This document shows, in pieces, positions 1-39,700 of a stretch of 39,700 bases of DNA. The notes below the pieces were generated by a model, which searched no databases, was not told the origin of the DNA, and saw nothing but the letters and a program-made list of their open reading frames with translations. Location: positions 1 through 39,700 of the forward strand of contig CAJOQK010000014.1 of the NCBI GenBank assembly GCA_905236885.1, written 5' to 3'. Every line of letters begins with the position of its first letter. Positions within the stretch are counted from its first letter, which is position 1. The position numbers were made by a program, and so were the translations under genes. Source of the stretch: an uncultured Bacteroidales bacterium (GTDB taxonomy: Bacteria; Bacteroidota; Bacteroidia; Bacteroidales; WCHB1-69).

Positions 1-203
1 ACCTCCCTGCGGAGCAGCTTGCTGCGGGGCGAGCGGCGGTGCCATTTCTTCAGCTTTTTCAGATCCACCTCCGGCACCGGCATGTTTGCCAACTTTTTTT
101 TATATGCCGCCCAGGCCCTGAAATAGGGTTCCATATCCAAATCCTCTTCCAGGTCCTCTTCCAATTTAATTTCCGGGTTCTCTTTCAAACCATTTTCCTT
201 CAT
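1..203 (-). CDS. Small protein coupled to ECF sigma factor, partial (3' end off window)
   Basis: Read on the minus strand, an ATG at 203-201 overlaps the TGA of the sigma gene (ATGA, 4-bp overlap), so the two are almost surely co-transcribed and translationally coupled. The 67 visible codons begin MKENGLKENPEIKLEEDLEE and then become basic (KKLKKWHRR around residues 49-57). There is an acidic stretch, a WAAYKKK helix near residue 31 and no membrane segment in the visible part. The position directly after an ECF sigma gene suggests an anti-sigma factor or other sigma partner, but this is inference from location only. I do not recognise the family. The gene runs off the left edge, so a downstream membrane helix cannot be excluded. 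Confidence 0.6.
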   Translation of the reverse strand, partial: MKENGLKENPEIKLEEDLEEDLDMEPYFRAWAAYKKKLANMPVPEVDLKKLKKWHRRSPRSKLLRRE

Positions 204-721
204 TCTTGTTCTCTATTATTAAGTTTCTTTAATTTCAATTTGATACGGTTGACCATGGTGGAGACGTTTGTCTCCGACAAGGAAAGCTCGCGTGCGATTT
301 CCGCCTGCGGAACACGGTCAAGATACATGTCAATCAGCGTTTTTTCTTTGATTTCCAGCTGTTCCGTCAGCGTATACAGCTCTGCCATCAGGGGATCGCT
401 CCCGCTGTCCTCCAGCACCTCTTCCATCTCCTGTGTGAGGGGAATCGTTTCCGGAAGCTGATTCTCCTTCTTGTCACTGTTGATGGCGGTGTTGACGGCA
501 ACCCTATATACCCATGCCTTTTCAAGTCCTTTGTTCCGGAAAACCCTTATGCCATTCCACAAGTTGCACATAATTTCACAGTACAGCGCATCCCTCAGGT
601 AGGTGTCATCCGGAAAGAAACTTCTGCACAGAGCGCAAATAGTGTCGTTATGCCTTTTGACCAAAAGTGCCAACTCCGATTCCATTCCAGAAGCCAAATC
701 CGTTTTCTTGCGTATGCCCAT
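200..721 (-). CDS. ECF-type RNA polymerase sigma factor (sigma-70 family)
   Basis: A 173-residue protein starting at ATG 721-719, preceded on the minus strand by GAGGGA seven bases upstream. A longer reading to 781 adds 20 hydrophobic residues and is less likely. The N-terminal half resembles sigma region 2 (ALYCEIMCNLWNGIRVFRNKG, then AWVYRVAVNTAIN). The C-terminal half is a region 4 helix-turn-helix (VPQAEIARELSLSETNVSTMVNRIKLKLKKL). There is no region 1 or 3, as expected for the ECF group. It would bring core RNA polymerase to a small regulon, probably under control of a partner; the next gene overlaps its stop by 4 bp. The regulon cannot be told from this sequence. Length and layout match short ECF sigma factors common in Bacteroidota. 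Confidence 0.85.
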   Translation of the reverse strand: MGIRKKTDLASGMESELALLVKRHNDTICALCRSFFPDDTYLRDALYCEIMCNLWNGIRVFRNKGLEKAWVYRVAVNTAINSDKKENQLPETIPLTQEMEEVLEDSGSDPLMAELYTLTEQLEIKEKTLIDMYLDRVPQAEIARELSLSETNVSTMVNRIKLKLKKLNNREQE

Positions 722-1142
722 AAGATGTCCCTCTATATATATAAACAACAAAATGACCCCAAATCTCACAAAAAATTGCAAAAAAATTGCAAAAAAAAAG
801 CAGATTTTTTACAAAACACTGTCTTACTTGTATTTACATTTTTACAAAAAAATGGAAGAATGGTAAGACAGGCCTGACGGTCAAACTCCGATGGAATACA
901 TTCAAAAATATATCATAACATCTTGTATAGTATATAGTTATTAATTTTTTTGCAATAATTGACTGTGGGGGGTAGGTTCATATTGGAATTTTAAGGAAAT
1001 TTGTAACCTGATTGTTTTAATCACTAAAATTAATTTAATTTATTGGCTTTAATGTAATAAACACATAGATATATATTGAAAACCCCAATGCTTTTTGCTT
1101 AAATGGGGCATAAATATTATAAACCGATATCAGACAGACTTT
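722..1142. other. AT-rich intergenic region between divergent sigma and threonine aldolase genes
   Basis: About 420 bp with no convincing gene. It holds poly-A runs, including two tandem 11-bp units ATTGCAAAAAA at 775-796, and a GC-poor core. A possible hairpin CCCCA (1083-1087) / TGGGG (1104-1108) lies 35 bases before the threonine aldolase start. I do not find an exact TAnnTTTG promoter box on either strand. Two short plus-strand readings (603-866, 650-877) overlap the sigma gene and look spurious. Confidence 0.6.
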
Positions 1143-2180
1143 ATGAAACGAGGATTCGGAAGCGACAATCATGCCGGAGTCAGCCCGGAAGTGTTGGAAG
1201 CGTTAGCGGCTGCCAACCTGGAGCATGCGCTGGCATACGGGGAGGATGAACAGAGCGTGGCCCTGACCGCCCTGTTCAAAAGCCATTTCGGGGAAAAGGC
1301 CGAAGTGTTTCCGGTTTTCAACGGAACCGGTGCCAACACCCTCTGCATCGACAGCATGGCCCGCTCCCACGAGGCGGTGATTTGTGCCGACACCGCCCAC
1401 ATCAACGTGGACGAATGCGGCTCCATACAGCGTGTGGTGGGCTGCCGCCTGCTCAATGTCCCCACTCCCGACGGCAAGCTGACACCGGAACTTATCCGTA
1501 CCCAAATGCACGGATTCGGATTCCAGCACCATTCCCAACCCAAGGTCATCAGCATCACCCAACCCACCGAACTGGGCACCCTCTACACCCTGGATGAAAT
1601 CAAAGCCATTGTGGATCTGGCGCACAGCCACCAGATGTATGTGCACATGGACGGGGCGCGATTGGCCAACGCTGCGGTCGCCTTACAGAAAAATTTCTAC
1701 GAAATGACCACAGGATCAGGCATTGACGCTCTATCATTCGGCGGTACCAAAAACGGACTGATGATGGGTGAGGCAGTGGTGCTGCTCAACCCCGCCCTTT
1801 CCAAAAATTTCCTCTACCGCCGCAAACAGGCAATGCAGCTCTGCAGCAAAATGCGCTTTCTTTCCGCCCAGTTCACCGCCTATTTCCAGCAGGAGCTGTG
1901 GCGGAGAAACGCCGAACATGCCAACCGCATGGCGCAGCAGCTTTACCAGACGGTCAAAGGGCTCCCGCACCTGAAGGTGATGTATCCGGTGCAGGCCAAC
2001 GCTGTTTTTGTCCAACTGCCGCGAGAGGTGTGGAAAGCCTTGCAGGAACGCTACTTTTTTTACGAATGGGATGAATCCCAAGATATTGTCCGCTGGATGT
2101 GCGCCTTTGACACCACAATGGAGGATATTAGGGATTTTTCAGATACTTTGCTTACACTTTTGAACCAATATCAGAAATAA
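1143..2180 (+). CDS. ltaE: Low-specificity L-threonine aldolase
   Basis: A 345-residue PLP enzyme of fold type I that cleaves L-threonine or allo-threonine to glycine and acetaldehyde in the cytoplasm. Visible family marks are the N-terminal GFGSDNHAGVSPEVL, YGEDEQSV, FNGTGAN, the cofactor-contacting HMDGARLANA and the Schiff-base lysine in SFGGTKNGLM (Lys203). I chose ATG 1143 because MKRGFGSDNHAG is where the family normally begins; an in-frame extension to 1095 adds 16 residues with no family character. The next gene starts one base after the stop, so it heads a unit with an aldo/keto reductase and an S9 peptidase. Length is normal for the family. Confidence 0.92.
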   Translation: MKRGFGSDNHAGVSPEVLEALAAANLEHALAYGEDEQSVALTALFKSHFGEKAEVFPVFNGTGANTLCIDSMARSHEAVICADTAHINVDECGSIQRVVGCRLLNVPTPDGKLTPELIRTQMHGFGFQHHSQPKVISITQPTELGTLYTLDEIKAIVDLAHSHQMYVHMDGARLANAAVALQKNFYEMTTGSGIDALSFGGTKNGLMMGEAVVLLNPALSKNFLYRRKQAMQLCSKMRFLSAQFTAYFQQELWRRNAEHANRMAQQLYQTVKGLPHLKVMYPVQANAVFVQLPREVWKALQERYFFYEWDESQDIVRWMCAFDTTMEDIRDFSDTLLTLLNQYQK

Positions 2181-2181
2181 C

Positions 2182-3195
2182 ATGCATACAGTCACTTTAG
2201 GAAAAAGCCAGATCACAGTTCCCAAAAACGGGTTCGGAGCCCTGCCAATCCAGCGCATCTCTCTGAAAGAGGCGGTATATCTGTTACAGAAAGCCTTTGA
2301 CAACGGGATGTACTACTTCGACACCGCCCGTTTCTACACGGACAGCGAAGAGAAATTGGGAGCCGCTTTCCAAGGCAAAAGGGACCAGATTATCATAAGT
2401 TCCAAAACGGGGGCAACCTCCGCTGAAAATTTTTGGAAAGACTTGGAAATTAGCTTAAAACTGCTGAAAACCGATTACATCGACCTTTACCAGTTCCACA
2501 ATCCCGCCTTCTGCCCAAAACCCGGTGACGGCAGCGGACTGTACGAAGCGATGCTGGAGGCACAAAAACAGGGAAAAGTGAAGCACATAGGCATCTCCAA
2601 CCACCGGCTGGCCGTTGCCACGGAAGCCATTGCCTCCGGCCTCTACGAAACCCTGCAGTTCCCATTCTCCTACCTGGCTACCGATGAAGACCTGCGCATC
2701 GTCCGGATGTGCCGGGAGGCCAACATGGGATTCATCGCCATGAAAGCCCTGGCCGGCGGTCTCATCACCAACGCCGCTGCCGCCTACGCCTATCTGGCGC
2801 AGTTTGAACATGTGGTGCCAATCTGGGGCATCCAGCGAGAAAGTGAATTAGACGAATTCATTGGTTTCCAAGATAATCCACCCTCACTGACCGATGATCT
2901 CATAGCACTGATCCGGAAAGACCGCGAGGAGCTGTCGGGCAATTTTTGCCGTGGCTGCGGCTATTGCGAACCCTGCCCCGCAGGCATTGAAATCAACAAC
3001 TGCAACCGCATGAGCCTATTTCTGAAACGCGCCCCATTAAGCGTTTACCTGACAGCGGAATGGGCGGAAAAGATGAAAAAAATAGAAAATTGCATCCATT
3101 GCGGCCAGTGCGCCAAAAAATGCCCCTACGGCCTGAACACGCCGGAACTGCTCCAACAGAATTACGAAGATTTCAAAAAAATGTGGAAATATTAA
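2182..3195 (+). CDS. Aldo/keto reductase with C-terminal 4Fe-4S ferredoxin domain
   Basis: A 337-residue protein. The first ~250 residues form an AKR TIM barrel: FDTARFYTDSEEKLG carries the catalytic Asp/Tyr region, IISSKTG the lysine and LYQFHN the histidine. The C-terminal ~90 residues carry two cysteine clusters typical of 4Fe-4S binding, CRGCGYCEPCPAG and CIHCGQCAKKCPYG. This fused layout is a known subgroup of predicted oxidoreductases; substrate and electron partner are not known to me. It starts one base after the threonine aldolase stop and ends 11 bases before the peptidase start, so the three genes are probably co-transcribed. I see no reason from sequence for a shared pathway. Confidence 0.88.
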   Translation: MHTVTLGKSQITVPKNGFGALPIQRISLKEAVYLLQKAFDNGMYYFDTARFYTDSEEKLGAAFQGKRDQIIISSKTGATSAENFWKDLEISLKLLKTDYIDLYQFHNPAFCPKPGDGSGLYEAMLEAQKQGKVKHIGISNHRLAVATEAIASGLYETLQFPFSYLATDEDLRIVRMCREANMGFIAMKALAGGLITNAAAAYAYLAQFEHVVPIWGIQRESELDEFIGFQDNPPSLTDDLIALIRKDREELSGNFCRGCGYCEPCPAGIEINNCNRMSLFLKRAPLSVYLTAEWAEKMKKIENCIHCGQCAKKCPYGLNTPELLQQNYEDFKKMWKY

Positions 3196-3206
3196 AACAA
3201 CCGAAC

Positions 3207-5336
3207 ATGTATCTCAAAAAAACATTTATCTTTATGATAGCTATCTCTTTAGCTTGCACCGCCTGTAAAAAGAAACAGGTGGAAACCGAAAAACCGGTCC
3301 AAAATGTGATTGAAAAGCCGCAACTGACGGTCGAAAACGGCCGGTTCACACCGGAAATCATGTGGGGACTTGGAAAAATGGGTGGCTCAGCCGTCTCACC
3401 CGACGGAAAACAGATTGCCTACACCGTCACCTACTACAGTATGGAACAGAACAAGGGCAACGCCGAACTCTATGTGATGAACATTGACGGAAGCGATGTC
3501 CGGAGGCTGACCACCACACCTGAAAACGAAAGCTGCCCGCAATGGGCGGATGCGGAAAACATCGCATTCATGCGCGGACAGAAAATCATGAACATCAATC
3601 TTTCCACCATGGCGGAAAGCTGTCTGGGCGAATTTGAGCAGGCCATCGAGGAGTTCCGCTTCTCACCGGACGGCACACGTCTGCTCTACTCCGCCACGCT
3701 TCCGGTCAAAAGGCTGCAGTCAGTGGAAAAACTGTACGAAGGGCTTGACAAGACCACGGGCCGCATCAACGAGGATTTGATGTACCGCCATTGGGACGGC
3801 TGGGTGGACGAATATCCGCACATTTTCCTTGCCAGTTTGGACAGCAGCCGGAAAATCGACACCCAAAACCCGGTCGACATACTTGAGGGTGAACCCTACG
3901 AATGCCCGATGCGTCCATGGGGTGGGCTGGAACAGGTCTCCTGGTCACCTGACGGAAGCCAGATCGCCTACACCTGCCGCAAAAAAACGGGCAAGGAGTA
4001 CGCCCTTTCCACCAATTCGGACATCTACCTGTATGACATAGCCTCCAAACAGACCACCAACCTCAGTGAAGGGATGATGGGCTACGACCAGAACCCTGTC
4101 TTTTCCCACGACGGAAAGAGCATCGCCTGGGAAAGCATGGAGCATGACGGCTACGAATCGGACAAGACCCGTCTGATAGTTTACCGTTTCGACACAAAGG
4201 AACATAATGACTATACCGAAAACTTCTACTATGGGGTCAGCAGCATCGCCTTCCGTGCGGATGACGCGGAGATTTTTGCTGTGGTGATGTACCGTGGCAC
4301 CCAGGAGGTTTTCGCCTTCTCCCTCAACGACGGAGCCATCCGCCAGGTGACCAAAGGCATCCATGACATCAACGGCATTGAAATCAGCGGCGACCAGATT
4401 ATCGCCCAGGAGGTTTCCATGAGCCATCCGGCCGAGCTGTTCGCCTATCCGCTGAACGGCACGGAAAGTGAAGGCAAACAGCTGACCGCCATCAACACGG
4501 AGGTGCTTGACCAGTGCCGCATGGGCAAAACGGAGCCGCGCTGGATCAAAACCACCGACAATAAGGATATGTTGGTGTGGGTGATCTATCCCTACGACTA
4601 TGACAGCAGCAAAACCTACCCTGCCCTGCTCTTCTGCGAAGGCGGCCCACAAAGCATGGTGAGCCAGTTTTGGAGCACCCGCTGGAATTTCCAGGTGATG
4701 AGCGGCGCGGGCTATTTCATCATCGCCCCCAACCGCAGGGGATGCCCGGGCTTCGGCACCGCCTGGTGTGAAGAGATTAGCGGCGACTACGGCGGACTCT
4801 GCATGAAGGACTACATGCAGGCCACCGATGTGATTGCCAAAGAAATGCCACAAATCGACGCCAACCGTATTGGTGCCTGCGGCGCCTCCTTCGGAGCCTA
4901 CAGCATCTACTGGCTTGCAGGCCACAACTACGGGGCAAAAGACTACAACGAAGGCCGCCGCTTCAAGGCTTTCCTCGCCCACAACGGCATGTTCAACTTC
5001 GAGCAGCAGTGCCTGGAGACCGAGGAATACTGGTTCACCAACTGGGATTTGGGCGGACCCTACTGGGAAAAGAACGCCAAAACAGCCCATTCCTATGCCA
5101 ATTCCCCTCATCGTTTCGTGGAAAAATGGAACACGCCCATCTGCGTCATACACAGCGAATTCGATTACCGCATCGTGGCCTCGCAGGGCATGGCCGCCTA
5201 CAATGCCGCCAAACTGCGCGGCCTGGAGGCACGCTACCTCTACTTCCCGGATGAAAGCCACTGGGTGCTGAAACCGCAGAACAGCCTGCTCTGGCACCGC
5301 AACTTCATCGACTGGTTCGACAAGTATTTGAAATAA
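3207..5336 (+). CDS. S9-family prolyl oligopeptidase-type dipeptidyl-peptidase, lipoprotein
   Basis: A 709-residue exported peptidase. It starts at ATG 3207 with a signal sequence (MYLKKTFIFMIAISLACTAC) that has two candidate lipidation cysteines, Cys17 and Cys20; KKK after Cys20 makes the latter likelier. The N-terminal two thirds is a WD/TolB-like beta-propeller with recurring SPDGxxIAY motifs. The C-terminal third is an alpha/beta hydrolase with Ser561 in GASFGAYS, Asp653 in SEFDYR and His685 in DESHW. It resembles the DPP5-like S9C group of Bacteroidota, which removes dipeptides from peptides in the periplasm, but assignment to DPP5 rather than a sister group is uncertain. A reading that starts further upstream (3060) would overlap the reductase and lose the signal peptide. 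Confidence 0.88.
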   Translation: MYLKKTFIFMIAISLACTACKKKQVETEKPVQNVIEKPQLTVENGRFTPEIMWGLGKMGGSAVSPDGKQIAYTVTYYSMEQNKGNAELYVMNIDGSDVRRLTTTPENESCPQWADAENIAFMRGQKIMNINLSTMAESCLGEFEQAIEEFRFSPDGTRLLYSATLPVKRLQSVEKLYEGLDKTTGRINEDLMYRHWDGWVDEYPHIFLASLDSSRKIDTQNPVDILEGEPYECPMRPWGGLEQVSWSPDGSQIAYTCRKKTGKEYALSTNSDIYLYDIASKQTTNLSEGMMGYDQNPVFSHDGKSIAWESMEHDGYESDKTRLIVYRFDTKEHNDYTENFYYGVSSIAFRADDAEIFAVVMYRGTQEVFAFSLNDGAIRQVTKGIHDINGIEISGDQIIAQEVSMSHPAELFAYPLNGTESEGKQLTAINTEVLDQCRMGKTEPRWIKTTDNKDMLVWVIYPYDYDSSKTYPALLFCEGGPQSMVSQFWSTRWNFQVMSGAGYFIIAPNRRGCPGFGTAWCEEISGDYGGLCMKDYMQATDVIAKEMPQIDANRIGACGASFGAYSIYWLAGHNYGAKDYNEGRRFKAFLAHNGMFNFEQQCLETEEYWFTNWDLGGPYWEKNAKTAHSYANSPHRFVEKWNTPICVIHSEFDYRIVASQGMAAYNAAKLRGLEARYLYFPDESHWVLKPQNSLLWHRNFIDWFDKYLK

Positions 5337-5441
5337 AAATTTTTCTTTCTAAAAATATTTGATATATAATATTTTTTAAAAAATTTTTATCAACATTTAA
5401 ATTTTTTTTTGAAAAATGTATTTTCATAAAAGGCAAATATG

Positions 5442-5449
5442 TATTTTTG
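5442..5449 (+). promoter_or_regulatory. Bacteroidota -7 box upstream of repetitive lipoprotein
   Basis: TATTTTTG matches TAnnTTTG and lies 34 bases before the ATG at 5484. No clear TTTG element stands 19-21 bp upstream. The surrounding region 5337-5483 is extremely AT-rich. Confidence 0.5.
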
Positions 5450-5483
5450 TAAAATTATTTAATCAATAAAAACATCATTCAAA

Positions 5484-5948
5484 ATGAAAAAGTTAGTTAG
5501 TTTATTTGTGGTAGCGGGTCTGCTTTTTGTCGCTTGCAATAACAACAAGCCCGCTGAACCGGAAGAAGTAGTTGAACCGGAAGAGGTGGAAGAAATTGTT
5601 GAAGAACCGGAAGAGGTGGAGGAAGTGGCTGAAGCCCCAGCAGAAGAAGCGGCAAAGCCAGTGGCGAAAAAAGCTGCTGCCAAAAAAGCGGTGAATGTCA
5701 CTGTGGCCAACAAGGAAACCGCCAAGAAAGTTGAGGTGAACACCAACAACAAAACCACAGCTACTGTGCAGCAAAGCAAAACTGCCGATGCAAGCAACTC
5801 CAACGCCAAAACCGTTGAAGTGAAAACCAACAATGTGACCACCAATGTCACCATCACCCCGACTACTGCCGAAACTCCTGTAACCAAAGAGGCAACCGCC
5901 ACAGAAGTATCTGTCAAAAGCGGAAAAACCTACAACATCAAAAAATAG
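5484..5948 (+). CDS. Low-complexity acidic/lysine-rich lipoprotein
   Basis: A 154-residue protein of unknown function. It begins with a lipoprotein signal (MKKLVSLFVVAGLLFVAC, lipid-attachment Cys18). After NNNKP comes an acidic stretch with three PEEV units (about residues 27-45), encoded by imperfect DNA repeats of gaaccggaagargt at 5556, 5574 and 5604. Then come an Ala/Lys segment (AKKAAAKKAV) and a Thr/Asn/Val-rich tail (TTNVTITPTTAE). The composition suggests an extended, disordered periplasmic or surface stalk with opposite charges in adjacent blocks. No enzyme motif is seen. It stands alone between a -7 box and a strong terminator, so it is probably a single-gene, well-expressed transcript. 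Low complexity makes any family search unreliable. Confidence 0.8.
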   Translation: MKKLVSLFVVAGLLFVACNNNKPAEPEEVVEPEEVEEIVEEPEEVEEVAEAPAEEAAKPVAKKAAAKKAVNVTVANKETAKKVEVNTNNKTTATVQQSKTADASNSNAKTVEVKTNNVTTNVTITPTTAETPVTKEATATEVSVKSGKTYNIKK

Positions 5949-5967
5949 TGACTATTTATAAATTCTT

Positions 5968-6005
5968 ATAAAATAAAGAGGAATGCACATTCCTCTTTAT
6001 TTTAT
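5968..6005 (+). terminator. Strong hairpin terminator after lipoprotein gene
   Basis: A perfect 18-bp inverted repeat (5968-5985 and 5988-6005) with a GAGGAATG / CATTCCTC core and flanking A and T runs. It is 20 bases after the lipoprotein stop. The symmetric A/T flanks would allow it to act on both strands. Confidence 0.85.
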
Positions 6006-6079
6006 ATCTAAACATGATTCCAATATGCAATAAAAAGAACGGGAGGCACGCTTCATTTTTCTCCACCTCATGGGGAAAG

Positions 6080-7231
6080 ATGAAAAAAAAACGCATAGGC
6101 ATGGCTTCCCTCATCTTTTTGATTATCCTCACCTGTATAGCCATTGCAGGTTACCTCATAACTCCCGACCATACCCCCTACTGCAATGAGCAAATTCTGG
6201 AAGTCAGGCTGCTGAAACCGAGAAGTAGTGTCAAAATACTGAAAATAAGGAAGAACAAATCTATAGAAAAAAAATCCTTCTTTCACCGTATGCTGTTCGG
6301 TGAGGAGAACCCATACACCCCTGTTCCCATTACCGGATATCATTTCAAGGGAGATTCCATTATGGTAGCCCTCTACAACGAAATTCCCCCTTTCCAATAC
6401 AAATCATATCATCTGTTGGATGTATGCTTCCCACTGCATGAAAAGGCCCCTGTCACAAAAAATGGAGACATTTTCACATTCCATGACATACAATCAAATG
6501 AAAATAAGATAAAAAGGTCGGAATTGGAAAAAATGATAGAGGAAAAATGTCTTCAAGACAAACTTTTTATCCTAGGAACCGATCGGTACGGCAGGGACAT
6601 GCTGAGCCAATTGGTCATTGGGGCAAGAATAAGTCTCTCCATCGGATTCATAGCTGTCTGCATTGCGCTTTTCATCGGCATATTTTTGGGTTCGGTTGCA
6701 GGATATTACGGTGGGAAAACTGATGACATCATCTCATGGTTCATCAACGTTGTGTGGTCCGTACCTACCCTTTTGCTTGTAATTGCAATCAGTTTTGTGT
6801 TGGGAGCAGGATTCTGGCAAGTTTTCATCGCCATCGGACTCACTGCCTGGGTAGATATAGCACGTGTTGTAAGGGGACAGTTCATCAGCTACAAGGAAAA
6901 AGAATATGTGGAATCTGCCAAATCAATGGGTTTCAAAAATTTCACCATAATGTTCAGACATATCCTCCCTAATCTGAATGGAACTATACTGGTGATTTGC
7001 GCCTCAAATTTTGCCTCCGCCATCCTTACAGAAGCCGGACTTAGTTTTTTGGGAATTGGAGTACAGTCACCCATGCCCTCATGGGGAAGCATGATAAAGG
7101 AAAACTACGGCTACATCATCTTGGATTATGCCTACCTTGCAATAGTTCCAGGAATCGCCATTGTTATGTTAGTACTTGCTTTTATGCTATTAGGAAATAC
7201 TTTAAGAGATATTTCAGATGTCAGGGAATGA
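6080..7231 (+). CDS. ABC transporter permease of the DppC/OppC type, solitary
   Basis: A 383-residue inner-membrane protein from ATG 6080 (MKKKRIGMASLIFLIILTC). A reading from 6014 adds 22 residues not typical of the family. TM1 is at residues ~8-25. A periplasmic segment of about 150 residues follows, then LGTDRYGRDMLSQLVIGARISL, the classic DppC/OppC motif, and about five further membrane helices. The cytoplasmic EAA loop is clear (EYVESAKSMGFKN...RHILPNL), which docks on the ATPase. In most DppC proteins the segment between TM1 and LGTDxxGRD is much shorter (about 40-60 residues, from memory), so the insert is unusual or lineage-specific. No DppB, ATPase or binding protein is in the window, so partners must be encoded elsewhere. 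Confidence 0.85.
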   Translation: MKKKRIGMASLIFLIILTCIAIAGYLITPDHTPYCNEQILEVRLLKPRSSVKILKIRKNKSIEKKSFFHRMLFGEENPYTPVPITGYHFKGDSIMVALYNEIPPFQYKSYHLLDVCFPLHEKAPVTKNGDIFTFHDIQSNENKIKRSELEKMIEEKCLQDKLFILGTDRYGRDMLSQLVIGARISLSIGFIAVCIALFIGIFLGSVAGYYGGKTDDIISWFINVVWSVPTLLLVIAISFVLGAGFWQVFIAIGLTAWVDIARVVRGQFISYKEKEYVESAKSMGFKNFTIMFRHILPNLNGTILVICASNFASAILTEAGLSFLGIGVQSPMPSWGSMIKENYGYIILDYAYLAIVPGIAIVMLVLAFMLLGNTLRDISDVRE

Positions 7232-7689
7232 ATTTTTCATTATTTTAACAGCCGTTTGTTATTTCCTGTTTTTTTCCCTCTTCATTTATGTGGATAATTT
7301 TTCCCTAACTTTTTTTTCAACAAAAAATATAAAGCTGCTAACACCTTTTGCCTTTCTATCCTGCTGCCTTTGTGAAAAATTTTATTTTTCAACATTTTTT
7401 CAACCTACATATTATTTTCTAATTTTCAAACATTTGCCCTTAAATAAAACAATATTCCACAAAACATGAAATATCAGCATACTCTATTTTTTGCTTTTCT
7501 TAAAGCATTCATCTTTCTTAAATTGAAAATTACAGGAGAAATATTCCAAAATAAAGTTTTCAACATATTAACAATGCCTATTTATCAAATAAAAATAAAT
7601 AAATTAAATTTTTTCATTAAAAATGATAAGGGAGATTTTATTACTTTTGCAACCTGTAAAAGTGATAGGGAACAAATAAAAAAAACAAC
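7232..7689. other. AT-rich intergenic region before nadA
   Basis: About 460 bp, strongly A+T rich, with no gene I can support. Two short plus-strand readings (7218-7469 and 7466-7708) consist of Phe/Ile/Lys/Asn codons expected from base composition; the first overlaps the permease end and the second runs into nadA. The only recognisable element is a -7 promoter box at 7642. Confidence 0.6.
7642..7649 (+). promoter_or_regulatory. Bacteroidota -7 box upstream of nadA
   Basis: TACTTTTG followed by CA matches TAnnTTTG exactly and lies 40 bases before the nadA ATG. No clear -33 TTTG is found at the usual 19-21 bp. Confidence 0.6.
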
Positions 7690-8610
7690 ATGGAAAAGGA
7701 TTGGGTAAAAGAGATTAATAAGCTGAAAAAAGAGAGGAAAGCGGTAGTTTTGGCACATTATTACACGCTTCCTGAGGTGCAGGATATAGCGGATTGTCTC
7801 GGAGACAGTCTTGCATTGGCGCAGTATGCTGAAAAAACAGATGCGGATATGATTGTTTTTGCCGGTGTACATTTCATGGCTGAAACTGCCAAAATACTGA
7901 ATCCTGACAAAAAGGTTTTAATACCGGATTTTCATTCGCGCTGTTCTTTGGCTGACACCTGTCCTGCCGAAGATTTTGCGGAGTTTAAAAGGGAACATCC
8001 CGACCATAAGGTGATATCATACATAAACTGCAGTGCCGCAATCAAGGTGATGTCCGATGTGATATGCACTTCCGGGAATGCGGAGAAGATAGTGGGAAGT
8101 TTCGGAAAAGATGAACCTCTGATATTTGCGCCGGATGAGAATTTGGGAAGCTATCTGAACAGGAAGCTTGGAAGGGAGATGTTGTTGTGGAATGGAGGTT
8201 GTCATGTTCATTTCCAGTTGGATGAGGAAGATTTGATGGATGCGAGGAAAAAATATCCGGATGCAGTCTTCATAGCTCATCCTGAATGCAGGGAATCGCT
8301 TTTGCGTCATGCTAGTTTTATCGGATCCACCACTGCATTGATAAAATATGTGAAAAACAGTAATGAAAAGAACTTCATTATAGCCACGGAGGAGGGTATT
8401 TTGCATGAGATGAAAAAGGAGGTGAAGGATAAGGAGCTGTTCATCCTTAAAAAGAAAAATCTTCCAAATTATGGTTGTGCTTATATGAAACTTAATAATT
8501 TGGAGAAGATTTATGCCTGTTTGAAGGATGGTGTGAATGAGATTGTGATGGATAAGGAAACCATGGATAAAGCAAGAAAACCGATTCTTAAAATGTTGTC
8601 GTTATCTTAA
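7690..8610 (+). CDS. nadA: Quinolinate synthase A
   Basis: A 306-residue 4Fe-4S enzyme that condenses iminoaspartate (made by NadB) with dihydroxyacetone phosphate to give quinolinate in de novo NAD synthesis. Family marks are VVLAHYYTLPEVQDIAD, GDSLALAQ, FAGVHFMAETAKILNP, the three cluster cysteines at Cys85 (RCSLADTC), Cys171 (NGGCHVH) and Cys263 (NYGCAYMKLNN), and HPECRESLL. Length is normal for the family. Its partner enzymes nadB and nadC lie about 16 and 27 kb away in the same window rather than next to it. gldF follows after 10 bases, so transcription may read through into the gld genes. Confidence 0.95.
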   Translation: MEKDWVKEINKLKKERKAVVLAHYYTLPEVQDIADCLGDSLALAQYAEKTDADMIVFAGVHFMAETAKILNPDKKVLIPDFHSRCSLADTCPAEDFAEFKREHPDHKVISYINCSAAIKVMSDVICTSGNAEKIVGSFGKDEPLIFAPDENLGSYLNRKLGREMLLWNGGCHVHFQLDEEDLMDARKKYPDAVFIAHPECRESLLRHASFIGSTTALIKYVKNSNEKNFIIATEEGILHEMKKEVKDKELFILKKKNLPNYGCAYMKLNNLEKIYACLKDGVNEIVMDKETMDKARKPILKMLSLS

Positions 8611-8620
8611 AAGATTGGAA

Positions 8621-9352
8621 ATGTACAGTTTGTTTTTAAAGGAGATAAAGGGCTTTTTGAATTCCCTGACAGGATATGTGGTAATGGCTGTTTTTTTGGT
8701 GTTGACGGCACTTTTCCTTTGGGTTTTCCCAATGTCCGACAACATCCTGCAGAAAGGTTTTGCCGACATCAACGGGCTGTTTGATATAGCTCCCATTGTT
8801 TTTTTGCTGCTTATACCGGCCATCACCATGCGTTCCTTTGCGGAGGAGCGGAAAACAGGCACCATTGAGTTGCTGCTCACCTACCCCATCACCGACATGA
8901 AAATCATATTGGCAAAGTATTTCGCAAGCATTGTATTGGTTGTTATTTCTTTAATTCCAACGTTGGTTTATTTTTTCACTGTCTATCAGTTGGGTTATCC
9001 TAAGGGTAACATTGACATGGGTGCCATGTGGGGATCCTATCTGGGTCTTTTGTTTTTGGGTGCAACATTTGCTTCTATTGGAATTTTTGTCTCATCTATG
9101 ACTGACAACCAAATAATTGCCTTCATATTTTCAGTACTGCTCTGTTTTCTGATGTGGCTTTCATTTGACTTCATCTATTCATTCAATATTTTCGGTTCTT
9201 TTGGTTATGTTATAAAGAATTTGGGAATCAGTCACCATTACGCTTCCATCAGCAGGGGTGTGGTGGATTCAAGGGATATCATCTATTTCTTGAGTGTCAT
9301 TGTCCTGTTCCTTTATATGTCCCGTCTTCGTTTGCAAAGCAGAAATTGGTAG
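8621..9352 (+). CDS. gldF: ABC-2 type permease, gliding-motility protein GldF family
   Basis: A 243-residue membrane protein with about six hydrophobic helices. It starts at ATG 8621 (MYSLFLKEIKGFLNSLTGYV); a TTG six bases earlier is less likely. The motifs PAITMRSFAEERKTGTIELLLTYP and MTDNQIIAF are typical of ABC-2 permeases of the GldF/NosY group. In gliding Bacteroidota GldF works with GldG and the ATPase GldA; many non-gliders also keep the genes, so motility cannot be inferred. gldG follows after 6 bases. No gldA-type ATPase is in the window. Confidence 0.85.
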   Translation: MYSLFLKEIKGFLNSLTGYVVMAVFLVLTALFLWVFPMSDNILQKGFADINGLFDIAPIVFLLLIPAITMRSFAEERKTGTIELLLTYPITDMKIILAKYFASIVLVVISLIPTLVYFFTVYQLGYPKGNIDMGAMWGSYLGLLFLGATFASIGIFVSSMTDNQIIAFIFSVLLCFLMWLSFDFIYSFNIFGSFGYVIKNLGISHHYASISRGVVDSRDIIYFLSVIVLFLYMSRLRLQSRNW

Positions 9353-9358
9353 AAAGTC

Positions 9359-11101
9359 ATGAAAAGAGAGAAAAAAAGTAGTTTGAAAAGGGGAAACATA
9401 GTGCAGTTTTTCTGCATAGTGTTGATTATTATAGCTTTGAATGTAATATTTTCCTTTTTGTTTGTCCGTCTGGACCTGACAAGTGAAAAACGCTATACCT
9501 TGTCCAAATCCACAAAAACCCTGTTGAAGAATTTGGATGACATGGTGTTTGTGAAGGTTTATCTGAGCGGGAACCTTCCTCCTGATTTTGCGGAGCTTTC
9601 ATTGAAAACAAGGGAATTTCTTGATGAATGGAGGGTTTATTCGCCAAATATTCAGTATGAGTTTGTGGATCCTGCAAAAGGGAAAACCCCCCAGGAGCTT
9701 AAGGCAGTTTACAATGAATTGTACAAGAAAGGGTTGAATCCTCAGCCGGTGCAGGATGTTACTGCGGAGGGGGTGAACACGCGCTATGTTGTGCCGGGTG
9801 CCGTCATCAATTATCACCAGCGGGAAGTGCCTTTGGATTTGTTGGATTCGGATCACGGCATGCTGTACAACCGCAATGACATCATCAATTATTCCATTGA
9901 AAAATTGGAATATAATTTCAGCAATGCGGTCCGTCGGCTGACCCATCAGCAAAAGGCAAGTGTGGCCTTTTTGAAAGGGCATGGGGAGCTGAGTAACCTG
10001 CTGGTTTACAGTGCAGCAGTAGGAATCGCCAATTTTTATGAGGTGGATTCGGTCATTCTGGACAACAAAATCACCCGTATTTTTGATGTAAAGATAAAAG
10101 ATTCCACCACAGGAGATTTCCAAATAGAGGGGAACAAATATGATTTGTTGGTCATTGCCAAACCAACCAAGCCTTTCAGCAATTATGAAAAGTTCATTCT
10201 GGACCAGTTTGTCATGCGTGGCGGACGCATTTTGTGGTATGTTGACCCTGTCATGGCGGAAATGGACAGCCTGATGCGTTATCCGGAAATCCCCTCCCTC
10301 TCCCTCGATTTGAACCTTGAAGACCTGTTTTTCCGCTATGGGGTGAGATTAAACAGCGATTTGCTGATGGATTTGAATGCCTTGCCCATTCCTGTGCATG
10401 CCGGGGAGCTGGCAGGACAGGCGCAATACAAGATGATACCATGGTATTATTTTCCCATTGTCACGCCCCATTCGGATCATCCGATTGTAAAGAATCTGAA
10501 TGTGCTGAAGACCGAATTTGTCAGTTCCATCGATACAGTCGGCACCCGCGAGGGGTTGAAGAAGACTGTGCTGCTGACCACCTCATCCACCACAAAGGTG
10601 GTGAACACGCCGGCAATCATCACTTTGGATGCGTTGAGAAGAAAGGCCAATATTGCAGAATATAACCAGCATTACAAGCCGGTCAGCGTGTTGGTTGAGG
10701 GAGTTTTCCCCTCCCTGTTCACAGGTTATGAGCAGGTTGACAAGAACATCGGTTTTTATGAAAAGAGCAAACCCACCAAAATGCTCTTTGTTTCGGACGG
10801 GGATATGGTGAAAAACCAAACCAGTGACCAAAAATACCCCCTGCCTTTGGGATATGACCGGTTTACAGACAGGGCTTTCGGAAACCAGCAGTTCCTGTTG
10901 AACGCCGTCAATTATCTGTGCGACGATGAGGAAATCCTGCAAGTCCGATCCAAAGATTTTAAAATGAGATTGTTGGATAATACAAGAGTATTAAAGGAAA
11001 AAACTTTCTGGCAGGTTATCAATGTGACGCTTCCCTTGGTGCTGATTTTGCTTCTGGGGCTGGTCATGTTTGTATGCCGCCGTTGGAAATATGTTAAATG
11101 A
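9359..11101 (+). CDS. gldG: Gliding-motility ABC transporter component GldG
   Basis: A 580-residue protein with an N-terminal membrane helix (about residues 13-36, VQFFCIVLIIIALNVIFSF) and a C-terminal helix just before a short RRWKYVK tail. Between them is a large extracytoplasmic domain with the GldG/ABC_transp_aux hallmarks RLDLTSEKRYTLSKSTKTLL, LPPDFAELSLKTREFLDEW and YEFVDPAKGKTPQE. It follows gldF by 6 bases and precedes a DUF4340 gene by 10, the usual arrangement. Role: auxiliary, substrate-facing part of the GldAFG ABC complex; the transported substrate is unknown. Confidence 0.9.
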   Translation: MKREKKSSLKRGNIVQFFCIVLIIIALNVIFSFLFVRLDLTSEKRYTLSKSTKTLLKNLDDMVFVKVYLSGNLPPDFAELSLKTREFLDEWRVYSPNIQYEFVDPAKGKTPQELKAVYNELYKKGLNPQPVQDVTAEGVNTRYVVPGAVINYHQREVPLDLLDSDHGMLYNRNDIINYSIEKLEYNFSNAVRRLTHQQKASVAFLKGHGELSNLLVYSAAVGIANFYEVDSVILDNKITRIFDVKIKDSTTGDFQIEGNKYDLLVIAKPTKPFSNYEKFILDQFVMRGGRILWYVDPVMAEMDSLMRYPEIPSLSLDLNLEDLFFRYGVRLNSDLLMDLNALPIPVHAGELAGQAQYKMIPWYYFPIVTPHSDHPIVKNLNVLKTEFVSSIDTVGTREGLKKTVLLTTSSTTKVVNTPAIITLDALRRKANIAEYNQHYKPVSVLVEGVFPSLFTGYEQVDKNIGFYEKSKPTKMLFVSDGDMVKNQTSDQKYPLPLGYDRFTDRAFGNQQFLLNAVNYLCDDEEILQVRSKDFKMRLLDNTRVLKEKTFWQVINVTLPLVLILLLGLVMFVCRRWKYVK

Positions 11102-11111
11102 CGAATGAACC

Positions 11112-12218
11112 ATGAGTAGGAAAAGCAGACAGAATTTATGGATAGTGCTTTGCACATGTTTGGTGTTGGGTTTTGCCCTTTGGCTTGTCCTGGGCAGAAA
11201 ATCGTCCAGCATACAGAAAAGGGATATGGATTTTGCTGTGGCCGATACGGCGGCAATACATTGGATTTTTCTGGCCGATAACCAGGAAAGCAAGGTTTTG
11301 CTGACCAGACAGGAGGATAACAGCTGGTTGCTGAACAAATCGGAAACGGTTGTCCGTTCCAATGTTGACAACCTGCTTTCGGTCCTTCACAACATCACGG
11401 TGAAAGCCCCTATAGCCAACGCTGCCAAGGAGAATGTGAAAAAATGGCTGGCGGCGGGAGCCACCAAAGTTCAGGTGGCCTACGATGACTATAGGTTCAA
11501 AATAGGAGGCCTGCACTTTTGGAAATATGAGAAAATCAAGACATTCTACATGGGTTCCCCCACGCAGGACAATATGGGCAACTATGCCGTTATGGAGGGA
11601 AGCGACATGCCTGTGGTTGTTTACCAGCCAGGATTCAGGGGTTTCATCTCCCCCTATTTCTCCGCTTTGGAGAGTGACTGGAAAAGCCATCAGATTGTGG
11701 CGCTGCGTATTTCCCAAATAAAGGAGGTTTATGTCCAGGATCTTGAAAATCCGCTCAATTCATTACGTATTGTCCGTAATGGGGAAAGAAATTTTGACAT
11801 TTTTTCCTTAATGGGCGATGAAACGGGAAACAGTGTGAAGCTGCCGGTTTATGATACTTTGAAACTGTATGACCATCTTGGTTCCTATCGCAGCCTGAAT
11901 TTCGAATTTTTTGTGGATGATCTGGAAAAACCGGCGCGGGATTCCATTTTGGAATTGGAGTTCAAACGGATTCTTATTGAGGATATGGATGGAAACAAAA
12001 CACTTATCTCCTTGTATTATATGTTGAACGAATATAATACTGAGGAATTTGAATACAATCCGGATTTCATGGAGGCATATAACCGTGACAAGTTCTACAT
12101 AACCTTGGGGGATGACAGGGAGCATTTCTACATCTGCCAATATTTTGTCTTTGACAGAATCATCCAACCGATAGATTATTATAGTCCTGAAAATGAGGAT
12201 ATGAGAGCTATCCGATAA
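11112..12218 (+). CDS. DUF4340 domain-containing membrane-anchored protein
   Basis: A 368-residue protein with one N-terminal transmembrane helix (about residues 9-27, LWIVLCTCLVLGFALWLVL) and a long extracytoplasmic region. The pattern IHWIFLADNQESKVLLTRQEDNSWLLNK followed by VDNLLSVLHNITVKAPI and WLAAGATKVQVAYDD fits DUF4340, a family that often follows gldG-type genes. It sits 10 bases after gldG and is probably the last gene of the gldF-gldG unit. Biochemical function is unknown; a structural or accessory role for the ABC complex is inference from context. The stop is followed by an AT-rich inverted repeat (12222-12230 / 12247-12255) that may weakly end transcription. Confidence 0.75.
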   Translation: MSRKSRQNLWIVLCTCLVLGFALWLVLGRKSSSIQKRDMDFAVADTAAIHWIFLADNQESKVLLTRQEDNSWLLNKSETVVRSNVDNLLSVLHNITVKAPIANAAKENVKKWLAAGATKVQVAYDDYRFKIGGLHFWKYEKIKTFYMGSPTQDNMGNYAVMEGSDMPVVVYQPGFRGFISPYFSALESDWKSHQIVALRISQIKEVYVQDLENPLNSLRIVRNGERNFDIFSLMGDETGNSVKLPVYDTLKLYDHLGSYRSLNFEFFVDDLEKPARDSILELEFKRILIEDMDGNKTLISLYYMLNEYNTEEFEYNPDFMEAYNRDKFYITLGDDREHFYICQYFVFDRIIQPIDYYSPENEDMRAIR

Positions 12219-12234
12219 AAATTTTTTAAGAAAA

Positions 12235-12267
12235 TTGGATTTTTTGCTTAAAAAATGATTACTTTTG
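12235..12267 (+). promoter_or_regulatory. Probable ssb promoter (-33 TTGG, -7 TACTTTTG)
   Basis: TACTTTTG at 12260-12267 matches TAnnTTTG. TTGG at 12235-12238 lies 21 bp upstream, the spacing used in Bacteroidota promoters, though it is not a perfect TTTG. The element is 41 bases before the ssb ATG. Confidence 0.6.
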
Positions 12268-12308
12268 CATCGCAATTAATATAAACATTAACCTTAAATC
12301 AAAAAATC

Positions 12309-12740
12309 ATGGCAGGAATTAACAAAGTAATTCTGGTAGGAAATTTGGGAAGAGATCCCGAAGTGAAAACATTGGACGGTGGTGCAAAAATGGCCCGTTT
12401 CACGTTGGCCACCACAGAATCCTACAAAGACCGCACCAGCGGGGAACGTAAGGATTTGACGGAGTGGCATAACGTTGTCTGTTGGCGGAATTTGGCTGAA
12501 ATAGCCGAAAAGTATCTGGCCAAAGGCAAGCAGATTTATCTGGAGGGCAAGCTGCGCACCCGTTCTTGGGATGACAACGGTGTGAAAAAATATGTCACCG
12601 AAGTGGTGGCGGACACTTTCACCATGTTGGGTCGTGCCGAAAACAGCACTCCTGCGGAAAATCCCGCCTCTTCGGCTCCTGAACCCCAGCTTCCTCCTGT
12701 GATGGGGGATCAAAATGCGGATGACGATTTGCCGTTTTAA
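12309..12740 (+). CDS. ssb: Single-stranded DNA-binding protein
   Basis: A 143-residue SSB. The OB-fold covers roughly residues 1-108: INKVILVGNLGRDPEVKTLDGG, FTLATTESYKD, TEWHNVVCWRNLAEIAEKYL, KGKQIYLEGKLRTRSW. A short Pro/Ala-rich linker leads to the acidic tip DDDLPF, which docks partner repair and replication proteins. It binds ssDNA as a tetramer. It has its own promoter box upstream. Six bases separate it from a truncated DUF2461 gene that may be read from the same transcript. Confidence 0.95.
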   Translation: MAGINKVILVGNLGRDPEVKTLDGGAKMARFTLATTESYKDRTSGERKDLTEWHNVVCWRNLAEIAEKYLAKGKQIYLEGKLRTRSWDDNGVKKYVTEVVADTFTMLGRAENSTPAENPASSAPEPQLPPVMGDQNADDDLPF

Positions 12741-12746
12741 CAGCAG

Positions 12747-13079
12747 ATGAAACTTCCCTCTACCATTTCCCTCTTTTTGTCACCTCTGACACTGCACAAC
12801 AACCGTGAAAGGTTTTTGGCACATAAGAGGCAATATGATGAAATCAGGGCGGATTTGACCGCTTTATTTACGGAAATGATAGGGAATTCCCTTTTTGATC
12901 CGAATGTCCGGAGGGAAACGGCCAAAAGCTCCCTGTTCACGTTTTACTGGGATATCCGTTTCTCTCCGGATAAAACATCCTATAATATCCGTTCTGGCAT
13001 TTGTCCGGTTCCTGGCGGAAATTGCTCCAAAGGCAGACTATCCTTTGGTTATAAATTCGAATACATTAATTTCCAATGA
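12747..13079 (+). CDS. DUF2461-family protein, C-terminally truncated to about half length
   Basis: A 110-residue product that follows the N-terminal half of the DUF2461 (TIGR02453) family: LFLSPLTLHNNRERFLAHKRQYDEIRADL matches the usual NNNREWFxxxRxxYE start, and FYWDIRFSPDKTSYN matches the FRIYRDxRFSKDKTPYK core. Full members run about 210-230 residues with a conserved second half (GYYLHI..GG). That half is absent here and in all three forward frames, because dapD begins at 13076 and overlaps this stop by 4 bp (ATGA). It is therefore either a decayed gene left by a deletion or a shortened product kept for coupling to dapD. Function of the family is unknown to me. Confidence 0.65.
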   Translation: MKLPSTISLFLSPLTLHNNRERFLAHKRQYDEIRADLTALFTEMIGNSLFDPNVRRETAKSSLFTFYWDIRFSPDKTSYNIRSGICPVPGGNCSKGRLSFGYKFEYINFQ

Positions 13080-13897
13080 ATTATACCATACTAGAATCCC
13101 GTATTGAAGCCGCTTGGGAAAACAGGCTTTTGTTGAAAGAAAACGCTTTTGCGGAAAGTGTGCAGCAGGTCATTGCCGCTTTGGACCAGGGACAGTTGCG
13201 TGTCGCTGAGAAGCGGAATGGAAGCTGGAGTGTTAACGAGTGGGTGAAAAAGGCTGTTCTGCTCTATTTTTCGGTGCAGCAGATGCAAAAAATTTCTGTC
13301 GGCCCTTTCACCTATTATGACAAAATTCCGTTGAAACAGGATTTTGACCTTCAAAAGGTGAGGGTGGTCCCTCCGGCTGTGGCCCGTTACGGAGCTTATA
13401 TCGCCCCTTCTGCGGTACTTATGCCCTCCTATGTGAATATTGGTGCCTATGTGGGTGCCGGAACTATGGTTGACACCTGGGCGACAGTAGGTTCCTGTGC
13501 CCAAATCGGTGAGCAGGTGCACTTGAGCGGCGGAGTAGGAATAGGAGGTGTGTTGGAACCGGTTCAGGCCAATCCTGTAATTATTGAGGACCATTGTTTT
13601 ATAGGGTCGCGATGCATTGTTGTGGAGGGTGTTCATGTTGAAGAGGAGGCGGTCTTGGCCGCCAATGTTGTTTTGACATCCTCAACAAAGGTGATAGATG
13701 TGACCCAGCCCCAGGCTGTTGAGTACAGGGGTCGTATTCCGGCGCGTTCCGTTGTTATTCCCGGAACGTTGGAAAAGGTTTTTCCTGCCGGAAAATATCA
13801 GGTCGCATGTGCCCTGATAATCGGAAAACGAAAGGAATCAACTGATAAAAAAACCTCTTTAAACCAGGTTTTGAGAGATTTTGAGATTGCCTTGTAA
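13076..13897 (+). CDS. dapD: 2,3,4,5-tetrahydropyridine-2,6-dicarboxylate N-succinyltransferase
   Basis: A 273-residue left-handed beta-helix acyltransferase that succinylates tetrahydrodipicolinate on the way to meso-diaminopimelate and lysine. It aligns along its whole length with the E. coli enzyme as I recall it: LDQGQLRVAEKRNGSW, VNEWVKKAVLLYF, VVPPAVARYGAYIAPSAVLMPSYVNIGAYV, GTMVDTWATVGSCAQIG, VHLSGGVGIGGVLEP, the Ser/Arg segment CFIGSRCIVVEGV and RIPARSVVIPGTL. Start ATG 13076 overlaps the stop of the truncated DUF2461 gene. No other dap gene is near. Using DapD implies the succinylase branch of lysine synthesis in this organism. Confidence 0.95.
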   Translation: MNYTILESRIEAAWENRLLLKENAFAESVQQVIAALDQGQLRVAEKRNGSWSVNEWVKKAVLLYFSVQQMQKISVGPFTYYDKIPLKQDFDLQKVRVVPPAVARYGAYIAPSAVLMPSYVNIGAYVGAGTMVDTWATVGSCAQIGEQVHLSGGVGIGGVLEPVQANPVIIEDHCFIGSRCIVVEGVHVEEEAVLAANVVLTSSTKVIDVTQPQAVEYRGRIPARSVVIPGTLEKVFPAGKYQVACALIIGKRKESTDKKTSLNQVLRDFEIAL

Positions 13898-13911
13898 AAA
13901 GATTAGGCAAA

Positions 13912-13944
13912 TTTGTTTTTTTATCTGTATTTTTTGTATTTTTG
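13912..13944 (+). promoter_or_regulatory. Consensus Bacteroidota promoter for T9SS cargo gene
   Basis: TTTG at 13912-13915 and TATTTTTG at 13937-13944 are separated by 21 bp, matching TTTG-N19-21-TAnnTTTG. The ATG of the secreted protein is 36 bases after the -7 box. Confidence 0.8.
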
Positions 13945-13980
13945 CAAATTAAAAAATTTTAAACTTATAAAATAGAGATT

Positions 13981-15753
13981 ATGAAAAAGTTGTTAACCAC
14001 CTTTTTGCTTTTTGCCGGCATTTTTTCGGCAAGTGCAGCTGTAACGCTCAGAGAAAATTTTGAATCTGGTTCATTGCCAAGCGGATGGAAGGTTTATTCC
14101 AATGTAGGAGCCACACAAACTTGGAGAGTGGACCAGGCCATAAACAATGGGTCGAATGGGAATCCCAAAGCAATTAACCCTTACGAATGGTCTTCCGGTA
14201 CCCATTATTTGGCTGGAATTCCTTACATGGCAGCTGGAAAAACCTACAATGAATGGTTGGTTTCCCCTGAGTTGACAATCCCTAACTCACAAAACCGCAA
14301 TATCATCACTTTTTATTCCCACCATCAGGATTTGAATAATAACATGACACTGCGTGTATTTGAGGGAACAGATACCGCCCATGCCGTTGTTGTTTGGAAG
14401 GCAAATGCTGTCAACAAATGGGATTCCCTGATTGAGGTGAATGTTTCCAGATTCAATGGGAAAACAATTCATTTTGCATGGGTTTTACAACGTCAGGCGC
14501 TCTCCAATTTTGACAATTCCGCCTGGGGAATTGATGTAATTACAGTTGAGACTGTGATTAATGGTGTCGATTTGCAGCCTGTTGAATTCACCTCCCCATT
14601 GGAGCACGAGGATGTCAATATGTACAAGAAAGGTGTCAATATTCCTGTCAGTTTGAGAATCGTCAACAATGGCCGTTCTGACGCCTCACAGGCCTCCATT
14701 TCCTATACCTTCGCCGGTAATACTGTGACGGAAACCCTTCCTGCAATCAAAGCTAAGGAGGAGGTTGTCTATACTTTCCAGGCCCCCATCAATGTTCCTA
14801 ATGCCGGTTCCAACACAATCAGTGTCACTGTGAATGCCTCTGGCGACGAAGTGTCTAATAACAATACTCTTTCCATTTCCTCATTCTGGACTTCCGGTGA
14901 GTCTTCACTTGACTTTAATTTTGAGTCATCCGCTGCTTTGGCCGCCGGCCGTTGGGGTGACGAGGGTTGGGTTGTTTATCAGGAGGATAATGCAACCGGT
15001 TACCGGATTCCAACCCAGTCGATGTTGTTTTCCAACGGATGTTGGGCTGTAGGTCAGGCGGGCGGTACCTTGGCTTCTATTATTTGGGGTAGAATGGCCG
15101 CTTTTACCTGCTCTGATTTCCCATCAAGTGAAATTTATATTGGTGCGGACAGATGGATGGTATTGCCTAAAATCCATATCTCTTCAAGTCCTACCTATTT
15201 CAAATGGGACGCTGCCACTGCAAACTCTGCTACTGGCACTGCCACAGAAAACTATCAGATTATGATTTCCACAACCACCAATGCGGTTTCCAGTTTTAAG
15301 GAAGCTCATAGTGTGTCAATGGAAAAATTTGTTAACCCCAACAAGGCCGATAACATACCTGCCACCCGCTACATAGACCTCTCTTCCTACGCAGGAAAAG
15401 ACATTTACATTGCTTTCCGTCTGGTCACTTCCGGAACAAGCAGGGGTATGCTTTTGGTGGACAATATGCAGTTCCTTGGTGAAAATGTGTACGGCACTGC
15501 AGTGAAGGAAATTAAGAAAATCAACACCTACATTTATCCTAATCCTGCCCGTGATGTTGTGAATGTTTCCTCTGAAAACGAAATTCTCTCAATTGAGGTT
15601 TACAGCGCATTGGGCCAGAAGGTGTATGAAAATAACAGCATTCATGAGAATGAATTCTCGATTCCTCTCCAATCCATGATAAGCGGCATGTACATCGTGA
15701 AGATTAACACGACCGCCGGTTCCGCCATGGAAAAGGTGAATGTTGTCCGATAA
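13981..15753 (+). CDS. T9SS-exported choice-of-anchor J (cleaved adhesin) domain protein
   Basis: A 590-residue secreted protein. Residues 1-20 are a Sec signal peptide (MKKLLTTFLLFAGIFSASAA). Residues ~21-195 (LRENFESGSLPSGWKVYS ... YNEWLVSPELTIPN ... WAVLQ-like strands) and a second region ~310-500 (WGDEGWVVYQEDN ... DRWMVLPKIHI ... LVDNMQFLG) look like two choice-of-anchor J / cleaved-adhesin beta-sandwich modules. A CARDB-like module lies between them (PVSLRIVNNGRSDASQASISYTF). Residues ~515-590 are a type A T9SS sorting domain: IYPNPARDVVNV, IEVYSALGQKVYE, SGMYIVKI. It is probably carried across the outer membrane and attached to the cell surface. It has its own promoter and terminator. 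The ligand is unknown. Confidence 0.85.
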   Translation: MKKLLTTFLLFAGIFSASAAVTLRENFESGSLPSGWKVYSNVGATQTWRVDQAINNGSNGNPKAINPYEWSSGTHYLAGIPYMAAGKTYNEWLVSPELTIPNSQNRNIITFYSHHQDLNNNMTLRVFEGTDTAHAVVVWKANAVNKWDSLIEVNVSRFNGKTIHFAWVLQRQALSNFDNSAWGIDVITVETVINGVDLQPVEFTSPLEHEDVNMYKKGVNIPVSLRIVNNGRSDASQASISYTFAGNTVTETLPAIKAKEEVVYTFQAPINVPNAGSNTISVTVNASGDEVSNNNTLSISSFWTSGESSLDFNFESSAALAAGRWGDEGWVVYQEDNATGYRIPTQSMLFSNGCWAVGQAGGTLASIIWGRMAAFTCSDFPSSEIYIGADRWMVLPKIHISSSPTYFKWDAATANSATGTATENYQIMISTTTNAVSSFKEAHSVSMEKFVNPNKADNIPATRYIDLSSYAGKDIYIAFRLVTSGTSRGMLLVDNMQFLGENVYGTAVKEIKKINTYIYPNPARDVVNVSSENEILSIEVYSALGQKVYENNSIHENEFSIPLQSMISGMYIVKINTTAGSAMEKVNVVR

Positions 15754-15775
15754 AAATTATTCAACCATTTGTTTG

Positions 15776-15809
15776 AAGATGGGGGAGCAACAGCTCCTCC
15801 ATCTTTTTT
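15776..15809 (+). terminator. Rho-independent terminator after T9SS cargo gene
   Basis: A 13-bp stem (15776-15788 with 15793-15805, one G-U pair), loop AACA and a T run to 15809. It starts 23 bases after the stop codon. Confidence 0.88.
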
Positions 15810-16005
15810 ATTCCCATCCAAACACCCTTAGTTATCCCCTTCAGATATTATTCCATTAACTGGATACATAATGATTTATTAATCAACGAATTATAAAAAT
15901 TAGCTCTTTAGAGGCATTTTATTAAAAAAAATGGTCGCCGACCTTCTCTCCAGCCAAAAGTCCTTTAGAGGATAGATTTATTATAATATATTGATTAACA
16001 ATTGT

Positions 16006-17889
16006 TTATCTACCAAGTAAAACCATCAGTACAGCTATGTCTGATGGAGAGACTCCACTGATACGGGAGGCCTGTCCTAACGTGGCAGGTTTGATGCGGC
16101 TTAGCTTTTGCCGTGCCTCTGTGGATAGGGAGGAGATGGAAAAATAGTCAAAATCCGGATTCAGGCGAATATTTTCCAACTGTTGCATTTTATTGGCGGT
16201 CTCCTTCTCCTTTTCAATGTAATTTTGGTATTTGAGCAGGATTTCCACCTCTTCCAAAACTGCCTTTTCAAAAGCGGATGTTTCAACGAAACTTTTCAGT
16301 ACAGGCAGATTGGGAACCAAACCAGACAATTGGATTTCCGGTCTTAACAGTAATTGTGCAATTTTACATTTTTGTTGTATAGGGGAGGAGGGGATGGTGG
16401 CCAGAACAGGGTTTGTCTCTTCTGGTTCAACCGATGTTGTTTGCAGGTAATTTTGCAAAATTTCAATATCTCTCCTTTTCTTTTGGAAGGCTTTGTACCG
16501 TTCCTCTCCCAGCAGTCCTATTTGAAATCCGATGTCACTCAGTCGCAAATCGGCATTGTCCTGTCTCAATAGTATTCTGTGTTCCGCCCTGGAGGTGAAC
16601 ATACGGTATGGTTCGTCCACTCCTTTTGTTGTCAAATCATCTATTAAAACCCCAATATAGGCTTCATTCCGCTGCAGTGTGAGGGCTTCCAACCCTTTTA
16701 GCTTTCTCACAGCATTTATACCTGCCATCAAACCTTGGCATGCCGCCTCCTCGTAGCCTGTGGTGCCGTTGATTTGTCCTGCAAAGTAAAGATTTTGGAT
16801 TAGTTTGGTCTCCAAACTTCTTTTGAGTTGGGTGGGCGGAAAATAATCATATTCTATGGCATATCCCGGTTTGATTATTTTGGCTTTTTCCAACCCTTTG
16901 ATATGGTGAAGAGCTTCCAATTGTATATTTTCAGGTAGTGAGGAGGAAAAACCGTTCAGGTAGTATTCGATGCCTGTTTCACTCTCCGGCTCCAAAAAAA
17001 GCTGGTGCTGTTCTTTGTCGGCGAAACGTTCAATCTTGTCCTCAATTGAGGGGCAATAGCGCGGCCCTACTCCTTTGATCCGTCCCTGGAAAAGGGGAGA
17101 GGCATCAAACCCTTTGCGCAGGATATTGTGGACTGTCGGGTTTGTATAGGTAATCCAGCAACTTTTCGGAGCCAACGGGTGTTGTATGTTGGCAAAAGAA
17201 AAACCTCCTCCCTCCGCATCGCCTTTCTGCTCTTCCATTTTGTCGAAATCAATGGTTCTACCGTCAATGCGGACTGGTGTCCCCGTTTTCAGCCGTTCGC
17301 TCACAAACCCTATTTTCTGTAGATTTTCCGTCAGGTCAAATGCAGCCAGTTCTCCGATTCTTCCTCCGGAAAAGTTGATTTCTCCAACATGAATCCTTCC
17401 ATTCAAAAAAGTTCCATTGGTCAGGATGACCGCTTGTGCGGTGATGGCAATTCCCAATTTGGTCTTCACACCGGTTACCTTGCCCTCCTGAATAATCAAG
17501 TCGGTGACGCAATCCTCACGCAAATCCAAATTAGGGGTGTTGGTCAGAATTTGTTTCCATTCGGCAGAAAAGCGATATTTGTCGTTCTGGCTTCTCGGAC
17601 TCCAAACAGCTGCACCTTTGGAACGGTTTAGCATGCGGAATTGGATCATGCTTTTATCCGCTACGATACCGGTCATTCCCCCCAATGCATCAATTTCCCT
17701 CACGATTTGTCCCTTGGCAATACCTCCAATAGCAGGGTTGCATGACATGGCGGCAAACAGGTTAATGTTCATGCTTACCAAAAGGGTTTTCGCTCCCAAT
17801 CGGGCAGCGGAGCAGGCAGCTTCACATCCGGCATGACCGCCTCCCACCACAATCAAATCATAAATGTTTTCGTGTATTGCGTATTCCAT
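16006..17889 (-). CDS. mnmG: tRNA uridine-5-carboxymethylaminomethyl(34) synthesis enzyme MnmG
   Basis: A 627-residue FAD enzyme (GidA) that, with the GTPase MnmE, modifies the wobble uridine of certain tRNAs. Visible marks are the N-terminal FAD site DLIVVGGGHAGCEAA, the conserved MSCNPAIGGIAKGQIVREIDALGG, QFRMLNRSKGAAVWSPRSQNDK, GTFLNGRIHVG, RLKTGTPVRIDGRTIDF, GPRYCPSIEDKI, AGQINGTTGYEEAACQGL and FTSRAEHRILLRQDNADLRL. Full family length. It lies 38 bases downstream of ybeY on the same strand. A parS-like palindrome (17893-17908) sits immediately upstream of its ATG. In many bacteria mnmG is close to the replication origin; mnmE is not in this window. Confidence 0.96.
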   Translation of the reverse strand: MEYAIHENIYDLIVVGGGHAGCEAACSAARLGAKTLLVSMNINLFAAMSCNPAIGGIAKGQIVREIDALGGMTGIVADKSMIQFRMLNRSKGAAVWSPRSQNDKYRFSAEWKQILTNTPNLDLREDCVTDLIIQEGKVTGVKTKLGIAITAQAVILTNGTFLNGRIHVGEINFSGGRIGELAAFDLTENLQKIGFVSERLKTGTPVRIDGRTIDFDKMEEQKGDAEGGGFSFANIQHPLAPKSCWITYTNPTVHNILRKGFDASPLFQGRIKGVGPRYCPSIEDKIERFADKEQHQLFLEPESETGIEYYLNGFSSSLPENIQLEALHHIKGLEKAKIIKPGYAIEYDYFPPTQLKRSLETKLIQNLYFAGQINGTTGYEEAACQGLMAGINAVRKLKGLEALTLQRNEAYIGVLIDDLTTKGVDEPYRMFTSRAEHRILLRQDNADLRLSDIGFQIGLLGEERYKAFQKKRRDIEILQNYLQTTSVEPEETNPVLATIPSSPIQQKCKIAQLLLRPEIQLSGLVPNLPVLKSFVETSAFEKAVLEEVEILLKYQNYIEKEKETANKMQQLENIRLNPDFDYFSISSLSTEARQKLSRIKPATLGQASRISGVSPSDIAVLMVLLGR

Positions 17890-17892
17890 AGA

Positions 17893-17908
17893 TGTTTCAC
17901 ATGAAACA
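17893..17908. promoter_or_regulatory. parS-like palindrome upstream of mnmG
   Basis: TGTTTCACATGAAACA differs from the ParB-binding parS consensus TGTTTCACGTGAAACA at one central base. The flanking bases extend the half sites to ATGTTTCA and TGAAACAT around a central CA. The site ends 4 bases from the mnmG ATG on the minus strand, so it also overlaps the ribosome-binding region. parS sites cluster around oriC, often near mnmG/parAB, which fits; one site by chance cannot be excluded. Confidence 0.55.
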
Positions 17909-17927
17909 TTTTTTTCAAGCGATTAAT

Positions 17928-18383
17928 TTACAAATTATTAGATGGGAATAACTGCAAATAATAGTCTTCTTTGTACCGCATTCTTGCCGCCTCTTTCCGG
18001 CTTTTGTCCTTATATCCGCACAAATGCAGGATACCATGGATAATGACACGGTGCAATTCCTCTTCCGTGCGTACATGGAACAGGCGGGCGTTTTCCCTGA
18101 CCCTGTCTATGCTGATGACAATGTCCCCGTTCAGCTGTACTCCTTCGCAGTAATCAAAAGTGATGATATCTGTAAGAAAGTCATGTTGCAGAAATTGGCG
18201 GTTAACTTTTAACACATATTCGTCATTTCCAAACATATAGCTAATATCCCCTATAAATCTCCCTTCATTTTCAGCGGTTTCCTCAATCCATTGGCGGATA
18301 AGCCGCTTTTTTTTCAGCACGAATGGGGTCCTATGGCTGAAAAAGTTGATGGTAGCGTAGCTGAACGGCAGTTGTTTAGGCAT
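17928..18383 (-). CDS. ybeY: Endoribonuclease YbeY (rRNA maturation factor)
   Basis: A 151-residue UPF0054/YbeY protein involved in 16S rRNA 3'-end maturation and ribosome quality control. Family marks are VNRQFLQHDFLTDIITFDY, LNGDIVISIDRVRENA and HRVIIHGILHLCGYKDKS. The usual metal site is HGxLHLxGYDH; here the first two histidines are present but the third position reads Asp (GYKDK). I believe this variant is common in Bacteroidota, but that is from memory. Start ATG 18383 overlaps the upstream ATPase gene by 8 bp; mnmG follows after 38 bp, suggesting a three-gene operon. Confidence 0.9.
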   Translation of the reverse strand: MPKQLPFSYATINFFSHRTPFVLKKKRLIRQWIEETAENEGRFIGDISYMFGNDEYVLKVNRQFLQHDFLTDIITFDYCEGVQLNGDIVISIDRVRENARLFHVRTEEELHRVIIHGILHLCGYKDKSRKEAARMRYKEDYYLQLFPSNNL

Positions 18384-18834
18384 ATTGGGGAAAATATTGT
18401 TTCATTACCTTCTGAATCCATTCCTTGGGCGCAGCCTCCTGTTTTGGCTTGGGAAGCAGCATGCGGAAAACAATGGTTGATCCGTTGTTTTGGAAAGTCA
18501 CCTCCTCACAAAGGGTGCGGATAATCGATAGCCCGTGTGAAAGTGCTGTAATTCTTTGTTGTGTAAAATTCTCATAGGAAAAACCCTTTCCTTCGTCACT
18601 TACGGCGAAAGTCCATTGGCCATGATCCTGCTGGCAGAGAATGCGCACTTTTTTGTGTCTGTCCATACGGTTCCCATGGATGATGGCATTTTTTACCGCC
18701 TCACAAAGCGGCGTGCATAAAATTCCCCTATAGGTTGCCTCCATGTGGCATTCCTCCATAATGGAATCTATAAATTCTTCAACTTCAGATATTTTTGATA
18801 AATCTGAGACAATTTCAACGCTTGTATGAAACAT
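18376..18834 (-). CDS. RsbW-like histidine-kinase-fold ATP-binding protein (anti-sigma/regulatory ATPase)
   Basis: A 152-residue single-domain HATPase_c protein. The N box is at residues 45-55 (EAVKNAIIHGN), the G1 box at ~79-84 (SDEGKGF) and the G2-like segment at ~99-106 (SHGLSIIRTL). There is no dimerisation or phospho-acceptor domain, so it is the RsbW/SpoIIAB type: a serine kinase or anti-sigma switch. The usual partners (RsbV-type anti-anti-sigma, a PP2C phosphatase) are not next to it; instead it overlaps ybeY by 8 bp. A regulatory role is likely but the target is unknown. A minus-strand -7 box lies 37 bp upstream. Confidence 0.8.
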   Translation of the reverse strand: MFHTSVEIVSDLSKISEVEEFIDSIMEECHMEATYRGILCTPLCEAVKNAIIHGNRMDRHKKVRILCQQDHGQWTFAVSDEGKGFSYENFTQQRITALSHGLSIIRTLCEEVTFQNNGSTIVFRMLLPKPKQEAAPKEWIQKVMKQYFPQYA

Positions 18835-18870
18835 CAGAAAGCTCTCCTATGAATTTTAATTTTTAAAAAA

Positions 18871-18878
18871 CAAAAATA
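18871..18878 (-). promoter_or_regulatory. Minus-strand -7 box for the ATPase-ybeY-mnmG unit
   Basis: On the minus strand this reads TATTTTTG (TAnnTTTG), 36 bases before the ATG at 18834. No clear -33 element was found. The A/T-rich context makes chance matches possible. Confidence 0.45.
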
Positions 18879-18923
18879 AATAAAATTTGTATGTGAAAAG
18901 TAATTTTGTAAAAAAAAATTAGC

Positions 18924-18931
18924 TACTTTTG
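18924..18931 (+). promoter_or_regulatory. -7 box upstream of comM
   Basis: TACTTTTG followed by CA matches TAnnTTTG and ends 17 bases before the ATG at 18949. The leader is therefore short. No TTTG lies 19-21 bp upstream (the nearest is 15 bp away, at 18905-18908). Confidence 0.55.
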
Positions 18932-18948
18932 CAAAAAAATGAAAAGAA

Positions 18949-20484
18949 ATGATAGTAAAAACTTTTGGAAGCTGTGTAGTGGGCATCGATGCCATCCCCA
19001 TTACCATTGAAGTCAGTGTAGAACAAGGCATTAGTTTTTATTTGGTGGGTTTACCCGATTCCGCCGTGAAGGAGAGCCAGCAGCGCATTGCCACCGCTTT
19101 GTCGTGTTACGGGTTCCGAATCCCCGGAAAAAAAATCATCATCAACATGGCTCCCGCCGATTTGCGGAAGGAGGGGGCGGCCTATGACTTGCCGATAGCC
19201 ATCGGAATTTTGGCCGCTTCGGAGCAGATTGCTTCGGAGAACCTTTCGGACTATATCATCATGGGGGAGCTCTCCTTGGATGGGGATTTGAAGCCCATTC
19301 GGGGCGTGTTGCCCATTGCTGTGGAGGCGAAAAAGCAGGGTTTCAAGGGGTTGATTCTGCCGCAGGCCAATGTGTCTGAGGCCTCAATTGTGAGCGGTCT
19401 GGAGGTGTACGGGGCGGAAAACATCATTCAGGTGATCGGTTTTTTCAACGGTTCGCCGTTGGAACAGGCCAAAGTTGCCGCTCCGGAGCAATTGGCGGAG
19501 GGATTGAACCAGTTTGAATTGGACTTTTCGGAAGTCAAAGGGCAGGAGAATGCCAAAAGGGCTTTGGAGATTGCGGCGGCTGGAGGCCACAATGTCATCA
19601 TGATCGGCTCGCCCGGTTCCGGAAAAACCATGCTGGCGCAGCGGATCTCCTCCATACTGCCCCCCATGACGTTGGAGGAGGCGTTGGAAACCACAAAAAT
19701 TCATTCTGTGGCAGGCAAACTGCAGAGTCAGGTGCCGTTAATCATGACGAGGCCGTTCCGGTCACCACATCACACCATTTCCGATGTGGCATTGGTGGGT
19801 GGAGGCACCCATCCGCAACCCGGAGAGATTTCGTTGGCGCACAACGGGATTCTTTTTCTGGATGAACTGCCGGAATTCAAACGGTCGGTTCTGGAAGTGA
19901 TGCGACAACCGTTAGAGGAGCGGCGTGTAACAATCTCCCGTTCCAAAATGTCGGTGGAGTTCCCCGCATCATTCATGTTTATTGCCGCCATGAACCCTTG
20001 TCCCTGCGGATATTACAACCATCCGGATAAGAAGTGCAGCTGCCAGCCGGGGCAAATCCGTCATTACATGAGCAAGATTTCCGGTCCGCTGTTGGATCGG
20101 ATTGATTTGCATGTGGAGATTATTCCTGTGCCGTTCAGCGAGTTGTCCCAAAAAAAGCAAGGCGAGTCCAGTGCGGTTGTCAGGGAGCGGGTCATTCGGG
20201 CCAGGCAAATCCAGTTGCAGCGTTTCCAGCAGGAAAAGGGCATTTACACAAATGCGCAAATGTCTCCCAAGTATATCTCAAAATATTGCCAGCTTGATGA
20301 AAACGGGCAGCAGCTGCTGAAAATGGCCATGGAGAAATTGGGATTGTCGGCGCGGGCCTACCATCGGATTTTGAAGGTCAGCCGCACCATTGCCGATATG
20401 GACGGGGCGGAGAATATCAGCATGGAACATCTGTCGGAAGCGATTCATTTCCGCAGCCTGGATAGAGACGCTTGGGGTAGGTAA
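18949..20484 (+). CDS. comM: ComM/YifB-family Mg-chelatase-like AAA+ ATPase
   Basis: A 511-residue protein. The N-terminal ~170 residues (MIVKTFGSCVVGIDAIPITIEVSVEQG ... YDLPIAIGIL ... GELSLDGDL) form the Lon-like ChlI domain. An AAA+ core follows with Walker A GSPGSGKTMLAQR, Walker B GILFLDELPEF and the cysteine-rich NPCPCGYYNHPDKKCSC. The C-terminal helical domain ends SLDRDAWGR. In naturally competent bacteria ComM is a hexameric helicase that promotes branch migration during transformation; it is widespread in non-competent species as well. No other competence gene is in the window. Its last 18 bases are repeated 39 bp downstream. Confidence 0.93.
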   Translation: MIVKTFGSCVVGIDAIPITIEVSVEQGISFYLVGLPDSAVKESQQRIATALSCYGFRIPGKKIIINMAPADLRKEGAAYDLPIAIGILAASEQIASENLSDYIIMGELSLDGDLKPIRGVLPIAVEAKKQGFKGLILPQANVSEASIVSGLEVYGAENIIQVIGFFNGSPLEQAKVAAPEQLAEGLNQFELDFSEVKGQENAKRALEIAAAGGHNVIMIGSPGSGKTMLAQRISSILPPMTLEEALETTKIHSVAGKLQSQVPLIMTRPFRSPHHTISDVALVGGGTHPQPGEISLAHNGILFLDELPEFKRSVLEVMRQPLEERRVTISRSKMSVEFPASFMFIAAMNPCPCGYYNHPDKKCSCQPGQIRHYMSKISGPLLDRIDLHVEIIPVPFSELSQKKQGESSAVVRERVIRARQIQLQRFQQEKGIYTNAQMSPKYISKYCQLDENGQQLLKMAMEKLGLSARAYHRILKVSRTIADMDGAENISMEHLSEAIHFRSLDRDAWGR

Positions 20485-20524
20485 TTTTTTGAAGTCCTCC
20501 CCCGGAACGCCTGGGGTCGGTAAT
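20468..20524 (+). repeat. Imperfect 18-bp direct repeat at the comM stop
   Basis: acgcttggggtaggtaat (20468-20485) recurs as acgcctggggtcggtaat (20507-20524), 16 of 18 identical, 39 bases apart and in the same reading frame. Both copies read xAWGR-stop, so the second looks like a duplicated comM tail. Confidence 0.7.
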
Positions 20525-20526
20525 AG

Positions 20527-21921
20527 TTAAAATCCTTTTTGGGAATACTGGTTCAGTTTCCGAATAACTTGGATACCAAAAGGAAGTGTAAAGCAGAATG
20601 TCAGTAAGTCGGCGACGGCTTGCGTTGCCATCAGGCCTTGCAACCCGAAGAACCATGCAGAAATGTAAAGGGTGGGAAGGAAGAAAAGCCCTTGCCTGCA
20701 AACGGAGAGCAAAGTGGCTTTAAAAGCATGGCCTGTGGTTTGGAAAAGCATGTTGGTGGGTGTTGTGATGCCACAAAGTGGAAAAACTATGCATTGCCAG
20801 CGCAGAACTTTTGTTCCTATGGCGATAAGTGCGGCATCTTCCTGCCGGAAAAGTGAAATCAGCTGGGGGGCGAAAACAAAACCGAGTGTGGCCAGCACCA
20901 GCAGAATCAGGGTGGAAACACTCATGCAAAAGGTGTAGGATTTTTTTACCCTTTGGAAAAGCTTTGCTCCATAGTTGAATCCGCATACCGGTTGGAATCC
21001 CTGTCCCAAGCCCAAAATAATGGCAAAGGAGAGCATCATGATGCGCGACACGATGGCAAAGGCGGCGATGGTGGAGGCTTCCATGCCTGGTGCGGCATAT
21101 TGGGAAGCCATCCGGTTTAGGCAGATGGTTGATATACAAATAAGTCCCTGCCGGCAGAGAGAGGGCAGGCCGCCTCTGGTGATTTCCTTGTAGTAGAAGA
21201 ATTTTGGGGTGAAATTCCGCAGTTGGATATGCACATTGCCAGCTCGTTTGGTACCTAAAAACAGCAATACCCAGGAAAACAGCTGGCTACATAGGGTTGC
21301 CGCTGAAGCTCCGCTTACCCCCCAATCAAGTACAAAGATAAATAGCGGATCCAGGAGCATGTTCAGTATGGCTCCGGAAGCCAGGCCAATCATGGCGTAT
21401 TGGGCGCTTCCCTGCAGACGCAGCTGGTTGTTCATCACCAGACCGGACATCATCAGCGGGGTTGCCAAAAGAATAAAACGCAGGTATTGGTTGGAAGTTC
21501 CAGTAATTTCTGGTGTTGCTCCCAGAAAATGGGAAAGCGGAGAAAGAAACAGCAACCCTGCCGTTCCTATCAGAAGGCCGGTCAGCAACGCGGAAAAAAA
21601 GCCGGTGGCGGCCATTTTTTCAGCATTTTGAATTTGCTGTGCACCTAATGAGCGTGAAATATAGTTCCCGGAACCATGCCCGCAAAAGAATCCGATGGCC
21701 TGGACAAAAGTCATGTAGGCAAAAGCCACGCCGACACCTGCAGCCGCCTCTGTGCTCAGATGGGCGACAAATGCTGCATCGACCACATTGTAAACGGCTG
21801 TCACCATCATGCTGACGATGGTGGGGGCCGCCATTTTCAGCACCAGCTTTTTCACCGGTGCTTGGGTCATCATCAGGAACTTTTCCTGCTGTTTTTGTTC
21901 ATCCTGTCCAGAGCTGTTCAT
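20527..21921 (-). CDS. MATE-family multidrug/toxin efflux transporter
   Basis: A 464-residue membrane protein with about twelve hydrophobic helices in two halves. The first half has KLVLKMAAPTIVSMMVTAVYNVVDAAFV and GSGNYISRSLG, the second MMLSFAIILGLGQGFQPVCGFNYGAK, both typical of MATE (DinF/NorM-like) transporters that export cationic compounds against Na+ or H+. Its ATG directly abuts the lplA stop (no gap), so the two are one transcript with lplA first. Substrate cannot be predicted; there is no regulator gene nearby. Confidence 0.92.
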   Translation of the reverse strand: MNSSGQDEQKQQEKFLMMTQAPVKKLVLKMAAPTIVSMMVTAVYNVVDAAFVAHLSTEAAAGVGVAFAYMTFVQAIGFFCGHGSGNYISRSLGAQQIQNAEKMAATGFFSALLTGLLIGTAGLLFLSPLSHFLGATPEITGTSNQYLRFILLATPLMMSGLVMNNQLRLQGSAQYAMIGLASGAILNMLLDPLFIFVLDWGVSGASAATLCSQLFSWVLLFLGTKRAGNVHIQLRNFTPKFFYYKEITRGGLPSLCRQGLICISTICLNRMASQYAAPGMEASTIAAFAIVSRIMMLSFAIILGLGQGFQPVCGFNYGAKLFQRVKKSYTFCMSVSTLILLVLATLGFVFAPQLISLFRQEDAALIAIGTKVLRWQCIVFPLCGITTPTNMLFQTTGHAFKATLLSVCRQGLFFLPTLYISAWFFGLQGLMATQAVADLLTFCFTLPFGIQVIRKLNQYSQKGF

Positions 21922-22881
21922 TTATTCGGAAAATACCAGATGAAAAATATCCCGGACTATCCCGCTTTCATGGCTGAGGTCGGGAATATTGTTCCAGGAG
22001 GCGCCGGTAAGCATTGACCTTGCCCTTTCTATTTCTTGGAGTTGTAAACAGTCGGTGGCAATTTCCACCTGACGTACAACATGTTCAGTTTCGTCAATTT
22101 CCAGGTCTATCTCCACTTCCCCCCAGGCGAAGGAGGCGGTCCGTTGGGCATGAAAATGTTTCCATTTTCCGAACAGGAAGCTCTCGTCAGCGAAATTTTC
22201 CGCCTGTTTGCGGACTTCCGCCGTGCAAAGTTCATTAAAGTCACGGAAGAGGGCTTTGGTGCCATACACCTCCTGAAAGGCAGCAGTCAATGCCGGGACG
22301 ATGTTTTCTGCAGTGACGGGGGCCAGTTCCGACAGGTTCACCACACGGCTGCTGACAGATTTCACCCCATGTTTCTGCAGTTTGCTGCTTTTCACTTTCA
22401 GGTAGCGTTGAAGTTTTTCGGTTTCCGTCCGGATAAGAAGGGTGCCGTGGTGAAGCAGGTTGTTTTTTCCGACGGAAAAGGCGTTGCCGGAGAATTTGCG
22501 CCCCTGGCAGAGCAGGTCGTTGCGTCCCGAAAGCTCGCTTTCTATGCCGAATCTCCGTACCGCCTTCTGAATGACGGAAAACTGTTTGGTCTGGTCATAG
22601 AGTTTTTTCGGTGCGACAAAGGAAAAGTTCAGGTTTTCCAGATCATGGTAGACGGCACCTCCGCCTGTCATCCGGCGCATCAGGTATCCCCCTTCGGCAA
22701 GCAGGGTGTCCACCTGGCATTCCGTATAGGGGTTCTGATTAAGGCCGATGACGACTGTACGCTGGTTTTTCCACAGGTACATCACCACAGTGTCTGGCGG
22801 ATTGTTTTGTACCAGAGATTGTTCCACCGCCAGATTCAGGTAGGGGACATACTGGTCGCTGATGATGATTTCAATGTTCAT
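21922..22881 (-). CDS. lplA: Lipoate-protein ligase A family
   Basis: A 319-residue protein of the biotin/lipoate ligase fold. Marks are VVIGLNQNPYTECQ, the nucleotide/lipoate-binding RRMTGGGAVYHDLENLNFSF and RNDLLCQGRKFSGNAF with HHGTLLI. The C-terminal ~90 residues (FADESFLFGKWKHFHAQRTASFAWGEVEID) form the accessory domain of full-length LplA. It attaches lipoate to E2 subunits of dehydrogenases and to GcvH, using salvaged lipoate. It is followed with no gap by the MATE gene. Its promoter side is the palindrome-rich region 22936-23205. Confidence 0.9.
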   Translation of the reverse strand: MNIEIIISDQYVPYLNLAVEQSLVQNNPPDTVVMYLWKNQRTVVIGLNQNPYTECQVDTLLAEGGYLMRRMTGGGAVYHDLENLNFSFVAPKKLYDQTKQFSVIQKAVRRFGIESELSGRNDLLCQGRKFSGNAFSVGKNNLLHHGTLLIRTETEKLQRYLKVKSSKLQKHGVKSVSSRVVNLSELAPVTAENIVPALTAAFQEVYGTKALFRDFNELCTAEVRKQAENFADESFLFGKWKHFHAQRTASFAWGEVEIDLEIDETEHVVRQVEIATDCLQLQEIERARSMLTGASWNNIPDLSHESGIVRDIFHLVFSE

Positions 22882-22912
22882 TCGCTGTCAGATGGTATGA
22901 TTGTCCAATCTG

Positions 22913-22920
22913 CAAAAGTA
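22913..22920 (-). promoter_or_regulatory. Minus-strand -7 box for lplA-MATE
   Basis: Reads TACTTTTG then CA on the minus strand, 31 bases before the lplA ATG at 22881. The first palindrome begins 16 bp further upstream, about where a -33 element should be. Confidence 0.6.
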
Positions 22921-22935
22921 ATAAAAAAAGGGATA

Positions 22936-22979
22936 CATCACCCGTAGAGACGCAAAATTTTGCGGCCCTACGGGTGATG
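22936..22979. repeat. REP-like palindrome 1 (44 bp)
   Basis: Arms 22936-22957 and 22958-22979 are complementary at 20 of 22 positions and meet at AAAATTTT. The left arm contains GTAGAGACGC and the right arm, read inverted, GTAGGGCCGC, so the two arms have diverged. Confidence 0.8.
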
Positions 22980-22990
22980 AACTATGACCT

Positions 22991-23025
22991 CACCTGTAGG
23001 GGCGAAATTTTCGCCCCTACAGGTG
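22991..23025. repeat. REP-like palindrome 2 (35 bp)
   Basis: Arms 22991-23007 and 23009-23025 are perfect complements around one unpaired T; the core is GTAGGGGCGAAA. Palindromes with a GTAGGGGCG arm are, from memory, dispersed repeats in several phyla. TGAACTATGAC precedes and follows it (22978-22988, 23024-23034). Confidence 0.85.
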
Positions 23026-23111
23026 AACTATGACAATGACTAGGGCTTTTGTCATTGTTCAACTTTAAGGGCTAACTTTTAGCCCTTAAAGTTGATGTCA
23101 TAGTCATAGTT
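23026..23111. repeat. Nested hairpin block between lplA and tatA
   Basis: An outer 9-bp inverted repeat AACTATGAC / GTCATAGTT (23026-23034, 23103-23111) encloses an 8-bp hairpin ACAATGAC / GTCATTGT (23033-23040, 23051-23058) and a perfect 16-bp hairpin (23060-23075, 23079-23094) with a 3-base loop. Outer and first inner stems overlap by two bases, so they may alternate. Confidence 0.75.
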
Positions 23112-23142
23112 TAAAAGTAAAAAAAGTTTAAAAATAAAACCC

Positions 23143-23199
23143 CTTAAACCCTTCCGAGTGGCCGTCGCGTGCGACGACCCTACAACATCTTAAACCCTT
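23143..23199. repeat. GC hairpin flanked by direct repeats
   Basis: CTTAAACCCTT occurs at 23143-23153 and 23189-23199. Between them CGTCGC-GT-GCGACG (23163-23176) forms a perfect 6-bp hairpin. Read on the minus strand the block starts GTAGGGTCG, like the arms of palindromes 1 and 2. Confidence 0.7.
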
Positions 23200-23244
23200 A
23201 AACTTTTTTTCCCACATTTTGTGGTTCCGTATTGGAATTTGATA

Positions 23245-23252
23245 TATCTTTG
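23245..23252 (+). promoter_or_regulatory. -7 box upstream of tatA
   Basis: TATCTTTG followed by CA matches TAnnTTTG, 24 bases before the tatA ATG. A TTTG at 23218-23221 is 23 bp upstream, slightly longer than the usual 19-21 bp. Confidence 0.6.
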
Positions 23253-23276
23253 CATTCTAAAATAAAAATTATCATT

Positions 23277-23501
23277 ATGCATACACTTGGAGGAATGATT
23301 GGCGGACAGGAAATCTTACTGATTCTGTTAGTTGTGCTGGTGCTTTTCGGCGGGAAGAAAATTCCCGAACTGATGAAAGGCTTGGGTAAAGGTGTGAAGG
23401 AATACAAAAATGCGGTCAATGACATTGAAAGCGAAATTTCTTCTGCAAAAGGGGAGGAGAAACCCGCCCAAACAGCCAAAACGGAACAGAAAGAGGAATA
23501 A
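23277..23501 (+). CDS. tatA: Sec-independent translocase protein TatA/E
   Basis: A 74-residue protein from ATG 23277; the longer TTG reading from 23232 would include the -7 box and is rejected. Residues ~10-24 form the membrane helix ([15 protein letters not shown]), Phe24-Gly25 is the conserved FG hinge, then [24 protein letters not shown] is the amphipathic helix. A charged flexible tail follows ([17 protein letters not shown]). TatA forms the pore-like part of the twin-arginine pathway for folded proteins. tatC is not in this window, so the system is split or tatC lies outside. Confidence 0.93.
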
Positions 23502-23532
23502 TCTGTCCGTTCAGGAGACTCAGAAATATTTG

Positions 23533-23580
23533 CCATCATTAATTGCAAAATGATGGAAGACGGTTATTTGCCGCTCTTCC
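23533..23580. terminator. Possible bidirectional terminator between tatA and HAD gene
   Basis: Two adjacent hairpins lie between the convergent genes: CCATCATT / AATGATGG (23533-23540, 23549-23556) and GGAAG-CGG / CCG-CTTCC (about 23555-23580, imperfect). There is no long T run, so this is tentative. Confidence 0.4.
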
Positions 23581-23582
23581 AC

Positions 23583-24131
23583 TCAGAAGCTCCCTAACAT
23601 TTCGGAAAATTCATAAAGAGAGTCACATTCGCAGTCGGCATGTGAATAACTTCCGCCGTTCTCGCGGATGAAAACGGTCTTCATGCCTGCCTTCTCCCCA
23701 AACTGCATGTCGGTGGCGGCATCCCCCACCATAACCGACCGGAAGAAATCCACAGCGGGAAACTCCTCCTTGGCCTGCAATGCCATTCCGATTTCCGGTT
23801 TGCGGAAAGGGCTTTGGGCTGCGGCCAGTTCGGAGCAATGGTAGATTTTGTCAAACGGACTCTCTAACAGTTGGTCCATATATTGGTGCACCCTCTGCAG
23901 ATCCGATTCCGTCATCAGCTGTTTGCCGATGCCCTGCTGGTTGGTCACCAAAAAAACATGGCCGAATTTCTGCCGTAAAAGTTGCATCGCTTCCTTAACA
24001 TTGGGCAGCAGGACAAACTGTTCGGGCCGTTTCACGTAATCGCCCGGCAACCGGACATTGATAACGCCGTCGCGGTCCAAAAAAAGCGCCCATTTTTTGT
24101 CTATTTGTGAAATCCAGGAGGGGACCATCAT
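23583..24131 (-). CDS. HAD-IIIA family phosphatase (GmhB/HisB-N like)
   Basis: A 182-residue hydrolase of the HAD superfamily. Motif I is LFLDRDGVIN (nucleophile and acid/base Asp), motif II VTNQQGIGKQ, motif III Lys in RKPEIGM and motif IV VGDAATDMQFG. This matches the GmhB (heptose 1,7-bisphosphate 7-phosphatase) and histidinol-phosphatase subgroup. The zinc-binding cysteine loop seen in many GmhB proteins is not evident (only one Cys before FRKP), so substrate is uncertain. Other heptose genes are not nearby. It shares a divergent promoter region with nadB. Start could be 24131 or the adjacent ATG at 24128. Confidence 0.82.
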   Translation of the reverse strand: MMVPSWISQIDKKWALFLDRDGVINVRLPGDYVKRPEQFVLLPNVKEAMQLLRQKFGHVFLVTNQQGIGKQLMTESDLQRVHQYMDQLLESPFDKIYHCSELAAAQSPFRKPEIGMALQAKEEFPAVDFFRSVMVGDAATDMQFGEKAGMKTVFIRENGGSYSHADCECDSLYEFSEMLGSF

Positions 24132-24158
24132 CTCAAATGCTAATTCCGTTAATAATTT

Positions 24159-24191
24159 TTTGCAAAGATAATCAAATTTTTCCTATTTTTG
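24159..24191 (+). promoter_or_regulatory. Consensus promoter for nadB
   Basis: TTTG at 24159-24162 and TATTTTTG at 24184-24191 are 21 bp apart, matching the Bacteroidota consensus. The nadB ATG is 27 bases after the -7 box. Confidence 0.8.
24163..24170 (-). promoter_or_regulatory. Minus-strand -7 box for the HAD phosphatase
   Basis: Reads TATCTTTG on the minus strand, 31 bases before the ATG at 24131. It lies inside the spacer of the nadB promoter, so the two divergent promoters physically overlap. Confidence 0.6.
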
Positions 24192-24218
24192 CGCAATCCT
24201 TCTTAAATTTTTAATAAT

Positions 24219-25784
24219 ATGAAAGAGGTTGATTTTTTGGTTGTTGGATCAGGCATCGCAGGACTTACCTTTGCATTGAAGGTGGCGGATTACGGCAAAG
24301 TTTGCATTTTGACCAAGGCGGAGGCCTCGGAAGGCTCCACCAAATATGCGCAGGGAGGCATCGCCGCCGTCATTTATGACTCCGACAGTTTTGACAAGCA
24401 TATCCAGGACACGCTCATTGCCGGAGCGGGCATTTGTGACGAGGAGACTGTAAGGATGACCATTACCGAGGCTCCCAACCGCATCAGGGATTTGGTGCAG
24501 TACGGCATCCATTTTGACAAACGTCCGGACGGATTGTACGATCTGCACCGCGAGGGCGGCCATTCCAATTTCCGGATTCTGCATCATAAGGATAACACCG
24601 GTGCGGAGATGGAACGCGCACTGCTGGAGGAGATTCACCGTCATCCTAACATTGAGCTGCTTGAAAACCAGTATGCTGTGGAAATTATCACCCAGCACCA
24701 TTTGGGCCAGTGGGTGACCCATCACACTCCAAACATTGAGTGCTACGGAGCCTATGTGCTGGATTCCAAAACCCAGAAAGTGGAGACCTATCTGGCCAAG
24801 GTGACAATGCTTGCAACGGGAGGCATCGGCAATGTATACACCACCACCACCAATCCCATCACCGCCACAGGCGACGGGGTGGCCATGGTGCATCGTGCAC
24901 GGGGCAAGGTGGCCGACATGGAGTTCGTGCAGTTCCATCCGACCAGCCTCTACTATCCCACTGAGCGGCCCGCTTTTCTGATTACGGAGGCTTTGCGTGG
25001 CGCGGGGGCTGTGCTCAAGGATCATTGGGGCAGGGAGTTCATGCAGAAATATGACAGCCGGCTTTCGTTGGCTCCACGTGATATAGTGGCACGTGCCATT
25101 GACAATGAAATGAAAATCAGCGGATACGATCATCTGTATTTGGATGCGCGGCATTTGGGCAAGGCGGAACTGATGGGCAAGTTCCCGAACATTTACGCCA
25201 AGTGTCTGGATGTGGGCATCAATATAGCCAAGGAGATGATTCCAATCCGGCCTGCGGCGCATTACCAGTGCGGCGGCATTGTGGTTGACCACAACGGGGA
25301 GTCTTCAATCCATCATCTGTATGCGGCGGGCGAGTGCGCAAGAACCGGTCTGCATGGAGGAAACCGCTTAGCTTCCAATTCGTTGTTGGAGGCGGTGGTC
25401 TTTGCCCATCATGCTGCCATGCATGCCATTGAACAGGTGCGGAATATCTCCATCTGCCATGAGGTGCCGGCCTGGAATGCCGAGGGCATGGAACTGAACG
25501 AGGAAATGGTGCTGGTCACCCAAACCCGCAAGGAGTTGCAGGAAATCATGTCCAACTATGTGGGTATTGTCCGTTCCAATCTGCGTCTTCAAAGGGCGTT
25601 TGACCGCCTGAACCTGATTTACAGGGAGACGGAGGATTTGTACAAGCGTTCCGTTTTGACGGAGGATTTGAGCGAACTGCGCAATCTTATTGCGTGCGCC
25701 TATCTTATCATCCGGGCAGCCTCCCAGCGCAAGGAGAGTGTAGGGTTGCATTATTCAGTGGATTATCCTCCAGTAAATAAATGA
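24219..25784 (+). CDS. nadB: L-aspartate oxidase
   Basis: A 521-residue FAD enzyme that oxidises L-aspartate to iminoaspartate, first step of de novo NAD synthesis. It has the N-terminal dinucleotide site VVGSGIAGLTFALKVADYG, SEGSTKYAQGGIAA, DLHREGGHSNFRILHHKDNTG, MEFVQFHPTSLYYP, LITEALRGAGAVL, the active-site HYQCGGI segment and GLHGGNRLASNSLLEAVVF. The C-terminal helical domain is complete. Length is normal. The product is unstable and is used by NadA (7690-8610); the two genes are about 16 kb apart here. It has its own consensus promoter. Confidence 0.96.
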   Translation: MKEVDFLVVGSGIAGLTFALKVADYGKVCILTKAEASEGSTKYAQGGIAAVIYDSDSFDKHIQDTLIAGAGICDEETVRMTITEAPNRIRDLVQYGIHFDKRPDGLYDLHREGGHSNFRILHHKDNTGAEMERALLEEIHRHPNIELLENQYAVEIITQHHLGQWVTHHTPNIECYGAYVLDSKTQKVETYLAKVTMLATGGIGNVYTTTTNPITATGDGVAMVHRARGKVADMEFVQFHPTSLYYPTERPAFLITEALRGAGAVLKDHWGREFMQKYDSRLSLAPRDIVARAIDNEMKISGYDHLYLDARHLGKAELMGKFPNIYAKCLDVGINIAKEMIPIRPAAHYQCGGIVVDHNGESSIHHLYAAGECARTGLHGGNRLASNSLLEAVVFAHHAAMHAIEQVRNISICHEVPAWNAEGMELNEEMVLVTQTRKELQEIMSNYVGIVRSNLRLQRAFDRLNLIYRETEDLYKRSVLTEDLSELRNLIACAYLIIRAASQRKESVGLHYSVDYPPVNK

Positions 25785-25850
25785 TTTTCAATGTATAACA
25801 AAATAAGGTTACAACAATCCGGAAGTTTTGCGAAAATCTTTAGGCAAAGG

Positions 25851-25884
25851 TTGGAAAATGGTAATCATTTTTTGTGTACATTTG
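25851..25884 (+). promoter_or_regulatory. Probable promoter before membrane-anchored hypothetical gene
   Basis: TACATTTG at 25877-25884 matches TAnnTTTG; TTGG at 25851-25854 lies 22 bp upstream. The ATG at 25962 is 77 bases downstream, so a leader of about 70 nt is expected. Confidence 0.55.
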
Positions 25885-25961
25885 CAAATTATTTTTGAAT
25901 GTGTAAAATAAAGGTTTTGTTAATTGTAAATAATTAAAAATCAATAAAATATTTAAATAAA

Positions 25962-26633
25962 ATGAAGAAGATATACAATTGGATGCAGGTCGGATTGATT
26001 TTTGTCATTCTCATTCTCATCGTGTGCGTGTACCGTTCGCTGATGCGTCCGGAAAAATTTGACCAGGTGTATGAGGCCCGCAAGGCGGAGGTTATTGCCA
26101 AACTGAACGACATCCGCACCTTGCAGACATTTTACAAGAATGAAAAGGGTTCCTATGCGAAAGATTTTGACCAACTGAAGGATTTTTGGAACAACGGAAC
26201 CATGCGCGTGGTTATCAAAGAGGGAAATGTCCCCGATTCCATGACCGAGGCGCAGGCTCTGAAAAAGAAACTGATCCGTCGTGACACGACCGTGCTGAAC
26301 GCTAAGGAGGAAATCAGCAAGACGCTGCCCAACTTGGATATCAACACCTTTGACATTGTCCCTTATTCGGACAACGAGCAGTTCCTTATCCAGGCGGACA
26401 CCATCCGCACGGGAAACATTCCGCTGCATGTGTATGAGGTGAAGGCCTTGCGTTCCCAGTACATGAAGAATTTGGACGAGGATCCCCGCATCAAAAACGC
26501 TTTCTTGGGCAAGATGCTTTACAGCAACATGCAGAAACAGTTCCTGGGACCCAACTACAGCTACAAGGACAATGTGATCGATCTGATCTTAGGCTCTATG
26601 ACCGAAGCCTCCACCAACGGTAACTGGCAATAA
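25962..26633 (+). CDS. Conserved membrane-anchored hypothetical protein
   Basis: A 223-residue protein with one N-terminal membrane helix (residues ~8-26, MQVGLIFVILILIVCVYRS) and an extracytoplasmic domain beginning RPEKFDQVYEARKAEVIAKLNDIRTLQTFYKNEKGSYAKDFDQLKDFW. That layout (helix, then a long alpha segment with a YxxxKGxYAxxFDxLxxF pattern) recalls pseudopilin-like proteins, but there is no prepilin peptidase site, so this is only a resemblance. I have seen similar proteins in Bacteroidota without assigned function. It overlaps the DUF3822 start by one base (TAATG), so the two are coupled. Confidence 0.7.
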   Translation: MKKIYNWMQVGLIFVILILIVCVYRSLMRPEKFDQVYEARKAEVIAKLNDIRTLQTFYKNEKGSYAKDFDQLKDFWNNGTMRVVIKEGNVPDSMTEAQALKKKLIRRDTTVLNAKEEISKTLPNLDINTFDIVPYSDNEQFLIQADTIRTGNIPLHVYEVKALRSQYMKNLDEDPRIKNAFLGKMLYSNMQKQFLGPNYSYKDNVIDLILGSMTEASTNGNWQ

Positions 26634-27445
26634 TGGGCACTGTTGTTTCTTTCCAGTACAAGAGCGATCTGCCGTTATCCGAAGGGTTATCCTCCCATAC
26701 AACATCCGTCCGCTTGCAGGAAAACGGGTTTTGCATTGCCCTGCACCGTGCTTCCGACAAGTCCATATATCTGATGGAACAGCATGATTTTGACGGAAAC
26801 TATACCATCAGGGAGAAACTTGCCTTTTTGTGGGAGACAGCCAAAAAGTGGGAAACGGGAAAAGCCTGTATGACGGTCTGCTCCCGTATCAACAGCCAGG
26901 TGCCCGCCGCGCTGCATTCGGAAAGGAACCAGGATTTTTATCTGCCACTGCTGACGGAAGAACCTTACAACTACCAGATTTTCACAGAAGAGGTGAAGCT
27001 TTACGGCCTGTGGAACATATCGGGTTGGAACAAAAACCTGTATGCGCAGCTTCGGGAGCAGTTCCCCCAATACCGCCTCCGAAGTGAGATGTATGTGCTG
27101 CTGCAGCTGCTTTCCGGTTGGGAAGGCAGAGCCAAACTGCTGCTCTTTTTGGAAAAGAACTATCTGCGCCTGGTGGCGGAGAAGGATGGAAAATTATTGG
27201 GAGCCAATGGCTTTGAGTTCAATAACAAAAACGATTTCCTCTATTATTCGGTCGGTTTCGCGCAAACCCTGTTCGGCGGTTTGGAGGGTGTGGAGCTTTA
27301 CCTGACGGGGGACATTGAGCCTTCATCGCTGCTGTATGTCTCTTTGCAGAAGTATTTTACCAATATTCATTTTCCGGATACCGGCCACACCTCCCTGCAG
27401 CACCAGCTTCACCGTTTTTGTGATTTGCTTTACGAGGAGGATTGA
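26633..27445 (+). CDS. DUF3822 family protein
   Basis: A 270-residue soluble protein. The N-terminal part (SVRLQENGFCIALHRASDKSIYLMEQHDF) and middle (KLLLFLEKNYLRLVAEKDGKLLGANGFEFNNKNDFLYYSVGFAQTLFG) suggest an ASKHA-like duplicated beta-sheet fold, as in DUF3822, a Bacteroidota family usually found next to rsmD. Function unknown. Its ATG overlaps the preceding stop by one base and rsmD begins one base after its stop, so it is in a tight operon with rsmD. Confidence 0.72.
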   Translation: MGTVVSFQYKSDLPLSEGLSSHTTSVRLQENGFCIALHRASDKSIYLMEQHDFDGNYTIREKLAFLWETAKKWETGKACMTVCSRINSQVPAALHSERNQDFYLPLLTEEPYNYQIFTEEVKLYGLWNISGWNKNLYAQLREQFPQYRLRSEMYVLLQLLSGWEGRAKLLLFLEKNYLRLVAEKDGKLLGANGFEFNNKNDFLYYSVGFAQTLFGGLEGVELYLTGDIEPSSLLYVSLQKYFTNIHFPDTGHTSLQHQLHRFCDLLYEED

Positions 27446-27446
27446 G

Positions 27447-27986
27447 ATGCGGATTATCTGCGGTGCACATAAGGGAAAGAAAATCAAGGCTCCGGAGGCG
27501 CTTCCTGTCCGTCCTACAACAGATATGGCCAAGGAGAGCCTTTTCAATATTCTGAACAACTATTTTTATTTTGACCAGATCAGGGTGCTGGATTTGTGCG
27601 CCGGAACCGGCAATGTGAGCTATGAGTTTGCGGCGCGGGGCGCTCTGGAAGTCTGGGCATTGGATAACCATCCGCAATGTGTGCAGTTTATCCAGAAGAC
27701 GGCGAATGATTTGAATTTCAATAATATTCATACTATCAGGGCGGATGTGCTCGCCTTTTTGGGCCAGTGCACCCAAAAGTTCAATGTAATTTTTGCTGAT
27801 CCTCCCTACCGTTGGGAAAACCATGCGCAAATCCCTGCCTTGGTGTTTGAAAGGAACCTGCTGCTGCCGGACGGTTTTTTGGTGATGGAGCATCCGGCTG
27901 ACATCCGTTTTGACGAGCATCCCAAATTTTATCAGCGTCGGGTGTACGGAAGGGTGAATTTCAGCATTTTTGCAGAAAATTTATAA
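27447..27986 (+). CDS. rsmD: 16S rRNA (guanine(966)-N2)-methyltransferase RsmD
   Basis: A 179-residue SAM-dependent methyltransferase from ATG 27447 (MRIICGAHKGKKIKAPEALPVRPTTDMAKESLFNIL). Upstream in-frame codons to 27315 lie inside DUF3822 and are not family-like. The SAM site is LDLCAGTGNVSYEFAARGA, and the catalytic ADPPY is at residues 117-121. It methylates G966 of 16S rRNA in the assembling 30S subunit. One base separates it from DUF3822, and yicC follows after 11 bases. Confidence 0.92.
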   Translation: MRIICGAHKGKKIKAPEALPVRPTTDMAKESLFNILNNYFYFDQIRVLDLCAGTGNVSYEFAARGALEVWALDNHPQCVQFIQKTANDLNFNNIHTIRADVLAFLGQCTQKFNVIFADPPYRWENHAQIPALVFERNLLLPDGFLVMEHPADIRFDEHPKFYQRRVYGRVNFSIFAENL

Positions 27987-27997
27987 ATTACAGATAT

Positions 27998-28870
27998 ATG
28001 TTGCTTTCGATGACAGGTTTTGGAAGTTCAACCCGCAAGGAGGAGGACTTCCAGTTTACGGTAGAGTTGAAAAGTATCAATTCCAAGCAGTTTGACTTCA
28101 TTCTGAAACTGCCTTCGGATTTGAAGGAAAAGGAGAATGAAATAAGGCAGCTTATAATGAACGAGCTGGTCAGGGGAAAGGTCGAGTGCAACATCTCCAT
28201 GGAAAACTCCGGGAAGGCACTTTCAGCCACTCATTTCAACCATGACCTGATTATAAGCTATTACCGTGAGTTACAAAGCATTGCCCAGGAATTGGGGACG
28301 CAGGAGGAGCTGTTGTCCGTGGTCATGAAGATGCCGGACGTGATGGAGAGCGACAAACTGGAGTTGAATGAGCGTATGTGGCAACAGCTTCAGCAGACAG
28401 TGCTGGAGGCCTGCCGCCAGCTGACCGTCAGCCGCCAGCAGGAAGGCGCGGTGCTTGAGGTGGATTTCCAAAAGCGAATAGAGCTGATTTTGGCCTATTT
28501 GAAGGAGATAGAACCTTTTGAATCCCAAAGGATTGAACAAATCAAAAACCGTTTGGGCAAAGCCTTGGGCGAGCATGCTGAGATTCCGGAGTACGATGCC
28601 AACCGTCTGGAGCAGGAAATCATCTTTTATTTGGAAAAATTGGATTTTACCGAGGAGAAGGTGCGCATTTGCAAGCATTGCGACTATTTTTTGGAAACCA
28701 TGAGGAATGAAAGCCAGAACGGTAAAAAGTTGACTTTCATTAGCCAGGAGTTGGGAAGGGAAATCAACACATTGGGTTCCAAGGCGGCCAACGCGGAAAT
28801 CCAACAGCTGGTGGTGAAAATGAAGGACGAATTGGAAAAAATCAAGGAACAGCTGGCAAATATCCTATAA
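27998..28870 (+). CDS. yicC: YicC/YloC family endoribonuclease
   Basis: A 290-residue protein with the characteristic start LLSMTGFGSSTRKEEDFQFTVELKSINSKQFDF and the long coiled-coil middle. The signature C-terminal stretch YDANRLEQEIIFYLEKLDFTEEKVRICKHCDYF is followed by GKKLTFISQELGREINTLGSKAANAEI. The family is reported to contain endoribonucleases (YicC/YloC) that act on RNA, for example small RNA decay in E. coli. It lies 11 bases after rsmD and 2 bases before rlmB, in an RNA-metabolism operon. Length is normal. Confidence 0.93.
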   Translation: MLLSMTGFGSSTRKEEDFQFTVELKSINSKQFDFILKLPSDLKEKENEIRQLIMNELVRGKVECNISMENSGKALSATHFNHDLIISYYRELQSIAQELGTQEELLSVVMKMPDVMESDKLELNERMWQQLQQTVLEACRQLTVSRQQEGAVLEVDFQKRIELILAYLKEIEPFESQRIEQIKNRLGKALGEHAEIPEYDANRLEQEIIFYLEKLDFTEEKVRICKHCDYFLETMRNESQNGKKLTFISQELGREINTLGSKAANAEIQQLVVKMKDELEKIKEQLANIL

Positions 28871-28872
28871 CA

Positions 28873-29625
28873 ATGTTACACAAGCAGCCCAAAAGCAAGG
28901 ACATTCTGTATGGCATCCATCCGGCTATGGAGGCAATCCGTGCGCACAAAAGTGTGGAACGCATTCTTTTGCAGAAGGGGATACATGGGGAGAATTTTAA
29001 GGGACTTTTTCAACTGATTCGTGAGAAAAACATTCCTTTCCAATATGTTCCGCAGGAAAAACTGAACCATTTTACACGGGGCAACCATCAGGGTGTGGTA
29101 TGCCTGATTTCCCCCATCGACTATGAAAGCATCTACGACATTGTCCCTTTTTTGTACGAACAGGGTAAAACGCCGTTTCTGCTGTTTTTGGACAGGGTGA
29201 CGGATGTCCGCAATATCGGGGCCATTGCCCGGACCGCCTATTGTGCGGGGGTGGACGCAATTGTCATACCTTCAAAAAATTCGGCACGGCTGAATGAGGA
29301 TGCGGTCAAGTCCTCAGCAGGAGCCTTGCATAAGATACCAGTATGCAGGCACGATAATCCCAAGGAGGTTCTGGAATATTTGAAACAGAGCGGTATACAG
29401 CTTTTGGCCTGTACGGAGAGGGCGCAGCGGCCCTATTATGATGAAAGCTATCAAGATCCGTTGTGCATCCTTATGGGCAGTGAGGGCGAAGGAATTGAAC
29501 CGGCTCATTTAGCTTTGTGTGACAAGCAGATAGCCATTCCCATGGTGGGCGATTTGGAGTCATTGAATGTCTCTGTCGCCACCGGAATAGTTTTGTTTGA
29601 AGTGTTGCGGCAGCGACAACAATAA
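28873..29625 (+). CDS. rlmB: 23S rRNA (guanosine-2'-O)-methyltransferase, RlmB/TrmH family
   Basis: A 250-residue SpoU-class methyltransferase. The N-terminal substrate-binding domain (YGIHPAMEAIRAHKSVERILLQKG, FTRGNHQGVVC) is followed by the knotted SPOUT domain with DRVTDVRNIGAIARTAYCAG, ILMGSEGEGI and IPMVGDLESLNVSVATGIVLFE. RlmB methylates G2251 in the peptidyl-transferase P-loop of 23S rRNA; related TrmH-type enzymes act on tRNA, so the exact target is inferred. It begins 2 bases after yicC and ends the rsmD-yicC-rlmB run. The next gene, a secreted protease, starts 6 bases later. Confidence 0.9.
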   Translation: MLHKQPKSKDILYGIHPAMEAIRAHKSVERILLQKGIHGENFKGLFQLIREKNIPFQYVPQEKLNHFTRGNHQGVVCLISPIDYESIYDIVPFLYEQGKTPFLLFLDRVTDVRNIGAIARTAYCAGVDAIVIPSKNSARLNEDAVKSSAGALHKIPVCRHDNPKEVLEYLKQSGIQLLACTERAQRPYYDESYQDPLCILMGSEGEGIEPAHLALCDKQIAIPMVGDLESLNVSVATGIVLFEVLRQRQQ

Positions 29626-29631
29626 AAGTGA

Positions 29632-31869
29632 ATGCCAATGAAAAAGCCGCAAACCATCCTTTTTTTTCTTTTATTAGCCAGTTTGTTCCCTTTGCGGGCG
29701 CAAACAGACGGATCATCCCTGCCTTACAGTTTCACCCATCAGCTTGAGGGAGAGGTTCCGGTGTGCCGAGTGTCGCATGAGAGCAACGCGGCTTTGCTGC
29801 GGAAAGAGCCGTTTGAAAACAAAAGCGGGGATTTTGTGTTCGGCCAGGAGATTGCGGTGAATTACAGCACGCTCAATGCCGGAAAGTGGGAGGAGCTTTC
29901 CAACGGGGACCGGTTGTGGAGGTTGGCGCTCCATTCGGACAGTGCCTATTCCCTCAATCTGCAGTTCGACTATTTTTATCTGCCCCGAGGCGGACGGCTG
30001 CACATCTACACAGCCGACAAAAAATATCTGTTGGGTGCCTTCACCGAGGCTGACAACCAGAATTCCCGCAAATTCGCCACTTCACTGCTCCCGGGCGGGG
30101 AGATTGTGCTGGAGTATTATGAACCAAGGCAGGTCAGGCAGCAGGCGGCCATCCATCTCTCCACAGTGGTGCACGGTTACAAGGATTTTTATTTCACCAA
30201 CGGGAAATATGGCTCGTCAGGAAGCTGCAATGTGGATATCCAATGTGCGGAAGGTGCGCCGTATCAGGAGGTTAAAAGGGCGGTCTGCCTTATTCTGTAC
30301 GGCTCCCGGATTTTGTGTACGGGAACATTGATTAACAACACTTCCATGGACAGGACCCCCTATCTGCTGACGGCCTACCATTGCCTGAGCGGCAAGGATA
30401 TCTCCAATTTTGTCTTCATTTTCAATCATGAGGCGGATCAGTGCGGGAGCAACCATTATACTGACGGGGATGCCGTCACCGGGGCCACCATCGTGGACCT
30501 GGGTTACAGCTCCGATTATGCCTTGCTGAAACTAAGTGCGGTTCCACCGATGTACTACCGTGTGTACTATGCGGGTTGGGACAGTCGTGACACGGCGGCC
30601 AGCGAGGCGGTCTGCATCCATCATCCCTCCGGCGATGTAAAAAAGATTTCTGTCTGCCGGCAGCCGGTGCGGCATAGCGACAGCCAGGGGGAGAAAGGGA
30701 ACACCCATTGGATGGTTCCCTTTTGGAACAGGGGAACAACAGAGTCGGGTTCTTCCGGTTCCGCACTTTTCAATACAAAAAAACAGATTATCGGCCAGTT
30801 GGATGGCGGAACTGCCAGCTGCGTGGACACCACCGGCTTTGATGTTTTCGGAAAAATGGCCTATTCCTGGCTTCCTCCGACAGGTGGTGGCTACGGTTTG
30901 AAGCAGTGGCTGGATCCGCTGCAAAGCGGTGTGACTGTATGCGATGGCATGGACTCCTATCAGATTCTGTATGAAAAAGATGCAGCGTTATCGGAAATCT
31001 TGTCCCCAGGGGAACATAATTGCCGGATGCGGCAGCCTGTTAGGGTCTGTTGGTATAATAACGGCTCGCAATCCATTGAAAATCCGATTTTCCAATATCA
31101 GATTGACCACGGTGAAATCCGTCAGGCGGTACGGAGCGGCGCATGGACGTTCATGCGTGCGGACACCTTTGAGCTTGCCTCGCTTCCGTTGGAGGAGGGC
31201 ATGCATCACCTGAAGGTTTGGGTTAAGGTAGCAGAGGATGAAAACGGGCTGAATGACACTTTGGAAACGGATTTTTCCTTCCAGAACGGGGCCAGCCTCC
31301 ACTGGCGGATCAAAACCGACTATTATCCCTCCCAGAACCGCTGGCTGCTGAAGGACACTTCCGGAAACATTCTGGCCCAAAGTCCTTCCACACTGACGGC
31401 ACGGACCGTCTATTCGGACACCTTTTGCCTGGCGGAGGGCTGTTATGACTTTGTCATTGAGGACAGTGCCGGTGACGGACTCTACGGGCATGACGGTTAT
31501 GGGCAGGGCTACTACTATTTGTACCTGCAGGATAAGGCCATCGCATCGGGGGTGCAGTTCGGCTACAGGGACAGCATCCGTTTTTGTGTGGATTCCACAG
31601 TTTCCGTCTCCCCGCATTTTGCTCTTTGTCGTCCGAAATTTCAGGTTTTTCCCAACCCCTGCGGCAATTTTGTAAATATCAGGATGGAAAACGGTGTGTC
31701 CGTGAATGCAGATGTGAACCTGTTCAGTGTGGAGGGAAGGATAGTGAAACGGTTCCGTCAGGTGGGGGAACTGCTGGAGCTGGGTGATTTGAAGCCCGGC
31801 ATCTACCTCATGCAGTTTGTGACCCCCGATTGGATCCAAGTTGAGAAAATAATCGTTATCAAGCCATAG
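29632..31869 (+). CDS. T9SS-exported trypsin-like serine protease (lysyl-endopeptidase-like)
   Basis: A 745-residue secreted protein. Residues 1-25 are a signal peptide (MPMKKPQTILFFLLLASLFPLRAQ; the ATG at 29638 is an alternative start). A pro-region with YEPRQVRQQAA precedes the peptidase domain at ~200-440. The catalytic triad is visible: His250 in LLTAYHCLSG, Asp295 in SSDYALLKL and Ser375 in ESGSSGSALF. The cysteine pattern SGSCNVDIQC and the IHHPSGDVKKIS segment recall lysyl-endopeptidase-type S1 enzymes. Then come two beta-sandwich modules, and residues ~665-745 are a T9SS sorting domain (FQVFPNPCGNFVNI, LKPGIYLMQFV). It is likely a surface or secreted protease. Confidence 0.85.
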   Translation: MPMKKPQTILFFLLLASLFPLRAQTDGSSLPYSFTHQLEGEVPVCRVSHESNAALLRKEPFENKSGDFVFGQEIAVNYSTLNAGKWEELSNGDRLWRLALHSDSAYSLNLQFDYFYLPRGGRLHIYTADKKYLLGAFTEADNQNSRKFATSLLPGGEIVLEYYEPRQVRQQAAIHLSTVVHGYKDFYFTNGKYGSSGSCNVDIQCAEGAPYQEVKRAVCLILYGSRILCTGTLINNTSMDRTPYLLTAYHCLSGKDISNFVFIFNHEADQCGSNHYTDGDAVTGATIVDLGYSSDYALLKLSAVPPMYYRVYYAGWDSRDTAASEAVCIHHPSGDVKKISVCRQPVRHSDSQGEKGNTHWMVPFWNRGTTESGSSGSALFNTKKQIIGQLDGGTASCVDTTGFDVFGKMAYSWLPPTGGGYGLKQWLDPLQSGVTVCDGMDSYQILYEKDAALSEILSPGEHNCRMRQPVRVCWYNNGSQSIENPIFQYQIDHGEIRQAVRSGAWTFMRADTFELASLPLEEGMHHLKVWVKVAEDENGLNDTLETDFSFQNGASLHWRIKTDYYPSQNRWLLKDTSGNILAQSPSTLTARTVYSDTFCLAEGCYDFVIEDSAGDGLYGHDGYGQGYYYLYLQDKAIASGVQFGYRDSIRFCVDSTVSVSPHFALCRPKFQVFPNPCGNFVNIRMENGVSVNADVNLFSVEGRIVKRFRQVGELLELGDLKPGIYLMQFVTPDWIQVEKIIVIKP

Positions 31870-31880
31870 AACAATATATT

Positions 31881-32840
31881 ATGCATCTGACTGTTGAAAA
31901 AGAGAATATTTCCATTTTTGACCATTCCTGGCAAATCATAGCCAATCCCAACGCCCTCTCCAATTCCTGCTACAGGCAGTGGGAGGAGATAGCCGCTAAA
32001 CTGGACGATTTGCAGTTGGATTACCAGTTCCATATCACCGAGGAGGTGGACAGTGTCCGGAAACTGTTGAAAAAACTCTGCCAGAGCGGTCACCGGCATA
32101 TCATGGCCTTGGGCGGTGACGGCACAGTCTGCAGCATTGTCAACGGCATTTTCGATGCCGGGGTGCCCGTTGATGAAATCTATCTGGCGGTGCTTCCGTT
32201 GGGTACGGGCAACGACTGGTGCCGCACACACAACTATCCGCGCCATCCGTTGGAATCCATCAACATTTTCCTGCGCGGGCAGTTTGTCAGACACGACATC
32301 GGACAGGTAGAGTGCATCCGCAACGGGGAGGTGTTTTACAAACACTATTTCATCAACATCGCCGGATTCGGCTTCGATGCGGCCATTATCCACCAGACAG
32401 CCAGCAAGCGCGCCCGCATCAACAACAAGTATATCTATCTGCTGACCTTGCTGAAGATTTTGTTTTCCCATAAGGCGCAGAAGGTGCATATCCGCACGGA
32501 ATCGGAAGAGATTGAGGAGATTTTGTTCTCCATCGCGGTGGGCAACTGCCAGTACAACGGCAACGGCATGCAGCAGCTTCCCATGGCCAACCCTACCGAC
32601 GGCTATTTCGACATGATGATGCTGAAGGATATCTCCCCATTCAAAATTTTGAAAAATATCAAGAATTTGTATAAGGGAAATTTGGAGCAGATACCTGAAA
32701 TCCGTTTCACCAAAGCCACCGACATTCACATTGGAACCGACCCATACATTTTGGGTGAGATAGAGGGTGATGTGCTGCCTACCGCTGATTATCATATCAG
32801 TATGATTCCGGGCGCACTGCGTATTCTGACGGCTTTGTAA
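31881..32840 (+). CDS. Diacylglycerol kinase-family lipid kinase (YegS/BmrU-like)
   Basis: A 319-residue protein with the DAGK catalytic domain. Residues 21-24 (ANPN) start the nucleotide-binding fold, 78-82 are GGDGT (ALGGDGTVCSIVNGI) and 105-112 LPLGTGND, all hallmarks. The C-terminal beta domain (NIAGFGFDAAI, VGNCQYNGNGMQQLPMANPTDGYFDMMML, EIEGDVLP) is complete. The enzymes phosphorylate diacylglycerol or related lipids at the inner membrane; the exact lipid is not predictable. It follows the protease stop by 11 bases and precedes pyrD by 85 bases. Confidence 0.88.
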   Translation: MHLTVEKENISIFDHSWQIIANPNALSNSCYRQWEEIAAKLDDLQLDYQFHITEEVDSVRKLLKKLCQSGHRHIMALGGDGTVCSIVNGIFDAGVPVDEIYLAVLPLGTGNDWCRTHNYPRHPLESINIFLRGQFVRHDIGQVECIRNGEVFYKHYFINIAGFGFDAAIIHQTASKRARINNKYIYLLTLLKILFSHKAQKVHIRTESEEIEEILFSIAVGNCQYNGNGMQQLPMANPTDGYFDMMMLKDISPFKILKNIKNLYKGNLEQIPEIRFTKATDIHIGTDPYILGEIEGDVLPTADYHISMIPGALRILTAL

Positions 32841-32925
32841 CGCGTCTTGATTTGTCCGGCAAAAAAAACGTTGTTATTTTAAGATATTCAAAATATTGAT
32901 AAATTTATAGAAAATAAACATAATT

Positions 32926-33840
32926 ATGAAGGATTTGAGCGTTTCCATACATGACCTGCATCTGCAGAACCCTGTGATGACCGCATCCGGCACTTTCGGA
33001 TACGGGGAGGAGTTTGCCGATTTTGTGGATTTGGAGAAGTTGGGCGGCATCATTGTGAAGGGCACCACGCTGCATGCAAGGGAGGGTAACCCCTATCCGC
33101 GCATGGCCGAAACGGCATCGGGGATGCTGAACGCTGTGGGATTGCAGAACAAGGGCGTGGATTATTTCATTGAGCATATATATCCTAAAATCAAAGATTT
33201 AAAAACAAATATCCTGGTCAATGTCTCCGGCTCCACTGTGGAGGATTACATGGCCTGCGCGGAAAAAATTGCAGGCTTGGCACAGATTCCGGCCATCGAG
33301 TTGAACATTTCCTGCCCAAATGTGAAGGCGGGCGGCATGGCCTTCGGCACCTCCTGCAGTGAGGCGGCGCGAGTGGTCTCAGCTGTGCGTAAGGTCTATC
33401 CCAAAACTTTGGTGGTGAAGCTCTCCCCGAATGTGACGGACATTGCCTCCATTGCACAGGCGGTGGAGGAGGCAGGTGCGGATGCGGTTTCGCTCATCAA
33501 CACCCTGTTGGGGATGGCGGTCAATGCGGAGACGCAGCGTCCGGTGCTTTCCACAATTACTGGCGGCTTGTCGGGTCCCTGCGTCAAACCAATCGCCCTG
33601 CGTATGGTGTGGCAGGTTTACCATGCGGTCAAAATCCCGATTATCGGGTTAGGCGGCATCATGAATGCTACCGATGCCATCGAGTTTATGCTGGCCGGTG
33701 CCTCTGCGGTGCAGATTGGTACAGGCAATTTCATTGACCCCGCCGTCAGCATGAAGGTGGTGGAGGGCATTGAAGCCTATTTGGAGCGGAAAAACATCTC
33801 CGCCGTCAAAGATTTGGTCGGACAACTGAAGGTGGATTAG
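32926..33840 (+). CDS. pyrD: Dihydroorotate dehydrogenase, class 1B catalytic subunit
   Basis: A 304-residue FMN enzyme that oxidises dihydroorotate to orotate in pyrimidine synthesis. Marks are [48 protein letters not shown], the catalytic Cys130 in [28 protein letters not shown] and [29 protein letters not shown]. The cysteine base and sequence type indicate class 1B, which normally pairs with the FAD/2Fe-2S subunit PyrK to use NAD+. pyrK is not adjacent, unlike in many genomes. The M16 peptidase gene starts 3 bases after the stop. Confidence 0.94.
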
Positions 33841-33843
33841 CCG

Positions 33844-35082
33844 ATGATACAATTTGAGAGGTTTACTTTGCCTAACGGCCTGAAAGTGCTGTTGCACAAC
33901 GATAAAAGCACACCTATGGTGGCGGTGAACATCGTCTACAATGTCGGTTCGCGCGATGAGGATCCTGACCACACCGGATTTGCGCATCTGTTCGAGCATC
34001 TGATGTTCGGGGGTTCCCGCAATGTGCCGGATTTCGACGCCCCGCTGCAGAGGGCGGGCGGAGAGAGCAACGCCATGACCCTTACGGATTACACGGATTA
34101 TTACCTGACTTTGCCGGCGGCCAATTTGGAGACCGCCTTGTGGTTAGAGTCGGATCGGATGAACGCTTTGGCTTTCTCGGCGGAGAGTCTGGAGATTCAA
34201 CGGCAGGTGGTGATTGAGGAGTTCAAACAGAGCTATCTCAACCAGCCCTACGGGGATGCCATGCTGCTGCTGAAACCGCTCGCCTATCGGGTGCATCCCT
34301 ACCAGTGGAATCCTATTGGAAAGGAAATCAGCCATATTGCCAATGCAAAAATGGAGGAGGTGAAAGATTTCTTCTACCGTTTTTACCGTCCTAACAATGC
34401 CATTATCTGTATCGCGGGCAATTTGGATATGGAGAGGACAAAGGATTTGGTTTTCAAATGGTTTGCAGATATTCCCGCAGGAGAGCCGTTGGTGCGTAAT
34501 CTTCCGCAGGAGCCGCCGCAGCTGGAGCCGCGTTACCTGAATGTGGAGCGTAAAGTGCCGAACGACCTGTTGGTGAAGGCCTACCGTTGCTGCAGAAGGT
34601 CGGATGAGCAGTTTTATCCTACCGATTTGATTTCCGACCTGCTATCCAATGGTAAGTCGGCTCGTCTGCAACAGGGCTTGGTTGAGGAGAACCAAATTTT
34701 TTCAAATATATCTGCCTATGTGACAGGTAGTTTTGATGAAGGGTTGTTCATAATTTCAGGCAATCCCTGCGAAGGGGTCTCATTGGAAACGGCAGATGCA
34801 GCCCTTACAGCGTTGTTGCGGCAGTTGCATGAGGAGCCTGTTCCTGCGGCGGAATTGCAGAAAACGAAAAACAAGATCCGAACTCTGCTCTATTATGCCG
34901 ACCTGCAGGTTCAGGACAAGGCGATGAACCTTGCCATTTTTGAACTTTTGGACAAAGCCGAACGCTATGACTGGGAAGAGTCGCTGTATGAAGGGGTGAC
35001 AGCGGAACAAATCATGGAGATCAGCGGGAAGTTATTCACCGATAACAACTGTTCAACGCTATATTACAGGGCAATAGAATAA
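33844..35082 (+). CDS. M16 family zinc metallopeptidase (insulinase-like)
   Basis: A 412-residue protein. The inverted zinc motif is H48-L-F-E51-H52 (GFAHLFEHLMFGG), with a downstream metal-binding Glu at about 125-126 (VVIEEFKQ). A second, non-catalytic half carries the usual NAIICIAGNLD and the C-terminal VQDKAMNLAIFELL segment. No signal peptide is visible, which would place it in the cytoplasm unless the start is further upstream. In Bacteroidota such genes often come in pairs; here only one copy is present. It starts 3 bases after pyrD and is convergent with nadC. Confidence 0.88.
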   Translation: MIQFERFTLPNGLKVLLHNDKSTPMVAVNIVYNVGSRDEDPDHTGFAHLFEHLMFGGSRNVPDFDAPLQRAGGESNAMTLTDYTDYYLTLPAANLETALWLESDRMNALAFSAESLEIQRQVVIEEFKQSYLNQPYGDAMLLLKPLAYRVHPYQWNPIGKEISHIANAKMEEVKDFFYRFYRPNNAIICIAGNLDMERTKDLVFKWFADIPAGEPLVRNLPQEPPQLEPRYLNVERKVPNDLLVKAYRCCRRSDEQFYPTDLISDLLSNGKSARLQQGLVEENQIFSNISAYVTGSFDEGLFIISGNPCEGVSLETADAALTALLRQLHEEPVPAAELQKTKNKIRTLLYYADLQVQDKAMNLAIFELLDKAERYDWEESLYEGVTAEQIMEISGKLFTDNNCSTLYYRAIE

Positions 35083-35144
35083 AGGGAAGTTCTAAACATC
35101 CCCTTAAAACTCCCCTTCATTTTCCGCTTTGTCAGAATTGTCGT

Positions 35145-36008
35145 CTAACGAACCGCTTTCAGGCTCAAATCCAAACTTTTGACCGAGTGGGTCAGCGCAC
35201 CTACTGAGATGAAGTCCACGCCAGTTTCCGCGTAGCTGCGGATGTTTTCCTTGGTGATGTTTCCGGAAGCCTCTGTTTCATAGCGTACCTGCACCATTTT
35301 CACCCCTTCGGCCACCTGTTCGGGCTTGAAATTGTCGAACATTATTCGGTGGAATCCGCCCAAAGTGAGTGCTAACGCCACATCCTCCAACGAGCGGGTC
35401 TCAATCTCCACTTTCAGGTCCAAATGTTTTTCCTTGAGGTAGTAGTTGGTTTTCTCCAAAGCGTTTTTCAGTCCGCCGGCAAAATCAATATGGTTGTCTT
35501 TCAGCATAATCATGTCGTACAGACCCATCCGGTGGTTGTATCCTCCTCCAATCCGCACGGCCATTTTTTCCAAAACCCGCATGTTGGGCGTGGTTTTACG
35601 GGTGTCCAGCAGCCGCGCATGGGTTCCGGCAATCAGTGACACATATTCGTGCGTGGTGGTGGCAATGCCGCTCATCCGTTGCATAATGTTCAAAACCAAC
35701 CTTTCCGCCAACAGAATGGATTGGACCTTTCCCTTTACCTCAAAGGCGATGTCGCCTTTATGTACCAGTTCCCCATCCTTTTTGAAGCTCTTCATTTCCA
35801 GTTGTGGGTCAACTTCCTGAAACACTTGTGCGGCCACTTCCATTCCGGCAAGTATGCCCTCCTCCTTGACTAACAGGCGGGAGGTTCCTTCAATTGCCGG
35901 GTCGATTGAAAGGAGGGAGGAATGGTCCCCATCCCCCACATCCTCTTTCAGCGCATTTTGGATGATTATTTTGATACGTTCTGATTCTGAGTACATTTGT
36001 TTTTGCAT
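35145..36008 (-). CDS. nadC: Nicotinate-nucleotide pyrophosphorylase (carboxylating)
   Basis: A 287-residue quinolinate phosphoribosyltransferase, third enzyme of de novo NAD synthesis. Marks are EDVGDGDHSS, LLVKEEGILAG, the VLNIMQRMSGIATTT segment, LLDTRKTTPNMRVLEKMAVRIGGGYNHRMGLYDMIMLKDNH and GVDFISVGALTHSVKSLDLSL. It could start at 36008 (MQKQMYSES) or at 35996 (MYSESERIK); the second fits the family slightly better. Either way it overlaps the DUF4783 gene by 31-43 bp in another frame, so the two are co-transcribed and probably translationally coupled. It converges with the M16 gene. Confidence 0.95.
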   Translation of the reverse strand: MQKQMYSESERIKIIIQNALKEDVGDGDHSSLLSIDPAIEGTSRLLVKEEGILAGMEVAAQVFQEVDPQLEMKSFKKDGELVHKGDIAFEVKGKVQSILLAERLVLNIMQRMSGIATTTHEYVSLIAGTHARLLDTRKTTPNMRVLEKMAVRIGGGYNHRMGLYDMIMLKDNHIDFAGGLKNALEKTNYYLKEKHLDLKVEIETRSLEDVALALTLGGFHRIMFDNFKPEQVAEGVKMVQVRYETEASGNITKENIRSYAETGVDFISVGALTHSVKSLDLSLKAVR

Positions 36009-36424
36009 TTTTTTGTTTGTTCGATGTTTATGTGATAGACGGACACTTTCGCATTCTTGTTCTGTCCGCTTTTTTTGACCGCATAGTAGAAACGGTACTG
36101 CATCTCATTGGTGGAGGTGTAAGTGCCGAGCGTATAGGTGGCCTCATCTTCCTTCCAGCTTTGCAGCACTTCGAAGTTTTGGGGAGGATTCTCCCTGAAA
36201 AATTCTTTCAGAATGGAGGTGACCTGGTTTTTGCTGTAGGTTTCGGCAGTGTGGTTCATCACCAGTTCCACCATGTCCTGCATGTACTGGGAGAGGGAGG
36301 CTGCATCCCCTGTCCGGATGTACTGGTTGATTTTCTGGTTGTTCTCCGCTGTCTTTGAGGGTTGCCCCAAACAGACAAGGATTATTCCAAGCAAAAGAAA
36401 GGCAAGCAGATATAGTTGTTTCAT
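35966..36424 (-). CDS. DUF4783 domain-containing exported protein
   Basis: A 152-residue protein with an N-terminal signal peptide (MKQLYLLAFLLLGIILVCLG, possible lipidation site at Cys18 but no good lipobox) and a compact domain: INQYIRTGDAASLSQYMQDMVELVMN, SKNQVTSILKEFFRENPPQNFEVLQSWKEDEATYTLGTYTS, QYRFYYAVKKSGQNAKVSVYHINIE-like ending. This is the DUF4783 pattern, an NTF2-like fold found in Bacteroidota. It is usually near nadC in this group, from memory. The Cys/Lys/Asn-rich tail (KKCKNKCTQNQNVSK) is encoded in the stretch that overlaps nadC. Function unknown. Confidence 0.78.
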   Translation of the reverse strand: MKQLYLLAFLLLGIILVCLGQPSKTAENNQKINQYIRTGDAASLSQYMQDMVELVMNHTAETYSKNQVTSILKEFFRENPPQNFEVLQSWKEDEATYTLGTYTSTNEMQYRFYYAVKKSGQNKNAKVSVYHINIEQTKKCKNKCTQNQNVSK

Positions 36425-36556
36425 ATCATCAATTTTTAAACGAAATAAATTATAAGCAAAAAGTGAGCCAAATTTCTTTTTGGGAATAAAAAATATAAGA
36501 TGAAAAAAAATTTATTCGAATTCGTTTTTTCCCTTTTTTTGTATTAAAAAAATGTT

Positions 36557-36564
36557 TACTTTTG
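36557..36564 (+). promoter_or_regulatory. -7 box upstream of ugd leader
   Basis: TACTTTTG followed by CAGG matches TAnnTTTG. A TTTG at 36538-36541 is only 15 bp upstream. Transcription would start near 36570, giving a leader of about 120 nt before the ugd ATG at 36691. Confidence 0.6.
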
Positions 36565-36577
36565 CAGGTTCATTTAA

Positions 36578-36653
36578 TCGGGTGCGCCTCCAATGGGACA
36601 GGCGACGGCGAAGCCGTATTTAGGAACGCTGTTGTTAAAGCGTAAACACCTGA
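36578..36653 (+). ncRNA. Candidate structured 5' leader RNA (four-way junction) of ugd
   Basis: Hand folding gives a 76-nt closed structure. P1: TCGGGTG (36578-36584) with CACCTGA (36647-36653), one G-U pair. P2: CGCCT (36585-36589) with AGGCG (36600-36604). P3: ACGGC-GAA-GCCGT (36605-36617). P4: ACGCT (36626-36630) with AGCGT (36639-36643). P1/P2 and P2/P3 have no spacer. TAAtCGGG (36575-36582) could instead pair with CCCGtTTA (36678-36685), 5 bases before the ATG, at 7 of 8 positions; that would exclude P1. It is tRNA-sized but lacks a T-loop and has a 3-base loop where an anticodon should be, so it is not a tRNA. I do not recognise a known riboswitch class. A leader controlling ugd is inference. 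Confidence 0.5.
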
Positions 36654-36690
36654 AAAATAGAGTAAAGATAAAATAATCCCGTTTACAAAA

Positions 36691-37968
36691 ATGAAGATAA
36701 CTGTTGCCGGAACCGGCTATGTCGGACTTTCCATTGCCACCTTGTTGGCGCAGCATCATGAAGTGACTTCCGTTGACATTGTGCAGGAGCGTGTCGATAT
36801 GGTCAATCGCAAACAATCTCCCATTCAGGATGATTACATTGAGGACTATTTGGCTCACAAGCCGTTGCGCCTCCATGCCACGACAAATGCTGAGGAAGGA
36901 TACAAAAGTGCGGATTTTGTGGTGATTGCCGCGCCCACCAACTACGACAGCGTCAGGAATTTCTTCGATACCTCGGCGGTGGAGGATGTGATTTCCAAAG
37001 TCATCCAATACAATCCGGAGGCTGTAATGGTAATCAAATCAACTATACCTGTGGGCTATACGGTTTCTGTCCGTGAAAAATTCAGCTACCGCGAGCGGCT
37101 GGCCGACGGCACCATGAAGGTGGTGGAGCCGAACATCATCTTTGCACCGGAGTTTTTGAGGGAAAGCAAGGCCCTGTATGACAACCTTTACCCTTCCCGT
37201 ATCATTGTGGGATATGACCGGAACAACGCCCGTTTGGAAGAGGCGGCGCACACATTTGCCGGACTGATAAAGGAGGGGGCCATCAAGCAGGATGTGCCAG
37301 TGCTCTTCATGGGAAGCACCGAGGCTGAGGCGGTCAAGCTGTTCGCCAACACCTATTTAGCCCTGCGTGTGAGCTATTTCAACGAGCTGGACACCTACGC
37401 TGAAATGAAAGGTTTGGACACCCAGCAGATTATCGACGGCGTTTGCTTAGATCCCCGTATCGGCACCCACTATAACAATCCGAGCTTCGGTTACGGCGGC
37501 TACTGCCTGCCAAAGGATACCAAGCAGCTTTTGGCCAACTATGCCGACGTGCCGCAGAACATGATGACTGCCATCGTGGAGAGCAACCGCACCCGCAAGG
37601 ACTTCATCGCTGACCAAGTGCTGAAAAAGGCGGGCTACTACGACTACTACAATCGTGGCGACTTCAATGCGAGCAACGAAAAGGAGTGTGTGATAGGTGT
37701 TTACCGTCTCACCATGAAATCCAATTCCGACAATTTCCGCCAGTCCTCCATCCAGGGCGTGATGAAGCGGGTCAAGGCCAAAGGCGCGAAAGTGATTGTC
37801 TACGAGCCCACGCTGGAAGAGGGCAGCACTTTCTTCGGCAGCCTGGTGGTCAATGATTTGGCCAAATTCAAGGCTCTGAGCCAGGCCATCATCGCCAACC
37901 GCTACGACAGCTGCCTGGACGATGTGAAGGAAAAGGTCTACACCAGAGATATTTTCAAGAGGGATTAG
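36691..37968 (+). CDS. ugd: UDP-glucose 6-dehydrogenase
   Basis: A 425-residue NAD-dependent enzyme that makes UDP-glucuronate, a precursor of surface polysaccharides. The N-terminal Rossmann site is [19 protein letters not shown]. Other marks are [78 protein letters not shown], the catalytic Cys272 in [15 protein letters not shown] and the C-terminal domain with [15 protein letters not shown]. Length is in the E. coli-like short class. It is the last gene of ordinary base composition before the AT-rich cassette and is preceded by a structured leader. No other polysaccharide genes are in the window. Confidence 0.94.
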
Positions 37969-38072
37969 GAAAGGGTTTGTTTCAAGGACGTGGTTTTGAA
38001 AAATGATGTAAACCAAATTTGTGTTTTTTGTTGAATATAGCCTATAAAAAGACACGAATAGATGAAAAGGAC

Positions 38073-38804
38073 ATGGAAAGTTTAATTAATCCTCCTGTTA
38101 AGATAGCTTTGTTCCAACTGAAATTCAGTGCAGTTAATATCAAAAGTTTTAGTGAAACAGATGTGTTGCTCAAACACAAGTTTTCCATTCGTAAAGACAA
38201 TATCGAAGTAGGTCTGAATCTGTATAATACGACTATACCTTTAGGCAAGTCACCATTAAAAGGAACGTCTGACGCAAAGATAAAGAGCTATATTTATTTG
38301 ACTCCAGATCAAAAGGAAAGAGTTGAAATCCTTGAGGATACATTAACCTATGTTAGTGAGTTACCTTACCATGGATGGGAAAATTTTGTAGCACAGGTCG
38401 AAAGCGTGTTGTCTATCATGTCTAATGTTCTTGGTAACGTGGAAATATGGAGAACTTCCATACGTTTTGTAAACCGTTTTCTGCTTGATGAGTTTGAAAC
38501 GCCTGACGAATATTTCACAACTCTTATTTCAAAAAAAGGAGATTCATTATATCCTTTAAGTCAATATGGTTTCCGACTTCAGTATGAAGTGCCTCAAACT
38601 AATGTTTACGCTATAGTGAATCAATCTGTTGAAAAGGACTTTTCAAACAAATATATTTATCTATTGGATATAGATGTTCTAAACAAACAGTCTCTTTATT
38701 ACGAAAAGGAGACAATTCTGTCCAGCATGTCAAATTTAAGGGAAATAAAGAATAAGATTTTCTTTGACTCAATAACTGAAAAAACCAAAGCTTTATGCAA
38801 TTAA
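38073..38804 (+). CDS. TIGR04255-like family protein
   Basis: A 243-residue soluble protein from ATG 38073 (MESLINPPVKIALFQLKF); a TTG reading from 38019 adds 18 residues. The opening NPPVKIALFQLKF and the ending IKNKIFFDSITEKTKALCN fit TIGR04255, a sporadic family whose members start with a PP-[IVL]-x-EA/xxLxF strand and end with an F(E/D)xxITExT/(K) helix. The middle (VEIWRTSIRFVNRFLL, YGFRLQYEVPQ) is also family-like. Function is unknown; members are patchily distributed and often in accessory regions. The gene is visibly richer in A+T than ugd and overlaps the next gene by 10 bp, so it begins a three-gene cassette. Confidence 0.65.
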   Translation: MESLINPPVKIALFQLKFSAVNIKSFSETDVLLKHKFSIRKDNIEVGLNLYNTTIPLGKSPLKGTSDAKIKSYIYLTPDQKERVEILEDTLTYVSELPYHGWENFVAQVESVLSIMSNVLGNVEIWRTSIRFVNRFLLDEFETPDEYFTTLISKKGDSLYPLSQYGFRLQYEVPQTNVYAIVNQSVEKDFSNKYIYLLDIDVLNKQSLYYEKETILSSMSNLREIKNKIFFDSITEKTKALCN

Positions 38805-39244
38805 CCCAGATGTCAGTAATATTAAAACCGGTCACATTGTCTATAGGGATGGCTGCCGCTATGCCGGTGTATGCTGCTGTTGATAGTTATAGCGGCATAT
38901 ATTCAGTTATTACCGACAAGGCTATCTATAAATCTGTGAAACAAGCCGATTCCGAGAATTTTTTAGCTTACATTCCTAAATTGAGGTTTCAGTCGTTATA
39001 CGAGCAGTGGCGCAACGATACCCGTTTTACATCATCAGCCAGTGATATTGTGAATAACGAGGCTTTCAAAGCCATTGTGGCGATGGGCGAAGCAGCTGTG
39101 CCATATATTGTGGAGGAAATCGACAACACTCCTTCCACTTTGGTTTGGGCATTGAATTTCATATATCAGAAGAAAATATCAAACAATCCAGACACAACTG
39201 TTCAAGAAGCTTGCAGGTTATGGGTGAAAGAGTTGAGCAGATAA
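38795..39244 (+). CDS. Small protein with WRNDTRF / AVPYIVEEI pattern (companion of downstream gene)
   Basis: A 149-residue protein. Residues ~55-149 follow a recurring pattern I recall from a small widespread family: FQSLYEQWRNDTRFTSSASDIVNNEAFKAIVAMGEAAVPYIVEEID ... WALNFI ... W. Members I recall read WRxETxFLSS...HPAYxxIIxxGxxALPLILxEL and are often next to NCIAWA-type proteins. The N-terminal ~30 residues (ILKPVTLSIGMAAAMPVYAAV) are hydrophobic and could be a signal or membrane segment, or the true start may be further in. It overlaps the upstream gene by 10 bp and the downstream gene by 25 bp in different frames, a sign of tight coupling. Function unknown. Confidence 0.65.
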   Translation: MQLTQMSVILKPVTLSIGMAAAMPVYAAVDSYSGIYSVITDKAIYKSVKQADSENFLAYIPKLRFQSLYEQWRNDTRFTSSASDIVNNEAFKAIVAMGEAAVPYIVEEIDNTPSTLVWALNFIYQKKISNNPDTTVQEACRLWVKELSR

Positions 39245-39700
39245 AGAAGGAGTTGAAAGGTTGTTTCCCCAAGCTTAAAACTGACAAAAAGTTTGATATA
39301 ACCAGCAAGGCGACGTCCATATATAATTGTATTGCATGGGCTTATGGTATAAACAATCGATGGATGTGGCCTAACACTGGCGACTATCCCTTTCTTGACG
39401 GGGTGCACTATTGGCCGAGTGATGAAATACAGGAACCTTCTGTTGAGAATTTCATAAAAGCCTTTCAACAAAAAGGATATGAATGCTGTGACAATGGTGA
39501 TTTTGAAGAAAACTATCAGAAAATAGCATTATATGCTAAGCCCGATAATTGGAATATTTGTACACATGCTGCACGGCAAAAACGTGATGGCACTTGGACT
39601 AGTAAACTGGGATGTGAATGTGATATACAGCACGGAACAGCTTACTCCATTGAGAACAATGGTTATGGCAAAGTGAGGTGCTTTATGAAAAGATTGTTCA
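39220..39700 (+). CDS. Papain-fold-like NCIAWA/THAAR protein, partial (3' end off window)
   Basis: From ATG 39220, 160 codons are open to the window edge. The pattern is YNCIAWAYG with Cys37, then RWMWP, YWP, a variable middle ending KIALYAK, ICTHAARQKRDGTWTSKLG with His116, and CDIQH with His138, then YGKVRCFMKR. I recall this NCIAWA ... HAARQ ... WTSKLG ... DIxH layout as a domain of unknown function (DUF7689-like) with a likely cysteine-peptidase/amidase (NlpC/P60-like) active site; the Cys-His-His assignment is inference. It overlaps the preceding small gene by 25 bp. Only the last few residues appear to be missing. Base composition is AT-rich, like the other two cassette genes. Confidence 0.65.
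   Translation, partial: MGERVEQIKKELKGCFPKLKTDKKFDITSKATSIYNCIAWAYGINNRWMWPNTGDYPFLDGVHYWPSDEIQEPSVENFIKAFQQKGYECCDNGDFEENYQKIALYAKPDNWNICTHAARQKRDGTWTSKLGCECDIQHGTAYSIENNGYGKVRCFMKRLF

Follow-up and report, generated by a model that had tools for sequence, protein, structure and literature searches.

Among described systems, the closest to the locus reported here are the TAC systems, such as Mtb HigBA-SecB(TA) and CmdTAC (PMC5105189, PMC11618068). Like them, it has three small genes side by side, a third component found with several toxin families, and a middle protein whose extension is variable and non-homologous. TAC addiction segments are movable, also act N-terminally and have no mutual similarity (PMC5105189). 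The chaperone can also be a phage sensor: in CmdTAC, CmdC senses a capsid protein (PMC11618068). The locus differs from these systems in that its TIGR04255 family protein (243 aa, predicted TBP-like fold) shows no sequence relation to SecB and is encoded by the first gene, whereas the TAC chaperone gene is the last. Furthermore, the extension is N-terminal here and C-terminal in TAC, and the effector is a predicted papain-fold protein, not a ribonuclease or ADP-ribosyltransferase. Because TIGR04255 shows no such relation to SecB, the trio is not a TAC system as defined.

The locus also resembles type II toxin-antitoxin (TA) systems (PemK/MazF, zeta, HEPN, Phd/YefM). The likeness extends to antitoxin-toxin order, gene overlap, sporadic distribution and decayed copies, and to the Phd- or RHH-like N-termini of some relatives of the middle gene, although the middle gene of the locus itself has no recognised DNA-binding domain. 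Genes 1 and 3 are clear members of TIGR04255 and DUF7689 (PF24738), respectively, and neither family name carries a function. In the literature searched, with preprints and most subscription journals outside its scope, we found no papain-fold type II toxin described, and no mention of TIGR04255, DUF7689, PF24738, DUF6941 or PF22091. To our knowledge, there is no example of a papain-fold cysteine hydrolase acting as a type II-like intracellular toxin.

We propose, with confidence that is evenly balanced, that the trio is a tripartite TA module working like TAC systems, in which gene 3 would be the toxin, gene 2 the antitoxin and TIGR04255 a chaperone or sensor. This is the best-supported explanation. 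It draws on the order of the genes, the exchange of partners, the link to known TA toxins, the antitoxin-type fusions of gene 2 and the pattern of decay; what we infer for the trio is its toxicity and neutralisation, the action of a chaperone, the trigger and the target. If it is true, two widespread unnamed families would gain a function at once, the TAC principle would reach beyond SecB, and a protease-type toxin would join the intracellular TA systems.

Layout of the three-gene locus

The window analysed is one entire 39,700-base contig from the phylum Bacteroidota, and the locus occupies its right end on the + strand. Gene 1 (38073..38804) encodes the TIGR04255 protein, the proposed chaperone-like or sensor part; its family, suspected in a preliminary description of this DNA, is borne out by NCBIfam TIGR04255 (E 1.4e-21, residues 6-240, 77.4 bits against a cut-off of 30, positions 4-249/252). 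Gene 2 (38795..39244, 149 aa), the proposed antitoxin, has no curated family assigned. Its variable N-terminal extension (residues 1-61, 38795..38977) lies outside the gene 2 profile and contains a hydrophobic, signal-peptide-like stretch, while its conserved core (residues 62-149, 38978..39241) is matched by the profile and may be the toxin-binding domain. Gene 3 (39220..39699, 160 residues in the window) encodes the DUF7689 protein (Pfam PF24738, E 4.4e-37, 127.8 bits against a gathering cut-off of 22.6, positions 2-118/118), the proposed toxin hydrolase. It is truncated, because the window ends where the contig ends; judged from the closest relative found (L022, 78% identical), about one residue and the stop codon are lost.

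The ORF coordinates agree with the overlaps described earlier: genes 1 and 2 share 10 bp (38795-38804) and genes 2 and 3 share 25 bp (39220-39244), each time in different frames. The AT-richness that had been noted relative to the preceding ugd is likewise seen, with a GC content of 0.34 in gene 1 and 0.34-0.42 in the rest of the cassette against 0.52-0.53 in ugd. Each of the three genes has one copy in the genome, and there is no tRNA in the final 9.7 kb of the window.

Conservation of gene 2 and DUF7689

Gene 2 and DUF7689 form a conserved pair. Profile-guided scans yielded 80 loci in public genomes and 19 in viral contigs with a DUF7689 relative; all loci were re-searched with profiles of all three proteins, and 114 loci were counted. 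In 107 of the 114, gene 2 immediately precedes DUF7689 on the same strand, which is the conserved adjacent pair expected of type II TA systems. TIGR04255 precedes the pair in 44 loci (in 42 of these at 448-520 nt before the DUF7689 domain), a share that may be inflated because the loci are the top of a similarity ranking; in 7 of the 107, the upstream sequence was too short to judge. The loci represent at least 18 named phyla, and phylum requires 32 changes on the DUF7689 tree, which is built from few columns. Because this gene order recurs so often, with TIGR04255 ahead of it in 44 loci, the cassette is beyond chance. It is a real two- or three-component module, recurrent across many phyla. 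The preliminary description had proposed such a module and given genes 2 and 3 as frequent neighbours in other phyla, and both claims hold.

The distribution within the phylum is sparse. A census of 395 genomes found DUF7689 in 12 and gene 2 in 8. All seven solid gene 2 matches, the window included, are in a contig with a DUF7689 copy, although in one damaged locus the two are ~1 kb apart; the eighth match (E 8.5e-4, within a 970-residue frame) is doubtful. In the family, 3 of 104 genomes have a DUF7689 match, again counting the window, and the three congeners searched have none. A single-sequence search with gene 2 against genome contigs and plasmids returned nothing, so its relatives could be found only with profiles. 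The core of gene 2 spans ~88 residues, of which S80 and W143 are invariant in 74 sequences.

DUF7689 is a putative papain-like cysteine hydrolase with a predicted Cys37/His116 site. The preliminary description had placed a candidate hydrolase site at Cys37 in YNCIAWA, His116 in THAAR and His138 in DIQH, and these residues are found as it gave them. Cys37 (39328..39330), the predicted nucleophile, and His116 (39565..39567), the predicted catalytic His, are invariant in all 83 aligned DUF7689 proteins, as are Ser128 and Lys129 (39601..39606) and Tyr149. One of the search patterns contained Cys37; the 21 of 83 rows without that pattern therefore provide an unbiased control, and all 21 keep both Cys37 and His116. 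D135 and H138 of the D135-I-Q-H138 motif (39622..39633) are each present in 82 of 83. Ser128 is one candidate for the third catalytic residue, and D135 or H138 is the other; the Ser128-Lys129 position may instead be a binding site.

The predicted structure points in the same direction. In the AlphaFold2 model of gene 3 (pLDDT 93.0), Cys37 begins helix 37-42 and His116 lies in strand 110-120. Foldseek and VIA-align rows for this model are nearly all papain-superfamily hydrolases, including AvrPphB (Z 5.8, rmsd 3.7, 122 aligned), NlpC/P60, staphopain, CHAP, Tse1 and two papain-like toxins; a CdiA-CT and a papain-like toxin/immunity pair are among these rows. Like the NlpC/P60, C58 AvrPphB-like and CdiA-CT papain-like toxin members of this superfamily, DUF7689 is predicted to have a Cys starting a helix and a His in a strand. 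The likeness is one of predicted fold only; a sequence search of solved structures gave no credible match for gene 1, 2 or 3. A papain-like fold is likely but not proven, because all Z-scores are modest (<6), and we count these modest scores against the TAC-like model. Three outcomes had been set beforehand as contrary to the preliminary description (no co-localisation, unconserved Cys37/His116, and no papain/NlpC-like fold in structure prediction); none of the three was seen in the loci, alignments and model.

The searches also gave two distant DUF7689 relatives. One lies in a 698-residue frame and looks secreted and multidomain, and the other is a solitary paralogue.

Partners of gene 2 and of TIGR04255

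The gene upstream of the pair varies. Over half of the pairs are without TIGR04255, which is therefore not essential to the pair, and this counts against the TAC-like model; on the DUF7689 tree, TIGR04255 presence requires 15 changes. Its place is taken by a DUF6941 protein in one locus (with a similar one in another), by a ‘YIKSN’ family of 110-130 aa in six loci, by a ‘RVLTDIRP’ family of 225 aa in seven, and by an 87-aa family in three. The pairs compared between these substitutes and SecB or TIGR04255 showed no sequence relation. A further ~30 loci have no recognised upstream partner. In other loci, a Phd- or RHH-type front on gene 2 itself can stand in for TIGR04255. Gene 2 relatives thus differ at their N-termini: one is Phd_YefM-like (E 8e-4) and one RHH-like (RHH_1, E 0.015), both below the Pfam cut-off, and a relative on an IMG/VR contig (L108:5127-5957) has sigma-70 region 2 fused in front (Pfam E 1e-10).

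The N-terminal extension of gene 2 is a candidate TIGR04255-dependent, chaperone-addiction-like segment, as judged from sequence comparison. The hydrophobic 15-mer of gene 2 has a median of 1.54 in Bacteroidota TIGR04255 modules vs 0.73 in gene 2 without TIGR04255 (P 5e-8). A hydrophobic, signal-like stretch is also present in unrelated second genes of five loci; in two of these (L155 and L157) it starts 44 and 29 residues in and is thus not a normal signal. Two more loci have an unrelated second gene with the N-terminal motif [GA][VIM][SG]x[DE][SA], common to gene 2 of DUF7689 modules, although the test is modest (P 0.001 vs other ORFs, 0.014 vs shuffles), and the TIGR04255 genes of these two loci are placed in the same region of the TIGR04255 tree as those of DUF7689 modules. 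In gene 2 of other phyla, the extension does not resemble a signal. We rejected the idea that a hydrophobic addiction segment is a general feature, since genes following TIGR04255 overall give P 0.26; we count this, too, against the TAC-like model.

A signal-like N-terminus invites a reading in which gene 2 would be exported, the trio would be a secreted or polymorphic-toxin effector with its immunity protein, and TIGR04255 would serve as a secretion chaperone. We consider this very unlikely. It would account for the N-termini in Bacteroidota, for the lipoprotein fusions on plasmids described below and for the predicted fold, which resembles those of CdiA-CT and type VI effectors. It sits poorly with the DUF7689 protein of the window, which has no evident signal peptide or delivery domain, with the extensions of other phyla and with the internal position of the stretch in L155 and L157.

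TIGR04255 is a promiscuous first gene. Searches for it alone found it in 24 of 395 genomes from the phylum and in 17 of 393 from the order, usually followed by a small second gene that overlaps or abuts it and by a third gene. Gene 2 and DUF7689 fill these positions only in the window and two other TIGR04255 loci of these searches. Elsewhere, the operon ends in PemK/MazF (PF02452, E 1e-14; similar in four further loci) or in a HEPN-like protein (PF05168, E 0.004; PADLOC HEPN_IX, 5e-6), and on the Vibrio parahaemolyticus plasmid CP063527 (L165:158-2105) TIGR04255, a 179-aa unnamed protein and a zeta toxin (PF06414, E 3e-12) stand in a row. The middle genes of the PemK/MazF, zeta and HEPN-like operons are unrelated to gene 2. 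On the TIGR04255 tree, the DUF7689 label requires 6 changes, and well-supported branches force at least 2 of these. Several unrelated toxin families thus have a third component in common, and the presence of TIGR04255 as first gene of operons with PemK, zeta and HEPN-like proteins suggests a role like that in TAC systems.

The lack of a sequence relation between TIGR04255 and SecB counts against the TAC-like model. By hhalign, the probability is 0.1, against three SecB-like sequences only. The AlphaFold2 model of gene 1 (pLDDT 91.1) gives TBP-like and guanidino-kinase-like fold rows (Z ~7-8); SecB is absent from these rows, with which a distant relation is still compatible. There is no SecB in the genome of the window. 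A related genome has a HigB-HigA-SecB-type arrangement (L174:1471-2651; classical TAC, by inspection), and both module types therefore occur in the phylum.

Taken together, the conserved operon, the invariant Cys and His, the predicted papain fold, the interchange of both upstream partners and effectors, and the decay pattern described below count for the TAC-like model. DUF7689 would be a papain-fold cysteine hydrolase of the cytoplasm, harmful in its free form, and the conserved core of gene 2 would bind and restrain it. The variable extension of gene 2 would impose dependence on TIGR04255, which would be made first, from overlapping and probably coupled genes, and would keep gene 2 soluble and undegraded. 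If TIGR04255 disappeared or were sequestered (a phage protein might do this, as in CmdTAC), gene 2 would be degraded and DUF7689 would cleave its target.

A broader version of this proposal is more tentative and falls somewhat short of an even chance. TIGR04255 might be a new class of chaperone or sensor, distinct from SecB, at the head of a large combinatorial network of three-part TA modules with PemK, zeta, HEPN-like proteins, DUF7689 or one of several unnamed effectors. DUF7689 would then be a papain-fold type II-like intracellular toxin, and at least four further families of small proteins could substitute for TIGR04255. Such a combinatorial set would suit swaps, as one gene 2-DUF7689 pair occurs with several upstream partners and the TIGR04255 family with several toxins.

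Two further groups of TIGR04255 loci have third genes of other kinds. One family, in six loci, has QGD and SNTCD/SQACDI motifs and no Pfam name and is a candidate effector; in five loci, the second gene after TIGR04255 is HEAT-repeat-like, and the third is unnamed and has an SFWR motif.

Decay, neighbours and mobility

Broken copies fit a toxin role for DUF7689, whose toxicity we infer. Three loci have an interrupted DUF7689 and an intact gene 2 core. In another three, gene 2 is gone and the DUF7689 frame has lost its Cys-bearing part, with Cys or Tyr replacing His; these counts are small, and two of the latter loci are near-identical. The reverse, an intact DUF7689 beside a broken gene 2, was seen in no locus. 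In one locus (L007), DUF7689 is intact with both Cys and His and gene 2 is absent, which counts against the TAC-like model.

The solitary DUF7689 of L007 would be expected if the protein were a non-toxic processing enzyme or cross-linker, with gene 2 as its substrate, activator or folding partner, as would the single-chain lipoprotein fusions on plasmids. This explanation is distinctly unlikely: the distribution of DUF7689 is sporadic, not that of a housekeeping gene, its remnants without gene 2 lack both catalytic residues, and TIGR04255 links it to TA toxins. A toxin with its partner, one of the options in the preliminary description, stays the best reading.

The neighbourhood gives little sign of a defence system, the other role that had been suggested. 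None of the three proteins matched a PADLOC model at E values up to 1, and the families listed among 113 neighbours are mostly ordinary genes, with 3 type II methyltransferases and 2 type I specificity subunits. We do not claim defence-island enrichment, as these counts stand without a control set. The trio might nevertheless provide immunity and have no labile antitoxin of the classical kind: an invader would be sensed by TIGR04255 or its substitute, gene 2 would be the adaptor, and complex formation would activate DUF7689 as a protease that cleaves a target. A constant gene 2 and DUF7689 behind a varying upstream gene is what interchangeable sensors would produce, and the sporadic spread over at least 18 phyla and the few restriction-modification neighbours are in keeping with it. 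We regard it as unlikely, given the PADLOC result, the ordinary neighbours, the company that TIGR04255 keeps with known TA toxins and the antitoxin-type fusions of gene 2. The first interpretation is partly supported: its module, adjacency, invariant Cys/His and predicted fold are borne out, a defence role finds little support, and mobility holds only in part.

Mobility is suggested by the very sporadic distribution and by two IMG/VR contigs, where the genes immediately before the trio are phage portal and minor-head genes in one and a terminase gene in the other; the plasmid and phage collections searched did not contain the trio. On small and conjugative Bacteroides/Phocaeicola plasmids (L018:72-1058 and L019:7848-8846), a single chain carries both DUF7689 and the gene 2 domain, with their order reversed. 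These fusions have a lipoprotein-like signal in front, and as putative lipoproteins they are at odds with a cytoplasmic toxin, a point against the TAC-like model. The fused form was not found in the viral contigs searched. In L019, a MAC/perforin-domain gene is located two genes downstream of the fusion.
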